Below, in pieces: positions 1-64,000 of a DNA stretch of 64,000 nt. Source of the stretch: Tetramitus jugosus. Taxonomy: Eukaryota; Heterolobosea; Eutetramitea; Acrasida; Vahlkampfiidae. The stretch covers positions 186,001-250,000 of the forward strand of contig OW569381.1 in NCBI GenBank assembly GCA_937625935.1, given 5' to 3'. Position numbers and translations under genes: made by a program. The notes beneath the pieces are model-generated. The model saw only the letters and a list, made by a program, of their open reading frames with translations. It was not told the DNA's origin and searched no databases. Positions within the stretch are counted from its first letter, which is position 1. Every line of letters begins with the position of its first letter.

Positions 1-1322
1 TCCACTGCTTCATTTTCCACCCCCATCATACCTGAGAGAAACTCCTTGCTTGTCTTTCGGGTTTCCCTCACCGTAATTTTACCATCCTTCCACACAACAT
101 TATCAAACCATAAATTGATTTGATGCTTACGGTGAATGCCCAACTTGTCAAGGTCTTTACCTACTGACAATGCCAACCTTCTTCTACGCACGATGGCCCT
201 TGGACAACGTATGAGACAGTGCTGTATCGTCTCTGGCTCTTTGAGACATCGCTCACATCTTTCCATCACTTCATCCTTGCCGTATAGACAGCGTTTTGTC
301 TCTCTTGTGTGAAGAGTCCCGCTACGCACTTGAGCATAGAACCACTCCACTTGTCTATCTTGTGGGTACTTCATAAAGCTGAAGTCAGCGCCGCTCCGCA
401 TTGCGTCAGCTTGCAACCAGTATAGCCCAAGTCCCTTGATTCTTTCAGTCCTTTGTTGGTTCATTATTGACTGTAGCTGCTCTCTACTCTCGATATGGGA
501 GTCCCCCATCATAAGAGTTTCTGCATTACTGCTGGAGGTACCCTCCCTGAGTAACTGACATCCACACTCGTTCATTTGTGACAGCATGATGTTCAGCATC
601 TCATGAGATCTTGCCCCGATCTTGCACCCCGGGAATTCGATTCTGGTTTCCTTCGGACTTTTGAGCTTGTGGTCCAGGACCAGTTGGTCCCTGTTTGTGA
701 TACCACCAAGGTAGAGCTTTTTGAGGATAGCTGATGGCACATATCGTGCTATATTGCAGTCATCACAGTTTTTGTAGACCCGTTCCTTCCCTAGTTTGAT
801 ATTGTATCTGTGCATTCTTAGCGCACACCACTTCAGGTAAGAGTGCTTAGCGTGTTCCAGCCTGTTGCTTGACTGAAATACATTCTCTGATTGGAATGTT
901 TGTTTTTGCTTGATCTCCTCAAGCGTGTCAAGCAACAGCTGTTTCGCTTCGGTATCTCTTTTACCAGACACCATGGTACTGACAAACCATGCGGTTTGTG
1001 TCGTGATCGTTTCTTCTATATCGTTCAGACCGATCGATCCATGATCACTGCTGACAGGTAGCAGTTCGGAGGGGAAGCGTTTCATTGCTACCGATCCGTA
1101 CTTGACCAGCATCCTTCCCAATCTGTTCACCTTGAGTATCCATCCATCAGTCCAATCAGTGAACTTCATTAATTTCTTGCTAATTGTTTTCAACCAATTT
1201 TCATCTATGTTTGTGGCCTCCTGCAGCAGTAGTATGTCTATTTGCTCCGACTCCAGGAAGTCTACGACATCACTGGCCTTCCCTTTGATGCCGTTGATGT
1301 TGTACCACATCACTTTTAACAT
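1..1322 (-). mobile_element. LINE-type retrotransposon ORF2, internally shortened, runs off the window
   Basis: On the minus strand an open frame starts with ATG at 1322-1320 and continues without a stop to base 1 (about 440 codons). The first residues (MLKVMWYNINGIKG, then DILLLQEAT) look like the start of an APE-type endonuclease, with the Asn and Glu expected in its first two motifs. After about 130 residues the frame passes straight into the C-terminal part of ORF2 that is also present at 36.6-37.7 kb, including a CxxC pair (NCDDC) and a CCHC knuckle (CERCLKEPETIQHCLIRC). The rest of the endonuclease and the whole reverse transcriptase core (no FADD-type motif) are absent, so this is an internally deleted or chimeric copy whose frame has stayed open. 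It would not be an autonomous element. The right part is outside the window. Confidence 0.75.
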
Positions 1323-1639
1323 GGTGGCGTTTGTTCTAACTGGGGTTGATTCACTTCAGCATTGCGAGTCGTGTGTACATTAACTATTGTTGATGCAACC
1401 TCTTTGCTGGCTTGTACCAAGTCTTTCATCTGAGCCATTCTTTCGGGTGTTTTGAGGAGTGCTTTCTTCCTCGAGTTCTCCGAGAGCATTGTGTTGGTTC
1501 CATGCTTGCCACTCTCTTTTCTTGGCGTGTCCTCCCTTAGTACCGCGTAGTTGTAAATGAGTGCTTGGCTGTCCGAGAGAGCACACTCTCTCCTCTTAGC
1601 TCGTCTAGCACTTATTAAGAGCTTCTTTCGCTCTTCCAT
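1316..1639 (-). CDS. LINE ORF1 C-terminal part, overlapping ORF2
   Basis: This minus-strand frame ends in TAA at 1318-1316 and overlaps the ORF2 start: the junction reads ATGTTAA, with the ORF2 ATG inside it. The first in-frame ATG is at 1639, giving 107 residues; the frame is open further upstream to a stop near 1747, so the 5' part of ORF1 is missing or degraded. The product is basic and Lys/Arg/Gln-rich (RRAKRRE near its start), consistent with the nucleic-acid-binding ORF1 proteins of non-LTR elements, but no domain is recognisable. It is placed in the element by position and by the ATGTTAA overlap. Confidence 0.5.
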   Translation of the reverse strand: MEERKKLLISARRAKRRECALSDSQALIYNYAVLREDTPRKESGKHGTNTMLSENSRKKALLKTPERMAQMKDLVQASKEVASTIVNVHTTRNAEVNQPQLEQTPPC

Positions 1640-1739
1640 TGTGTGTTCATCGGACGGCTCACTGACACTTAGTGGCTGTGATTGATTATCCACGTTATTG
1701 TTGGGAATCAAGACTGTCTCTTGATGTGGAACTATCTCA

Positions 1740-2152
1740 CCGTTCTATTCTAGCATGATTACATCATTTCTCTCTCCGCTTGCTGTCATGTCCCCGTCAA
1801 GGTTATGAGGAGAACCTTCACAGGGTATTTCTCGTAAATCTGTTATTTACAAGATTTAATGGAATTGTTGTAGTAGTTAGTATCGTAAGAATCGGTGCAG
1901 TATCGAGTAACTTTTCTGTCAGAATTATCTGAGGATCACGCAAAATTCAAAAGGAATGAGGTCAAATTACGTGTGCTGATTTTTGGGCGCGTGGCTGGTC
2001 TGGCGGGAAATCCAATGGTCGTCCCAGGACACATGATGGATTGTGGTCGCCCGAACAAATCCAGGTCGAATCCAGGTTTTGTAATCCAGGCAACCAACGT
2101 CAAATAAAAGTCGGTTGGTTTCTTTCACCAACCAAACAACCAAACAACAACA
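1740..2152. other. spacer without a supported gene
   Basis: AT-rich stretch between the LINE fragment and the chromodomain ORF. Short frames here have no ATG start or family resemblance. The 5' boundary of the LINE insertion should lie in its left part, but its other end is outside the window, so no target-site duplication can be tested. Confidence 0.5.
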
Positions 2153-2465
2153 ATGACACAACAACAGTCACAACAACCATCACAACCACAACAAGAAGAG
2201 GAGTATGAAATTTCTGCACTGGGGGATGAGAAAAAGAAGAAAAAGGAACCAGTTCTTGGTTCAATGGGCGGACCCCTCCAACATCGAGCATGACTCCTGG
2301 GAATGGGAGGACATCTCCAAAGAACTTGTACAAGAGTTTCTGTCAAAGTATAATCCTAGACGTCGGCTTGAACTGTATTACTTACAGCGTCATAAAAGAA
2401 TCCCGGTCTATCTTGAATCAGGTCATGGAATCAAGAAGAAGAAGAACAACAAGAAGAAGAAATAA
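2153..2465 (+). pseudogene. chromodomain protein with a one-base frameshift
   Basis: An ATG at 2153 opens a Gln-rich N-terminus leading into EEEYEISAL, which fits the first strand of a chromodomain. In the A/G-rich run at about 2229-2247 the frame must shift to continue: the other frame then reads NQFLVQWADPSNIEHDSWEW and on to KELVQEFLSKY, matching the chromodomain core (aromatic Trp in FLVQW, Trp of DSWEW, terminal helix). A Lys-rich tail follows and the frame stops at 2465. Joined, the protein would be about 104 residues, essentially a chromodomain alone. Chromodomains bind methylated histone tails and also occur in retrotransposon integrases. The break lies in a homopurine run, so a sequencing error is as likely as a true pseudogene. 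Confidence 0.5.
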
Positions 2466-2950
2466 AAACCAGAATAGAAAACGAGGCGGATGACTGCGTC
2501 CTTGTATCATGAGTGGCAGTAAAAAAAAATCCGAGTCCGTTTATTCTGGTGCTTAGCTTCTTCTCCATTTTGACGCACAGTGAGCAACACAATGTTCGAC
2601 ATGACCTACAGTGATGGATGACAGGGAATTATTGATTGCTTGGATTTGCGTTGATTTTTTGAACGGAGATGATTTATTGATCAACATGATGATTGAACTT
2701 CAATGACCGGGGTTCCTATATATTGGACAACTGGGTTCCCTTGGCCTGACGTAGTTCATTTCGATAATTTCTCCCGGAGAAATACCAAAGAAATTTGCGC
2801 TCCATCACCTAGAAGTAATAGAGCGTTGGGTGTAACAACGATGCTCTTGGAGATGTTTCTGATGGAAGGAAGAAGGCATCTTTAATTCAAGATAAGAGAG
2901 AAAGTGCTGAGAAAAATTGTGAGATGGATGCTGCTAGACTAAACGCGAAT
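2466..2950. other. spacer without a supported gene
   Basis: About 480 bases between the chromodomain ORF and the LINE ORF1. A 60-codon plus-strand frame (2703-2885) lacks recognisable features. The 3' end of the minus-strand ORF1 element should lie here, but I see no clear poly(T) tract marking it. Confidence 0.45.
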
Positions 2951-3772
2951 TCAGTCCGACATTTTGTTCAAACAGTGTTGAATTCGTGGTGATGGCAGTG
3001 GTGTTACTACAGTCCTCTGTTCTTCTGCCTCCATTAGCTCAGGAGTGGTCTCCATCCTAGCAGTGGCTTGGGCAACTACTTGTTCCGGCATTGGTACCGG
3101 TTTGTTGCCCCCTTGACCCTTTGTCTTTCCTAATTCCTTGGTGAGTTCTGTGACCTGTCGACGCAGTGCGTCAACCACCGTCAGCAGCTCCTCGTACATC
3201 TTCGTCAACCTCTTGTTGACAGCCTTGAGAGGATCATGTGGTCTCTCGACGTATCGAGTGACCGTGGCCTTTACCTTGTTCTCTCCACTGAGCACTGCTC
3301 GTGCATAGGTTTCGTCACCCATGACCACGAAAGCAGTGTCACGCTTCTTGAGCACACTGGCAACCTTCTCAGGCCCCAGTAGCTTCTTGATGTCGTCCAC
3401 TGACATGTTCTTCATGCCATGGACGATCACCTTTCTTGTGCAATCAACACTGCGCTTGGGTGCAGCAGTGCTGTTACCAATCCTCCTCTCTTTGTTGAAC
3501 AACTCAACAAAGTCATAGATGCGGTCACCCTTGACCGTCACCCATGCAACAAAGCGTTGCTGGCCTTTCCTCTTGATGACCTGGACTCGGTTGAGCCAGT
3601 CACCAAACTCCTCTCCTATCTTTCTTGCCAAAGATGACTGAGAGACACCATCACCGTTGCCAGTAATGACCACCTCTCTGTCACTTGGCCTAGAGCCTTT
3701 CCGTGCAGTGGTCCACACTGCATAACGGCTGTTGCCGTATTCCTTCACCAAATTTGTTGAATCACCAGACAT
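2951..3772 (-). mobile_element. LINE ORF1 protein, full-looking reading frame
   Basis: An ATG at 3772 opens 273 residues on the minus strand. The central part (KEYGNSRYAVWTTA; EEFGDWLNRVQVI; KRDTAFVVMGDETYARAVL) has an alternating strand/helix pattern and is followed by a coiled-coil-like segment (MYEELLTVVDALRRQVTEL), a layout common in ORF1 proteins of non-LTR elements (nucleic-acid-binding domain plus trimerising coil). The same protein is present as a broken copy at 28.66-29.2 kb, which shows that it is repetitive. No ORF2 follows it before the chromodomain ORF, so the element is 3'-truncated or the downstream part was lost. Its 5' leader (3773 onward) is interrupted by another LINE insertion. 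Confidence 0.65.
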
Positions 3773-3801
3773 GTGATTCCGTTTTTTTCTGCGTTTTTGC
3801 C

Positions 3802-3817
3802 AGTCCTCATGGACATT
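3802..3817. repeat. target-site duplication, distal copy
   Basis: AGTCCTCATGGACATT occurs here and again at 4461-4476, flanking the LINE fragment at 3816-4460. Here it runs directly into the T-tract that is the poly(A) tail of the minus-strand insert. The last two Ts could belong to the tail, so the duplication is 14-16 bp. Confidence 0.85.
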
Positions 3818-3878
3818 TTTTTTTCCATACAACAGTTGTTGCCACTTTGTTCAATACACTACTATGAGACATATCGTC

Positions 3879-3901
3879 GCTCAGAACCGCAGGTTCTGAG
3901 C
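3879..3901. other. 3' UTR hairpin of the LINE fragment
   Basis: Perfect 10-bp stem (GCTCAGAACC / GGTTCTGAGC) with a three-base loop. A second palindrome, TCGCTAGCGA, follows at about 3918-3927. Paired 3' hairpins with three-base loops also occur in the element at 37.66-37.73 kb, although their sequences differ. Such hairpins may be read by the element's reverse transcriptase (inference). Confidence 0.7.
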
Positions 3902-4157
3902 TATTGTGCAGGTCTCTTCGCTAGCGAGTCTTTCCAGACTTTGTACATTCTTTTGATTCAAGATCTTTTCATTGCATTTACCAATCTTTTCACTTTTGTT
4001 TCCCGCTTCTTGCGGCCATATACTACTATTTCCTTCATCAGTACCTCCTTCTGGTCCTCTTCTTTACCCATTAGTCCTGCCAGCAGCTCTTCCGATGTTC
4101 GACTGGGGATCCGAGGTAGCATTTTGCCATCATCGTACACCGCATTGTCAAACCAGA

Positions 4158-4318
4158 GATGTGTGCTCATTGCAAGAGCGAACCGGAGACGATCCTACAC
4201 CTCTTGGTGGAGTGTGAAGAAGCCAAAAGAGCAAGAAGCGAACTAGTGGAAGAATTCAAGGTTTCATTGAACAAACTGGAGTTTATGAGACCAGCCAAGC
4301 TCAATGGTCTCCATCAGT
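4158..4318 (+). repeat. inverted segment inside the LINE fragment
   Basis: This block reads as LINE coding sequence on the plus strand, whereas both flanks read on the minus strand. Flipping it restores one continuous reading frame across both junctions. The breakpoints coincide with a short imperfect inverted repeat: AAACCAGAGATG at 4150-4161 against CATCAGTGGTTC at 4312-4323. Confidence 0.75.
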
Positions 4319-4460
4319 GGTTCATACAGGTCTCGTACTACAGTCTTTGTGTGCAGAGTGCCACTCCGGACTTGGTGATAAAACCACAACTCACCTCTTT
4401 CTAGACCGAAAGGGCACTTCAAGAACTCATTCCACTCCTTATCCTTCTGCAGTTCAGCTT

Positions 4461-4476
4461 AGTCCTCATGGACATT
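4461..4476. repeat. target-site duplication, tRNA-proximal copy
   Basis: Second copy of AGTCCTCATGGACATT. Its right edge is 27 bp from the first base of tRNA-Phe at 4504. Confidence 0.85.
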
Positions 4477-4503
4477 CATATTTAGACCTTCAAAATGGTA
4501 TGG

Positions 4504-4576
4504 GCCGAAATAGCTCAGTTGGGAGAGCGTGAGACTGAAGATCTTAAGGTCGCGTGTTCGATCCACGCTTTCGGCA
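4504..4576 (+). tRNA. tRNA-Phe (GAA)
   Basis: The sequence folds as a complete cloverleaf: a 7-bp acceptor (GCCGAAA / TTTCGGC), a D arm with TAGCTCAGTTGGGAGAGC (the A box), an anticodon stem TGAGA / TCTTA around the loop CTGAAGA (anticodon GAA), and a T arm GCGTG-TTCGATC-CACGC (the B box). The discriminator is A; there is no intron and no encoded CCA. It is the target landmark for the LINE insertion just upstream. Confidence 0.95.
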
Positions 4577-4635
4577 CAGTTTTATCATCCCACTTTTGAA
4601 GTCTACAGCCAAGCAACAAGAGCGAAACAGAAATA

Positions 4636-6393
4636 ATGTCTCATAGTCTTCACTTGATCGATTCTCATCTTGTTCGAAACTCCAATGTCAACCTCTATTC
4701 CCTATTTGATGAGATGAGGGATTATTTCGACTCATTGGGAGAGGATAGTATTCGGACCATCTTTCTTAATAGCAACGGAATTAAGAATGTCGTATGTGAC
4801 CTTAGCATAGTTCAAAATGAAGATGGAAAGAATAGAATTCAACAATCATTAAAGAAGCTTTCCTGGCTTCATTTGAATGAGAATGAATTTGAAGTTCTTG
4901 ATTTTACATTGTTGAATCACTTGACCGGTCTGCAGTACTTGAACCTCTCTCACAATAGGTTATCATCTCTAGTGAATGCAGGAACAACAGGATTTGCAAC
5001 ACTAAAGGTCATGGATCTCTCATTCAATCATTTGAAAAACTTGCAGGGTATCTCAAAATGTTTTAACTTAAGGGAGCTCTTAGTGGACCACAACAGCCTT
5101 TCCTCGATGGACAGTTTGAAAGATGTTTTTCAATTGAGTGAACTGGTTACATTTGACTTTCGTGATAATCACATTAGTGAAACTGAAGCTACAACAATAT
5201 TCCATAAGTTAGTCACCGGATGTCCTAAGCTTTCTTTCCTCAATGGAACAATGATGAAAACCCAAATCAATCTGAAAACAAAACGAAAAGGTGTGAGCTC
5301 CATGAAAATTGAAGGATACAACTCTTCGGAAGCATCAAGTCATCCTCAGTCTCCAAGTAAAATTGAAAGTTTGAGTAGTAGCTCTAAAACAAGTGAGAGG
5401 GAACACAAACTGATCCGAAATAACTCAGACCCTGGACTACTTCCAGAAGGAGGAAACAGACCCAGAAGAGGGAGCCTTCAAACTGGATTACTTAATGATC
5501 AGAAATTACTCAACAATCTCGCAGTTTTCGCGGCCAAGAAACAATTGAAGAAAACTCAAACAGGAGAGACTAGAGTCCAATCTTTGAGCTCCCACACCAG
5601 ATCTAACTCAGATATTGTACTTCGAACAAATAGAGGGCCCTCAGAAGCCCAAGCATCTAACCTAACCCCAACAAACTTTTATTCTGAATCTCAACCAGTG
5701 ATTCATGAAGATGAAGACGAAGAAGCAGAGTACTTGAGTAGAAGCGATCTGACGAATTCAAAAAATGAAGAGGATGTAGTTGAAACTCCCTCGCGTCACA
5801 CATTAGAGCAGAATATAACTGTTCAAACCACAAAGAGATATATCGTTCAACAAAGCAACAACAACGACAGAGTAGAGTTTATGGAACAAATAGAAACGAG
5901 AACAGTTCATACTCCAACCTTTGAAAGTCGAGAAAGTTTTAGGAGGGAATCATTCTCTAATGAAAGTAGGGATAACCCGGAGATGCCTTCAACAATTGTC
6001 AATGGAAGTGACAATCTCGAACAACAGATCAAGCGATCCGACGTTAGAAGAACAAGAGGGGTATCAGAAGTTGCAAGTCTGAGCAGAAAACATTTGTCCA
6101 TGCCCCACTCTCTCCAGTTAGCTCTCCAATCTTCTTCAATGTCTTCGGATCAACATAGATCAGTCCCTGCAAGGAACACTGGTTCAATCGAAACAGTAGA
6201 GCCTATCCCAATGTCAATCAGTAGTCGATCACCCTATCCAGCCCTATCGAATAGTTCTCAAGGAGAGAGTACTTTCTTTCCACCAAGTGAGCAACTCTCT
6301 TTGAACAGGGCAATTGACATGAAAGAACTAGCAAGAACAAAGATGAAAGAAAAGTTAAAATCGATTGCTCCCTTGGATGAAATCCCAAGTTAG
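4636..6393 (+). CDS. leucine-rich-repeat protein with a long disordered tail
   Basis: Single-exon frame of 585 residues starting at the first ATG after tRNA-Phe. Residues 35-215 contain leucine-rich repeats of the LxxLxLxxNxL type (for example LKKLSWLHLNENEF, LQYLNLSHNRL, LKVMDLSFNHL, LRELLVDHNSL), closed by a cap-like segment ending in LSFLNGT, as in the SDS22/LRRC group. The rest is Ser/Thr/Asn-rich, with several Arg-x-x-Ser sites and no further domain. LRR arcs bind protein partners; no partner or enzyme domain is visible, so the function is unknown. It could be a cytoskeletal or axonemal scaffold, but nothing shows this. An AATAAA lies at about 6532. Confidence 0.88.
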   Translation: MSHSLHLIDSHLVRNSNVNLYSLFDEMRDYFDSLGEDSIRTIFLNSNGIKNVVCDLSIVQNEDGKNRIQQSLKKLSWLHLNENEFEVLDFTLLNHLTGLQYLNLSHNRLSSLVNAGTTGFATLKVMDLSFNHLKNLQGISKCFNLRELLVDHNSLSSMDSLKDVFQLSELVTFDFRDNHISETEATTIFHKLVTGCPKLSFLNGTMMKTQINLKTKRKGVSSMKIEGYNSSEASSHPQSPSKIESLSSSSKTSEREHKLIRNNSDPGLLPEGGNRPRRGSLQTGLLNDQKLLNNLAVFAAKKQLKKTQTGETRVQSLSSHTRSNSDIVLRTNRGPSEAQASNLTPTNFYSESQPVIHEDEDEEAEYLSRSDLTNSKNEEDVVETPSRHTLEQNITVQTTKRYIVQQSNNNDRVEFMEQIETRTVHTPTFESRESFRRESFSNESRDNPEMPSTIVNGSDNLEQQIKRSDVRRTRGVSEVASLSRKHLSMPHSLQLALQSSSMSSDQHRSVPARNTGSIETVEPIPMSISSRSPYPALSNSSQGESTFFPPSEQLSLNRAIDMKELARTKMKEKLKSIAPLDEIPS

Positions 6394-6596
6394 GTCAACA
6401 CAATCCAGACTGACATGATTGGACGAAAAGACAAAGTAACCCAACATTCATTATCACAGATTTCATAACCTGTATCATCGATATCAATCATACAATACTT
6501 CTTCTGTTAGACTCTACTAATCAAAAACTTTAATAAATTGTAATCTAATTCAATTTGAATCAAACGGATCCAGCTAGAAATTCAATGTCACTTTCT

Positions 6597-7271
6597 CTAC
6601 TTGTTGTGCCTTGTCGCTGCAGAAGCTCTCTTTACAATCAACTGATTCTGAATCTTGTCTCTCATTGCTTGCTTATCACTATGGAACTCAATCTGACTCA
6701 TAATATGCTTCTCCTGCTGTTCCACATTGTCCAAATCTGTTACAAACGGCAACAAATTCTCCAAACATTCCTGTCTCATGGTAGAAAACGAAATTTCGTC
6801 CAACAAAAAATTCAATTGCTCACAAGTCACTCCAAAATCACTCTTGTGTTCATTCATGTAGTTCATTAGAGTGTCAACTCTCTCATCATCATAACTCAAT
6901 TCTTTCATTTTGGATCGAATCGATTGAAATTGTGTATCAGTCATTGCTGGAACCGATATGTGATAGTAACTCGTAGTATTAGAAGATGGATTTTGGGTAT
7001 TGGAAGCTTCTGGTTCGCTATCACTCCGATTTCTCCGAATTAACCGATCATTTTCTCCGCCATGATCATGAGAAGGATAAGAAGAAGTGGTGCTATTGGC
7101 GGTGTAATAGTGAGTCGATGACAACAAAGGATCTGTTTGCTGATGATACACTCGTTGTTTTTCAATTGTGTCATAATTGGATGGAGTCGTGTAATACAGT
7201 GGAACTTCAACGTTGTTTCCACTACAACAGCAGCAAATGTACTCGTCGAGGAATCGTTTCAAAAATCCCAT
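6597..7271 (-). CDS. DUF4476-like protein with an N-terminal lipid-anchor motif
   Basis: An ATG at 7271 opens 224 residues. The N-terminus MGFLKRF...CCCC offers Gly2 for myristoylation and a Cys cluster at about 13-16 for palmitoylation, so the protein is probably held on a membrane face. Residues 25-110 are polar and disordered. Residues 115-190 (MTDTQFQSIRSKMKEL, then a helical run ending FVTDLDNVEQQEK) resemble the DUF4476 helical repeat: a short helix pair, an F/L-rich core and a final helix containing FV-D. The function of that domain is unknown. The gene converges with the LRR gene. The dual acylation signal is inferred from composition only. Confidence 0.8.
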   Translation of the reverse strand: MGFLKRFLDEYICCCCSGNNVEVPLYYTTPSNYDTIEKQRVYHQQTDPLLSSTHYYTANSTTSSYPSHDHGGENDRLIRRNRSDSEPEASNTQNPSSNTTSYYHISVPAMTDTQFQSIRSKMKELSYDDERVDTLMNYMNEHKSDFGVTCEQLNFLLDEISFSTMRQECLENLLPFVTDLDNVEQQEKHIMSQIEFHSDKQAMRDKIQNQLIVKRASAATRHNK

Positions 7272-7676
7272 TTGTATGTTATGTATGGTGTTTGATACTT
7301 TTGTTGTTGTTTTTTCTGTTGTTGGTGTTGTTTTTTTTTTGTGGTGTGTTGAGGTCGCGATTATTTTCGATCAGACGAGTGAGTGACGGCGCATGGCTGA
7401 ATTCGAAGCTTTTATGGTAAGTGGAAAGGTATTGAGGATGTCTCCTCTTCTTTGTAGTTGTCAAGAAAGGAGGTACAGGCGAAGAATCAAAAACACAGAT
7501 GGAGACTTGAGCGTTATAAATATTGATGATTTTTAATTGATTGAGGCTTTTGGACGTTCTTCAATTGTTTCTCAACGATTTTGTTTTGAAAGGTAACGAG
7601 AATGGATTTCGCTAGCTCGTTTCATTTTTGCATTTTCCTTGTTCTTCTCCGTTCTGTTCTGTTCTGATTTGATTTT
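7272..7676. other. spacer: promoter side of the DUF4476 gene and 3' side of rab11
   Basis: About 400 bases, T-rich on the plus strand. Holds the upstream region of the minus-strand DUF4476-like gene and the 3' flank of the minus-strand rab11 gene. No further gene is seen. Confidence 0.5.
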
Positions 7677-8617
<941 letters not shown>

Positions 8618-9237
8618 CTTTTTTTATTATGTGTGTGTATATTATTAATCTTGTTATTGATTCAACTAACGCGTTATTTTGTTGTTTGGTTAGGTGCTAT
8701 TTTGTGTTTTTTTTTGCTGTTGCTGTTGTTGCTGTTATACAAAATGAGAAAGCTCAATGTTGGTGTTTTTTTCTGGCAGGGAGAAGGGAGAAAAATATGA
8801 CTTCGAGAGCCGAAAATGATGTCAGAGCAGGTAGTACGCTGATGGTGGAAGAAAGAGATGTTGTGGTGTTCGTTTTCGTTTTCGTTTTCGTGGAAAAAAA
8901 AAAGAGATTCTTTGGGAGTTTTGTTGTTCAACGACAACGCAGCTCGCAGCTGTTCGTTGTTTCTTCTCTCATTTTTCACCAAAACACTGAGCGGACATTT
9001 CGGAAGATTCTTCTTTGGCTAACGACTATTTTTCTGGGATATCTGATACTGAAGTGAGACATGTGTGCATGATTGAAATGACAGCCAGGTCAACATGCAA
9101 GTTTTGTGATCATACCTGCTCTGAGATCAAACCACCTGACAAGTTGGACTAAACAAAGAAAGGGATAAGCCGATGTATCTTAAGCGGGAGTTCCTTCCAC
9201 TTCCTTCTCTCAACAAAACTGGAACACAAAAACAAAC
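8618..9237. other. divergent promoter region
   Basis: About 620 bases between the start of rab11 (minus) and the F-box/Rab-like gene (plus). Contains T-rich and CGTTTT repeat tracts (about 8868-8890). Open frames here are low-complexity and unsupported. Confidence 0.5.
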
Positions 9238-10245
9238 ATGACCATCGAACTGAGCTGGGATGAACTCTTTCAGATTTTTCTCTTCCTGCCAGTGATCGAT
9301 GTGAATCACTTTTCCCAGACCCGTTCTACTACTCATGAGTGTATCATGTCCAACCAACATTTGTGGGCAGTGCTTTTCAAGAGAGATTTCAGTGAGATCT
9401 TGAGACAATGCCAACAAAAAGGATTGAATGAAGAACAACTGTGTATGACCAACATGTTGAGGAGGAAAGATTGCTGTGATGAAATGAAGAATTACGTGCT
9501 TCACTACTTGCATTATTTTAAGTTCCCCTTCGACCGAGTTGACTCGCAAACTGTGTACGACAAAGAGAAAAACCACATCAGTTCAAAGATTTTGTTTGGC
9601 GTGAATCAGATAGTGATTGATGTATTGAGGAACAAACAGCTCGTGATACAGGACAATGCAGCTTACAAACGAACCATCGTGGTCGATTTCGACCTTCTGT
9701 TTTTGGCTTCAAGACAGCCAAAGATAACGCCAAATTTTACAATTCAACTGTGGATGATGGGTCAGGAGCCAGAGCAAGTTCCAAACATGTATAGTACTTA
9801 CTTCCGTGGAACTCAATGCTTAGTGATCACGGTCGACACGAGACATTCCTTGATGGATGAAGACACTTATTCCACTACTCCTTCGCACAAAAGTTATTCG
9901 AATTCTTTGTCGAGAGCCTTGGTTACACTCATTAAGGGGTTACCTTTGTTAAATCTAGAGCCAACGGTGTGCAGAGGTGCGTTGATTGTTGGTCTTGGTT
10001 CTTGGTCAGAAGAAGCCTTGATATCCAAAGAGCGATTCCTGAATGACTGTGCTCACGTGTTCGATGCTTTGCCTTTGGAATACATAGAGTTGACCTGTGA
10101 TAATGCACCAGTTATGTCTGATGTTATATTGAGACGTTTTTACAGATTCCATGATCTGCAGACTGCTCAAGACAACGCCATGTTGATTAGCAATCAACCA
10201 AAAGCACCGGAAGCAGTTAAAAACACAAAATGCATTTTAAGTTAG
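9238..10245 (+). CDS. F-box protein fused to a degenerate Rab-like domain with a CaaX tail
   Basis: Single exon, 335 residues. Residues 3-50 (LSWDELFQIFLFLPVIDV...LWAVLFKRDF) fit an F-box, the Skp1-binding part of SCF ubiquitin ligases. Residues 115-305 follow the Rab fold: TIVVDF (switch I/strand 2), FTIQLWMMGQE (where Rabs have IQLWDTAGQE), MYSTYFRGTQCLVITVD (MYYRGA...LVYD) and GALIVGLGS (the strand before NKxD). The phosphate loop is gone, the DTAG is reduced to MMG, and NKxD is missing, so it should not hydrolyse GTP. The last four residues, CILS, form a CaaX prenylation box. I infer a membrane-anchored F-box adaptor whose pseudo-GTPase binds partners. I know no standard family with this order. 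Confidence 0.75.
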   Translation: MTIELSWDELFQIFLFLPVIDVNHFSQTRSTTHECIMSNQHLWAVLFKRDFSEILRQCQQKGLNEEQLCMTNMLRRKDCCDEMKNYVLHYLHYFKFPFDRVDSQTVYDKEKNHISSKILFGVNQIVIDVLRNKQLVIQDNAAYKRTIVVDFDLLFLASRQPKITPNFTIQLWMMGQEPEQVPNMYSTYFRGTQCLVITVDTRHSLMDEDTYSTTPSHKSYSNSLSRALVTLIKGLPLLNLEPTVCRGALIVGLGSWSEEALISKERFLNDCAHVFDALPLEYIELTCDNAPVMSDVILRRFYRFHDLQTAQDNAMLISNQPKAPEAVKNTKCILS

Positions 10246-10606
10246 TCCTCGAAAATCCTTGAGAGATAGTGCTATGGCTTTGATCCATGTTCTGAGCTAC
10301 GGCCCACGTTTTCCACGGAAATCTCGATAGGTTTTGTTTAATACTATACTCGCTTTGACATCACCCTGGAGCTTGATGACGGTCATACAATGGCCACGCA
10401 ACTATCACTTGCATTTATTCTCTGTGGTCTGTGGAGCTACACAGTTTGTAGGAGCTTTATCTCCCCCGATCCAAAATTCTCGTGATGGTCAATCCGACTT
10501 CCATAATCTGATCACCGTCGTCACAACATCGACCAAAATAAAGTCATCAAAAAAAATCCAATCAACAACAGATAAAACACAAAACACAAAACATAGGCCG
10601 ACAATA
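10246..10606. other. spacer upstream of the HAAO gene
   Basis: About 360 bases with an A-rich run just before the HAAO start. An open frame in phase with HAAO extends upstream, with an ATG at 10379, but the added 76 residues look like translated leader sequence and match nothing in the family. Confidence 0.5.
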
Positions 10607-11182
10607 ATGAGACCAGAGCAAACCATTGAAGAACCAATTGATTTTTGGAAGTGGGTCGAAGAACACAAGCAACAACTTCAACCACCAGTCGGTAATGCCA
10701 TCATGTGTGGTGCCAAGGGCGAATTCAAGGTCATGGTGATCGCAGGACCCAACAAGCGCAAGGACTTTCATATTGAGTGTCACGAGGAGTACTTTCACCA
10801 GATTAAGGGTGACATGGTTCTGAGAATTGTTGATCCAACAGCAACAGCAACAACAACAACAACTGGCACACAAGTGAATGCAAAGCCAGTGTTTCGTGAT
10901 ATTTTGATCCGTGAGGGTGAACACTTTGTTTTGCCTGCAAACATTCCTCATTCACCACAGAGAGCAGCAGATACGTTGGGATTGGTGTTAGAGGTGGAGA
11001 GAAAGGCAGATGAGTCACCTGATGGATTACGGTGGTATTGTGACAATTGTTCATCGATTGTCTATGAAGAATGGTTCCATTGTGTCGATTTGGGTACTCA
11101 GCTAAAGCCTGTCATTGAACGATACTTTGGATCTGATGAGCTACGAACTTGCAAGAACTGTAACCACGTGAATCAAGTGTAA
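10607..11182 (+). CDS. HAAO: 3-hydroxyanthranilate 3,4-dioxygenase
   Basis: 191 residues from the ATG at 10607, chosen because the enzyme's N-terminus (helix with FWKWVEEH) starts there. HAAO opens the ring of 3-hydroxyanthranilate with O2 to give aminocarboxymuconate semialdehyde, the precursor of quinolinate and NAD, in the cytosol. It is a cupin: the iron ligands are visible as His55 (DFHIECHEEYF), Glu61 and His115 (NIPHSPQ). The C-terminus has CDNC at 145-148 and CKNC at 182-185, the rubredoxin-like second metal site of the bacterial/fungal form, which animal enzymes lack. An ACA repeat encodes a Thr-rich loop insert (about 78-88) that bacterial enzymes do not have. It implies a tryptophan-to-NAD route. 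Confidence 0.95.
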   Translation: MRPEQTIEEPIDFWKWVEEHKQQLQPPVGNAIMCGAKGEFKVMVIAGPNKRKDFHIECHEEYFHQIKGDMVLRIVDPTATATTTTTGTQVNAKPVFRDILIREGEHFVLPANIPHSPQRAADTLGLVLEVERKADESPDGLRWYCDNCSSIVYEEWFHCVDLGTQLKPVIERYFGSDELRTCKNCNHVNQV

Positions 11183-11544
11183 GATCGATCACACCTTCTG
11201 CATGCAAATAAAGAAAAATTTGAGGTATTAGCGAAACTTCCTTCACAATATCATACTCCGTCACTTCGGGAAATCGGTCCGGGAGTTAGGGGATAATATT
11301 TTCGCGCTCTCTTCCCATTTTTTTGAATCGATAGAAGAAAACAACTCGAAATCATCACCAATGACTCATCATTCATGATCGCTGTATGTGTCCAACAAAT
11401 GCATTATGATTGTTCGTCATCATTCTAACCAATCGTTTGTGATCACAGTTATCAACTTTGGCCTCACTTTTCAGTCTGCTCACTTACAAACTGCTTCAGC
11501 AAATTGTTTCGCGCCATTTTTCTGGCCGAAGAAGAGCGCTTACA
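11183..11544. other. spacer with two E2F-like sites
   Basis: About 360 bases. TTTCGCGC occurs at 11300-11307 and TTTCGCGCCA at 11507-11516, the second 28 bp before the next start codon. They fit the E2F/DP consensus TTTSSCGC. No gene seen. Confidence 0.4.
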
Positions 11545-12303
11545 ATGGGCGCAATCGAAGCAAATGCGGCAGCTACCGGAGAGCTAGCAGCGGAACCATC
11601 ATCCTTGTCCATGGTAAGGATCAATGCACCTGCTCTCACAGCACAACAGTCATTTGAGAATGACACACCAGAGATTCGTCAATCCAAGCAACGCTTCACT
11701 GTTCGTCAAAGACAACAGAGAGCTCTAGAGGATTTCTTCCGTGATACAGGTGGAAAGGTCACTGATTTGAGAGTGGTGAGAAGTGCCATGTTCTTGAGTG
11801 ATGAGATTGATAGAGCTGTGCGAGGACTTGATCAAGAGAATCAATATGTCGGTTGGAGACCTTACAATCGCTTCTATGCCCAGGGAACAGAAGAGTTGTT
11901 TACCAATATACCTACGGGCAGATCTCCTCTTGTGATGGCAGCTCCCAAGGCAACAGAAGATACAAAGGGTGGTCGTGGTGGTGTTGTGCACATGTCAGAG
12001 ATGAAGAAAATGGATGATATTGCTCCAGTGTTACCCATTCAGTATCAAGCCGTTCGTCAGTCTCACTTGAAACAAGTCGGCAGAGCAGTGAATGAGATTG
12101 AAAACTATGAGCGACAGAGATTGCATTCACCTTCCTCGCGTAAGACAGGAGCGAGTCATCAAACCAATAGCCGACAGTTTGAGACTCTTCAACGCAAGGG
12201 GATTGTCAAAGTGCTCAACGACGAACAAACCCTTCAACAACAAAGGAAATCCAGCTCTGATTTACGGGCAGGGGTATATCAGGCATATGAAGAAGATGTA
12301 TAA
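11545..12303 (+). CDS. uncharacterised protein, 252 residues
   Basis: The first ATG in this frame is at 11545; upstream codons have no ATG. The protein starts MGAIEANAAATGEL and is polar and mostly helical, with a central conserved-looking block (RFTVRQRQQRALEDFFRDTG; DEIDRAVRGL; GWRPYNRFYAQGTEELF). There is no signal peptide and no membrane segment. I do not recognise a family. E2F-like sites in the promoter hint at cell-cycle or flagellar regulation, but that is weak inference. Confidence 0.65.
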   Translation: MGAIEANAAATGELAAEPSSLSMVRINAPALTAQQSFENDTPEIRQSKQRFTVRQRQQRALEDFFRDTGGKVTDLRVVRSAMFLSDEIDRAVRGLDQENQYVGWRPYNRFYAQGTEELFTNIPTGRSPLVMAAPKATEDTKGGRGGVVHMSEMKKMDDIAPVLPIQYQAVRQSHLKQVGRAVNEIENYERQRLHSPSSRKTGASHQTNSRQFETLQRKGIVKVLNDEQTLQQQRKSSSDLRAGVYQAYEEDV

Positions 12304-12781
12304 ATGCAGCATTGATTCGTTACATGACATTTGTGGCGAATGTGCGCTGCGGCTCTTCACCCATTTTCAAAGCGATTCTCCACCTTTTGGAAGGAGGGAT
12401 GTGAACCTGATTGATTGACCATCGCATTTGTTGTGCGATTTCCCATTCTCTTCGTCACTCGCTCTGACGGCCAAAGCGCAGCATCGCCAGAGTAGAGCAA
12501 GTTTTGCGACGGGTGCGGAAAATTGGCCAACTCCTGCGTTTTGTGTCTCTTTGGTTGCCAAGTGAGCTATAAGTTCTGGAGGGAATTTTTTTTGGAATTT
12601 CATCTCGAGATAATGATTGCCCTCTTTGGACATATGAAGTCTACGAAGAGGTATACCATTGCAAAACTGCGATCCTGTCGTTCGAAGGGTCCATCACAAC
12701 TCTTCTTTTTAGTTGTAGGTTAGTTAAGGCTCATCCAGAAAACAAATCACTGTATTATCATTCCAATTAGTAGTCTATAAC
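12304..12781. other. spacer without a supported gene
   Basis: About 480 bases between two plus-strand genes. Short frames on both strands lack family resemblance. Confidence 0.45.
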
Positions 12782-13237
12782 ATGAGTTCCATCAATAAAA
12801 CCCGAGATTCCAACTTTCTGGTGCACACCATTCAAGGACCCATTCAATTTATTCCCCAACAACCCTTCAACAACGTGTCAAATGCCAATCTGGAACGTCC
12901 CTGCAGTAGGCAGAAGGTTTCGAACAAACACGCTGATAGAAGTATCAGTAGGAAGACAGCAAAATGGTTCGTGTATGAACCTACAAAGACAAGGAGTCCT
13001 GCCGTGCAATCGAGTCAAGCTGCTGCGGCGTTGTGCAGTAAGATGACATTTGCTGTACAAAACCATCCCATCACGCCTACTCTAACAGTGTTTCCTCAAA
13101 TTGCAGTCAAGAGTGATTGTTGTGACAAGAGTGCAGCAATAAGGAAAGAAACAAAGACGAGTGCACACCAGGCAGAATTACTCAGAAAGAAGCGTGTCTG
13201 CAGGAGAATATCGATAGCCAATCTCTGTAGCTCGTAA
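12782..13237 (+). CDS. small uncharacterised basic protein
   Basis: 151 residues from an ATG at 12782. Basic and Ser/Lys/Arg-rich with a Cys pair (DCCDK) near residue 113 and a basic C-terminus (LLRKKRVCRRIS). No domain recognised. It may be a real short gene because it is preceded by an AT-rich leader and its composition differs from the flanking spacer, but nothing confirms expression. Confidence 0.4.
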   Translation: MSSINKTRDSNFLVHTIQGPIQFIPQQPFNNVSNANLERPCSRQKVSNKHADRSISRKTAKWFVYEPTKTRSPAVQSSQAAAALCSKMTFAVQNHPITPTLTVFPQIAVKSDCCDKSAAIRKETKTSAHQAELLRKKRVCRRISIANLCSS

Positions 13238-13594
13238 GCGTCTGGGCAGCAAGACGAAATCTAGTCCAATAGATTCATTGTATTACTTTATAGGCATAGG
13301 AAAAACTAGCACCACCTACGTGTTACCACTTCCTGTTCTCAAACTTTCATTTCCTTTCAAGAATAAAACCCCGAATTTTGTCAAACCCATTGGTGGCACA
13401 GTTCGTGTCATGTGTTTTCCAGTATTGTTAGTTGAAAGTAAAACGTGTTTTGTAATGTATCAGTCCGAGGTTTCTGAGGCCTCATTGCGTATGCATCAAA
13501 TGACTTAGATCAGTGCCCAGTGCTAAAACATCATGTAAAATTACAAGATTAGTATACTAACAAGATTGCAACTTCATTCAGCTGTACCTATCGC
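13238..13594. other. spacer without a supported gene
   Basis: About 360 AT-rich bases downstream of the small basic gene. A 76-codon frame (13278-13508) lacks distinguishing features. Confidence 0.4.
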
Positions 13595-13873
13595 TCAGAA
13601 AGCAACCACCGCAAGACGAATGTGGTACATAATTATTTTTTTGCGCACAAATCCGGCCCAACTATGAAAGAACCGATAGGAATCCGGTAGTTCGATAGGT
13701 TCCATGTTTCTCATCACAGACAGAGAATCAGCAATTATGCAGGTGTCGATAAAATCTTGCGACAGAATTATTGACCATTCAAGCATACTTTTGTTACGTT
13801 GTTCCCTCAATATCTCGAACACGTTGAAAATCTCACTTCCCGAAATTTCTGGAACTTTTAGCTCCTCCATCAA
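13595..13873 (-). CDS. possible small protein or gene remnant, antisense to the next promoter
   Basis: An ATG at 13873 opens 92 residues (MEELKVPEISGSEIF...). The amino-acid mix (LREQRNKSMLEWSIILSQDF; LPDSYRFFHSWAGF) looks protein-like rather than random, but I recognise no family. It ends within an AT-rich spacer and its start is only 58 bp from the start of the divergent 13931 gene. It may be a short gene, a remnant, or chance. Confidence 0.3.
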   Translation of the reverse strand: MMEELKVPEISGSEIFNVFEILREQRNKSMLEWSIILSQDFIDTCIIADSLSVMRNMEPIELPDSYRFFHSWAGFVRKKIIMYHIRLAVVAF

Positions 13874-13930
13874 ATCTCGACATTTTGTGTGAGCGAAAAA
13901 ACAAAACACAACATTTGACGATCGATCATC

Positions 13931-16900
13931 ATGACCAGTCAACTCACTGATCAAGAAACTTCTCTCGTGCATTGCGTGTTGGCCCAAGTCGAACCATCAC
14001 CCACCTACCTTCTCTCTCAACAACAATCCACCGCTACTACTCAATCCATTTCATCCAATCAATCATTTATTCAAGCTATTGAACAATTATGTCTCCATAT
14101 CAAACAACTACTATCATCTTCATTGACGTCAACTACTACTACTACTACTACTAACAAGGAACATTCGATACAATTGTATCAGTTTTTGTCTCATCAGCTA
14201 CAGATGGTTGTAGTAGATGTTTCAGGTCACAATGACACTGCTTCTTCTTTTGATGGTCATCATCATCATCATCATCATCACACAGGTGAAGATTATATGA
14301 AAAAGTGTAATGTTGAGCTTATTGAGGTCATTTTAAAGATTGGTCAAGTTTTGTTGAGGTTGCCTCATGAGTTGTGGTCAGTTGTGTTTCATGCGGCATT
14401 GTCTTCTGATCTGAAGGTTGCAACTAGTGGAGGAATTTATCACGTTTGGTTGTTGAATGAAATTGGAGCACAGTTGAACATTATTTTTGATATGATTGAG
14501 AGTAGTAATCAAGAAAATGATGCAGTTGTGAGCAGTGTAGTGTTGGATCATGGGTCAAAATTGATGAAAGTGCTGGGAAATTTAGTGTTATTGTTCTCCG
14601 GGTGCAAAATCAAGGTGAATCATCTAGTTCAGCTCTATCCACTGCACAATGAGTTGTTCAAGATGTGTACAAGAGTGTTTGGAATGAAGAATGTTGGCAT
14701 GTTGGAGAAGAGAGATGATGATTGGTTACATTCGATTAAGGTTCAGTGTAATCGGTGGATGAATCGTTGGTTCGATTATTTATCTTCTCATGTTCATCTG
14801 TCTGTGACAGCAAACACGACAGCATTGACTGCTGGCTCTGGTGATATGGATGCACCAGATCATGCTCAAGGAGATTATCTGGTGTTTGTGTGTAAATCAA
14901 TTGTCGACATGTTGCCTGTGGCGAGTGCCGATTGTGTAAATAGTGCTTGGAAAGCGTTGCTCGTGCTCACTTGCGAACACCCGTCTCATATTGCTCTTAT
15001 TAAGAAAAAGTTGGCTGTTGGCAATAGCTCCATGATGGACATACCCAAAATGTTAGGCGATTGGACGATAGGTGTAATCCAGGAGAATTTGAGGGGGTGT
15101 TATGAAATGTTGAGCAATGGACAATCGTCTCAAAACAGTTCCTCTCAGACAGGAAATACATTTGAGGCAAACTTGAAATTGGCTAGGTTTTATTTGCAAA
15201 ATTTTACATCTCTTTTGAGCCATTACTCGGAGCATTTGTTGCTCAAGAGTCCCAAACAATTGGCTGAGATGTTTATTTTGAGTTACAAGTATGCTTTGTT
15301 AGTGCCTCCTTCGTATTGCGATCGACGGTCCAAAGATTATCAAAAGATCAAATTGACGTTACAGTCAGGCATGGAGCAAGTAAATGTTGCTCTCACAAAG
15401 ATGCTGTCAATGGTGCTGTCTAATACGCCTAAACGAACCTGCTGCAACTTTATCCACGACTATATTTTGGTAGAGTTGAAGGATGTGTATGATATTACCG
15501 CACAAGTGTTCATAATTGCTGTGATCATTGCGAAATATAACGATATGGACGATGTTTTGGAGATTAAGATGTTTACCACACTTTTCGAAAAATTGGCAAG
15601 AAGCCATCCTGGTTTGCTACAACACACAGAATGCGAAACAACAACACTGTCCCCTTATCAAAAGATTGACAACTATCTGTCTATGTTCTACAGCGTCTGT
15701 GCAACAAAAAAGAAGCAAAACAATGTAAAGATACAAAATTTGCTGTGGGGCTACGCACTGGATCTATCGAAGACAAATCTGACAAGAAGACTTGCCTTGG
15801 ATTCGTTGACTTTTCTCTTTTGCAATAGTATTAATGCAAACAAGTACCAATCATGGACTCAAATTTGTGATTATATGATTGAAACTCAGGCAAGCAATTT
15901 GTTTATGAATGGCGATGGCTACATTGATGAATATGATTGGTTAGTTTGGATGGAATGTCTGAGTCCTTTGTTAGAGAGATTTGGATTGGCTGTGTTGGAT
16001 GAGCATCAGTTTATTAGTTTTGATTCAATATCTGCAATAACGAGCGAATGGATCTCCAAGTGTGCCATTATACCGAGAGTTGTCATCCAAGAGTACTTGG
16101 TGAGGCATGCCGACAAAATTGATCCAGTCTATTCATTATGTGGAGATATGTTGAAAGTTGAATTGTCAAGGTCCTCATACGAGGAGGTAACCGGTTCTCT
16201 ATTCTCCATATTTACTGTTCTATCTCACATGATATCTTGTGAACGCGTTCAGATGAAATCGGCGACAGAAAACACGGCGAATGAGATTTGTGAACAACTA
16301 TTATCCTCCAAGTGTTTAAAGACAATGTTCAGAAGTGCTGATTATCGGGTTATTGTCGGTGCGATCGATTTTCTATCTAGTTGTGTCGAGCGATTCTCTG
16401 CATCTACATGGATGAAACAATACATACCCCAAGTTTTGAAGTGGTTTATTGCCGTATGGGACATGAACAACCCCACTCATAGGGTATCCATCATCGGATA
16501 TATTGCTAGGATGAGTTTCGCAGACTTGGATATCACATCAAACCTTCAGACTAACTTGCACACGATTATTCAAAAGATGTTGACTGCACCGACAGACACC
16601 GCAACTAAGATGGAGTGGATACAATTCCTGTACGCTGTAGATTCCGTTAAAGCCATTATTCAAGCATCACCCACATTGAACGCAGAGAAGCTTTCGAGCA
16701 TGATTCCCGGAGATGTAACCGAATACTTTGACTACTCTGCCAAAAGAGCTCCAGACTCATCCATATTTGTTCCAGGCAACTACTTTGAGGATCACATGCC
16801 TTCAAGAAGAGAGGATGTCGTTGGACAGAAACGAAAACGTGAGTTTAGTGACTTCTCTGCAAGACAAGCTGAGCGACGAAAGAAGGCTGCCAGTGCACCA

Positions 16901-17092
16901 CCACCGCCACAGCCATCCTTGGATACAAACAATCTGTTGGCAATCATTGACAACGCAAGGAATGCGCTTCAGATCTGTGTCACCCAACCCAATGCCATCC
17001 CAGAAAACAAGGGCAAGATCGTGTCCGAGCAAGCACAACAACTATCCAGTATCATCAACCAGATGGTCACTCTTCTGAACAGTCGTAAATAA
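13931..17092 (+). CDS. large helical nuclear protein, unrecognised
   Basis: 1,053 residues in one exon from an ATG at 13931. Residues 75-115 hold ACT and CAT repeats giving poly-Thr and poly-His runs. The bulk is helical with Leu/Ile-rich pairs, like a HEAT/ARM-type solenoid. A bipartite basic stretch near residues 965-985 (GQKRKREFSDF, then RQAERRKKAA) looks like a nuclear localisation signal, followed by a Pro-rich linker and a C-terminal helical hairpin. I considered DNA-repair or cohesin-type scaffolds, but cannot name a family. Role: probably a nuclear scaffold (inference from the NLS and solenoid pattern only). Confidence 0.8.
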   Translation: MTSQLTDQETSLVHCVLAQVEPSPTYLLSQQQSTATTQSISSNQSFIQAIEQLCLHIKQLLSSSLTSTTTTTTTNKEHSIQLYQFLSHQLQMVVVDVSGHNDTASSFDGHHHHHHHHTGEDYMKKCNVELIEVILKIGQVLLRLPHELWSVVFHAALSSDLKVATSGGIYHVWLLNEIGAQLNIIFDMIESSNQENDAVVSSVVLDHGSKLMKVLGNLVLLFSGCKIKVNHLVQLYPLHNELFKMCTRVFGMKNVGMLEKRDDDWLHSIKVQCNRWMNRWFDYLSSHVHLSVTANTTALTAGSGDMDAPDHAQGDYLVFVCKSIVDMLPVASADCVNSAWKALLVLTCEHPSHIALIKKKLAVGNSSMMDIPKMLGDWTIGVIQENLRGCYEMLSNGQSSQNSSSQTGNTFEANLKLARFYLQNFTSLLSHYSEHLLLKSPKQLAEMFILSYKYALLVPPSYCDRRSKDYQKIKLTLQSGMEQVNVALTKMLSMVLSNTPKRTCCNFIHDYILVELKDVYDITAQVFIIAVIIAKYNDMDDVLEIKMFTTLFEKLARSHPGLLQHTECETTTLSPYQKIDNYLSMFYSVCATKKKQNNVKIQNLLWGYALDLSKTNLTRRLALDSLTFLFCNSINANKYQSWTQICDYMIETQASNLFMNGDGYIDEYDWLVWMECLSPLLERFGLAVLDEHQFISFDSISAITSEWISKCAIIPRVVIQEYLVRHADKIDPVYSLCGDMLKVELSRSSYEEVTGSLFSIFTVLSHMISCERVQMKSATENTANEICEQLLSSKCLKTMFRSADYRVIVGAIDFLSSCVERFSASTWMKQYIPQVLKWFIAVWDMNNPTHRVSIIGYIARMSFADLDITSNLQTNLHTIIQKMLTAPTDTATKMEWIQFLYAVDSVKAIIQASPTLNAEKLSSMIPGDVTEYFDYSAKRAPDSSIFVPGNYFEDHMPSRREDVVGQKRKREFSDFSARQAERRKKAASAPPPPQPSLDTNNLLAIIDNARNALQICVTQPNAIPENKGKIVSEQAQQLSSIINQMVTLLNSRK

Positions 17093-17265
17093 ACTCCTTC
17101 TCAAGCGCGAGCCGTTGTTCATTTCCAACGGCGGTGAATTCCAGGTCCTTCTTCTGGAAGCAAGAAAAAATATCGTGCGCGGGGCAACAATTAAAAAAAC
17201 CCTTGTTGAACAAAATCAAACAACAATAACAATCACCACAACAACCAACAACAAGAATAACAAAC

Positions 17266-18327
17266 ATGGGTGACGCACAAAGAGCAGCAGAGCTTGTAAC
17301 TAAAGCTGAACAGACCCTCAAGAAGTGGGTGTATTTTGGTGGTGATAAAACTGAGGACGCACTAGAAATGTATGAAAAAGCGGCCAATCTGTACAAAATG
17401 AGCAAAAACTGTAAGTATCACTTGTGATTGTCAGTGTTCCATTGTGTTTGTTTGTTGCAACAAAAAACTCACGAAAAACAAAAATTTTTTCGCGCCAATT
17501 GTATTTGCCGAAACGATTTACAATGAATCACAAATCACATGTATCATGATACACAAAAAAAACTAAAAACAATACAAAATGATCAATCAATCACAGGGGA
17601 CGAAGCAGGACAAACATTCCTCAAGACTGTTCCATGCCACATCAAACTGGGTAGCAAGTATGAAGCAGCCACAGCGTACACCAATGCAGCCAACTGCTTC
17701 AAAAAGGGCAACAAAACTGAAGCAATCCAATCCATGCAGAGTGCCATTGGTATCTACACTGAAATGGGAAGATTTGCCACGGCGGCCAAAATTGAAAAAG
17801 AGTTGGCAGAAATGTTGGAAGAGCAAGAGGACTTGGAAGGTGCAATCCAACACATGCAACAAGCAGCAGACTACTTTGATGGAGAGAATCAAAAGAGTTC
17901 GGCCAATCAATGCATTGCCAAGGTGGCTCACTTGTGTGCCTCTGTAGAAAAGTATGATGAAGCGATTGAGAGCTTTGAGAAGGCTGCCAGAGGATGTGTG
18001 GACGATCGATTGTTGAAATGGGGTGCCAAGGAATTCTTTTTCAAGGCATCATTGTGTCGATTGGCAAGGATGAGAGACATTGAAGATGATGTGTCATTTG
18101 TCAAGGAGAAGATTGAAGAGTACAGGGATGAGGATGTGCACTTTGGAGGATCCTATGAATCAAAGTGCTTGGACGGAATTGCGACAGCAATGGAACAAAA
18201 GGATGTTTCTGCGTTCAAGAAGGCTCTTCGAGACTATGACAACATACAAAAGTTGGACAATTGGAAGACTGCGGTCTTTTTGAAGGTTTTGGCACTGTTG
18301 GAGAATCAACAAGAAGATTTGACATAA
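17266..18327 (+). CDS. NAPA: alpha-SNAP (NSF attachment protein), two exons
   Basis: Exons 17266-17410 and 17597-18327 joined across a GT-AG intron of 186 nt, whose removal restores the codon for Trp in KNWDEAG; 291 residues. Starts MGDAQRAAELVTKAEQTLKKW and VYFGGDKTEDALEMYEKAANLYK, the alpha-SNAP N-terminal TPR-like helices; then KLGSKYEAATAYTNAANCFKK, MGRFATAAKIEKELAEM, QAADYFDGE and the C-terminal LDNWKTAVFLKVL. It binds SNARE bundles and recruits the ATPase NSF to take them apart after fusion (family knowledge), at cytosolic membrane faces. Length equals the usual 290-295. The C-terminal end (EEDLT-like) differs slightly from the Leu end of animal proteins. Confidence 0.95.
17411..17596 (+). 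other. intron of the alpha-SNAP gene
   Basis: Donor GTAAGT, acceptor CACAG. Contains an E2F-like TTTCGCGCCA at 17488-17497. Confidence 0.9.
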
Positions 18328-18690
18328 GTTTCCTTTGCCGATAGATAGAAACACATCATATAAATTAATATCTTCATAAAAGGTTTTGTCCCCAATTAGA
18401 TCCAAGGAAGATCAGTTTCTTTGCCCACTGTGCTCCAAACAACATCACAAACAACCTTAAACAAACATTCATAGTGTGCAGAACCCAGAGGACAAAGCTG
18501 CCTCAATCCCCAAACCTTAGGGTTTAAGCAACTTATGTTCTGGCTCCAGCAACTCTTCATCCGAATATTTGAGGGGTTGAAAGACATCAAAAACAAAATC
18601 AAAATACCCAGTTAGTTCCTCCAGGAGCTTATCAAGTTCTTAATGTGTAGATAGAATCTTGGCTCTTTATGCTTTGTTTAATGACAGGGC
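18328..18690. other. convergent 3' spacer
   Basis: About 360 bases between the 3' ends of alpha-SNAP (plus) and the F-box/ankyrin gene (minus). No gene seen. Confidence 0.5.
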
Positions 18691-21600
18691 TCAAGGTCTC
18701 ATTGATCTTCTTGTTCGCTTTCTTCTTTTGCTTTTGTGATCCTCATCCTCATTGTTATCCTCCTCGTTTGATTCTTCCACGATTTCTCTCTTCTTTCTCT
18801 TTGTTGATTTCTTACTATCTTTCTTGTTTTTTAGGAACTGTCTTGTGATATCAATCAATGCTTTATCACTCATGAGGTCCATAGGCGTTTGGTCATTAGA
18901 GTCCCTGATGTTAGTGTCAGCTCCAAATTCGAGTAAGTCTTGAAGAATGTCTCGCGAAGAGGAGAGTGAAACTACATGAAGACAAGTTCTACCACTCTTG
19001 TTCTGGATATTGATGAATTGTGCTACTTCCTCCAGTTTTAGATCGTCAAAGGAAGGTCGGTTGCCTTTTGTTCGTTTTGTTCGTCTGGGTTCATTTTGGC
19101 TGTTCCGGAATCGGCTAACGATGGAGAACAAGATAGAGGACCATTCATTTCCTACACATTTGTTTTGAGGATACTTGGCCAATAGATGTAAGAGAGTGTT
19201 TCCTGTCTTGGGATCAACAGCTTTCACTGAATGATCCAACAAGGTATCCTTTTCATGATGACGAACAAGCCAATCAAACATGTGGCTGCCTACTTCATTC
19301 ACTAGAAGTTGCAGTGTAGTAAGAGAGCCAAACGCGAGTTCATCATTTTCGTTTTCTGCAGATGGGATTTGGGTCATCAGTTCGAGCCATGACGGATCTG
19401 CTTCTTTTTCTTCGGTTGCAATCATTAGAGTTACAAACCTTTTCTCATAGTCTAAATTCAAATTATGATGAGACAAACATCTTCGGATAATGCGATGTAA
19501 TTGATGCTTAGTCGGGACGATATTGTGCTTTACAGCAGCAATCAATGCTAAATCATGGTACTTTTTCGCAAACGCAATATCAACTGGATTATCGAATTGA
19601 TCGGCAAAAGGACTGGTGTAAGGCCAGATAATTGAGAATGCATCCACCATATTAGCTTCACATGCAAGTATCGCAGCATTTCTTGGTTTTCTTCCATCCA
19701 CTACATCATTGTCCAGTGACTGGCTAATCAATTTAGATACTTCTGCCTTTGTTTTACACTTTCTCCTCCAATGCTTGATAATACACTGACATAGAGAGGC
19801 GTCTCTTTGGGCCGCAATGTGTAAGAGATTGGGTTTAGAATCCTGTGATTCGTCTCTAATAAAGACATTATGAGTACGATCCATCAATTTGTCAAACATT
19901 GGTACATCTATCGCAACTTCCAGAGCAAGGTACATCACTGGCAGGGGCACGACTTCATCGGGATTTTTGCTTGCAAACACTGGCTTATTCGCAATATCCC
20001 TCATTTTGATCGATAAATCATCCATTAGTTGAACACCATTTGATGCTTCGAGCAATATTTGAAGTGGACTTAAGCCAGATATATCTTCGAGGTGGTTTTC
20101 GGTTGATTTCTCAGATTTTTCATAAAGCATTTCTGGATAATGCTCAAGACAGAGAAGGGCACAGTGTTTGACAACCGGATAACTACTACAAGTGAATGAC
20201 TTCCGACTTTTGTTCATCTCTGATATTGCATCTGTTAAGTTTGATAGAAATTTGAACAAATAGTGCAAGGCATTGAAACCATGTTTCATCCTTGGACTTA
20301 AGAGCTCCGATAGAGGTTTTGAGGAAATAGATGGATTTAACATCAGATAGTTAATCAGTTGGTAATTGCAGTTGCGAATTGCTGATGTCACAATGGTGTC
20401 TCCCTCGTTGCTGAGAACGTCCACTTTGGCACCAGCTTTGATCAGTGTAACACTAATTTCATCAATAAAATTTTCAGGAGCTGAATGTTTGAGGAAACGC
20501 CTCGCAAAATGACGCGGGAGTACCTTTGAATTCTTTTGGTTGGCAAAGAACAAGGGGGTTTCTCCCTTTTCATTCAATGAGTTCGGGTCAAAGCCATTGT
20601 CCAGGAGCCATTGAATTGTTTTGGTTTGGGAATTCGCCATAGCTGCATGGAGCAGACTCCCAAATGATGTGGGATAGTTTTTCAGTGATTGATTCTGAGA
20701 AAAACAAGATAGCTTGGCAACTCTTTCAAGAGACTTGGTGGAGATCATCAGCTGAAGTGGGGTTTCGTTGTTCTTGTTCTTTGCATACAGGAGATTCTCG
20801 GGACAATTTGAGATGAGGTATTCCACAATATCTATTTGATGAGCAAGGCAGGCTGAATGAAGTACATTGTTACCAGATTTGTCCAAGACCGTGAGGGAAG
20901 CTCCCTTTTCCACCAGATATTGAATATCTTCCAATTCATTGTCGAAATCACTACTTGTTAGGCATAGTTGAATGAGTGGGAGCTCCTTTTGATCACCTTT
21001 AATTTTTCCATGTGAGTCCCCAAGAGAGATTAAATCGGGTCTCAAAGATAATAGGTATTGAATTAACTTGAATCGAACTGGGGAGCTCTCCTGATCAAGA
21101 AGTGCTCCTACCAGAAAATTTCGAACTCCATTGACTACCAACTCAGGCTTGAACCTTTCAATGATTATTTTAATCATCGATAGATTAGCGTTAGTGGAAC
21201 ATTCTGAAATTAATACACCCAGGAGGGTGTATGTCTTGAGGTAGGACCAATCGAACGGCTTATTAATATCAAAAACTAACTCTGGATACTTCATTCGGTT
21301 GATGTCTGTTAACAACTCCAAGACCTTGGAGACCACATTGGTATTCCTGCAAACAAACTTTGAGTCCAAGGTCAAGTAATGAGCAAGCTGAAACAGTTTT
21401 TTCTGCCCGGATAGGGCAAGTAACGGTTTGAACAAGGCATATTCACGAACAGCAATATCCACTATAGTTTCAATCGTTTCTTCTCTTAAATTGTTATTTC
21501 TTCTGTTCATGTGTAACAACACAATTCCTTCTTTCTTTGACAAGTAGTTCAGATATTGAACATACGAAACAACTGGAAGGTGAAGGTCACTCTCTCGATG

Positions 21601-22506
21601 CTCCTGTGTCTCCGGTTCAACGACTGACACCTCAAAATGTGGAAATACATCTTTTAGATGGGTAAATGTACTAATGTTCAAGTGTACGTAGGAGGAATCG
21701 AGAAGCGAGTAGTTCAATGTTAAGTTTTGAATATCAACTTCAATCAACTCAGCCCGAAGGTTTCTTACGAAATCATCATCGGATATCACCATTCCATCTC
21801 TCGCCTTCTTAGAAAAAAGTGAAAACAAAATTAATAGTTCGTCTGAGGGAAGATGCAATCCAATGAAGTTAAGGTTCTTAGTCGAGCGAGGCAATGAACA
21901 AGCAATCGTGTACACGTCTTTCAGGTTAATAAAGTCATTCCTCCAAAAGTGATCACGCGAATGTCTTGTTCCCAAAACATCCAACGTTTCAAGTCGCTTC
22001 AAATTTGGCAACAAAATTTCCACACAAACCAAAAACTCACCTCTATCAGAGAATGAGCACAATCCCAACTTTAAGTGCTTCACATTGCAAAACACATTCG
22101 CCAAGAATGCAAATATTGAGTGCCTCCGGTAAAGTACTTTAGAATCCATTCGATATCCCCTTCCAGTTCCACCAATGGGCTTAAACTGAACAATTTGATT
22201 GTCATCTCTCACGTAGAACTTTGGCCTTCCATCATCCACCAGATTCAAATACGTTACATTGCCATACACTTGTTCTTGGAATTCATAGAGCCATTGGGAG
22301 CACACTGATCTCAACATGAAGTAGAATGGAAAAGCAGGAATGAATGACATGATTGAATGGAAAATGTCTCTTGGAATCGGTTGATCAGCCATGACAAAAA
22401 ATCCCAAAAGTTTGTCTCTTTCTCTCTCTGGATCTCTTTGCCATGTGTTTGAGTCTATAATACCGCCATCTGCTTCTTCCTCTGGTGGGTTTTGTTGCTC
22501 TTGCAT
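18691..22506 (-). CDS. F-box/ankyrin-repeat protein, copy 1
   Basis: 1,271 residues from the ATG at 22506. Near the N-terminus, WQRDPERERDKLLGFFV precedes an F-box (PIPRDIFHSIMSFIPAFPFYF...SVCSQWLYEF). Then comes an LRR-like strip (NVKHLKLGL, LKRLETLDVLG) and, over residues 380-1240, many ankyrin repeats (for example KSGNNVLHSACLAHQIDIVEYL, KTGNTLLHLLAKYP, SGRTCLHVVS). The C-terminus is a Lys/Arg/Glu-rich tail with basic clusters resembling nuclear signals. F-box proteins of this kind select substrates for SCF ubiquitin ligases; the ankyrin repeats would bind the substrate. It is a paralogue of the gene at 38099-42139, in inverted orientation 15.6 kb away. Confidence 0.88.
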   Translation of the reverse strand: MQEQQNPPEEEADGGIIDSNTWQRDPERERDKLLGFFVMADQPIPRDIFHSIMSFIPAFPFYFMLRSVCSQWLYEFQEQVYGNVTYLNLVDDGRPKFYVRDDNQIVQFKPIGGTGRGYRMDSKVLYRRHSIFAFLANVFCNVKHLKLGLCSFSDRGEFLVCVEILLPNLKRLETLDVLGTRHSRDHFWRNDFINLKDVYTIACSLPRSTKNLNFIGLHLPSDELLILFSLFSKKARDGMVISDDDFVRNLRAELIEVDIQNLTLNYSLLDSSYVHLNISTFTHLKDVFPHFEVSVVEPETQEHRESDLHLPVVSYVQYLNYLSKKEGIVLLHMNRRNNNLREETIETIVDIAVREYALFKPLLALSGQKKLFQLAHYLTLDSKFVCRNTNVVSKVLELLTDINRMKYPELVFDINKPFDWSYLKTYTLLGVLISECSTNANLSMIKIIIERFKPELVVNGVRNFLVGALLDQESSPVRFKLIQYLLSLRPDLISLGDSHGKIKGDQKELPLIQLCLTSSDFDNELEDIQYLVEKGASLTVLDKSGNNVLHSACLAHQIDIVEYLISNCPENLLYAKNKNNETPLQLMISTKSLERVAKLSCFSQNQSLKNYPTSFGSLLHAAMANSQTKTIQWLLDNGFDPNSLNEKGETPLFFANQKNSKVLPRHFARRFLKHSAPENFIDEISVTLIKAGAKVDVLSNEGDTIVTSAIRNCNYQLINYLMLNPSISSKPLSELLSPRMKHGFNALHYLFKFLSNLTDAISEMNKSRKSFTCSSYPVVKHCALLCLEHYPEMLYEKSEKSTENHLEDISGLSPLQILLEASNGVQLMDDLSIKMRDIANKPVFASKNPDEVVPLPVMYLALEVAIDVPMFDKLMDRTHNVFIRDESQDSKPNLLHIAAQRDASLCQCIIKHWRRKCKTKAEVSKLISQSLDNDVVDGRKPRNAAILACEANMVDAFSIIWPYTSPFADQFDNPVDIAFAKKYHDLALIAAVKHNIVPTKHQLHRIIRRCLSHHNLNLDYEKRFVTLMIATEEKEADPSWLELMTQIPSAENENDELAFGSLTTLQLLVNEVGSHMFDWLVRHHEKDTLLDHSVKAVDPKTGNTLLHLLAKYPQNKCVGNEWSSILFSIVSRFRNSQNEPRRTKRTKGNRPSFDDLKLEEVAQFINIQNKSGRTCLHVVSLSSSRDILQDLLEFGADTNIRDSNDQTPMDLMSDKALIDITRQFLKNKKDSKKSTKRKKREIVEESNEEDNNEDEDHKSKRRKRTRRSMRP
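22152..22440 (-). repeat. segment nearly identical to copy 2
   Basis: This F-box-coding stretch aligns almost base for base, including third codon positions, with 38305-38594, whereas the sequences just downstream fall to roughly half identity in protein. The break is sharp after GGTG(R/K)GY. Confidence 0.75.
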
Positions 22507-22847
22507 TCTTTTGCTACTTCTCGAAAAAACTGGAACTTCGCGCTTCCAGCGCGTACGAAAAATACAAGTTGCTTTTTGCGCATGGAAAGACCACAACCAG
22601 GTTAACTTTGGTTTAAGAACACATCGACATCACTTTTTCGGCTCAACTCCGCCACTGTTATTGTTGGTTAGAATGTCAAGTTTTTTCACACAAATTAGAA
22701 CGTAACTGTATTTAGAAAGTCGCAAAATTTTTTTCCACTTTTGGTCGGAAGATGCATCTACGATTAAAGAAAGCAATCGTTCATGTCAGCTTGGTGAGAA
22801 TGTTGATAATATTGGATGTTCGAGACATGTCGTGATTCCGTGATGCT

Positions 22848-23740
22848 CTAATTCTTCTTCAAGAAAGCAAAAACGTACTCTGCAGGGTTTAGTTCAGGTG
22901 AGTACATAGGTAAGAGTAGTAGCTGGATGCCCAGCCTACCCAATGTTTCAACAATCAATGAAAAGGTGTATGCACCAACATATACAGACGCATTATCAAT
23001 CAACAAAACATCCCCCTGCTCAAGTAGCCTCCACGAATACAATCTACTATGAACACGAAACAATCATACTGAGTATTTGATCCTTCTCGAATCTCTGCAA
23101 TGATTGGCATCTCCTTATTAGGAGTAGTCATCAAGGTCATTGAATATGACTCCCTTAGATCAGTCTCTCAACAACAATCGACTTTCCGCGCTATCCCAAA
23201 CCTTTCTTCTTATCCAAGTCTTTGGTGTACTTCGTCCACGTACTTAATATTATTCATTCCATACTTCTTCACCAATTCAGGGGTACCTCTGACGTGATTA
23301 AACCATCTATCCACATTCTGCACAGTATATTTTAACTTTTATTTTGACATTCTTGAACCCCATCCCAGACTTGGATAGAATCTGCAAATTGTGAATGTAC
23401 TCACTTTGGTTCCTGTAAGCGTTTAAAGCACAGTTGCTATTGATTGTAATGATGACTGTGGGTACAGCTTTCCAAGCATGTACAGATGAGCTTTGTCTTG
23501 ACTTGTCAACTTACACTATCTAAATCCACCATGCCTGAATGAAAAGTTGGATCCTTTAGGCTTCCTCATCCAATACTTTACCTGCCTAACACTAACTTTG
23601 AAGTATCAACAACTTCATTCATTGGCATCCCTCTCATCAATGAACGTGCTGCTGCGAATCGTAGTTTGTAGTCAACAGTTATTTTCAGTTGTTAAGATGA
23701 CTTCCTCCTATGTGGCCCTCTCGATATGTGTTGTTTATTG
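22848..23740 (-). pseudogene. Tc1/mariner-like transposase remnant
   Basis: Read on the minus strand across several frameshifts and stops, the order is that of a Tc1/mariner or IS630-type transposase: an N-terminal helix-turn-helix-like part (YKLRFAAARSLMRGMPMNEV), a linker (LYMLGKLYPQSSLQSIATVL), the first catalytic Asp (NIKYVDEVH), the second in LLIDNAS, and the third acid in YSPELNPAEYVFAFLKK. Counting by hand, 38 residues separate the second Asp and the Glu. I see no terminal inverted repeats with confidence. Cut-and-paste transposition by this family uses a TA target (family knowledge). It is inactive. Confidence 0.75.
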
Positions 23741-24587
23741 AACACTGCACAATTGAACCGCCAAAAAGAAAGTCGTTTTGAAAAAACAACAAGACTGCGC
23801 TGGTCAGTTCAACATCAACCAGCAACTGACTAATCAATCATCACATAGCAAAACAACTATTACTCAATCTTCTACTCCATCACCAGCTACTTCTTCATCT
23901 CATTCATCAACACAATCACAAACTCAACCTCAACCACCACTACAATCACCAACTCAATCATCATCGACAGCATATGATAATTCACAAAAACAAGATGATA
24001 ACAGTTTAGTCTCAAACGGTTCAAGATTCTGCAGTAAATGCCACAAACCGCAAGCCGTGTACCAATAAAATGTGATGGTAAGTGTGAATGGCAACGATGT
24101 CCAGTAAAGAAGGAGCAATATGTTCAAATGAAAGAAAGTATGAGAGTAAAGTCCAACAAGCCTGGTATCACTCTTGTGAAACAAGAGAGTCGCAGTGGAA
24201 GAGTTCAAGCAAGTTTACATCTCCCAGATTGCAGATGAGCTCAAGCTTCTCGAACAAGAGTGTCAAGCCAAGGAACAATCAACCTCCAAACTATCAAGTT
24301 CTGTATTACATGCAAGTCCCATCAAGCGATTGAGAGAAGATGAAGATAGTGGAGACTCGTCTGCAAAGAAGGCTAGAACAGAGCTTTATTTCAAAGCATT
24401 TCTTGTTACTTTTACCAAGAAAAAGGGTACCAGTGCATCCACTGCAACTGTAATCACAGACCAGTAAACAGGTTTCAAATGTCAATTCCACTTTTGGTCC
24501 TATCCAAAAGTGGATAAATTTTTTTGTGTGAGAGCAAAAACTTGACTCTAACCAACAATACCAAAACAATCACATCATCACAATCAA
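23741..24587 (+). pseudogene. broken Cys-rich/low-complexity reading frames upstream of the zinc-finger gene
   Basis: Three overlapping plus-strand frames follow one another: a Gln/Ser/Thr-rich piece ending FCSKCHKPQAVYQ, a Cys-rich piece (KCDGKCEWQRCPVKKEQ), and a helical piece (KLLEQECQAKEQSTSK) with a basic tail. Read together they look like the N-terminal part of one protein broken by indels. Its relation to the zinc-finger frame that begins at 24588 is by position only. Confidence 0.4.
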
Positions 24588-26968
24588 ATGGGGAGACACA
24601 AGGAGGCGAGGTTCGTCTGCAAATTCTGTCCCAACATTCCACCATCAGCAGCATCAACAATCAGACAACACGTACGACACTTTCACTACATGGATCGTCG
24701 ATTTTTGAAGAACATGAGTGCTCACGAGAAGAATCGATTCAATTATACGCAACACATGGAGCAAGTGTCGCAGGACGTTCCCAATTTAAACGCAACAGTG
24801 AATCAGAATTTACTACTAGTGGAACCACAAGAAGCTGTTCCAATTGCAACAATCAATGGTGATGCACCATTGACATTCGAAGGCATTAATTTAGATTTGG
24901 TCGAGAGGTGTAGCTACTCTGTAACTGCGAAAGAGAAAGATATTCTCGATCCAGCAATCAAACTGTTGAGACAGATGCTCCAATCAATCAAAAAAAGAAC
25001 TCCAAAGGATATCAATCTACTGGAGTATGACATTGAGACTCATAAGGAGTATATAGGTGAAGAATTGTTGTATTTTTTCAATGAATTATTGTGGAACAAT
25101 TACGCAGTCCAGGAGTTGGATAGATACAATGATATGATTAGAAGGAGAGATGAACTGACTCCAACCAGATCTCTATACAGAAAGTTTCGATACTTCAACA
25201 AGAAGAATAAGGCTGTGCTCAGCATTGCTGGAATTATCGGCAGTGTATATAATCAAACGATTGGTATGAATTTGAAGTTGTTGAGAACAATTGTATGGAA
25301 CACAAAAGCTGTTCCGAATGAGATCGTCAATACTAGCCAAGGATTAGGCTTAACTGCAGATGTATCGAAACTATCGAGAGACTTTACTGGAGAAAGTTTT
25401 GTGACAGATTACCAGACTCAATTATATGATTATATCAAATCAGCTGCAGCAGAAGGAAGAGCATCTAGCGTTGCAGATAACAATCATTTCAGTTGTTCTG
25501 CTGGTGTTTACCATGCAACAGATAAGTGGAAGAAGCAGAAGCATGATGTTAATCATTTACCGAGCTTCGAAGATCCACAATCTAGTTTCATTGGAGAGCA
25601 GGAGATGGACCGATTGCTTGGTGATGAATCTGACGACGATCGAAGAGTAGACGATGATAGCACGTTCCAGTTGAGCTCTAGTTCTATATCGACCAGTTCA
25701 AACAGATCTGGTATCGAGTTACCCTCTCCTATAGCACCAGCAAGCAAGAAGAGATCACTACCAGACAGTCCATTTGTAACGCCTGTCAAGCGATCCAAGT
25801 CTAGAAGACATGATCCTCCAACGACCAATACACCAGATGATCATATTCCCAAGAACACCACACTTTCCAAGACGCAACCAATTCGAGAATCAGTTGAGAG
25901 CTACGAAGATATTGACAGTGACATATTCGAATTGACGGATTCGAGAAGAACCAAGTGTGCTCTCTCATATTTGGTGATCAACAGACTCATCAGAATTTCA
26001 GAAAGTTGCAGTCCAAAGCATTCTCTGATCCAGATCAAGAAGACAATTCGGCACAAGATGGCAAGAGAGCTGGAATCTATGCGGTGAATGGAGATCTACA
26101 TTTGATGTTTGCGATATGCCATGGAATTGGAATACAATACCGTGACTTTGGATTGAAGGAGATGTCATGTGGTGTTGGTATTGACAAGGAGTGGTATGAT
26201 CTGAAGGACAAAGACTTCGTATTGGCCAAGAATGTGTTGATGATTGTCTATCACTCGATGTGGAATCTCATGGTACAGAAGTTCAATGATCATGCAATAG
26301 AACACAATCTGGAAAAGAATCTGGAACAGTTCAGACATTGGGGAAATGATCTAGCCAAGACTAATCATTTGAAACCATGGTTCCAATTCATCACAGAAGA
26401 TGGGCTCTGTTTCAGAAGAATGTTCGAGGCAATTCGTTTCAAGAACTGGAATCTGCGAGTGACAATGATCAAGTTGACTTTGAGATTGTGTATCAGAACG
26501 AACAAGACAAACTATCAGAGATTATTGGCTCAGCATCTCGTGGATCTGAACTACGTTATACCAGAGTATTACTTGGAACTGTTGAATTTGAATTTTGTTG
26601 TTCCGTGCAAGCACAAAGCTGGAAGATACATCGCACTAGATGAGTTGAATGAAGTGATGAACCACTGGTTGAAGGAGCATTGTAAGACAGTGATACACAG
26701 CCGTATTGATCATCTGAGTAAGCATCACAATTTGTTGGAACATCTTTGTGACAAGTATGATTCATTTGTTGCCACCAGGCGATATGATCCATCAGACAAA
26801 CTGCTGCATGCAAAGATTATAGATGGATTCACTGCAATCCTGTCTGATATCGATTCATATTTTAAGGAGAATGTTGGCAATGCCTCTCGTTTCCAGTATG
26901 CGTGGACCAAAGAAGAATACAATACATTCATATCAGAGGAGATTGGATCATCTTTGTATTTGAATTAA
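24588..26968 (+). pseudogene. zinc-finger/DUF6589-like element protein, one frameshift
   Basis: Two frames in tandem: 24588-26087 (499 residues) and 25955-26968. The N-terminus carries a C2H2 finger (FVCKFCPNIPP...RQHVRHFH). The second frame, entered near 25940-25955, reads IFGDQQTHQNFRKLQSKAF, then AVNGDLHLMFAICHGI and a helical C-terminal region. This order resembles DUF6589 (a GDQxT motif and a GD-H-LMxx segment), a domain found in multicopy eukaryotic genes that are suspected to be transposon-derived. I could not see terminal repeats with certainty. If the frameshift is a real mutation, this is a dead element gene; if a sequencing error, a single protein of about 790 residues. Confidence 0.5.
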
Positions 26969-27018
26969 TAGAATTAGTGTTCATTCAATATGCTTGTGTT
27001 CAATCTATTGCTTGTGTG

Positions 27019-27099
27019 ACTTTTGTTAATGAGAGCTGACAGTGTATTGTATGCATGATTAATTTATTAATCACAACCGGCTCTCGTCAAACAAAAAGT
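27019..27099. repeat. imperfect inverted repeat 3' of the zinc-finger element
   Basis: ACTTTTGTTAATGAGAGC at 27019-27036 roughly mirrors GCTCTCGTCAAACAAAAAGT at 27080-27099. It might be a structured RNA 3' end or a remnant of a terminal repeat. No partner at the 5' side was found. Confidence 0.3.
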
Positions 27100-28520
27100 T
27101 TACAATAATTAATAAAAGCCAAATTTGGTAATCCTCATAGCTGACTGTGCTTCCATTGCAGATGATCAGATGAAGATGAGGAAAGGGATCCGAAAACATA
27201 TCACTACAGTTGGAGAATTAGGTTTGACATACTTCCGTTCCACATTACATGGGATAAAACTTTTGTTCCTTCAAACTTTCAACCAAAAATTACCAACAAG
27301 CAAAGAAAAAGCAAAAGGCAATGAAGAAGTCATATGATGACTTGTCCACCAAGCGGGAGAGCACAATAATGTCGTAGTGAAGAGGAAGATTGATTCCGGG
27401 TTGAAAAATTCATCGCATGGAGATTCACTGGATCCAGAAATAGTGGAATCAAAGACACTCAGCTATGGCATCACCTATAGACAAGGCAATACCTTCTCTA
27501 TTGCTCTGACGCAACAGCAAGCAGACTAAAAACACTAACCAAAATTGGGTGGGAATGGAATTCCCATCTTGGAATCTCAACCGTTAACAAAATTGTATCC
27601 ATTCCTTCATCTCACATGGATTACGAAGCATTTCGAGGAATTCACCAGGGACGAGATATTGTTCTTTGGTTAGACTTTTAATTAGAGATGATGGCTGAAC
27701 TTGAGCAAGAGAACATCACATTAGAATATGATTGAGCTGGGAGACTTCCACTTCAGTTACATCACACTACCTAACGTGTTTCTCAATAATCAACCCAATT
27801 TTTATGGACCGGCAATGATTCATTCGAGCAGGACAGGCTTCAGTCATTCACAGTTCTTCATGACGCTCAAAAGCCTGAACAGCAAGATACTTGCAATCGA
27901 TACAGACAAGGAGAGAGCAATTTCCATTGCTTCCGAATTTCCACAGGCACTGTACTTGATTCACTCATACTTCAGGACAACAGAGAAGAATCTCGTTTGC
28001 GGAGGAGTTGGAGGACGAATCCATGTCAACAGGTGGAAGAAAGAGGGATGTTATTTACCGATGGTTTCAAACAACAGTTGAAGGATAAAATGAATTCTGT
28101 TGTCATTGAACATGTGTGTCAACCAGCGAACAACATTCTGTCCAGACACAAAGAAATTGTGGAGATTCATCCCAATCCAAGAGTTCTTGGAAGATTCCAG
28201 ACTTAAGACAAGTCATCGAAAAAGATTACGCACTCAAATGTCTTGGATGAAAACAATCAGTCGAAGAAAACGATGGAGTGGAAAACAGACAAATTGAGGG
28301 AAGCGAGAACAGGATCTGCCCCTGTTGTTTTGCTCAAGATTAATAATGTGCCTGAACATGCACCATTTTCTCGTACTGTTCAACACAGTAGAACGCAAAT
28401 GAGGAGACAACAGTGGTGGATTCTTCTTATCCTTCGAAGGGTGCATGGTATTTGACATAAAAAAATGAGCCGATTTTTGTAAATTACATAAAATTTTCAA
28501 GTAAAATCACTTTTTCAGAT
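27100..28520 (+). pseudogene. decayed transposase-like region (MULE-like fragment)
   Basis: The 27728-28081 frame (IELGDFHFSYITLPNVFLNN, then FYGPAMIHSSRTGFSHSQFF, ILAIDTDKERAISIASEFP) has the pattern of a MULE-type transposase core: a strand leading to an initial acidic residue, GPAMIH, and a second acid in the AIDTDKERA segment. It then breaks into other frames downstream (28081-28455). No CCHC or terminal inverted repeats are recognisable. The identification rests on pattern alone. Confidence 0.35.
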
Positions 28521-28528
28521 AAAACGTT

Positions 28529-28599
28529 CTCGAGCACCGGGAATCGAACCCGGGTCGCCAGAGTGACAGTCTGGAATGCTACCCCTATACCATGCCCGA
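28529..28599 (-). tRNA. tRNA-Asp (GTC)
   Basis: On the minus strand a cloverleaf of 71 bases: acceptor TCGGGCA / TGCTCGA with one G-T pair, D arm TGGTATAGGGGTAGCA, anticodon stem CCAGA / TCTGG with loop CTGTCAC (anticodon GTC), T arm ending GGTTCGATTCC. Discriminator G. No intron. A LINE ORF1 remnant begins 60-65 bp upstream of its 5' end. Confidence 0.95.
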
Positions 28600-28661
28600 T
28601 TTACACTAATTCTCTTAGCTAGATATATACTAATTATAACGAACAAAAAAACGAACACACA

Positions 28662-29210
28662 CCCCTGTTGTTCGTGAGTATGAGAATCCACGCTATGCTG
28701 TGTGGACCACAGCACCAAGAGAAACTGCACCAAGCAGCAAGGAGGTCATCATCATTGGAAAGTGTGATGACTCTCCCAAGGCTGGATTTTGGTGAATGGC
28801 TCACCAGGGTCCAAGTTATCAAGAAGGGCCCCAAGAGGTTTGTTGCGTGGGTAACTGTTGTTGATGACAACATTTTTGTTGAGTTTTTCAACCGCAACAA
28901 GAAGGTGAGTGGCTGCAAGTCAGCACTCAAGCACAACGTTGATTGTGCCAAGAAGGTCCTCCACGGTGTCAAAGGTAAGACGGAGGACGACATCAAGGCC
29001 ATGCTTGGCACAACAAAGGTCAAGAACGTGCTCAAGAAGCACAACACCGCCTTTGTTGTGATGTAGTCCGAAACGTATGCCGAAGCTTTGCTTCGAAACG
29101 TTCAATAAAACCAAAGCACTTCCTTCAACGCCCACGTAATCCTGTCAAGGCTGTCAACAATAGGCAGACCAAGATGTACCAAGAGCTCCTGGCTGTGAGT
29201 TGAACACAGC
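28662..29210 (+). pseudogene. broken LINE ORF1 copy upstream of tRNA-Asp
   Basis: Translated in two frames, this gives VVREYENPRYAVWTTA (matching KEYGNSRYAVWTTA of the ORF1 at 3.7 kb), then FGEWLTRVQVIKKG, FVAWVTV, KKHNTAFVVM and an in-frame TAG where the other copy has MGDETY. A frameshift near 28780 and the stop at 29064 make it inactive. It begins a little inside the ORF1 start. Orientation: 5' end toward tRNA-Asp. The 3' side ends near AAGATGTACCAAGAGCTCCTGG; no poly(A) tract was found. Confidence 0.75.
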
Positions 29211-29647
29211 CAGGTTGAGGAGCATCTCGGGTATCGAACAAAAAAGTCTTTAGGAATTGTAAACTTTCTCCTGTCACGTTTAACACTTTGGATCTATTGT
29301 GTTTCTTTTCCCACAGTTCTCGATGTTATCACCTTGAATTTTTGATTGGATTATTTTGCGATTAATTTTTATAAGGAAAAATTCCGTAACTAACGAATTT
29401 TACAAAATCCAAAAGTTGATCGGAAATAAAAGTGCAATCTCTTTGAGTAAAACTAAGGGTTAAGCTCCTTGTAAGCAAAATAACTAATGAATGTACAATT
29501 ATTTAAGAAGAGGAATTGTGGGTCGGAATATGGTGCTCTCAAATTATTATCAGTGGATCAAATGAATACGAAATCTCTAACATTGCATTCTCCCTTATCT
29601 TCCTTGTCACCACTATGTCCAATAAATATTGATACTTGCGACGTAAT
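29211..29647. other. spacer without a supported gene
   Basis: About 440 AT-rich bases between the LINE ORF1 remnant and the decayed minus-strand coding region. No gene seen. Confidence 0.45.
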
Positions 29648-32600
29648 CTAGGCATCCTGTGGCAATCTACCATTGTGCAGTGCTTTCTTCAAATTCGCAA
29701 CCAATTCGTTTCTATCTGAATCATCCTGTATATCTAAAATATGCACTTTGTGGTGTGTGATCTGGACAAGGCACATAAAATAACTCTTCTTTTTATTTTC
29801 CAGATCAAGAAAACTAATCTTCGGTTCTGTATCAGTCTTCTTTTTAATCATTTCTTTCCGAATTGTTTCGTCTGATCCTTACTTCTGCAACAGTAAGAGC
29901 TTACGCTGAATCCTACTACACAAGGTTGAAGTTTACTGTTTGTACGGCTACCAACATTGTGTCAATTTTGGCAGGTCACATGTACAGAAACTGGTAAGCT
30001 CACTGCATGAGTCAATTGTAAAAGCATTTGTTGTAATCACATTCATTTCTCCGGCTTGCGCACAACAAAAATTCATCATCATCACACTTGTGCACATCAT
30101 CAACGTTCAAGACAAGTGTTAAACATTTCACTCAACAGCCATGTCAATGTCTGTATCTCACAATGTATCATTCGTCGAAGCACAATTCGAGATGCTTCTA
30201 CGTTGGCGCTAATTTCGACGCTGACCATCATCAACTACACTCGCACCATCTAACTGGCGTATGGCTCGTACAGCATATGGTAAATGTGGTTCAAACTCTC
30301 TCATTAGGTAAGGTTTGCCCTCTCGAACCACTCCAACAACCTGCTCCTCTATATCACTACGCCATTTCACTATGACTTCTTCTAATATTTTGTAAATGAT
30401 GAGCACTATCATTGAGAATGTTACTTGGCTCAGGTACGCATTTCTCTGCCCAATCCCTTTCTTCATCATCTAACTCCATAGTATCTACATAGTCTTCATC
30501 ATCATCAGATTCAGATTCATCATGGAGTTGAGCATCAACAGACTCATCATCAGATTCACCATGCAGTATCTCAGATTCAGGAGCATTGGCAAATATTGAT
30601 GCCCATTCTGCTTCCAATTCTTCATCAGACTCGGGATAAATTGGAACATAATCTGGATCATCATCATCACTCTCAGTCCCAGAGATCACAGATTTATCCA
30701 TATCAGATTTGGCACATATTCTCTTGTTGTAGTCACTCTGCTTTCCCAGCCACTTCAGATCATTACTGCTGCACAGATACACTCGACGAAGAAGTAATAA
30801 GAATCTCTGCAGATGAGTGTCCTTCCTCTTCCAGCCGCCTTATCTCGAATTTGAGTATCAGTAGAATGGAAGGCTTCAGCACCTTGGTTTTGCAGTTGAG
30901 ATAAAACAAGATCATCATTATCTGCTTCCTCTGGAACATGACGTACTATGTAGGAGTACGTTTGGAATAGTATATCTGTAACGAAATACTATTCCAAACG
31001 TTTTGCAGCAGTCTTAGGAATTGCTTGTCACGGAGCTTGAGAGTTTCAGAATCAGCTTCTAGATACACTAAGTGTATATATCTATTCAAGCGTAAGAGAA
31101 GAAGTTCACTGGGATCAGCAATGTCCTCGAATGCATGTTCGATATTCAACATCATACCCTACTGAATGGAAATCGTTTGGATGTCTGATCAAAGTTATCA
31201 TCCTCTTCTTCACCTTTCTCCTCTCTCCATTTGAATTTCTTCAGAGTTGCATATTGCTTAATTCTGGCTGCAAGCTGGTCATACAGAGTTAGATCATTAC
31301 GACTGATGAGGATATTGGTCATCAGATTTTTATGCGTTCTGCATTTGCAATGGAGTATCTAGCAACTGCCCCATTTAATCCATTCTTGAAAACTAGAATT
31401 CTAGCATTATATTGAATATATTGGCCAGTAGTTGGATCTGGAGTTTGAATCCCAGAAACGGAGACTAATTTAGACCTCTTGGAACTGATCTCTTTCAATA
31501 GTTGATCTTGTTTTGGGCATCTTTTTTGGCGGCCTTGATGCTTCAAGTGATTCCAGTCTTGAATGAAGAGACGAAGCAGGGAAGTAAGTAGAATAGGCGT
31601 AGTTTCTTCGTTTTGAATCAAGGCTTTTTGTAGAGACGCTAATTGGTGTGGTGTTAACTTCCTCTCTTTTTTTCCTCCATTCTGTATCCACCTTTTTCTT
31701 CAATGAACATTTGTTGGTCATCACGCTTGGATCGTTTTGAAGAATGAAAAGTCTATACAATTTGCAGTACGCTCATAGTCATTCTTTGGAGATTTGTAAA
31801 GGACTTTGGGAATTGTTTCTGGGGTGGTTATGGGGAGTTTGTTTCATGTCTTTGTTGTTAATAAAGTATGTAAAACAAAAAGAATAATGATATTATTATT
31901 ATATTGAATCCGTGTAACGGTAAATTTGTGGCGCGTTTGTTTACAATAACTCCGAAATTTTGTGCCCCTGCCAGTGAATAAATTGTGAACATGAAGATGA
32001 ATAAATTTTTCAGACCCCCTTCTTACGCGTAAGATATAATATCTGGACGCTCCCCATGTGAAGTCCAATGGATTGAAGTTGCTCTTGTTCAACTCATTCA
32101 AATCTCTCTTTGGTCATTGCATTGATGAGAGTGTGTTGTGATGATTTTTATGGATATGATCGAATCGGTGTTTCCTTAATTGATTGTTCGTGAATCGAAA
32201 ACCATGTTAACAATGAATCAAATCGCTTAAACTTGGACGTTACATCATCTAGAGATGGCAATTGAATAGCCTAGCCTACCGTCGTGTACACATAGTGAAA
32301 GACCCTTGAGTAAATGGGGAAGACGAAAAGAGTCTATCTCAGTGACTACACATGTCTTTACAGTCTCCCACTTCAATCGAGTTTACGACGAAGTTACACG
32401 AAAAAGTTCGCTCAATGCAACCGTTAGTTACCACCGTCTCTTAAAGTTAGTAAGTCCGAGTACATCAGTACATAACGTCCACAATCATGTGAGTTGGTTT
32501 GCTTGGGTAGGTCCGCGGTTTCAATATCGAGAATCTCACACCTTTAGCTTCAACTGCAGCACTCTGGAGGTCGCTCAAACTGCTGCAGTAGAGGATAAAT

Positions 32601-33654
32601 GGCACTTCATTATTTTTATGCAGGTTACATAGATCTCATTTGATCATAGGTCATCAACTTTGTTTCTTGGGTTGTTAACAAAATATCCCCGTTGTTCTCT
32701 AACTTGTTGTTCTTTGCATTTGATCCAGTAATCTATTAATTGATCATTAAGTTCCTTTCTCTCGGTGAGTCGGTCAATATCATTCTGTGAGATTGCAATG
32801 TTCCATGTCTGAATCAAAGAATTATTTTCATCCATCGCTCTCAATTTATGTTGAGGAGTTGTTGAAGGACAAAGAATTATTTCCGTTTCTTAGGAGTAGT
32901 TGGTTCTGTCTGATTGTAAATTAGATCAATGTTGTCATTTTTTGATCCTCGTTCACATCATCCCCTGGACTGTCCAATTCAGCTGATTCACAAAAACCTT
33001 CGACAATATGATGGAGTATAATTGATAAATTTTGATCAATAGAAGAAGACACTGTCTCTACAGTATGTTGAGGAAGACATCTGCATAAATTGAAATTCAT
33101 CCTCGAGATTATCCACGTATCTATTTAAATCATCAGTCAGTTAACGATGAAAGTATATCATCTGTTGCCAAATTCAGATTATATCCAGAACCATTCCCAT
33201 ATCCCAGATGTTCCAATTCACCTCTCCTGGTTGTCTGAGATGAATCCTGCGAATTATTAGACCTATCGATAGATTTTCTTTTCATTATTTCAGTCATCAT
33301 GGAAGCCTTCAGTTGTTTAGTCTTGTTCAGTGTGGAACTCCATGTACTGTCACTAATTGAGACTCAAGTGCAGCTGAATAGTGAAAAGGCGAGTGAGTGC
33401 ATCAAAGAAACAACGAAAAAGACAGACTTACTCTGAAGAAACTTTACACTCTATGAGAGATAAATTGATGACACAAGGAGAGAGCACCGGCCACAAGAAG
33501 GTTCGATCCCATTGTAAAACCAGTCATAAGAAGCTATGGTTTCCGTGTAGTGTTGAAGTCTTTTTCGTTGTTTCTTTGATTGCAGAGAAAAGATGGAAAA
33601 GGTTGAGCATACATGTCGGCAGGTTTATTGGGCTAATTTTCCTTCAGATCGAGA
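29648..33654 (-). pseudogene. decayed or heavily spliced minus-strand coding region
   Basis: Many minus-strand stretches look like protein but none is long: 29851-29648 (KSYFMCLVQITHHKVHILD), 30782-30357 (very Asp/Glu-rich), 31155-30946, 31760-31322, 32844-32644 (QNDIDRLTERKELNDQLIDYWIK, reminiscent of the start of Ulp1-type C48 peptidases), and a stretch near 33040-32940 (VETVSSSIDQNLSIILHHIV). They are broken by stops and frame changes. Either this is an inactive large element or a multi-intron gene whose splice sites I cannot place. The C48 idea rests on one motif. Confidence 0.35.
30958..31001. repeat. perfect 15-bp hairpin
   Basis: ACGTTTGGAATAGTA at 30958-30972 is repeated inverted at 30987-31001, with a 14-base loop. 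Inside the decayed minus-strand region. Confidence 0.8.
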
Positions 33655-34279
33655 CTGAGCACTCCAGGAACTGACGTAGCTCATCAAACAGCTGTTCAGT
33701 TGGTGCAGTTTTACCATAGAGTAATGTCATTGCAGTGTTTTCCGTCATTTTAGGATACATAAAGCAGCCACACTCTTTGCGAATCTGTTGTAAATATGTT
33801 ACCAAATCTGCGATCTCTTTCTGTTTTTGTAAAATTAATAATATCAGGCGGATTTACCCAATGTATTTACCTCGTGCAGAGTTGGATAAAAAAGTTCATT
33901 CTTAACTCTACCTCACAATTCGTTGTACACATTAAAGTTATCTTACCATCTAGTCCTTGTAGATAGAATTGCAATTTTTCAGTGCCCAGATCGTCATCTA
34001 AATCCTCTTTAGATTTTTCAACATATTCAACTGGAGTTAATGCTTTCTCTCCACCTAAAACGAGTTGTAAACCTTCGGAGTACTTGTATCTTGGGAAGTA
34101 TTGTGAAAAATAGGCCTATATTGCCAAGAACTCAGTGAACTCTGTCAAGCTGATGGTGCCGTATCTGGGATGGACTCTTTGCAACGTACTTGAACACTGC
34201 CATCATCCAGAACAACCCTGAACTTTGATTCTGATTTCACATGTATCTGTTGACTAACAATAAGTGTCTTCAGTGTCAT
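33655..34279 (-). CDS. 5' exons of an uncharacterised spliced gene
   Basis: An ATG at 34279 opens MTLKTLIVSQQIHVKSESKF...LDDGSVQ (30 codons), ending exactly at a GTACGT donor at 34189. Exon 34115-33947 (AYFSQYFPRYKYSEG...LQFYLQGLD) and exon from 33816 (EIADLVTYLQQIRKECGCF...) can be joined in phase across GT-AG introns (74 and 130 nt). The frame runs to about 33655, after which I cannot follow it; the gene may continue into the decayed region. The LDDGSVQ strand pattern is faintly like a polo-box or other beta-sandwich start, but no family is recognised. It follows TANGO2 on the same strand with a gap of 56 bp. Confidence 0.45.
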
Positions 34280-34335
34280 AACTCAATAGCACAATTGTGC
34301 ACCAATGATCAGAGTAGATATAGGATGCTTTATTG

Positions 34336-35469
34336 TCATTTGGGAGGTGAGAACGTAATGTGATCCCACTGCGATGGAACATGGAGAGGAGATATCGTTT
34401 CCAGATGATCGGTTGTTCGGTAAAAATAATGCACAGTTCCGTTATTCTCTCCAATGACCACAGTCTGTGATCTAGTCTTGTAAAGAACTCCGTCGAAATT
34501 ATATTGGACGAATATATTGTTCATGTTCTCTTGTGCAAAACTCAACATGTTTTGAGGTGTTACAACCTTGTGCTGTCTCAAATCATGATCCATTCGCTTC
34601 TGCACATCGGGCATCACATTTACATATCTCTGCACCTGACGGTTCACACAATCAGGCAACTGTGGATACTCTTCGAGGGACCGCGCCAACAATAAATTAC
34701 TCAATTCATCACGCAGTTTCTCCACAGAGATAGATTTGTCATCTCCATTCTGTTCCTGTTCTACTATTAATCTCTGAAGTGTTTTGTCCATTTCGTTCCT
34801 CAAGTATCTCACCTTTGCCCATGAATCATCATTCATAAAGCTGTTGGCGACGCTGAACACCCCCCTGGTAAAGCTGTCAATCTCTGCGCCCTCATCTGAA
34901 CCATAGGGCGCGGGCTCACCATTATCTCCCACTTGCTTTCTATTGCTCATCGAATACAGTGGTGCATCCTCTGTTAAGCAAATGTCAAACACGTTGCCAA
35001 CCACAACATTGAACCCGTTGTACTCATCGAGCCACCTCCGATGACTCAAATGATCCGAATGACGACGATACGAATGATCGCAGCTCTTCTCCGCGGTTTT
35101 TTCCTTGTTTTGCACTTCGTTGTCATCAACCTCATTTACCTCTTCTTGCTGTTGTTCTTGTTCTTGTTCCTGTGCTTGTTCTTGTTCTTGTTGCAATGAC
35201 AACAAGTAGTCAATGATTTCACCACGTGATCTCTTGTGAACCGGGACACCTGGTTCATAAACATTGGTCAGTACAGCAATTGTACCATCATAGGCATTGC
35301 ATCCACACCATGTGCCACCACAGACCAGATCTCTTGCACAGACGATACCTGATTGATCGTTGAGTGAAATGTGGGGTTCAGTCGGACGATGCAGGTACTC
35401 ATCTCTATTGTCAATCAGTATGAAGGGATACTGATGATGCATGCGCAACAAAACACCAAGAATGCACAT
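34336..35469 (-). CDS. TANGO2: TANGO2/NRDE-family protein
   Basis: 377 residues in one exon. MCILGVLLRMH at the N-terminus, the NRDE motif in LIDNRDEYLHRPTEP, CARDLVCGGTWCGCNAYDGTIAVLTNV, and SRGEIIDYLL are the classic signatures of TANGO2 (transport and Golgi organisation 2). Known family roles include lipid/haem handling and ER-Golgi or mitochondrial organisation; the biochemical activity is unsettled. The invariant Cys at position 2 is present. Human TANGO2 has 276 residues; the extra length here comes from an acidic Gln/Glu repeat (about 93-130) and an internal insert. C-terminal strands include YNFDGVLYKTRSQTVVIG and YFYRTT. Confidence 0.93.
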   Translation of the reverse strand: MCILGVLLRMHHQYPFILIDNRDEYLHRPTEPHISLNDQSGIVCARDLVCGGTWCGCNAYDGTIAVLTNVYEPGVPVHKRSRGEIIDYLLSLQQEQEQAQEQEQEQQQEEVNEVDDNEVQNKEKTAEKSCDHSYRRHSDHLSHRRWLDEYNGFNVVVGNVFDICLTEDAPLYSMSNRKQVGDNGEPAPYGSDEGAEIDSFTRGVFSVANSFMNDDSWAKVRYLRNEMDKTLQRLIVEQEQNGDDKSISVEKLRDELSNLLLARSLEEYPQLPDCVNRQVQRYVNVMPDVQKRMDHDLRQHKVVTPQNMLSFAQENMNNIFVQYNFDGVLYKTRSQTVVIGENNGTVHYFYRTTDHLETISPLHVPSQWDHITFSPPK

Positions 35470-35634
35470 GATTGTTGTTGGTTTGTTAATCGCTGTGATT
35501 GTTGAATTTAGCCGACCAGAAACTTCAGCCGAAAAACATTTGTGCGGTTTTATTTACAATGATGATGTGCTCTCTTTGTTGAAGGAGTTCTTAATTTTGG
35601 TCGAGTGGACAATGACCACCGGATGCAGAGGTTC

Positions 35635-36366
35635 CTACAAGAATTCTGCAACCTTCTCTTTCATGTCTTCTTCATAGATTTCCTCTTCTTGTTCTTCTTT
35701 GCTAATGGGTTCCAATTCTCGAATTAATTGATCCAACAAGTCCACACGCGTAATAATTCCCACAACCTTCTTGGAAGAGCCACCAGAGTTGCCAGATAGC
35801 ACCACGAGAGCTCCTCTCTTGCTCACTCTCATGAGCTTTGCAGCAGTGAGAATACTTTCATTCTCCGTCACTGTATAAACACTTTTGCTCATGCATTCAC
35901 TGACCTTGTGCTCTGATAACTTCTTCATGACCTCATCTGATTTCATTCCCTGGTCGAAGAGCGGAGAAGCCGACGCCAATCTCAAGTCTCTCTCCGAGAT
36001 GAGACCGACCAATTCTCTCGTGTGTTTTGTCACAACCGGAAGATGATGAATATTTTGAAACGTCATCATTTGTAGTGCTCGATCCAGTGTACGATTCGGC
36101 TCAATCGTCAAAAGAGTCTTCCCTCATTGATTGGTTGTCATCGAGGTTGACCGGATGTTAGTGTCACGTAAAAACAGTGGAATTCTTGAAAAAACAAGGA
36201 ACAATCTCATCAGTGTGATGCTTACCTGATGCACAAAAAGATCTTTAACGCGTTTGTAGTCTTTGGAAGAGAAAACCTTTCCCAGATTCTGATCTTTCAT
36301 TGTGACTGACTGATCCATTCTTTCATGGATTGGCACGTGTTCTGTTTCTGAACTTGTGGAGGACAT
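35635..36366 (-). CDS. CBS-domain pair protein, two exons
   Basis: Exon 36366-36226 (MSSTSSETEHVPIHER...VHQ) and exon 36117-35635 (TLLTIEPNRTLDRALQMM...) join across a GT-AG intron of 108 nt; 207 residues. The second exon has two CBS motifs: TLDRALQMMTFQNIHHLPVVTKHTREL with GLISERDLR, and SVYTVTENESILTAAKLM with GALVVLSG and GIITRVDLLDQL. CBS pairs bind adenine nucleotides and act as energy or redox sensors (family knowledge). There is no partner enzyme domain, so it is a stand-alone CBS protein as in plant CBSX or bacterial proteins. The C-terminus is Glu-rich. Confidence 0.88.
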
Positions 36367-36472
36367 TGGTGATTAGATGAATAAAAGAAGAGATTGCTCG
36401 TATTGTTTCTTAGAACCAGAATACATCCGAAAATACAGCAAGTCCATTTTGGGCAACCAAAACCTCAAAACA

Positions 36473-36544
36473 GGGGACAACGGAGAATCGAACTCCGGAC
36501 CTCTCGCACCCAAAGCGAGAATCATACCACTAGACCATTGTCCC
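36473..36544 (-). tRNA. tRNA-Pro (TGG)
   Basis: On the minus strand: acceptor GGGACAA / TTGTCCC, D arm TGGTCTAGTGGTATGA, anticodon stem CTCGC / GCGAG with loop TTTGGGT (anticodon TGG), T arm GGTCCGGAGTTCGATTCTCCG. Discriminator C. No intron. Its 5' end (36544) faces the LINE insertion, and its distance to the first target-site duplication (36574) is 29 bp. Confidence 0.95.
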
Positions 36545-36573
36545 TTCATATTGACATTTTCCTTCATATTCTC

Positions 36574-36588
36574 CCTGATCAAACTGGG
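36574..36588. repeat. outer target-site duplication, tRNA-proximal copy
   Basis: CCTGATCAAACTGGG, repeated at 37899-37913. Confidence 0.9.
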
Positions 36589-36598
36589 GGGGAATCCG
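36585..36598. repeat. inner target-site duplication, left copy
   Basis: TGGGGGGGAATCCG, repeated exactly at 37798-37811. It overlaps the outer duplication by four bases because the second element landed just inside the first. Confidence 0.85.
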
Positions 36599-37797
36599 AG
36601 GAAAAAAAAACAAACATTCCAATCAGAGAATGTATTTCAGTCAAGCAACAGGCTGGAACACGCTAAGCACTCTTACCTGAAGTGGTGTGCGCTAAGAATG
36701 CACAGATACAATATCAAACTAGGGAAGGAACGGGTCTACAACAACTGTGATGACTGCAATATCGCACGATATGCCATCAGTTATCCTCAAAAGGCTCTAC
36801 CTTGGTGGTATTACAAACAGGGACCAATTGGTCCTGGACAACAAGCTCAAAAGTCTGAAGGACATCAGAATTGAATTCCCGGGGTGCAAGATCGGGACAA
36901 GATCTCATGAGATGCTGAAAATCATGGTGTCACAAATGAACGGTTGTGAGTGTCAATCACAAAGGGAGGATCCCTCCAGCAGTAACGCAGAATCCCTCAT
37001 GATGGGGGACTCCCGTATCGAGAGCAGAGAGCAGCTACAGTCAATGATGGATCAACAAAGGACCGAAAGAATCTCGGGAATGGGGCTCTACTGGCTGCAA
37101 GCTGATGCAATACGAAGCGGAGCTGACTTCAGCTTTCTGAAGTACCCACACAAGATCAATAGGCAAGTGGAGTGGTTCTATGCTCAAGTGCGTAGCGGTA
37201 CTCTTCACACAAAAGAGACAAAGCGCTGTCTATATGGCAAGGATGAAGTGATGGAAAGATGTGAGCGATGTCTCAAAGAGCCAGAGACGATACAACACTG
37301 TCTCATACGTTGTCCAAGGGCCATCGTGCGCCGAAGAAGACTGGCATTGTCAGTAGGTAAAGACCTTGACAAGCTGGGTATTCATCATAAGCAGCAAATC
37401 AATATATGGTTTGATAATGTTGTGTGGAAGGATGGTAAAATCTCTGTGAGAGAAAATCGTAAGACAAGCAAGGAGTTCCTATCTGGTATGATGGGGGTTG
37501 AAAATGAAGCAGTGGAACAAGTAACAAAAGGTTTGAGGATGAACGGTGTGAAGAAGGTCATGGCGGAAAAGAAAGCAAAATCATTCGTGAACAGGGTGAA
37601 GAGGAGGTGCGTCGACACCCTTCATCGCCTATTCATCTCCCACAAGGAAGACACATAACAATGACGCTCTACGAGCGTCATTGTGAGAAATGAAAAGTAA
37701 CGGAGGAGATAACGCTCTTCGAGCGTTATCCAGTGTAAATAGTCAGAAAATAAAATCGGAGCAACCGAAATGGTTGTATTAAAAAAAAAAAAAAAAA
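36599..37797 (+). mobile_element. inner 5'-truncated LINE (ORF2 C-terminal region and 3' UTR)
   Basis: Bounded by the duplicated TGGGGGGGAATCCG and ending in 17 A (37781-37797). It carries the same ORF2 3' part as at the left edge of the window, over 85% alike: FQSENVFQSSNRLEHAKHSY, NCDDCNIARY, then (after a two-base loss near 36765) LYLGGITNRDQLVL, the CCHC knuckle CERCLKEPETIQHCLIRC, INIWFDNVVWKDGK and a basic tail, stop at 37658. The ATG at 36747 starts the post-shift frame of 303 residues. The 3' UTR has two hairpins. It is inactive because of truncation and the frameshift. Confidence 0.85.
37658..37730 (+). other. paired hairpins in the LINE 3' UTR
   Basis: Stem 1: ACAATGACGCTC (37658-37669), loop TAC, GAGCGTCATTGT (37673-37684), 12 bp. 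Stem 2: GATAACGCTC (37708-37717), loop TTC, GAGCGTTATC (37721-37730), 10 bp. They share the core ACGCTC/GAGCGT. Possibly recognition sites for the element's reverse transcriptase (inference from R2 and UnaL2 elements). Confidence 0.85.
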
Positions 37798-37811
37798 TGG
37801 GGGGGAATCCG
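37798..37811. repeat. inner target-site duplication, right copy
   Basis: TGGGGGGGAATCCG directly after the A17 tail of the inner element. Confidence 0.85.
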
Positions 37812-37898
37812 TGCCGGTGCAGAGCAGCATCACTCCCAGTAACAAGGTGAAATGAATAAAGAGGCAATTCATGTTGTATGGAAAAAAAAAAAAAAAAA

Positions 37899-37913
37899 CC
37901 TGATCAAACTGGG
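37899..37913. repeat. outer target-site duplication, distal copy
   Basis: CCTGATCAAACTGGG directly after the outer element's A17 tail. Confidence 0.9.
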
Positions 37914-38098
37914 TGCCAGGACCTGTCACATGTGCTGTGGGCCCGGGTAACACAATTGAGTCTGTGTCTACAGAACATTGGCTTCTTGGATTTCACTCTA
38001 TTTCTACAATGTTCACACGGTTGAGAAAAAATCGACTTCTCGGCAAAACAACAACAAAAAACTGGAACTAAAAAGAAACACAAAAAACGTGATGAGAT

Positions 38099-41000
38099 AT
38101 GCTGAGTAAAGTTGCAACTCTGAAAAAGAGCAAGACCAAAGAGGACCAGAACTCCTCCCAACAACATACCAATGTTGATGGTGATGATGATCACGATGTA
38201 CCAATGGATAACAATCAAGAAGAAGAAGCACAAAAATCAACAGAAGATGTGAGAAAACAAGAGGAGGCAGAACAACAAGGAGAAGACTGTGGATTCAATG
38301 TTTGGCAAAGAGATCCAGAGAAAGAAAGAGATAAGCTTTTGGGATTTTTTGTAATCTCTGGTCAACCGATTCCAAGAGACATTTTTCATTCAATCATGTC
38401 ATTCATTCCTGCTTTTCCATTCTACTTCATGTTGAGATCAGTGTGCTCCCAATGGCTCTATGAATTCCAAGAACAAGTGTATGGCAATGTAACGTATTTG
38501 AATCTGGTGGATGATGGAAGGCCAAAGTTTTACGTGAGAGAGGATGATCAAATTGTTCAGTTTAAGCCCATTGGTGGAACTGGAAAGGGATATCAAATGT
38601 CCTCCATTAGATCCGATTACTCCATTGGATCCTATTATCGTAGAGGTCCCATTTTTGACTTCTTGGGAAATGTGTTTTGTAATGTGAAGCACTTAAAGTT
38701 GGGTCTCGGTTCATTCTTTGACGCACATAATGATTTTTTGTTGTGTGTCAACCATTTGTTGCCAAAGTTGAATCAACTCGAAACATTGGATATTCTGGGA
38801 ACGAAACAATCATATTGTCCTCGTCACTATTGGCATGAATATTCAATCAGCGGAACTCAACTGGCGGCTATTGCGCACTCGTTACCCAGTTCAACAAAGA
38901 ACCTAAACTTCATTGGCTTGACTCTACCCTATGATGATACCCTCAAGTGTTTCGAATTGTTCACAAAGAAGATAAGGAATGAAGCCAATGCATCTGACTA
39001 TCAGGAGTTTGAACTAGATTCGATAGAAGTTGATATTCAAGGTTTAACCTTTCGCTACGCTCGTTTAGTTTATGGTCATTCCCACATCAATCTGAATACA
39101 ATAGACCGCCTCAAAGGCATATTCCCCCGTTTTGAATTGTCGCTCATAGAGCCGGAAAAAGATGGTAATCTTTTTCTCAGTAGTTATTCAAACCTACCAT
39201 TTGTTTCATATGTTGAATATCTGCACTATATGTCAAAGGTTGAGGGAGTTTGCTTGTCACACATCGAACAAAGACAGAGAAATTTAACTGATGAAATGAT
39301 CGAAGCGACGGTCGATATTGTTGTTCGTGAATATCCTTCCTTCCAACCTTTACTCACCTCATCGGTGGAGAATAAGAATCTGTTCCAATTGAAGCCCTAT
39401 ATTAAGCTTGACCCACAGTTTGTTTGTAGGATCTTCAATGTGATCAAGATGTTGGAGTTATTAACAGATCCTAGCCGAATGAAATATCCAGAGTTAGTTT
39501 TAGATATCAATACGACGTTTGAAAATTCTTACGGGCTATCATGCACCCTCTTGGGTCTCTTTATTGCAGATTGTTCCACCGAGGGATTGCTCTCAATGAT
39601 TAAAACTATCATTGAGGACTTTAAACCTGAGTTGGCAATCAATGGAGTTCGAAACCTTTTGTTGGAGGCACTTGAAGGACAGGAAAGCTCGCCAGTTCGA
39701 TTCAAATTAGTTCAATATTTATTATCATTGAAGCCTGATTTAATATCCCTTGGCGACTCTGAGGGAATAATCAGAAATGATCAAAAAGAGCTCCCACTCA
39801 TTCAACAAATTCTATCGAATCCCAAGTCCGTCTCTAGTTTGGATGATATCGAATATTTGGTGGAAAAGGGAGCCTCACTCACCATTTTGGACAAATCTGG
39901 TAACAATGTGCTTCACCCAGCTTGCTCTGCTAGGCAACTAGACATTCTTGAATACCTCATTTCAAAGTGTCCCGAAGATGTACTTTATGTGAAGAACAAA
40001 ACCAATGAGACGCCTCTCCAGCAAATGTTCCTTTCTCCAAAAGGAATTCATAATGACTTTTTTACCCACACGCTTGGTCAAGATTCTCAAGAACAGTTTC
40101 TGGAAGCAATTTCCAAGTTGTCTTGTTTTTCTCAGAGTCAATCACTTCAAAACTATCCCACATCATGCGGCACTCTGCTCCATGCAGCCTTAATGCGTCC
40201 CCGACCAGCAACAATTCGGTGGCTGCTGAACAATGGTTTCGATGCGAACTCATTGAATGAGGAAGGAGAAAATTCCTTGTTCTTTGTGAAGCATGAGAAT
40301 CCACAACTTATTCAGTTTAATACTTGGGGCAACTATTCCAGTACGAACCAAAAAGAATATGTAGACGAAATGGGTATTGAATTGATCAAGGCTGGTGCCA
40401 AAGTTGATATTCAGAGTACCAAGGGAGATACTGTTGTTACAGCAGCGCTTCGGAACGGAAATTATCCATTGATTAACTACATGATGTTGAATCCATCTAT
40501 TTCCTCGAAACCTCTATCAGAACTCTTGAGTCCAAGAATGAAACATGGCCTCAATCCATTGCACTATTTGTTCAAATCCATTGTGGATACAACGAATGAA
40601 CTTTCTGGAATGAACAAACGGCAGAAAGTATTTACATACGGAACTTATCCTGTGGCTCGACACTGTGCACTTCTCTGTCTAGAGCATTATCCTGAGATGC
40701 TGTATGAAAAGTCTGAGGCATCAACAGAAAGTGACCTTGAGGAAATTTCTGGTTTGAGTCCTCTTCAAATGTTGCTCGAAGCTGCGAAAGGAATTCAATT
40801 ATTGAATGACTTTTCAATCAAACTAAGTGATATTGCAAATAAGCCAGTATTTTTCAGCAAAGATCCAGCTGAAGTTGTCCCTGTGCCAGTGATGTACCTT
40901 GCCTTGGAAGTGGCGGTTGATATTCCATTGTTTGACAAATTGATGATTCAAACTCATAATGTATTTCTAAGGGATGAATCTCAAGATTTTAAACCCAATC

Positions 41001-42139
41001 TCTTACACATTGCAGCCGAGAGGGATGCCTCTCTATGTGAATGTATAATCAAGCATTGGAAGAAGAAGCTTAAAACAAAAACAGAATTGGCCAAAATGAT
41101 CAGTCAACCACTAGAAAATGATGTAGTTGATGGGAGAAAACCAAGAAACGCTGCAATACTTGCGTGTGAGGCGAATCTGATTGATGTATTTGCAATTCTT
41201 TGGCCATACGCCAGTTCTTTTGCGGATCAATTCGACTGTCCAGTTGAAATTGCTTTGGCAAATAAGCATCATGATTTTGCATTGGCTGCTGTAGTTGAAC
41301 ACAATATTGTGCCATCAAAAGACCAATTACATCAAATCATTCGAAGATGCTTAGCTCAGGATAAACTGAAAGCCGACCATGAGAGCAAATTTGTTACTCT
41401 TATGATTGCCACTGAAGAGAAACAAGCTAAACCATCTTGGCTTGAACTGATGACTGAGACACCATCTGGGGATATCGATTCTGATGAACCAAATAGTTGC
41501 AATCACCGCAGTACCTTGCAATTGTTAGTTTCTGGTATGGGCAGTTACGTGCTCGATTGGCTTGTCCGTCATTACAGCAAAGATCCACTTTCGGATCGTG
41601 CAATGAAGTCTGTGGACCTCAAAACAGGAGACACACTCTTGCATTTACTGACAAATTATTCTAAATTGAGATTTGTTGGTAATGAATCTGCTTCTATCCT
41701 GCTCTCCATTGCTAAGCTATTTAGAGCAGATAATGTTCAGAATGTTGAAACACCAAAGAGAGCAAAGCGAACCAACACAAGTCCACCTCATCTTGAGAAT
41801 ATGAAGATGGAAGAGTTCGCCAATTTTATCAACATTCAGAACAAGAGAGGCAGAACTTGTCTCCATAATGTTGCGATTCACAATTCACAAGCCATTCTTC
41901 AAGAACTACTTGAGTTTGGGGCCAGCACCGAAGTTAAGGACTTGGATGGCAAAACACCTTTGGAATTAATGAGCAGCCAATCATTAATTGATCTTACAAA
42001 CAGATTCCTGGACAAGAAAAATGGAAAGAAGCCAACAACAAAGAGAAAGAAGAAAGCAGACTCTGAATCTGATGATGAAGATGATGATAGGTCTTATGGA
42101 ACGCGCTCCAGCAAAAGAAGAAAGAAAACACGAACATAA
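38099..42139 (+). CDS. F-box/ankyrin-repeat protein, copy 2
   Basis: 1,346 residues, single exon, from an ATG at 38099. An acidic, Gln-rich N-terminal leader of about 75 residues, then WQRDPEKERDKLLGFFV, the F-box (PIPRDIFHSIMSFIPAFPFYF...), an LRR-like strip, and ankyrin repeats from about residue 400 to 1300 (for example KSGNNVLHPACSARQLDILEYL, KTGDTLLHLLTNYS, RGRTCLHNVAIHNSQAILQEL). A Lys-rich tail with acidic patches ends the protein. The leader, and a few inserts, distinguish it from copy 1. Likely a substrate receptor of an SCF ubiquitin ligase (inference). Its promoter lies directly beside the LINE insertions upstream of tRNA-Pro. Confidence 0.9.
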   Translation: MLSKVATLKKSKTKEDQNSSQQHTNVDGDDDHDVPMDNNQEEEAQKSTEDVRKQEEAEQQGEDCGFNVWQRDPEKERDKLLGFFVISGQPIPRDIFHSIMSFIPAFPFYFMLRSVCSQWLYEFQEQVYGNVTYLNLVDDGRPKFYVREDDQIVQFKPIGGTGKGYQMSSIRSDYSIGSYYRRGPIFDFLGNVFCNVKHLKLGLGSFFDAHNDFLLCVNHLLPKLNQLETLDILGTKQSYCPRHYWHEYSISGTQLAAIAHSLPSSTKNLNFIGLTLPYDDTLKCFELFTKKIRNEANASDYQEFELDSIEVDIQGLTFRYARLVYGHSHINLNTIDRLKGIFPRFELSLIEPEKDGNLFLSSYSNLPFVSYVEYLHYMSKVEGVCLSHIEQRQRNLTDEMIEATVDIVVREYPSFQPLLTSSVENKNLFQLKPYIKLDPQFVCRIFNVIKMLELLTDPSRMKYPELVLDINTTFENSYGLSCTLLGLFIADCSTEGLLSMIKTIIEDFKPELAINGVRNLLLEALEGQESSPVRFKLVQYLLSLKPDLISLGDSEGIIRNDQKELPLIQQILSNPKSVSSLDDIEYLVEKGASLTILDKSGNNVLHPACSARQLDILEYLISKCPEDVLYVKNKTNETPLQQMFLSPKGIHNDFFTHTLGQDSQEQFLEAISKLSCFSQSQSLQNYPTSCGTLLHAALMRPRPATIRWLLNNGFDANSLNEEGENSLFFVKHENPQLIQFNTWGNYSSTNQKEYVDEMGIELIKAGAKVDIQSTKGDTVVTAALRNGNYPLINYMMLNPSISSKPLSELLSPRMKHGLNPLHYLFKSIVDTTNELSGMNKRQKVFTYGTYPVARHCALLCLEHYPEMLYEKSEASTESDLEEISGLSPLQMLLEAAKGIQLLNDFSIKLSDIANKPVFFSKDPAEVVPVPVMYLALEVAVDIPLFDKLMIQTHNVFLRDESQDFKPNLLHIAAERDASLCECIIKHWKKKLKTKTELAKMISQPLENDVVDGRKPRNAAILACEANLIDVFAILWPYASSFADQFDCPVEIALANKHHDFALAAVVEHNIVPSKDQLHQIIRRCLAQDKLKADHESKFVTLMIATEEKQAKPSWLELMTETPSGDIDSDEPNSCNHRSTLQLLVSGMGSYVLDWLVRHYSKDPLSDRAMKSVDLKTGDTLLHLLTNYSKLRFVGNESASILLSIAKLFRADNVQNVETPKRAKRTNTSPPHLENMKMEEFANFINIQNKRGRTCLHNVAIHNSQAILQELLEFGASTEVKDLDGKTPLELMSSQSLIDLTNRFLDKKNGKKPTTKRKKKADSESDDEDDDRSYGTRSSKRRKKTRT
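38305..38594 (+). repeat. segment nearly identical to copy 1
   Basis: Partner of 22152-22440; see there. Confidence 0.75.
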
Positions 42140-42170
42140 ACAAACCTGTTGTTTTTGAAAACTCCTTTAA

Positions 42171-45100
42171 TCACTCAATTGCAGACGTATCTTCTTTGCT
42201 CTGTCTCCTCATTCGTGGTTTTGTTGCGTGATGATACATGGCAGAAGACACAGAGCTCCGTCTCTGCAATAGGGAAGGATCAGGCAGTTCGTGCGTGTGT
42301 CCGGGCATGGCAGATGAGACGGAACTTCGTCTTTTGGCTATCCTGGGGTGATCATTATTTAGAAAATCAACCTCTCTGGGAATCAACACCTTGTTTGAGG
42401 ACTTACTCGACTTGCTGGACGAGTTGGAGGCGTTCGAAGAGGACCGTGATCTTCCGGAATCGGGTATAGAGATGGTTGTAGCATGAGTTGCTGCTTCCTC
42501 TTGTGAGTTTGCTTGATGAGTTTTTAGGAAATCTTCAATCTGAGCTAACTTGTCACGATCGAATTGATTGTCGATTGGCCGTGAAGGAACATGAGAGATT
42601 TCGTTCATGTCATGGTACCCCATTCCAGCGCTATCCATACAATTGGGTGTGAACAATAATTGGTTCGCTTGCCTCTCATATGATTCAAGCTCATCGTATA
42701 CCCACTGCACATCTTTGTTACAGGCAATCATAATATTCTCGGACTCGGAGAGAATAGAGAACTGGCTATCGGCTTGAATCACAAACTCTGCAAAGTTTGG
42801 ATCCCCAAGCTCAACATCCTTATCCTTCTCATGAATCAGGCGATTCAATCTCTCTGCTCCCTCCAAAATATCGATGCAAATTTTTTCTGCACCCAAATAT
42901 CGATCATAGTAACGTTTCAATTTCTCGATATACGTGCTCTGTGGATCTCTCGAAGTGTTCTTCAAATGATCGAGCTTCTCGCAGCAATAAAGAATCTTTG
43001 TTTTTAATATATTGATCATTGCCTGATTCTGTTGCTCCAACAGGAACAAAACACGGTCATGATAACTTTGCGTGCACTGATCAAATATTTGACTGTATCC
43101 CTGATCTCTCTCTGCTAATTCGGACAAGATGATATTGCGTGAATAATCAACGAGCTCAGCCAAGACTCCCATCGTTGTAACTTGGCTTCTAGATTGCGTG
43201 TTTCTCCTCTTGACCTCATCTGCCTTGGCCTGAGCAATAACTATTCTCAACTTCTCCTCTAGATCCAATTTCTCGCCTGAAACATGTGACAACTTGGTTT
43301 GAACTTCATTCAACTGACTCGTAACTCTCGCAAGGCGAAGCTCCAACTCATTTTTCTCATCTCTCAACTGTGTTGCTCGCTTTTGCAACACTCGGCAATG
43401 CTCGTCGAGAGTCTGAATTCTACTCGTGTACTGCTGCTGTTCGTTCGCGATTCTCTGTGTCAATTGATGGTTGATGGGAGAATGAACCCCATGAATAGGG
43501 GCGCCTACTGACTGCTGGCAATGATGAAAGAATCTTTGTACAGTATCTAATCCAACATGTTTTCTTCGTATGGCCACAAATTGTCTTTTCTGGTTATAGT
43601 AGTGAACAAGTCTGCGAGCAATTTCCATCTTGGCTAAAATGGTCGATGTTCTCTGAGATTTCGTACTCTCAAGATTCAATTGTTCCTCGAGAGCTATTAA
43701 CTCTTTATCAATCTTTTCAATCGAATCACTGACCTGAGGTTGCTCATCAAGTTTGACCTTGAATGTAGAGACAACTTCGGTCGCTATTTTCACAATGGCA
43801 CCAGAACGAGCTGGATTGTCAAGCTCCTTTGCTCTTCCAATACTCTTCAAGAGTGTGATCAATTGAACATGATCATTGTGCGTTCCAACCATTGTGTAAC
43901 TAAAGAGATCAAACAACGTAGCTGGATCACCACAATCAGGCTCGAGCAATATGCCTTCAATAATCTTCTCCATGACTCGAGAGATCAAAAATGCGTGTCT
44001 GAATCCTACTGATCGATTATTAGCTCCAACATAGGTCCATCCTCTGCCACTCACATCATCCTTTAGCATGGAACAAAACGTTTTCCATAGCTCAGTCCTT
44101 GACTCCAACGGCACATACTCTGCAGCGTTCTCAATCTCACGAATGAGTACACTTTGAGAGGTGATGGTTGAAAAATTGAACGAGATTGGTTTGTCTCGTC
44201 TATATTGAACAGAAGCACGTGGCACATAGTATGGTGATTGGTCCTCTTCGACTTCTTCCTCTTCATCATCAGTCCACACATCATCACCATGAGGTTCAAT
44301 TTCTCCACCCAAGTTCTGCACGCTCTTTGATTGAGACAATGGTGATTGTCTCATCTGTTGTTGCTGCAACTGCTGTTGTTGCTGCTGTAGTGGCTGAGAT
44401 TGTGATAGTTGATGCAGCTGCTGTTGCTGTGGAATCGTCTGCATTGGATAGGATGGACTGGTTGTCCTGTTATTGAACAATGCGGGTGCATTCTTGAAGC
44501 TCGATGTCGATGTAACAGACAATGGAGAAGCATCTGTTCTCGGAGAATTGTATCCAAACTTGAAGCTCTCCAATTTCTTCTGCAGAATGGGATCGCCATT
44601 TCCTTTCGCTCCACCACCACTACTAGCTCTAAGTTCTGATGTGGCAGGTCCAATTGGAGACGATTGTGTCTGGATGACATCCACACTCTCTATCCTGTGC
44701 ATGATCTCATGTTGATCATCTGATTCGTCATTGGTCGTACTTCCTCCATCGTCATCATCCGATGCCGTCAAAAATCCACTATTGTTATTGCTATTACTGC
44801 CACTGCTCATGTGTCCTGCATCACTTCTCGAAGCAGGAAACTTGTACTCTTCAAACACTTCTTGCAAACCAGTTGTCGTTGGAGAAACAAGATTATCAAA
44901 CGGATCCACCACAACAGTCATATGATCTGTAACTTCTTGTTGTTGCTGTTGCAGTGGAGTGGATACCTTGACAGCAGGAGCTCCAACAGCAACAACAGGA
45001 GACATTCCTTGAGAATTCGCAACAGGCACTTGATCAATAGCACCACCACCACCACCACCACCACCACTACTACTACTCGTACTACTTGTTGATCCCATTA

Positions 45101-46697
45101 CAGATGAAAACATGTTGCCAAGATCCGAATAATAAGGCGATCTTTGTTCAACTGATCCAGAAGGTGATGATTGTTGTCTTGGTACAAACTGTTGTTGAGA
45201 TACTTGTTGTTGAGGTGTTGGCTCATTCATCAAATAATTTGAATTTGCATCATCTGTTGATTGATGCACGACTTGTAATGCTTGCATGAGATCTCTCTGC
45301 TGTGAAGATTTTCTCTTACTACCGCTCTTCTTTGATGAAGAACGAGTCGTACCGCTGCTCATGGATGATGTTCGACTCCTAGGTGAAGGTGGTGGTAATG
45401 AATCATATTGTTGTTGTTGAGGTTGTTGTTGCATGTACAAGTGTTGTTGGTGTTGTTGTTGTGAGGGATAATGATGAACATGTGGTGAATGTTGTTGTTG
45501 TTGTTGTTGTTGATGAGGATGATGTGGTGAATGTTCACCACTGTACAGGTTGGACATTGATTGTACTGTGGGTAAGTAACCTGAATGCTGTTGATGCTGT
45601 TGGTGATGATTGTTGTGATGATTATGGTGGTGTGTCATCATGGAAGCACGTGCTGGTGGTGGTGATAACTGTTGTTGTTGTTGTTGGAGGTGTTGTTGAT
45701 GATTTTGTTGACCAAAGTGACTAATACTGTTTCTTCTCAATAGAGCAGTAGTTGGATCAGTTGTAGGTGAGTGCAAATAATTCATTTCACCATTATTGTC
45801 AAGATTATAAGCTTGTGATGATGATGAAGATGCATACATGGGTTGTTGTTGTTGTTGTCCTCTTATTAAATTATGTAATGGTTGTTGTTGTAATGTTGGA
45901 TGTTGTTGTTGTTGTTGTTGTTGCATATCATTGTTCGCTTGGAGTGGTTGATGAGGATGCCAGTACTCTGCAGGTGTTGAATAGGATGTCCATGATTGAG
46001 AGTGGGAAGGAAGTGGTGATTGAGTGTGCAATTGTTGTTGCTGAAATTGTGGTTGTTGTTGATGTTGTTTTTGCTTACCACCACTTGCGGAAGCTGATGG
46101 CCGCAAGCTTTTTCGTCTTCTTTTTTCTTTTGGAGCTGAATTTGATGACGAAGCTTGCTGAGGGTTGTTCATTTGGTTCGATAGCTCAGACAGTGATTCA
46201 AGATCGGCGCTTGTCAATGATGAATGATGTTTCTGTTGCTGTTGTTGCTGTTGTCGATTTTGTAAATTTTGTAAATGTTGATAGTGTTGATACTCATTTT
46301 CTTCCCTTTCTTGTTGAATTAGAAATTCCTTCACTTGATGGAGGTGGTCAATGGTTTGTTGTCGCTCCAGTAGCTTTCTCTCCAATTCTTGCTCCAACCA
46401 ATCCAAGTGACTCATTTCGTTGCCTGGCATGGGATAACCCATTTGATAGGGTAGGGATTGAGAGGGTGATGGAGGTGGTTGAGTTTGTTGTTGCTGTTGT
46501 TGTTGTTCTTGGAGTCGCATCTGTAGTTCTTGTTCTTTTCGTAGTCTGGCCACTTCTTGATTGAGTTCATCGACGCGTATCAAGAGCTGAGCTTGTGGTT
46601 GATCTTCGTTGCCTTCCATAGGACGATACTCGGTTGACCAGACGTATTTTTTTTGAGGTGGTACACTACCACCAGTCGTGTTATTATTGTTGTTCAT
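42171..46697 (-). CDS. polyglutamine-rich coiled-coil protein
   Basis: 1,508 residues from the ATG at 46697. The first 850 residues are extremely Gln/Ser/His-rich with many uninterrupted CAA/CAG runs, plus Gly and Pro stretches, and look like a prion-like disordered region. A folded part begins near residue 870 (ISFNFSTITSQSVLIREIENAA, LESRTELWKTFCSML, GWTYVGANNRSVGFRHAF), then a coiled coil (1010-1180) and further helices. The C-terminal 65 residues contain a duplicated RRSSVSSAM motif, ideal for basophilic kinases. I do not recognise the folded domain. Perhaps an RNA-granule or cytoskeletal scaffold (inference from composition). Confidence 0.82.
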   Translation of the reverse strand: MNNNNNTTGGSVPPQKKYVWSTEYRPMEGNEDQPQAQLLIRVDELNQEVARLRKEQELQMRLQEQQQQQQQTQPPPSPSQSLPYQMGYPMPGNEMSHLDWLEQELERKLLERQQTIDHLHQVKEFLIQQEREENEYQHYQHLQNLQNRQQQQQQQKHHSSLTSADLESLSELSNQMNNPQQASSSNSAPKEKRRRKSLRPSASASGGKQKQHQQQPQFQQQQLHTQSPLPSHSQSWTSYSTPAEYWHPHQPLQANNDMQQQQQQQHPTLQQQPLHNLIRGQQQQQPMYASSSSSQAYNLDNNGEMNYLHSPTTDPTTALLRRNSISHFGQQNHQQHLQQQQQQLSPPPARASMMTHHHNHHNNHHQQHQQHSGYLPTVQSMSNLYSGEHSPHHPHQQQQQQQHSPHVHHYPSQQQHQQHLYMQQQPQQQQYDSLPPPSPRSRTSSMSSGTTRSSSKKSGSKRKSSQQRDLMQALQVVHQSTDDANSNYLMNEPTPQQQVSQQQFVPRQQSSPSGSVEQRSPYYSDLGNMFSSVMGSTSSTSSSSGGGGGGGGAIDQVPVANSQGMSPVVAVGAPAVKVSTPLQQQQQEVTDHMTVVVDPFDNLVSPTTTGLQEVFEEYKFPASRSDAGHMSSGSNSNNNSGFLTASDDDDGGSTTNDESDDQHEIMHRIESVDVIQTQSSPIGPATSELRASSGGGAKGNGDPILQKKLESFKFGYNSPRTDASPLSVTSTSSFKNAPALFNNRTTSPSYPMQTIPQQQQLHQLSQSQPLQQQQQQLQQQQMRQSPLSQSKSVQNLGGEIEPHGDDVWTDDEEEEVEEDQSPYYVPRASVQYRRDKPISFNFSTITSQSVLIREIENAAEYVPLESRTELWKTFCSMLKDDVSGRGWTYVGANNRSVGFRHAFLISRVMEKIIEGILLEPDCGDPATLFDLFSYTMVGTHNDHVQLITLLKSIGRAKELDNPARSGAIVKIATEVVSTFKVKLDEQPQVSDSIEKIDKELIALEEQLNLESTKSQRTSTILAKMEIARRLVHYYNQKRQFVAIRRKHVGLDTVQRFFHHCQQSVGAPIHGVHSPINHQLTQRIANEQQQYTSRIQTLDEHCRVLQKRATQLRDEKNELELRLARVTSQLNEVQTKLSHVSGEKLDLEEKLRIVIAQAKADEVKRRNTQSRSQVTTMGVLAELVDYSRNIILSELAERDQGYSQIFDQCTQSYHDRVLFLLEQQNQAMINILKTKILYCCEKLDHLKNTSRDPQSTYIEKLKRYYDRYLGAEKICIDILEGAERLNRLIHEKDKDVELGDPNFAEFVIQADSQFSILSESENIMIACNKDVQWVYDELESYERQANQLLFTPNCMDSAGMGYHDMNEISHVPSRPIDNQFDRDKLAQIEDFLKTHQANSQEEAATHATTISIPDSGRSRSSSNASNSSSKSSKSSNKVLIPREVDFLNNDHPRIAKRRSSVSSAMPGHTHELPDPSLLQRRSSVSSAMYHHATKPRMRRQSKEDTSAIE

Positions 46698-47311
46698 CAC
46701 GATAATTTTTTATATTACCAGTGTGTTATGTGTTGTTGTGTTTTGATATGTGTTGATCAAAGTGGATCTGGTGGAATGTTTTTTGGTGGGGCAATAGTTG
46801 TTTGAATTTTTCGTCCCAGTCGTTGTTCGAAGTTTGAATTTCGCAATGTGTTGCGAAGGTAGTGTCTGGAAAGGAAAGTCGAGAGATCTTTTGTCTGCAC
46901 GACTCAAAGAAGAAGACAGTACGGGTGAAAGAAGAAGAAGGTTTTTGTGTTGTTTTATGAGTTGTGTTGCATGGATTCATCTGAAGAAAAGAAAAGAGAT
47001 TGATGCATGCCTCTAAATCAAAATTAGGCTTCGCAGGAGATAGGTATTCTTTTGGGCATTTCGGATAAAAAACTCATCTTACTTTTGACACAAATCAACA
47101 AAAGGAGACAATACCAAGGAAAGCCACACAGAAACACCAGAACTCCACTTGGCAACAATTTCCAGGTTGATTTGTTAGATCTTCCTCGCGATATTGCTTT
47201 GTCTTGAATCGTAGTTATTGAATATCCCCGCTTTGGCGGGAAAAAGCGAGCGGGAAACAAACAACAAACAAACCCAAACCCAAACCCTTTTTTGTCCACA
47301 TAGAGAACATC
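46698..47311. promoter_or_regulatory. divergent promoter region with an E2F-like palindrome
   Basis: 610 bases between two divergent genes. TTTGGCGGGAAA at 47232-47243 matches the E2F consensus on both strands; it lies about 68 bp before the beta-hexosaminidase start, followed by CGGGAAAC. A CCCAAA repeat follows near 47270. Function unproven. Confidence 0.4.
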
Positions 47312-49249
47312 ATGGGATCACTTCTATTGTCATTGATATTGCTTGTTGTATGTGAAGCTATCATGGCAGCAACAACAAGTGTCTTTACTGGTGTACCAAC
47401 GACCATTTGGCCTCAACCTACATTGTACCAAATTTCGAGCAATAGTAGTGTTTTGGGTGTGGTTTCGACTGATGTTTTTGCATCGATTCGTGATATCAAA
47501 TCATCTCAAGCTTCTGCACTTTCAGTGTCCAAGATGCCCATTTTACAAAAAGCTTTGAATCGTTATTCTCAGTTGGTGTTCCAAGTACCTAGCTCCATGC
47601 AATTGCAGTTTGATCAAGCAAATCGTTGGAGTCAATTTGTTCCACAAGTCAGTTCAAATGGATTGAAACAAGTTCAATTGTCAAAGTTGGTGATTACTTT
47701 GCAGAGTTTGGAGACAAATGTGGCCATGGACTCGGATGAGAGCTATGAGATTGTAGTGCCTGATGTCAATGGTCAAGCCATTCAAATTAGCGCAAACAAT
47801 CAATGGGGTGCATTAAGAGCATTGGAGACTTTGTCACAATTGATTGTGACAACTGTTGTGACTGATAAGAAGCAAGTAATTGCTCAATCGATTCCTGCTC
47901 TACCTGTTTCGATCAAGGATGTGCCAAGATTCAAGTGGAGAGGAATTATGATCGATTTAGCCCGTCATTTCTTCCCTGTTGAAAAGGTCTTGGACATTAT
48001 TGATGCCATGTCTTATGAGAAGTTTAACAAGTTGCATTTGCATTTGATCGATGCTCAATCTTTCCCTGTTGAAATACCAGAATATGAAAACTTGGCAAAG
48101 AAAGGATCATTTGCACCGGGATTGACCTACAGTGCAAAGCAAATGGCTGAGATAGTGTCCTATGCGAACGACAGAGGTATTGAAGTCATTCCAGAGTTTG
48201 ATATGCCTGGTCATGCTGCTGCATGGGCCGATGCTTATCCAACAGCTGTGTCCACCTGTAGACCTGGAACAACAAATATTAACAATTTCCCAGTTCAACC
48301 TGCTGCGAACATTACTTATGAAATTGTTGATGCCATGGCAAAGTATGCACAGAACACCTTTGGCGGTCCATATTTCCACATTGGTTCTGATGAAGTTGTC
48401 ACCGGTTGTTGGGCTCAAGATGAAACTGTGAAAGCATTTATGAACTCAGAAGAAGCAAAGAGTCAGGGAATAGTTACCATGTACGATCTCTATGGTTACT
48501 TCCAAAAGAGAGTTGGAGAAATCGCTAAGAAGTATAAGAGAACGATGATTGCTTGGGAAGAGTTGGCTCTCGATGTCAAGACCAAGTTGTATCACTATCC
48601 AGAAGACGAAGGAATTGTGCAAGTCTGGCAATTGAGTGAAACATTGAAGAATGTGACCGACTTGGGATACAAAGCTATTATGAGTGCAGGATTTTATTTG
48701 GATAAGCAAAAGCCAGATCCATCCAGCAAGGATCGTTGGCTGTGGGTCGATACATGGGAAGACATGTACCTCAATGAACCATACAAGTTTGTTCCACATC
48801 AAGATGGAAGAAAGCTCATCTTGGGTGTTGAAGCATGCATGTGGAGTGAACAAGTCACACAGTTGAATATCGAGGCAAGAATTTGGCCTAGAGTGTCCGC
48901 TGTCTCTGAGAGAGGTTGGTCTCCACAATCCGTCAACAATACCGACGTTGCCAGAGAAAGACTGATTAACCATATTTGTGCCACTCTTGTGAAGCGTGGT
49001 GTTCGAACTGGTCCAGTCAGACCAGATTACTGTCCATATGTGTACACCTTCAATGATCAGGCAGATCGCGACACAGTTAGCAAGAATGTTCGCGGACTGC
49101 TCATCTTCAGTGTTCTCCTGAATATGGGACTGTTCTTTGGTATGTTATTCTGTGTTGCTCTGCTCTATTCTTCCTACACCAGATATGCCAAGCTCAGAGA
49201 ATCCTCCATTCAAGATTTCTCAGAGACATCCCATCTCAGACGCGATTGA
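47312..49249 (+). CDS. beta-hexosaminidase (GH20) with a C-terminal membrane anchor
   Basis: 645 residues. An N-terminal signal (MGSLLLSLILLVVCEAIMA) leads to the GH20 domain: the strand KWRGIMIDLARHFFPVEKVLDIIDAMSY, LHLHLIDAQSFP, VIPEFDMPGHAAAW, and the catalytic pair Asp360-Glu361 in HIGSDEVVTGCW; W residues of the GH20 C-terminus (QVWQLSE, WLWVDTWEDMY) follow. It removes terminal GlcNAc/GalNAc from glycans, normally in lysosomes (family knowledge). Unusually, it has a hydrophobic segment near 596-622 (LLIFSVLLNMGLFFGMLFCVALLY) and a cytosolic tail of about 22 residues with YAKL, a YxxPhi sorting-type motif. I infer a type I membrane enzyme in endolysosomes or at the surface. Confidence 0.93.
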   Translation: MGSLLLSLILLVVCEAIMAATTSVFTGVPTTIWPQPTLYQISSNSSVLGVVSTDVFASIRDIKSSQASALSVSKMPILQKALNRYSQLVFQVPSSMQLQFDQANRWSQFVPQVSSNGLKQVQLSKLVITLQSLETNVAMDSDESYEIVVPDVNGQAIQISANNQWGALRALETLSQLIVTTVVTDKKQVIAQSIPALPVSIKDVPRFKWRGIMIDLARHFFPVEKVLDIIDAMSYEKFNKLHLHLIDAQSFPVEIPEYENLAKKGSFAPGLTYSAKQMAEIVSYANDRGIEVIPEFDMPGHAAAWADAYPTAVSTCRPGTTNINNFPVQPAANITYEIVDAMAKYAQNTFGGPYFHIGSDEVVTGCWAQDETVKAFMNSEEAKSQGIVTMYDLYGYFQKRVGEIAKKYKRTMIAWEELALDVKTKLYHYPEDEGIVQVWQLSETLKNVTDLGYKAIMSAGFYLDKQKPDPSSKDRWLWVDTWEDMYLNEPYKFVPHQDGRKLILGVEACMWSEQVTQLNIEARIWPRVSAVSERGWSPQSVNNTDVARERLINHICATLVKRGVRTGPVRPDYCPYVYTFNDQADRDTVSKNVRGLLIFSVLLNMGLFFGMLFCVALLYSSYTRYAKLRESSIQDFSETSHLRRD

Positions 49250-49380
49250 TGACCTTACAAATAAAGTACTTTCGTGACGAAACTTCGTCAGGGGAGAAAC
49301 AAGAAAAAAAGATCGTCACATCCCAAGCAATTTTAATCCTGTCATATAAACAAACAAAAGAAGTAACCAGAATTTTCGAA

Positions 49381-51291
49381 ATGAAGGACTGGCAATCGGT
49401 GCTCCAACCATTTATTTCAGTGCCATTGTGTCAACAGCAACAAACAGATGTAATCTCATCGTTTGAAGACTGTTATCAATATAAAAGCTTGATCAAAAAA
49501 CACTTAATTGACTCGTTAGAGTTCCAGCAGGCCTCACTGGACGAATTTTGTGATTTGTTTGTTCAAGTGATTGATCTCAACGCTCACATTGCTCATTTGA
49601 CACTAATTGATGCCTATTTGCGATCATTTCGTGTCGAAGCAACGGTCACAGAGAAGCGACAAGAATTTGCGCGCCAATTGAGCGATCATTTACAGCGCTA
49701 CATTGCAGGGAATCAAGCAGAGTGCGCCAACAATGCTCGAATTAAATGTGAGCGCGCGTATTTGATTTTGTCTGATTTGTGTGCGTTGTACTCGGACTCG
49801 ACAGATGACGCGAACAGTCAAGCCATTACGTATCGGAGCAAGATTGATGTGTTGGAGAATGAGGATTTTTCAGATTGCATGTATCAAGTGTTGCTTGGTG
49901 CTGAGCTTGAAAATAATGTGGTACAGTGGGGTCATGGAGATGCAACCATAAGGGTTGAATGTCCCATGAAGGTCGCCCTCAGTAGTGCAAACAATTCGGA
50001 TCGTTATGGTGCTGCCAAGTTAGAAGGTAGTAAGGTGTTGAACATGGCTGTTAATGTAAAGAGTTACTCTGCTCAGTCAGAAGTGAGTGATGGAAATGAG
50101 ATTTGTGCACCTATTAGAGCATATATGAAACGAATTGATGAACCAAAGATTATTTTTGAGGCGTACAATGATATGAGTGGAGAGTTTAGAGGTTCGCGAC
50201 TCGTTATTGATGAAAACGACCATAGTACCTTGCGACAATTCCTGTGCGTTGCAGAAAACAAGGAGTACAACGTATCGAATGTGTTTACGGATTCAAAAGA
50301 TCCATTTCGATTTTACAAGTACGCACTTGCGTTCTCTGGTATAGTGCAATGCTTTGAATATAATCATGAAAATCGCAGCAAGAAGACGAAGGCTGAATAT
50401 TTGAAAGATTCAAGTCTCATTTGGAGAGATTTAATGCATTTCACACAGGGAAAAGGATTGATATTATATCTGTCTAACAATGGTCCTTCGAAATCTGGAT
50501 TTTCATCTTCGAGTGCAGTCATGACCACGCTTCTCGCACTCTGCTATCGTTCCATGAGTGGAGAGAACAGTGTACAAATGGATCGCTTATATGATTTGGC
50601 TCTCCTGGCTGAAAATGAGTTGGGTTTGCGCTCTGGTTGGAATGATACGTACACAGTGATGCCAGGTATTCACGATTTTATTACTCTGGCATCAGACAGA
50701 GCACCCGAGCCTCGATTCAGCAGTATATCCTCACAGTTGAACACCCAAGAATGCTGCCATTGGTTTGAGCGTCACTTATGGTTGATTCATACTGGAGTTC
50801 AGAGAAAGGCAACAGGAAGAATGAATCGAAGACATGAAGTATACTTGTCTCGCAGTGTTGATACATTCCCTTACCTCGTCAAGTCCATCACTATTCATGA
50901 CAAGATTGCTCAATCATTGTTGAAGCGTGACAGTCAATCACTGGGAGAACAATTGACCGAGTACATGTCGTATCGTGTTGCTTTCGATCCCCAAGCCACC
51001 AGTCCTCACCTGCAATATCTGTTCCAATTCTTGCACGATAGAAAGTTGATCCATGGTGGTTTGTTGGCTGGAGCTATGGGTGGTGGAATTGCCCAGATCA
51101 TCGTGACAGATTATGCTCTCGAAAAGCACACCAACAATAACATCTCACAATACCGAATCGAGTCGGCAATTGAAGAATTGAAGTGCCACACATTTGACAA
51201 TGGAGAACAGCCATTCAATAACTCTCTGTTTGGCAGAATTGAATTCAGTATCAACAGACGAGGCATCCACGTCTTTATTGAAAACCATTAA
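49381..51291 (+). CDS. GHMP-kinase-like protein (fucokinase-like)
   Basis: 636 residues from the ATG at 49381, the first in frame after the beta-hexosaminidase stop (132 bp away). Residues 1-165 are helical without a known domain. The C-terminal 450 residues follow the GHMP kinase order: a degenerate first motif (CPMKVALSSANNSDRYGA, where fucokinases have a GGWSDTPP-like segment), GSKVLNMAVNV, ATP loop NNGPSKSGFSSSSAVMTTLL (367-386), ENELGLRSGWNDTY, and a third Gly-rich motif GLLAGAMGGGIAQI (about 555-570). Sugar-1-kinases of this type phosphorylate L-fucose or heptose; the altered first motif leaves the substrate open. It may be active or not. Confidence 0.7.
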   Translation: MKDWQSVLQPFISVPLCQQQQTDVISSFEDCYQYKSLIKKHLIDSLEFQQASLDEFCDLFVQVIDLNAHIAHLTLIDAYLRSFRVEATVTEKRQEFARQLSDHLQRYIAGNQAECANNARIKCERAYLILSDLCALYSDSTDDANSQAITYRSKIDVLENEDFSDCMYQVLLGAELENNVVQWGHGDATIRVECPMKVALSSANNSDRYGAAKLEGSKVLNMAVNVKSYSAQSEVSDGNEICAPIRAYMKRIDEPKIIFEAYNDMSGEFRGSRLVIDENDHSTLRQFLCVAENKEYNVSNVFTDSKDPFRFYKYALAFSGIVQCFEYNHENRSKKTKAEYLKDSSLIWRDLMHFTQGKGLILYLSNNGPSKSGFSSSSAVMTTLLALCYRSMSGENSVQMDRLYDLALLAENELGLRSGWNDTYTVMPGIHDFITLASDRAPEPRFSSISSQLNTQECCHWFERHLWLIHTGVQRKATGRMNRRHEVYLSRSVDTFPYLVKSITIHDKIAQSLLKRDSQSLGEQLTEYMSYRVAFDPQATSPHLQYLFQFLHDRKLIHGGLLAGAMGGGIAQIIVTDYALEKHTNNNISQYRIESAIEELKCHTFDNGEQPFNNSLFGRIEFSINRRGIHVFIENH

Positions 51292-51389
51292 CAAAAAAAC
51301 ACCTGTATTTTTTTTTGAAGGACTCTTCCAGACAAGTTCTCCAAAAATTGTTCCATGAACAAAAAAACAACAAAACAGAAATACAGACA

Positions 51390-52649
51390 ATGGCAAATAA
51401 ACACGTTGAACAACATGTACTGATCTTTGGAGATCACTCGTTGTTCCATGTAGAGAACAAATGGGGCCAAGTTCAATTAAAAGAAGAAGTGGCTCATCTT
51501 GCTCTGCCTACTGCACTCAGTGGTGGACAACCAATGGTAAACAACTCTGGGGACGATTATGCACGAGTACCAGTGGTCAGCGACGAGTACTTGACTCATT
51601 TGGCCTGTGGTGAAAAATTCATTGTTGCGAGCACAAATCACAATCGGGTGTTTGGTATTGGATTTTCAGGGCATGGTGAATTTTCGAGCTCAACAGTAAA
51701 TATTTATGAGTGGATCGAGGTGGATTTGGGTGAATCCTTGTCCGGGTTGCTGTATCAAAGTTCTGACAATCGAATCACGAGACTCGTGTGTGGAGGTGAA
51801 TGTATTTATATCGTGGTAAATGATCAGTGGGTGTTTAGTCGTGGATCGGACAGTGATGGACAGTTGGGTATTAGTGGAATCATGGGCAGCAAGTGCGATG
51901 TGTTTACACAGGCTTGTGAGTTTACAGAGTCAAAAATTACTCATATGAAGGCGGGTCATTATCATGCGAGCATAGTCCTCGATCACAAGATTATTTACTC
52001 GACAGGGTTCAACAGTTGTGGGCAACTGGGAATTAATTCCAGAGTGGGATCAAAGAATTCCTTTACGCTTGTCACATCACTCCCTTTAGAGGATGGAGAG
52101 TTCATTCATGATATTGGTTTGGGCGGTGCACACAGTGCAGTTCTTACTACGAGGGGTAGATTGTTTACGGTGGGATGGAATTCTTCGGGTGAATTAGCTA
52201 ATGGCTCTCGTGTCTCCACGTCCAGATGGCACCTCGTCGATGTACCCTACCTCATTTCAAAGCTATTTGTCGATGGAAAGGGAAATCGAACACTTTTCAT
52301 GTCTCGTGACGATTCACAAGTCTATGGAGCTGGATCTATTGCACAACATCATCAGAGCTGTGTAGGTCCATTGAAAATTCCAAATGATGTCACCAGTGAC
52401 GACCGAGTCGAGGTGCAGGGCTACAGAGCTGCCCTATTTGCAATCTATGATCGATCCGTAGTGCAAGGATTGTCCCAAACGAAAAAGATTCTCGACTTGC
52501 GTCCTGTGCACATGACGATTACACACTTGGAATCAGGCAACACCTTTACGGCTGCAATCGTCAGTCCGCTGACAAACCGTGCCTATCCATTGTTGGTTCA
52601 TCGAATGAGAGATCACAAACTTGCAGATGTTTCATTTCTGTTCCCCTAA
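51390..52649 (+). CDS. RCC1-repeat protein
   Basis: 419 residues from the ATG at 51390, chosen because the preceding codons have no ATG. RCC1 blade signatures recur: LACGEKFIVASTNHNRVFGIGFSGHGEF, LVCGGECIYIVVNDQWVFSRGSDSDGQLG, MKAGHYHASIVLDHKIIYSTGFNSCGQLG, LGGAHSAVLTTRGRLFTVGWNSSGEL. They form a seven-blade propeller, as in guanine-exchange or chromatin proteins. The last residues, RDHKLADVSFLFP, resemble the beginning of a BTB domain (in RCC1-BTB proteins, 'L-DV-F'), but a stop follows, so BTB is absent. No signal peptide. A cytosolic or nuclear scaffold role is inferred. Confidence 0.85.
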   Translation: MANKHVEQHVLIFGDHSLFHVENKWGQVQLKEEVAHLALPTALSGGQPMVNNSGDDYARVPVVSDEYLTHLACGEKFIVASTNHNRVFGIGFSGHGEFSSSTVNIYEWIEVDLGESLSGLLYQSSDNRITRLVCGGECIYIVVNDQWVFSRGSDSDGQLGISGIMGSKCDVFTQACEFTESKITHMKAGHYHASIVLDHKIIYSTGFNSCGQLGINSRVGSKNSFTLVTSLPLEDGEFIHDIGLGGAHSAVLTTRGRLFTVGWNSSGELANGSRVSTSRWHLVDVPYLISKLFVDGKGNRTLFMSRDDSQVYGAGSIAQHHQSCVGPLKIPNDVTSDDRVEVQGYRAALFAIYDRSVVQGLSQTKKILDLRPVHMTITHLESGNTFTAAIVSPLTNRAYPLLVHRMRDHKLADVSFLFP

Positions 52650-52863
52650 AAGCAATGATATCAATCTTGGCGCATACAAACGGTTTACAAACAATAAATA
52701 CAAAATAGTTTACAATCGACAATAAAATGCGCGCAATTCTGGCGCCAATCTCATTTACAATCATAAAGCTTGGTGAATCACAACAAAAACGCCACCCAAG
52801 ATGTGGTCGCGACGAACAACAACAACAAAACAAAAAACTTGGTTTTTTCTTTGGAGTTGGTTT

Positions 52864-53220
52864 CTAATAGGGACCACTAGCTCTCTGCTTGTGACGTCTC
52901 ACCCGTCTCGTATCTGCACCACTGGCCATCACTGTGCTCTCACCCATCACAGTATCACCACTCATGTCCTTTTCAGTCTTTGGTACAGCTTTTCTCTGTG
53001 CCTTGTTCTTTTCCTTCTTTGCTCTTCTCTCTGCAGTTATCAGCTTTTTGTCTTCCAATGCCTTATTTTCCTTCATAATTTCTTCATCGTCTCTCTCCAT
53101 TCTCTCAATTTGAGTCTTTTTTTCTAAACGTTGTTTTTTCTTGTCTTCACGTTCCTTCTCTTTGGCCAGTTCAAAATCGTGCCTCTTCTTGGCATAGGAC
53201 TTGTTGTTCTTTCTGGACAT
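52864..53220 (-). CDS. small basic coiled protein
   Basis: 118 residues from the ATG at 53220 (MSRKNNKSYAKKRHDFELAKEKE). The product is very Lys/Arg/Glu-rich with a long helical stretch, then a tail with RRVRRHKQRA. This composition is typical of small nucleolar or ribosome-biogenesis proteins. No known domain. The open frame extends 20 codons upstream without an ATG. Confidence 0.6.
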   Translation of the reverse strand: MSRKNNKSYAKKRHDFELAKEKEREDKKKQRLEKKTQIERMERDDEEIMKENKALEDKKLITAERRAKKEKNKAQRKAVPKTEKDMSGDTVMGESTVMASGADTRRVRRHKQRASGPY

Positions 53221-53426
53221 TTTGTCGATGTTGTGCTGTGGTTTTCGAAAAGCTTTTTCGTCAACAATTGTTTCTTTCACTTCAACAAAGTACTTGAACT
53301 GTGTGACTTTTTCGGAGTATTCAATTTCGGGAAAATGTCGGTGTTTTATTCATGAGCTAATTCATTGGAGGGCGGCTGGTGTATTGTGACAATGACGTCG
53401 CTACTGGTTGATGCTGATTTATTGGA

Positions 53427-54671
53427 TCAGAGGTCGTCATTACCACAGAAGGGAATGGACAACTCGAGGTCGAAATCGACAAAGGAGCCAAAGTCGAGTT
53501 CTCCAAAGTCTGGATAGCTCTCAAGTTTCTGTTCTTCTTCTGATATGGTGCTGCTATCAATAGAAGCAGCGGAATTCAATTTCTTTGAGGCGTTTTCTTC
53601 GTCCGAGCTGTCCATCTTTCGCTTTTCTCTTCTGCGTTGCGCTTTGGCAGATTCGTTTCGTTTGCTTCTCTCAAGCACATTGAAAGAAACAGACTCATAA
53701 ACACACTTCTTGTACATGGAGGGATGATCGTTCGTATCTAATTGATTCAATCGATAGATGGACACTCGGAAGCAAAACTTTCTATAGGTTTTCTTCCGTA
53801 GTTTTCTACGTTCATCGGCAGGACATTGAGCAATGTGAAGTCGGTTTGTTTCTCTAAATCTTACATGAAATTCGGCCCTACATGCGAACAATTGTTCCAC
53901 ATTCGTGTCGTCTTCCTTACAAATAAAAGCTTCATACTCTTCAAACTCGGACTTAACCTTGTTGTCGACAGTGCGAGAAGCTGTTGTTGAACTAGGGGTT
54001 GATTTTCGGCACACCTCAAAGCGAGCAACGTTTTGGTCTTCGAGAATGTGACAGTAGCGGTTGCGATCCGATAGACATGACACCTTCTCTCCAGTATCAG
54101 CATAGTAGACATCGATCATCGCCATATATTCTTCAGGTCTGTCCAACATTGTCACTACTTCAAACATGTGCGTGCGACTCGCGATAACAAACATTTCATT
54201 GCGTTCCATCTCTTCCAACATTGGAATATTGGTTTGAATCACAGCTGTCGTTGAAGTAGTAGTAGCTACTCCTGCAGATTCTTCATTTTCATTTTTGATG
54301 GGGCACAATGATGGAAGCAGTGGAGATGGGTAGATTTGATGGAAGCCTACTTGAGAGTGCAGTTTCTTGTACCGGCCAGCAATCCCGAGATTGGATTTAC
54401 TAATGGTGGTGCTGCGTGATGATGATGAGGGTGGGCACTTGGATGGTGCAGGAGATGACACAGGTGTGATGGACACCTCTGTCTTTACTTTTTCTTTCTT
54501 GATCAAGGCTTTTGGTTGTTCATTCTCTTCTTCTGTTTTGGGTAAGGAAAACACATGTTCTAAGCTGGAAACAGAGGACAATGGTGGAAATGATGGGGAA
54601 TCCAAGATGAAGCTTAGATCTATGTCTGGAGTAGATGTACCGAGTATATCTTGCAGGTTACTAGTTGCCAT
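53427..54671 (-). CDS. acidic/basic protein, transcription-factor-like
   Basis: 414 residues from an ATG at 54671. A disordered Ser/Thr-rich N-terminus, a middle region (SQVGFHQIYPSPLLP; VIASRTHMFEVVTMLD; MAMIDVYYADTGEKVSCLS; MYKKCVYESVSFNVLERS) with beta-strand spacing, a basic stretch (RNESAKAQRRREKRK) and an acidic, Phe/Leu-rich C-terminus (DFGELDFGSFVDFDLEL) resembling a transactivation domain. The layout suggests a sequence-specific regulator with an Ig-like fold, but no family is secure. Nuclear location is inferred from the basic cluster. Confidence 0.65.
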   Translation of the reverse strand: MATSNLQDILGTSTPDIDLSFILDSPSFPPLSSVSSLEHVFSLPKTEEENEQPKALIKKEKVKTEVSITPVSSPAPSKCPPSSSSRSTTISKSNLGIAGRYKKLHSQVGFHQIYPSPLLPSLCPIKNENEESAGVATTTSTTAVIQTNIPMLEEMERNEMFVIASRTHMFEVVTMLDRPEEYMAMIDVYYADTGEKVSCLSDRNRYCHILEDQNVARFEVCRKSTPSSTTASRTVDNKVKSEFEEYEAFICKEDDTNVEQLFACRAEFHVRFRETNRLHIAQCPADERRKLRKKTYRKFCFRVSIYRLNQLDTNDHPSMYKKCVYESVSFNVLERSKRNESAKAQRRREKRKMDSSDEENASKKLNSAASIDSSTISEEEQKLESYPDFGELDFGSFVDFDLELSIPFCGNDDL

Positions 54672-55200
54672 GATGCACAGGAGAATGACTTAAGGGTCTT
54701 GTTGTTAATGATGGTATGCAAAAAGGTCTCAGAATTTGCTACCAAAATATATATAAATGATAATATAGTCTTTATATATATTGACAAGCTATTATATATG
54801 TTGCTTGGTGTTATGTGTGTTGGGTTGACCTGATTTCGTTTTTCTTGTTCGGCTTGTGCAGTACAGCGAAACCATTTTTCCTTATCAACGATCGGAGAAA
54901 TGAGATCAACAAGAAATTCAACCTCAATAACCAATGAAGAGGGTGGTCTCCAGTTGACTCTCGGGATCCCGAGGTAATTCGGCGTGAGATCAGTTGCCAC
55001 CAATTTCGTGAAGAAAGTGGCTGGGGGTTTGATTTTACCTCGCTTTCTCGTCGGAGAATCTTTCCACAAACTTTTTTTTCTGTAAAATCTGCAGAATATC
55101 TCACCGTAAAACGAACACCCGTTCAAGGACTTCTAAAAAGACGTACGTCGCCTGACGATTTCGCCATCTGTCGTAGACCAGCATGAACGGCTCGGAGTAA
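54672..55200. other. spacer with an ATG-less open stretch
   Basis: 530 bases between two minus-strand genes. On the minus strand a frame (55126 downward) reads KPPATFFTKLVATDL, then GIPRVNWRPPSSLVIEVEFLVDL, without an ATG start. It could be an orphan exon or chance. AT-rich repeats lie at 54740-54800. Confidence 0.35.
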
Positions 55201-58200
55201 TTAATTAATCGGAGTTATTTTGACATCGGCAAGACCCACACCAGCATGAGGAGGCAGTCTTGCGTTCCATTCAGTAATTGCGTTTCTAATCTTTTCGACT
55301 TCTGTGCCATTGTCTTCACGTTGCACCCATCGATTCACAGAATCCAATTTTTGACCGAGTGCGGTCAAAAAGTTGAGACACACCGATGCTGGCTCATAAT
55401 CCTTCATCAAACTCTGAACGTGTCTCAAGAACTTTTTCATTACTTCATCCACTCTCTCTTGATGGATCGAATCCGAAATGGAGACAATTGTTTCAATTGA
55501 GACCAATAGCTTCTCGATCAGCTGAGATCTATTGGCGGTGTTTGGAGGCATCAGGGTACCCATGGATGTACTGTAGACGGGTGTCAGTTCCTTGATGATT
55601 GTGTCAGTGAAATTGAGGGTTACGTGCATATTTTCCCAACACCAGTGACTCAAGATACTTTGGATAGCTAGCGAGTTGGAGTCATCATGGATCAAGCAAG
55701 CAAAGAATTCTCTGTGGAATAACTTATCACGATCTCTTACAGGCAATTCAATTGGAGTATCGGATTTTGATCGCATCATTGTTGGTGGCAACACATCACT
55801 GTTCTTTTGAGAAGATGTTGTTTCACATGTGACGACAAGCGAGCTCAATAACTCTAGGAGATGGTGAGATGCAGAGACGCCAAATATCGAAGACAATCCG
55901 TTTGTTCTCGTTCGCTTATTGAACAAGAATTCACGTGATATGTCAGGCGATTCTCCGTTCAGCAGCTGAACTAACATGGATATGAGTCCCTTTTGTATGA
56001 GATACTTTCTTTCGTGGATTCCAATGCGAGCAAAATGTGAGAGGAACATGAAGTATTGCTCTGTTTGTCTGGAAAAGTATCTACATTCACCCAAGGAGGA
56101 TAAAATGGAATTGACGAGTCTTCGGATGATAGTTGCGGATCGATTCACTGGTTTTGATTCGACAGTAGATGTTCGTTCTTCTTGTTGTTCTGAGAGCACC
56201 AACACATTACTAGGTGAGGCAGGTGATACAACATCGGTATCGTAGAGCTCATCCGCAGCCAACACTTTACAGCAATCAACCAATAGCAAAGCGAACCGAT
56301 TGCGGAATTCTGCATGGGGACATTTTAGCAACATCTCAGATCTCCACAATGAAGTATCAACAACGGTATTGACGAACCATGTACAAATATCCTTGTTCAT
56401 CACAAACATGTTACTCAAGTAGTCAAACCACTTGTCAATCACATGAGTGAATGTGGAGTGAGCAACAATATCCATCAAGTATTTCGTGGCGAACTTAGCG
56501 TTCAACATGTTCACTTCTGGTGAGTAGTTGCCTTGCACCAATAAAACCCAGATGAAATTGTCGAAATCTTCGCTATAGACGTTCTTGTCATGATAAAATC
56601 TTGAATTATCGTCCAATACGGCCTTGCGAATATTGCGAGTTAAATTAGCGACTTGAATTTGTCTTTCAGCTTCTTTCAGGCGATTAGCAGCCGAAAGTTT
56701 AACTAAGAATCGCACAGCATTGATAGCGGGAGAGTTCCATCCATTGTCATCACTCTCTTGAGTGTCGTTTCCATTGGAGTGTTCTGTCACATCAGCAGGG
56801 GATAGGGTTGGCACAATTGATAGAGGAGTCACATCTGTGTTCAATTCGTTTTCGAAGGAACCACTGTCCAACGTAGATACTTTCTGATAGAAGAGCATGT
56901 AGGCATTGTTGGATCTATAGAATCGGTTGCGAACAGTGGGTTTTCCTGGATCTTTCACAATCACTTCTTCGAGACCACCAAATGTCTCTTCGTCTAATTG
57001 TGATTCATCAAAATGGTGAATCTTGGTGTCGTTAAACTCATACCATTTCTGTTGTTGAGAGGATCTGTCCATGATGTATGAGTAGTAATGACCAGAATCT
57101 GCACTTCCCATGTGGACGAGCACTCCTACCAATCGATATTGATAATAATCATCATCCCTATGCTCTGGAGGAACATCTTTCAGATTTCGTCTCTCACGTC
57201 TCTCCATGCCTTCCTCCGTATATGGTTCCATGTCCAAGCGTAATGGGAATTCACATCTATCATTAACTTTGACATGCTTCATTGAGTCAAAGTCGAATTC
57301 AAATCTCTTGAGTTGGAAAATGAGAACATTTGGAAGGTCCTTGATGACTGCTCTCTTGAGAGCATCCACGTGCCTTTGAAGCTTATCACTATAGTACTTG
57401 TTGTTTCCGTCAAGCATGTCTCCAGCTACATATAAATCAAGAGATTCAATAATATTCTTCTTGTTCTTGATATCCAGACCAATCACTGAATAGGGCTCCA
57501 ATGTCTCCGAAACTGTGTTCTCATAAATCAATTGATGCAAGATATTGCCACCAAACACCTGTTTCAATAAATGTTCTTGAGGAGTACCTTTCAATTCACG
57601 TTCAATCTTGTCCAAAAATATGTTGAAGAACTCTGTAGCATCTTGTTGCTGTGAAACATTAATTGCAGCACCGTCTACCTTGTAAGAAGCACAAAACGGT
57701 CTTGTATCATAAAATCGTTTTGCGCTATATAACAAGAAACCAAACATAGTTTGCATTTGATACAGGACTTCTGTGTTCTCATTCTTTGTCGGATTGAGAA
57801 TATTAACAGCTAGCACACCTGAACGCAGTGGCGGAATCATGAACAGTTGTTGCAACAGTGAGTTCATATAGCATGTTGCCCCTAGATTTTTCAAGCCAAC
57901 AAAGCCCAACTCTGATCGTTCCATAGATTCTGTATTATAACGCCATCCAGAGTGTCGTTCCGTCATCGAAAGATATTCACTCGTTAGTTTGAGGAGTTCC
58001 AGATAATTTTGAGAACAATCTCTTGATAACTCGACGAGCAGCTTGAATGCAGCATTTCTTGAATTGGTGGTTTTACATCGAGGCAGCATTGACTTGCCGT
58101 ACACAGCACTAGGTGTCTGGAATAAGAACGAATTGAACACTTCTTCAATCATTCCTATACCGCTCTTCGAACCAATAAGTTCTTTAGTGTGAGGATTCAA

Positions 58201-61200
58201 ATACAATAGAGCTGAAGCTATGTTGAGTAAACCAATCATTACTTTGTCCTCTGCACTCGTGTCTCGCTCCTCCTTTACTGGCCGTTCCAGTATTAGTTTC
58301 AAAATCTTTAAAAGAATAGATTGGCAGTCCTGTGACGGAACCTGCGAGTCATACTTCTTGTTATCCATCAATAATCGTTCCAACAACATGAAATATTGTT
58401 CACAAGTGTCTTTGTGATCCTCGATCTGATCAAAATAGCGGTATAAGATGTTAATAAACATATTCTTCGCGTCAAACCTTCTTTGTTGAATGTAGAGGTC
58501 AGCATCGTCTCTGGAGAGCAATAGTTGCTCCAAACCATTCGCAATTTCAATTCTTACTTCCTTCATGGCACTATCAATGAGACACGAAGCCAAGAATTGT
58601 AGGAATGTCGTTGCGGAACAAAATACCTCGAACGTTTTAGGATCTACCATTATGGTTGTTGAAAGAATATCCATCATGTGCTCAATTAGAGCTCTATCAG
58701 TGGGCATCGAAAAATTCGTATCCAATATATTCAAGAACCCTTGATTAAATTGATACTTCTTCGATGTTGGTCGTTTCGATACAGTCAACGTGTCTCCCTC
58801 TTGAGAATGGGAGGGTGACTCGGCGTACAATAAAGATATCGATCGGGGCACCACAGCCAAAACTGCTGAAATAATTTGAGAGACATCTATTTTGTTCGCT
58901 GTTTGCTCATTGCGCATACATGTTGGCAAGAAACGATTAATAATCTTGATCTTCAGTGCTAAGCATTCCTTTTGTAGGGTCGTTAATGCAAAAGTGCTTG
59001 ATTGAGCAGATTCCTGAGTTTCAATTAGTGAATCAATGAGCTGTTTAACACCACCGAGATGTATGAAATTTTTGCTCCATAGTTCGCTTTCATTATTGTT
59101 GAGTTGTTTCTTCAGATGGCAATCAATTATTTGCAAAGAGTACAAATACTTGTGTGGAGAGCCGTGCTTGGGCAATATTTTCTGCCAATCTACTTGATCT
59201 TCATTTTGAAGCGCTGACAGATTTTGAATAGTAGAAGACATCTGAGTATCGGTTGGCAAGTGAAGAATCAAAGTCCATGCGATTTCCGCAACTTCCTCTC
59301 TCAATTCGAGCAATGAAAACAATGTTGAAAAGTTTTCAGGTCGAGATAAAATATTCGTAGGATATGACTTCTCATCGTCAGTGAATAGCATGACATATTT
59401 CTGTGTGCGAGGAAAAGAAGAAAATGTTAGTGACATTGGGCGAATAGAGAAAAACAACAAATTGACCAACAAACAAATTCACATACATCTTCCAAAGTAT
59501 CATTCGCCTGAGTCAACGAACTAGTAGTTTGATTTGTAAACTCATCGCTCACTGAGCGTATACCTTGTTGAGATTGCTCAATCTCTTGCTTCACTAGGGC
59601 TTCGGCTACAGCCTCCAAACCAAGAGCTTTCAACTGGAACTTAATCAACGATAGTCCAACATCCTTAATGTTGATTCGTTTCACAATTACTATTTGATAA
59701 TCCTTGATATTCAAGTCCTCTAGCGTCTTATCCTCGTTCAGTAGTTCGGCTCCTGATGACAAGAGCTGCAACAAGTAAACGGGAAGATTTAGTTCAGTAG
59801 AGACAGCTGCGTACAATCTCGAGATGGAATCTGTGCTTTGAAGCGTCAGACTGAATTTAGGCTCGCCTATTGGGCAGACACGAATCCGAACTGGTACTCC
59901 AGCTGAGGAGATACCATGTCCTCTGACTCCTGTTTTCTCACCAAACAAATATAAATAATCAATGAGTAATTCCAAACAGCGAATAATTTTCTGGTCCCTT
60001 AAGGTGTCTTCTGTTGATTGCAAACAAGCACGAATACTTTCTAAGCACTTAGTTATATGTGCTTCTGTATACTCGCCAACTAAAGCCTTCATATCCTTTG
60101 AAAAGTCATGCCTAAAGTTGTTGACTTTTAAAATTGCTTGTTGCGCAACTGACGTATCATGAGCTAACAGAATAATTGACCATAAATGATCAATACCAAT
60201 CAACTCGGCAGACTGAACAACATATCTAGTCACAATTTTCTTTTGCTCTGTTGATCTTCTCTTGACCGAGGAGTCCTGTTTTCGTTCATTACCTAGCAAT
60301 TGTTGCTTCACATAGCGACCAGCAGTATGAGCAACTTGATTTAAGGACTTGGATTTCAATAGTTTCGGCACGAGCCTTTCCTTCACCTCTTCATTACCGG
60401 AGGGATCAAGAAGCATTGATTTTCTACGACTTTCCATCGCACAATGCTTGGAATCTGCAAGTTCCTCCTCTTGAATCACCTGGAGTAATTTGTTCTTGAT
60501 GTTCACGGCAAGGAAGTAGGTGAGAAAGAAGGAGAACTCTGCCTGAGTCATCGTACTAACCTGAACCTTTGTCAATACAAGGTCATTGAAAATCTTCTCT
60601 AAGACTCCATCCAGGAACACATCCGTATTCGGATCAATATTCGAGTCCGTTTTAATCAATGCTTCGAAAAACTGACAACACACATTTCGATACATTGGTT
60701 TGTCATACAATGTCGTCCATAAAGTCACACAGTGCGAGAACGTGAGACACATTGGAGAGTTTTTCAAAATAAATAATAAAAATTCCAAGCGAGTTTGTGT
60801 ATCGCTGAGGTGAACAACTTCTGCAATGTTACCCTTCGGAGCATCAGGCTTTGTATCCATAAAAGCAGAAGCGGCAAAATTCATATCTAAGATAAACAGG
60901 TCAAACAATTTCGTCTTCTCATTCATATATTCGATCATTCCGGACAGAGAAGCCTTCTTCTTCTTAATATTAGGATACGTTTTCAGAATAGTCTGAATCA
61001 ACAGGAGGGATCGAGGAACACACCTGTGCTCTTTTAAATTGACGAGACACGATTTGATCATGCTCTTGCGCTGTGCTTCGAATTCTTCTCGATTTACCAA
61101 ACTAATGATACACTCGAATGCTTTTTGGGATAGTCTATTGCTTAATTTCTCGTTCATAATCAATTTCCAAAAAATGACTAAACCGTTCCATGTACGAGCT

Positions 61201-63690
61201 TTCTTCTCCTTTGTTTTTCGCAGATTTGTGTTCGCTTCGATGATAAATTGTTTGATGAACTCCAACGTATGTTCTTTCAAATATGACTCATTGATCATTT
61301 CTATTTGATCGAAAAACATGTTGGTGGTTTGACTATTCAAACTTGGAAGAATGCCTAATATCAAGTCATACACTGCTCGCTGAATCGCTTCATATTTTCC
61401 CACAGTAGACTTCCAAATGAGTTCTACTTCGGACAACTTCAAACCACGTTGCTCTGCAAGGAACAATATCAGGAATTTGCTTTGTTTGATCAGCTCCAAG
61501 TGAGCGTTATTCTCAAATATGTTCTCCAACACACATTTTTCCTCGATCCACTTTGTTAATTGTTTTAGCGTATGCCATCGTATCACTCGATCAGTGGACT
61601 TGTTCGTGGATGAGGCCGAGGCAGCAGACAATGGGGTGCTCGGTGATAGTGGAGTCAATGAAAAATTCTGCAACGAAGGAAGGAAGCGATGTTGAAAGCT
61701 CGAAGTCTTCTTCACAGCAGTCTCAGCTTCGCACTCCTTGATAAAATTTTTGATTTCATTGAGGGCGAATAACCGTTTCTCGATAATATCAGATGTGAGA
61801 ATCTTCAGAAGCAGCTCCAATTGAACAACTTCTGTCAGCTCCTGTGCTCTGTCTGGTTGATATCTCTTCAATAGCGAATTGCTCAATGGTACAATTTCTT
61901 TCAAATTGTCCCATGATTCTGTCCTTAGGAATTCATCATCGAAACTATTGATATAGTTCATTAGAATTTGTTTGACGAGAGGTACGAGTTCGTCCTGTAT
62001 CCTATACATTCCATCTACACTCTTCTGGAAAATTCGTAAACATTTCTTAAATATTTGCAGCGTAGTCATTCGATTTTGGAACAAGCCAAACAATAGAGCA
62101 TAGCCACCCACTTGTCCAAACGTGTTCACATTGCGCAAAAAGAAGGAGGAGAGATGTCTGTTTGTCTTTGTTGGAAAAGCAAATATAAATTTGTCATAAT
62201 TCGTGTTCCACGTCGCGTTAGAATTTGCATTCATCACAGCACTCCAACGTTCCACATCCTGCAACAACAAGTATTTGTTCAATGTCCCAATAACCAACAA
62301 GAACAACAAAATTAGAGTGTTAGATCGGTACACAAATTATAAACACCATTATCGTTTCCAGTAAATAGGACACATACCTTTTGGAATATGTTACTATGCT
62401 GAGCATAGACACTATTGTTCGCATAGAATGGATTTCGACATTGCATGATAATCTCAACTGTTTCACACAGGATGTACGCCTCACTCTCCGCATCCTTCCT
62501 CGACTCAGCTTCTTCCTTTGATGAGGAAACAGATGAGCACTCTGTTGCATTACTGTTGCGCGCAGCAGACAAGGACGTTGATGGCAACGATGCTGCCAAT
62601 GACGACAACAATCCAGCAGAGGAAGAAGAAGACGAGGACGATGATGATGAAGATCGTGGTGGCGATGGCTGTTGATGTTGATCAGCAGAAGCAGCAACCC
62701 CTGTTATCGATGACGATGATGAATAAGCTGCCGCTGCAGCATTCTTTGCCTTTTCTCGCTTCTCCAAAAACTTTGCTTCTTCTTCCTTCTTGTCCAACAG
62801 ATAATACTCGAGTTGCGACACAAACAGTGCAATGACACGACTAAACAGTAGATTAATAACTTCAGCCAACGATTTTCGAATATTGTTCTTGCTCATGAGT
62901 GAACGAACCAATCGATTCAAAAATTCCTTGATAAAATAACGTCCATTCTCCGATTTTATCTTCTCCTTCTTGTTCAACAGGTGCTCCACGAGTGAATTGA
63001 TATTATTTACAAGCGTTTCACAAGAATCACCAAAATCAGCTTCATATATGAAAAAAAATATTCAAGTTTTACGAGTTAAAACACGCGAACTCTCCTGATC
63101 CCAAAAAAACAAAGAATTTGTAGTTGTCGTCGTCGTCGTCGGACATTTCAAAAAAACTTACTCTTTGCGGTGTGTTCCCAGAGAGAACCCTTCTCTCTAA
63201 ACAATCTGACTGTCATTTGATCAAAATCCGTAATTAAATCTTGCCCCACTCGATTCGGTGTCGAAGCCACAAGTTCTCCCCCTAGTGCACTCGTTGGTGT
63301 ACCATTAAAAAAAAGTGAAGTTGAAGAAGGAGTGGGTGGTGCGAGAGAGACGAGAGCTGATGTTGGTGTCGATGGAACCATCATGATTGGCGTCGTTGTT
63401 GTCACATGTTGTTGATTGAAGCGTATTGAGCCAAGAGCTTGACTGTTGTTGTAATTGTTGTTGATTTGATGAAGAGGAAGAAATGTTCCTGATGATGAAG
63501 CTCTAGTGGGTGATGTTGATGATGATGATGAGAGAGGTGCAGCGACAGCAAAGGAACTGGTGGAGGGCGTAGGTGGTGAAGTATCAATGGTTAGCTTAGG
63601 GTTCGACCTGTTGTTGTTGTTGCTGTTGTTGTTCGTTGTTGCCGAAGTTGTCGTGGTGTTGGTGGTGTTGGATCCACGATGTTGGTCCAT
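55201..63690 (-). CDS. USP9X-like ubiquitin carboxyl-terminal hydrolase, four exons
   Basis: Exons 63690-63162, 63039-62378, 62258-59487 and 59400-55201, joined in phase across GT-AG introns (122, 119 and 86 nt), give 2,720 residues. The first 130 residues are disordered. A helical solenoid follows. Near residues 1184-1257 is a ubiquitin-like domain (VPVRIRVCPIGEPKFSLTLQ). The USP catalytic domain lies at about 1820-2150: the Cys box GLKNLGATCYMNSLLQQL (Cys at about 1831), QQQDATEFFNIFLD, and the His box SADSGHYYSYI (His at about 2092). It removes ubiquitin from substrates, probably in the cytosol (family knowledge). Size, order and flanking solenoid fit the USP9X/FAF group better than USP24 or USP34, but I cannot separate them firmly. 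Confidence 0.9.
62259..62377 (-). other. second intron of the USP gene
   Basis: Donor GTATGT after CAAAAG; acceptor GTTGCAG before GATGTGGAAC. Removal gives FQK-DVERW in frame. The retained frame would give a false start at 62333. Confidence 0.85.
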
Positions 63691-64000
63691 TCTGACTTTT
63701 TTTTTTTATTTCGTGTGGTTATTGATTGATATTTCTTATTGTTGTTGATATTTGGTTGTTCTTTGTTGTTTCAGCTGTTGTTTTTGTCCGTCTGCGCTCG
63801 ATTTGGCTCTATATGGCAAATCGAGAGCGGAAGATTTCGGATCCGTCCGGAGCGGTTCTTCAAGAGCTATACGACGTCGCTCGTCTACGATGATGTCTCT
63901 TATTCTCCTATTTCTTGTCACGAAGAAATTCATCACCGATTTCAATAGTTTTGTCTAGTGCCTGCATTCTGTATCAGAAAAACCTTGAGCTTGTCATGGG
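63691..64000. other. 5' flank of the USP gene
   Basis: 310 bases. Contains an overlapping frame pair on opposite strands (63739-63948) that I cannot assign to a family. Promoter of the USP gene presumably lies here. Confidence 0.4.

Follow-up and report, generated by a model that had tools for sequence, protein, structure and literature searches.

LINEs upstream of the three tRNA genes of the window

The position of a LINE 27 bp upstream of a tRNA-Phe gene in the heterolobosean Tetramitus jugosus raises the question of whether RNA polymerase III (Pol III) guides the integration of these elements, and whether the same arrangement recurs across the genome. The stretch of DNA analysed (hereafter the window) comprises 64,000 bases, positions 186001-250000 of contig C38, in an assembly of 26,348,746 bases and 56 contigs. 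On the sequence side, the assignment to Heterolobosea is backed by one named relative, Acrasis kona, at 42% identity. ARAGORN and Rfam agree on three tRNA genes in it, for Phe, Asp and Pro (Table 1). The initial annotation had reported a LINE upstream of each of them, with the element's 5' end toward the tRNA and the tail pointing away, and all of the elements it described do point away from their tRNA. The duplication claimed at tRNA-Phe is an exact 16-bp repeat; the outer duplication at tRNA-Pro lies 29 bp from the gene as described, and a second, nested LINE is also present there at 40 bp. The degraded ORF1 upstream of tRNA-Asp could be read by eye, and a search of this stretch for a target-site duplication found none.

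Table 1 LINE-derived features and target genes in the window (positions counted from its first base)
Feature	Position	Strand	Basis
tRNA-Phe (GAA), target gene	4504..4577	+	ARAGORN + Rfam
tRNA-Phe duplication AGTCCTCATGGACATT, gene-proximal copy, 16 bp, 27 bp from gene	4461..4476	.	exact repeat
tRNA-Phe duplication AGTCCTCATGGACATT, distal copy, adjoining poly(A) tail (poly(T) on +)	3802..3817	.	exact repeat
5'-truncated LINE fragment at tRNA-Phe, 3' end TTGTATGG-poly(A), containing end of divergent ORF2	3818..4460	-	3' end + duplication
Older stacked element at tRNA-Phe (L128), 5' end + ORF1 (family A), 3' side lost	2951..3801 (limits approximate)	-	
Oldest stacked remnant at tRNA-Phe, ORF1 C-terminal end, ORF2 start, ORF2 C-terminus	1..1850 (limits approximate)	-	
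tRNA-Asp (GTC), target gene	28529..28599	-	ARAGORN + Rfam
Degraded ORF1, family B like, upstream of tRNA-Asp	28638..29200 (limits approximate)	+	read by eye
tRNA-Pro (TGG), target gene	36473..36544	-	ARAGORN + Rfam
Outer tRNA-Pro duplication CCTGATCAAACTGGG, proximal copy, 29 bp from gene	36574..36588	.	
Outer tRNA-Pro duplication CCTGATCAAACTGGG, distal copy	37899..37913	.	
Outer LINE at tRNA-Pro, 3' end TTGTATGG-poly(A), split by inner LINE	36589..37898	+	
Inner tRNA-Pro duplication TGGGGGGGAATCCG, proximal copy, 40 bp from gene	36585..36598	.	
Inner tRNA-Pro duplication TGGGGGGGAATCCG, distal copy	37798..37811	.	
Inner nested 5'-truncated LINE at tRNA-Pro, 3' end TTGTATT-poly(A)	36599..37797	+	

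At least three LINE remnants lie in series upstream of tRNA-Phe, all in one orientation. The fragment next to the gene matches the ORF2 C-terminus at 32% over 179 columns, and the older stacked element behind it has an ORF1 match at 2972-3772. In the oldest remnant, read by eye except for the ORF2 C-terminus, the ORF2 start was placed near 1322, the middle of ORF2 is missing, and the match to the ORF2 C-terminus runs past the window edge (-138..749; row winL16). The inner LINE at tRNA-Pro matches the ORF2 C-terminus at 36747-37655, and its duplication is partly composed of the first bases of the older LINE.

Association of LINEs with tRNA genes across the genome

LINEs were located genome-wide with two queries: 133 matches were listed for the C-terminal part of ORF2 from the nested LINE (130 of 402 candidates scored) and 146 for an ORF1 from the window (144 of 304 candidates scored). 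The tRNA places combine 53 nuclear Rfam hits with 100 B-box matches, merged to 143 and reduced to 142 by removal of one B-box inside a LINE. The Rfam hits come from the 63 listed of 1593 candidates, after exclusion of 10 of the 63, on contigs C54 and C56, as probably organellar; the B-box matches are the first 100 of 243. ARAGORN found a tRNA in 10 of 17 fetched 151-base B-box segments, so that some of the 142 places are B-box matches only. Contigs C54 and C56 are both 49,460 bases long, carry tRNA hits at identical positions, and are probably the mitochondrial genome in duplicate.

Among the matches listed, all 22 LINE-tRNA pairs within 100 bp are upstream and divergent. The same arrangement accounts for 51 of the 54 pairs within 2 kb (1 upstream in the same direction, 2 downstream) and for 64 pairs within 5 kb, next to 1 upstream-same and 6 downstream pairs. 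Counted by gene, a divergent LINE match lies upstream of 22, 28 and 37 of the 142 tRNA places within 100, 300 and 2000 bp, respectively. In 2000 random placements, with lengths assumed for some contigs, the maxima were 2, 4 and 6 tRNAs at these distances, and the means were 0.08 at 100 bp and 1.33 at 2 kb. At 2 kb the 37 of 142 places observed lie so far above these values that chance is excluded as the cause of the association.

The LINEs themselves show the association too. Upstream sequence of 420 bp was fetched for the 108 of the 146 listed ORF1 matches that include the N-terminal part (query start at or before position 20). Seventy of these ORF1 starts adjoin a tRNA gene, 68 identified by ARAGORN within 400 bp and 2 by Rfam, all divergent; in each of the 68 ARAGORN cases the element's 5' end faces the tRNA 5' end. 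Another 31 lie at the 3' end of another LINE (29 with an exact GTTGTAT, 2 with a variant), 5 adjoin a 5S rRNA gene found by Rfam, again divergently, and the last two were placed by eye, one within a LINE ORF1 and the other beside a tRNA-Asp remnant. The ORF1 start is usually 60-115 bp from the tRNA; at one locus (L104) the distance is 31 bp.

The same loci bear on the idea that tRNA genes and LINEs were copied together as blocks, so that the insertions are not independent. Two tRNA-Gln flanks (L136, L153) are indeed 81% alike, but they are the one pair above 80% identity among the 27-bp flanks of the 68 tRNAs, and the loci differ in isotype, LINE family and duplication. Since the 68 tRNAs represent 18 named amino acids, plus 4 unassigned genes, and are spread over 36 contigs, block copying does not explain the association, and we assign it a nearly negligible probability. 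The geometry of Pol III-guided integration that had been suggested from the window is supported genome-wide among the matches listed, by a fixed distance, a fixed orientation and many tRNA isotypes.

Two groups of insertion distances

Target-site duplications were sought at 54 distinct tRNA loci for which enough sequence was at hand. The Pro locus of the window, like six loci that had been seen twice, entered this count once. A duplication of variable length (10-19 bp, median 16), together with a poly(A) or 3' tail, was present at 42 of the 54, as in APE-type LINEs. None was found at 10 loci, and two false matches (L100, L131), which are repeats of a stacked element, were dropped. In 41 of the 42 loci the duplication starts 25-42 bp from the tRNA and ends, at the junction with the element, 41-57 bp from it; the exceptional start lies at 71 bp (L043). 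Where a start overlaps poly(A), its position may be off by some bases. The distances fall into two groups, with 16 starts at 25-31 bp, 25 at 35-42 bp and none at 32-34 bp. A sharp peak at 25-30 bp had been anticipated; the short fixed distance stands, but there are two peaks, near 28 and 39 bp.

Could the endonuclease simply read a DNA sequence that happens to sit upstream of tRNA and 5S genes? Such a preference would fit a weak bias for T before and A after the nick, as well as the A/T richness of the flanks from -25 to -29. However, positions from 10 bases before to 8 after the duplication start stay below 0.35 bits, partly from the calling of the poly(A) overlap, and positions -30 to -20 in the flanks of the 68 tRNAs carry at most 0.33 bits. 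Moreover, the distance is kept where the nested tRNA-Pro LINE and the stacked copies have cut into an older LINE. Sequence recognition is therefore very unlikely to be the explanation.

A different account holds that insertion is random and that selection in a gene-dense genome has spared just the copies upstream of tRNA genes. The genome is compact (26.3 Mb), and the flanks of Pol III genes are harmless sites. Selection nonetheless leaves unexplained the 25-42 bp window of starts (41/42), the single orientation (68/68) and the near absence of downstream copies; among the best 30 ORF2 matches, a divergent tRNA lies within 1.5 kb on the 5' side in 14 and a tRNA on the 3' side in 1. We consider this account highly improbable.

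5S rRNA and U6 genes

The initial annotation had tRNA genes as the target. They are hit as it proposed, but not alone, as 5S rRNA genes are hit in the same way, which fits Pol III genes as the target class. For nine of the 47 5S genes listed (of 772 candidates), the 300 bp upstream contain a divergent LINE match, against a random mean of 0.09; one gene has a LINE match downstream. In two further members of the best 30 ORF2 matches, of which Rfam covered 18, a 5S gene lies on the 5' side. At two 5S genes, duplications begin 34 and 36 bp from the 5' end of the mature RNA. These starts are slightly nearer than those at tRNA genes, as would be expected if the transcription start, rather than the mature end, is the reference point. 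For the two U6 genes found, a number too small to be informative, no LINE match lies within 5 kb.

The 47 listed 5S rRNA places are dispersed across many contigs and mostly have equal scores.

Anatomy of the elements

Two full-length elements (L158 and L159) encode an ORF1 of 463 and 370 aa and an ORF2 of 1274 and 1283 aa, respectively; the reading frames overlap by 7 bases and an ATG is present for ORF2. Pfam detects a reverse transcriptase in both ORF2 proteins (RVT_1, E=1e-24 and 5e-24) and an Exo_endo_phos domain (E=5e-5 and 2e-5, the first a little below its cut-off), and a Cys/His motif was seen by eye. By these domain matches, the LINEs are two-ORF elements whose predicted ORF2 contains APE, RT and zinc finger domains. 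Pfam found no RNase H domain. A search for a known family gave none convincing for ORF1, and its alignment gives the impression of two tandem RRM-like units. With the RT profile, R2 reaches a score of 90 bits and 8c8j, which we take to be human L1 ORF2p, one of 54 bits.

ORF1-only elements are also present. Two of them lie stacked in L160:444-3026, and their ORFs, 388 and 414 aa long, are intact; three ORF1-only copies measure 1322-1332 bp. HAL1-type LINE derivatives likewise keep ORF1 and have no ORF2. A hairpin of the form GCAAC-loop-GTTGTAT lies directly before the poly(A), its stems and loops varying between loci; the GCAA...TTGTAT core occurs in 109 of 122 tail occurrences, and most distinct cores form a predicted hairpin. 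Because autonomous and ORF1-only elements have the same hairpin core, the tails suggest that the ORF1-only elements are mobilised in trans.

At L160, L161 and L011, ORF1-only elements some 1.33 kb long whose ORF1 is intact are stacked on one another; they were apparently mobilised in trans.

Element type, ORF2 lineage and insertion distance

The two distance groups largely follow the 3' end of the element. Of 13 elements ending in TTGTATGG-poly(A), 12 belong to the near group and 1 lies at 35 bp, whereas 24 of 27 elements ending in TTGTATT-poly(A) belong to the far group, with 2 in the near group (30 bp) and 1 at 71 bp; two elements with other 3' ends are in the near group. One element (L103) was placed by hand in the TTGTATGG class from undecided. 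Mean distances are 28.5 bp for TTGTATGG and 38.1 bp for TTGTATT with the outlier left out, a difference of 9.6 bp (bootstrap 7.8-11.2); the medians are 11 apart, and the distributions differ with the outlier included (Mann-Whitney p=7e-7). One DNA turn (10.5 bp) falls inside the bootstrap range, and the gap between the groups may reflect helical phasing. The two LINEs at tRNA-Pro obey the same rule, with the TTGTATT element at 40 bp, which lies outside the 42 loci, nested in the TTGTATGG element at 29 bp.

We also considered whether the 3' end alone sets the distance. This was rejected on account of the exceptions, 3 of 27 among TTGTATT elements (30, 30 and 71 bp) and 1 of 13 among TTGTATGG elements (35 bp).

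The 3' ends largely correspond to ORF2 lineages. The end GTTGTATT is found in 29 of the best 30 ORF2 matches, and two more distant ORF2 matches examined, on contigs C35 and C26, have the TTGTATGG end. In a tree of ORF2 C-termini comprising 29 of 34 rows, with long branches flagged, including that of the window fragment, a 100/100 branch separates 25 TTGTATT rows from 3 TTGTATGG rows, one of which is long and partial. L046, with another 3' end and a distance of 31 bp, groups beside L044 (TTGTATT, 41 bp), and their ORF2 C-termini are near-identical. Elements with a family B ORF1 occur with either 3' end and in either distance group, so the distance is not fixed by the ORF1 family on its own.

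Comparison with Pol III-targeting elements

The arrangement closely resembles that of the dictyostelid element TRE5-A as described in the accessible text of three reports (PMC5911963, PMC5006619, PMC5391098). Insertions of TRE5-A lie upstream of tRNA genes at 40-54 bp, the element's 5' end toward the tRNA, and upstream of 5S genes at 37-41 bp. TRE5-A stacks in tandem, has two ORFs with an APE-RT-zinc finger organization, gives rise to an ORF1-only derivative, TRE5-A.2, that is moved in trans, and has an ORF1 protein that contacts TFIIIB (PMC5911963, PMC5006619, PMC5391098). By that published description, the T. jugosus elements share with it the location before tRNA and 5S genes, the orientation with the 5' end toward the gene, the stacking, the two ORFs and the ORF1-only form, and the published 40-54 bp agrees with the element junction measured here (41-57 bp, 41 of 42 loci). 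By analogy, these LINEs appear to work like TRE5. They differ in their host group, in having two lineage-tied distance groups and in their short 5' leaders. TRE5 reads ORF2 through a -1 frameshift; ORF2 of L158 and L159, which overlaps ORF1 by 7 bases and has an ATG, may be read in that way or from the ATG.

Are they, then, true members of the TRE5 family, acquired by descent or transfer, rather than a case of independently evolved targeting? Geometry, use of 5S genes, stacking and ORF1-only derivatives are all as described for TRE5-A. On the other hand, no TRE5 protein appears among the named protein matches, most matches, including most of the 46 homologues, being without names, and the T. 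jugosus RT scores higher against R2, while TRE5 is assigned to the L1 clade in the accessible part of PMC5911963. We consider membership in the TRE5 family unlikely.

Other comparisons are more distant. NLTR-B of Polysphondylium pallidum also lies upstream of tRNA genes, at 39-64 bp, but is described with three ORFs and with an RNase H domain (PMC5911963), for which Pfam gave no match in the elements analysed here. The elements DGLT-A, Ty1, Ty3 and Tj1 choose Pol III genes as well, Ty3 via TFIIIB and Ty1 via Pol III (PMC5911963, PMC10050235); these are LTR elements with an integrase, often found in either orientation. The accessible text on the Naegleria lovaniensis genome gives 190 LINE copies (PMC6125883). 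The searchable literature, with subscription papers and Repbase outside it, yielded no report of LINEs targeting Pol III genes in Naegleria or other Heterolobosea, and the entries listed from the wider literature concerned dictyostelids, yeast, Entamoeba or further unrelated cases.

Proposed mechanism of Pol III-guided integration

tRNA and 5S genes have different internal promoters and have TFIIIB and Pol III in common. The use of both by the two gene classes is also stated in the accessible text of PMC5911963. Based on the position and orientation of the insertions, integration is very probably guided by the Pol III initiation machinery bound upstream of the target gene. Because TFIIIB and Pol III are what tRNA and 5S genes share, the guide is placed at one of these two, an identification that we infer from position.

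We propose a plausible sequence of steps by which such insertions could arise. First, the element RNP would dock on TFIIIB, which sits immediately before the start site, or directly on Pol III, and the endonuclease would nick the DNA immediately outside the docked complex. The hairpin GCAAC...GTTGTAT by the poly(A) may allow one RT to copy both autonomous and ORF1-only elements. New copies would then insert between the gene and older copies, and stacks would build up, because the target gene is the reference point for the distance. Finally, two element lineages would give a pair of nick windows separated by roughly one helical turn. More specifically, and only tentatively, the Pol III-guided LINEs of Heterolobosea may have arisen independently of the dictyostelid TREs, with two ORF2 lineages that nick at ~28 and ~39 bp on the same DNA face, outside TFIIIB, and with ORF1-only elements placed by whichever ORF2 copies them; we regard this combination as possible but somewhat short of probable. 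If it is true, genomic spacing reveals which ORF2 machinery made each insertion.

LINE targeting of Pol III genes is documented only for dictyostelids in searchable papers. The same geometry in a second, distant host group would argue that a safe site on the upstream flank of the Pol III complex has been found more than once. The two spacings offer a natural experiment on what determines distance, and the stacked copies a record of insertion order beside each gene.

Other features of the window

Two ORFs of 1301 and 1346 aa (18691-22596 on the minus strand and 38099-42139 on the plus strand) are apparent close paralogues in opposite orientation. At 33401-33580, a perfect 23-bp inverted repeat, its arms 134 bp apart, flanks a stretch that includes the B-box-like sequence GGTTCGATCCC.
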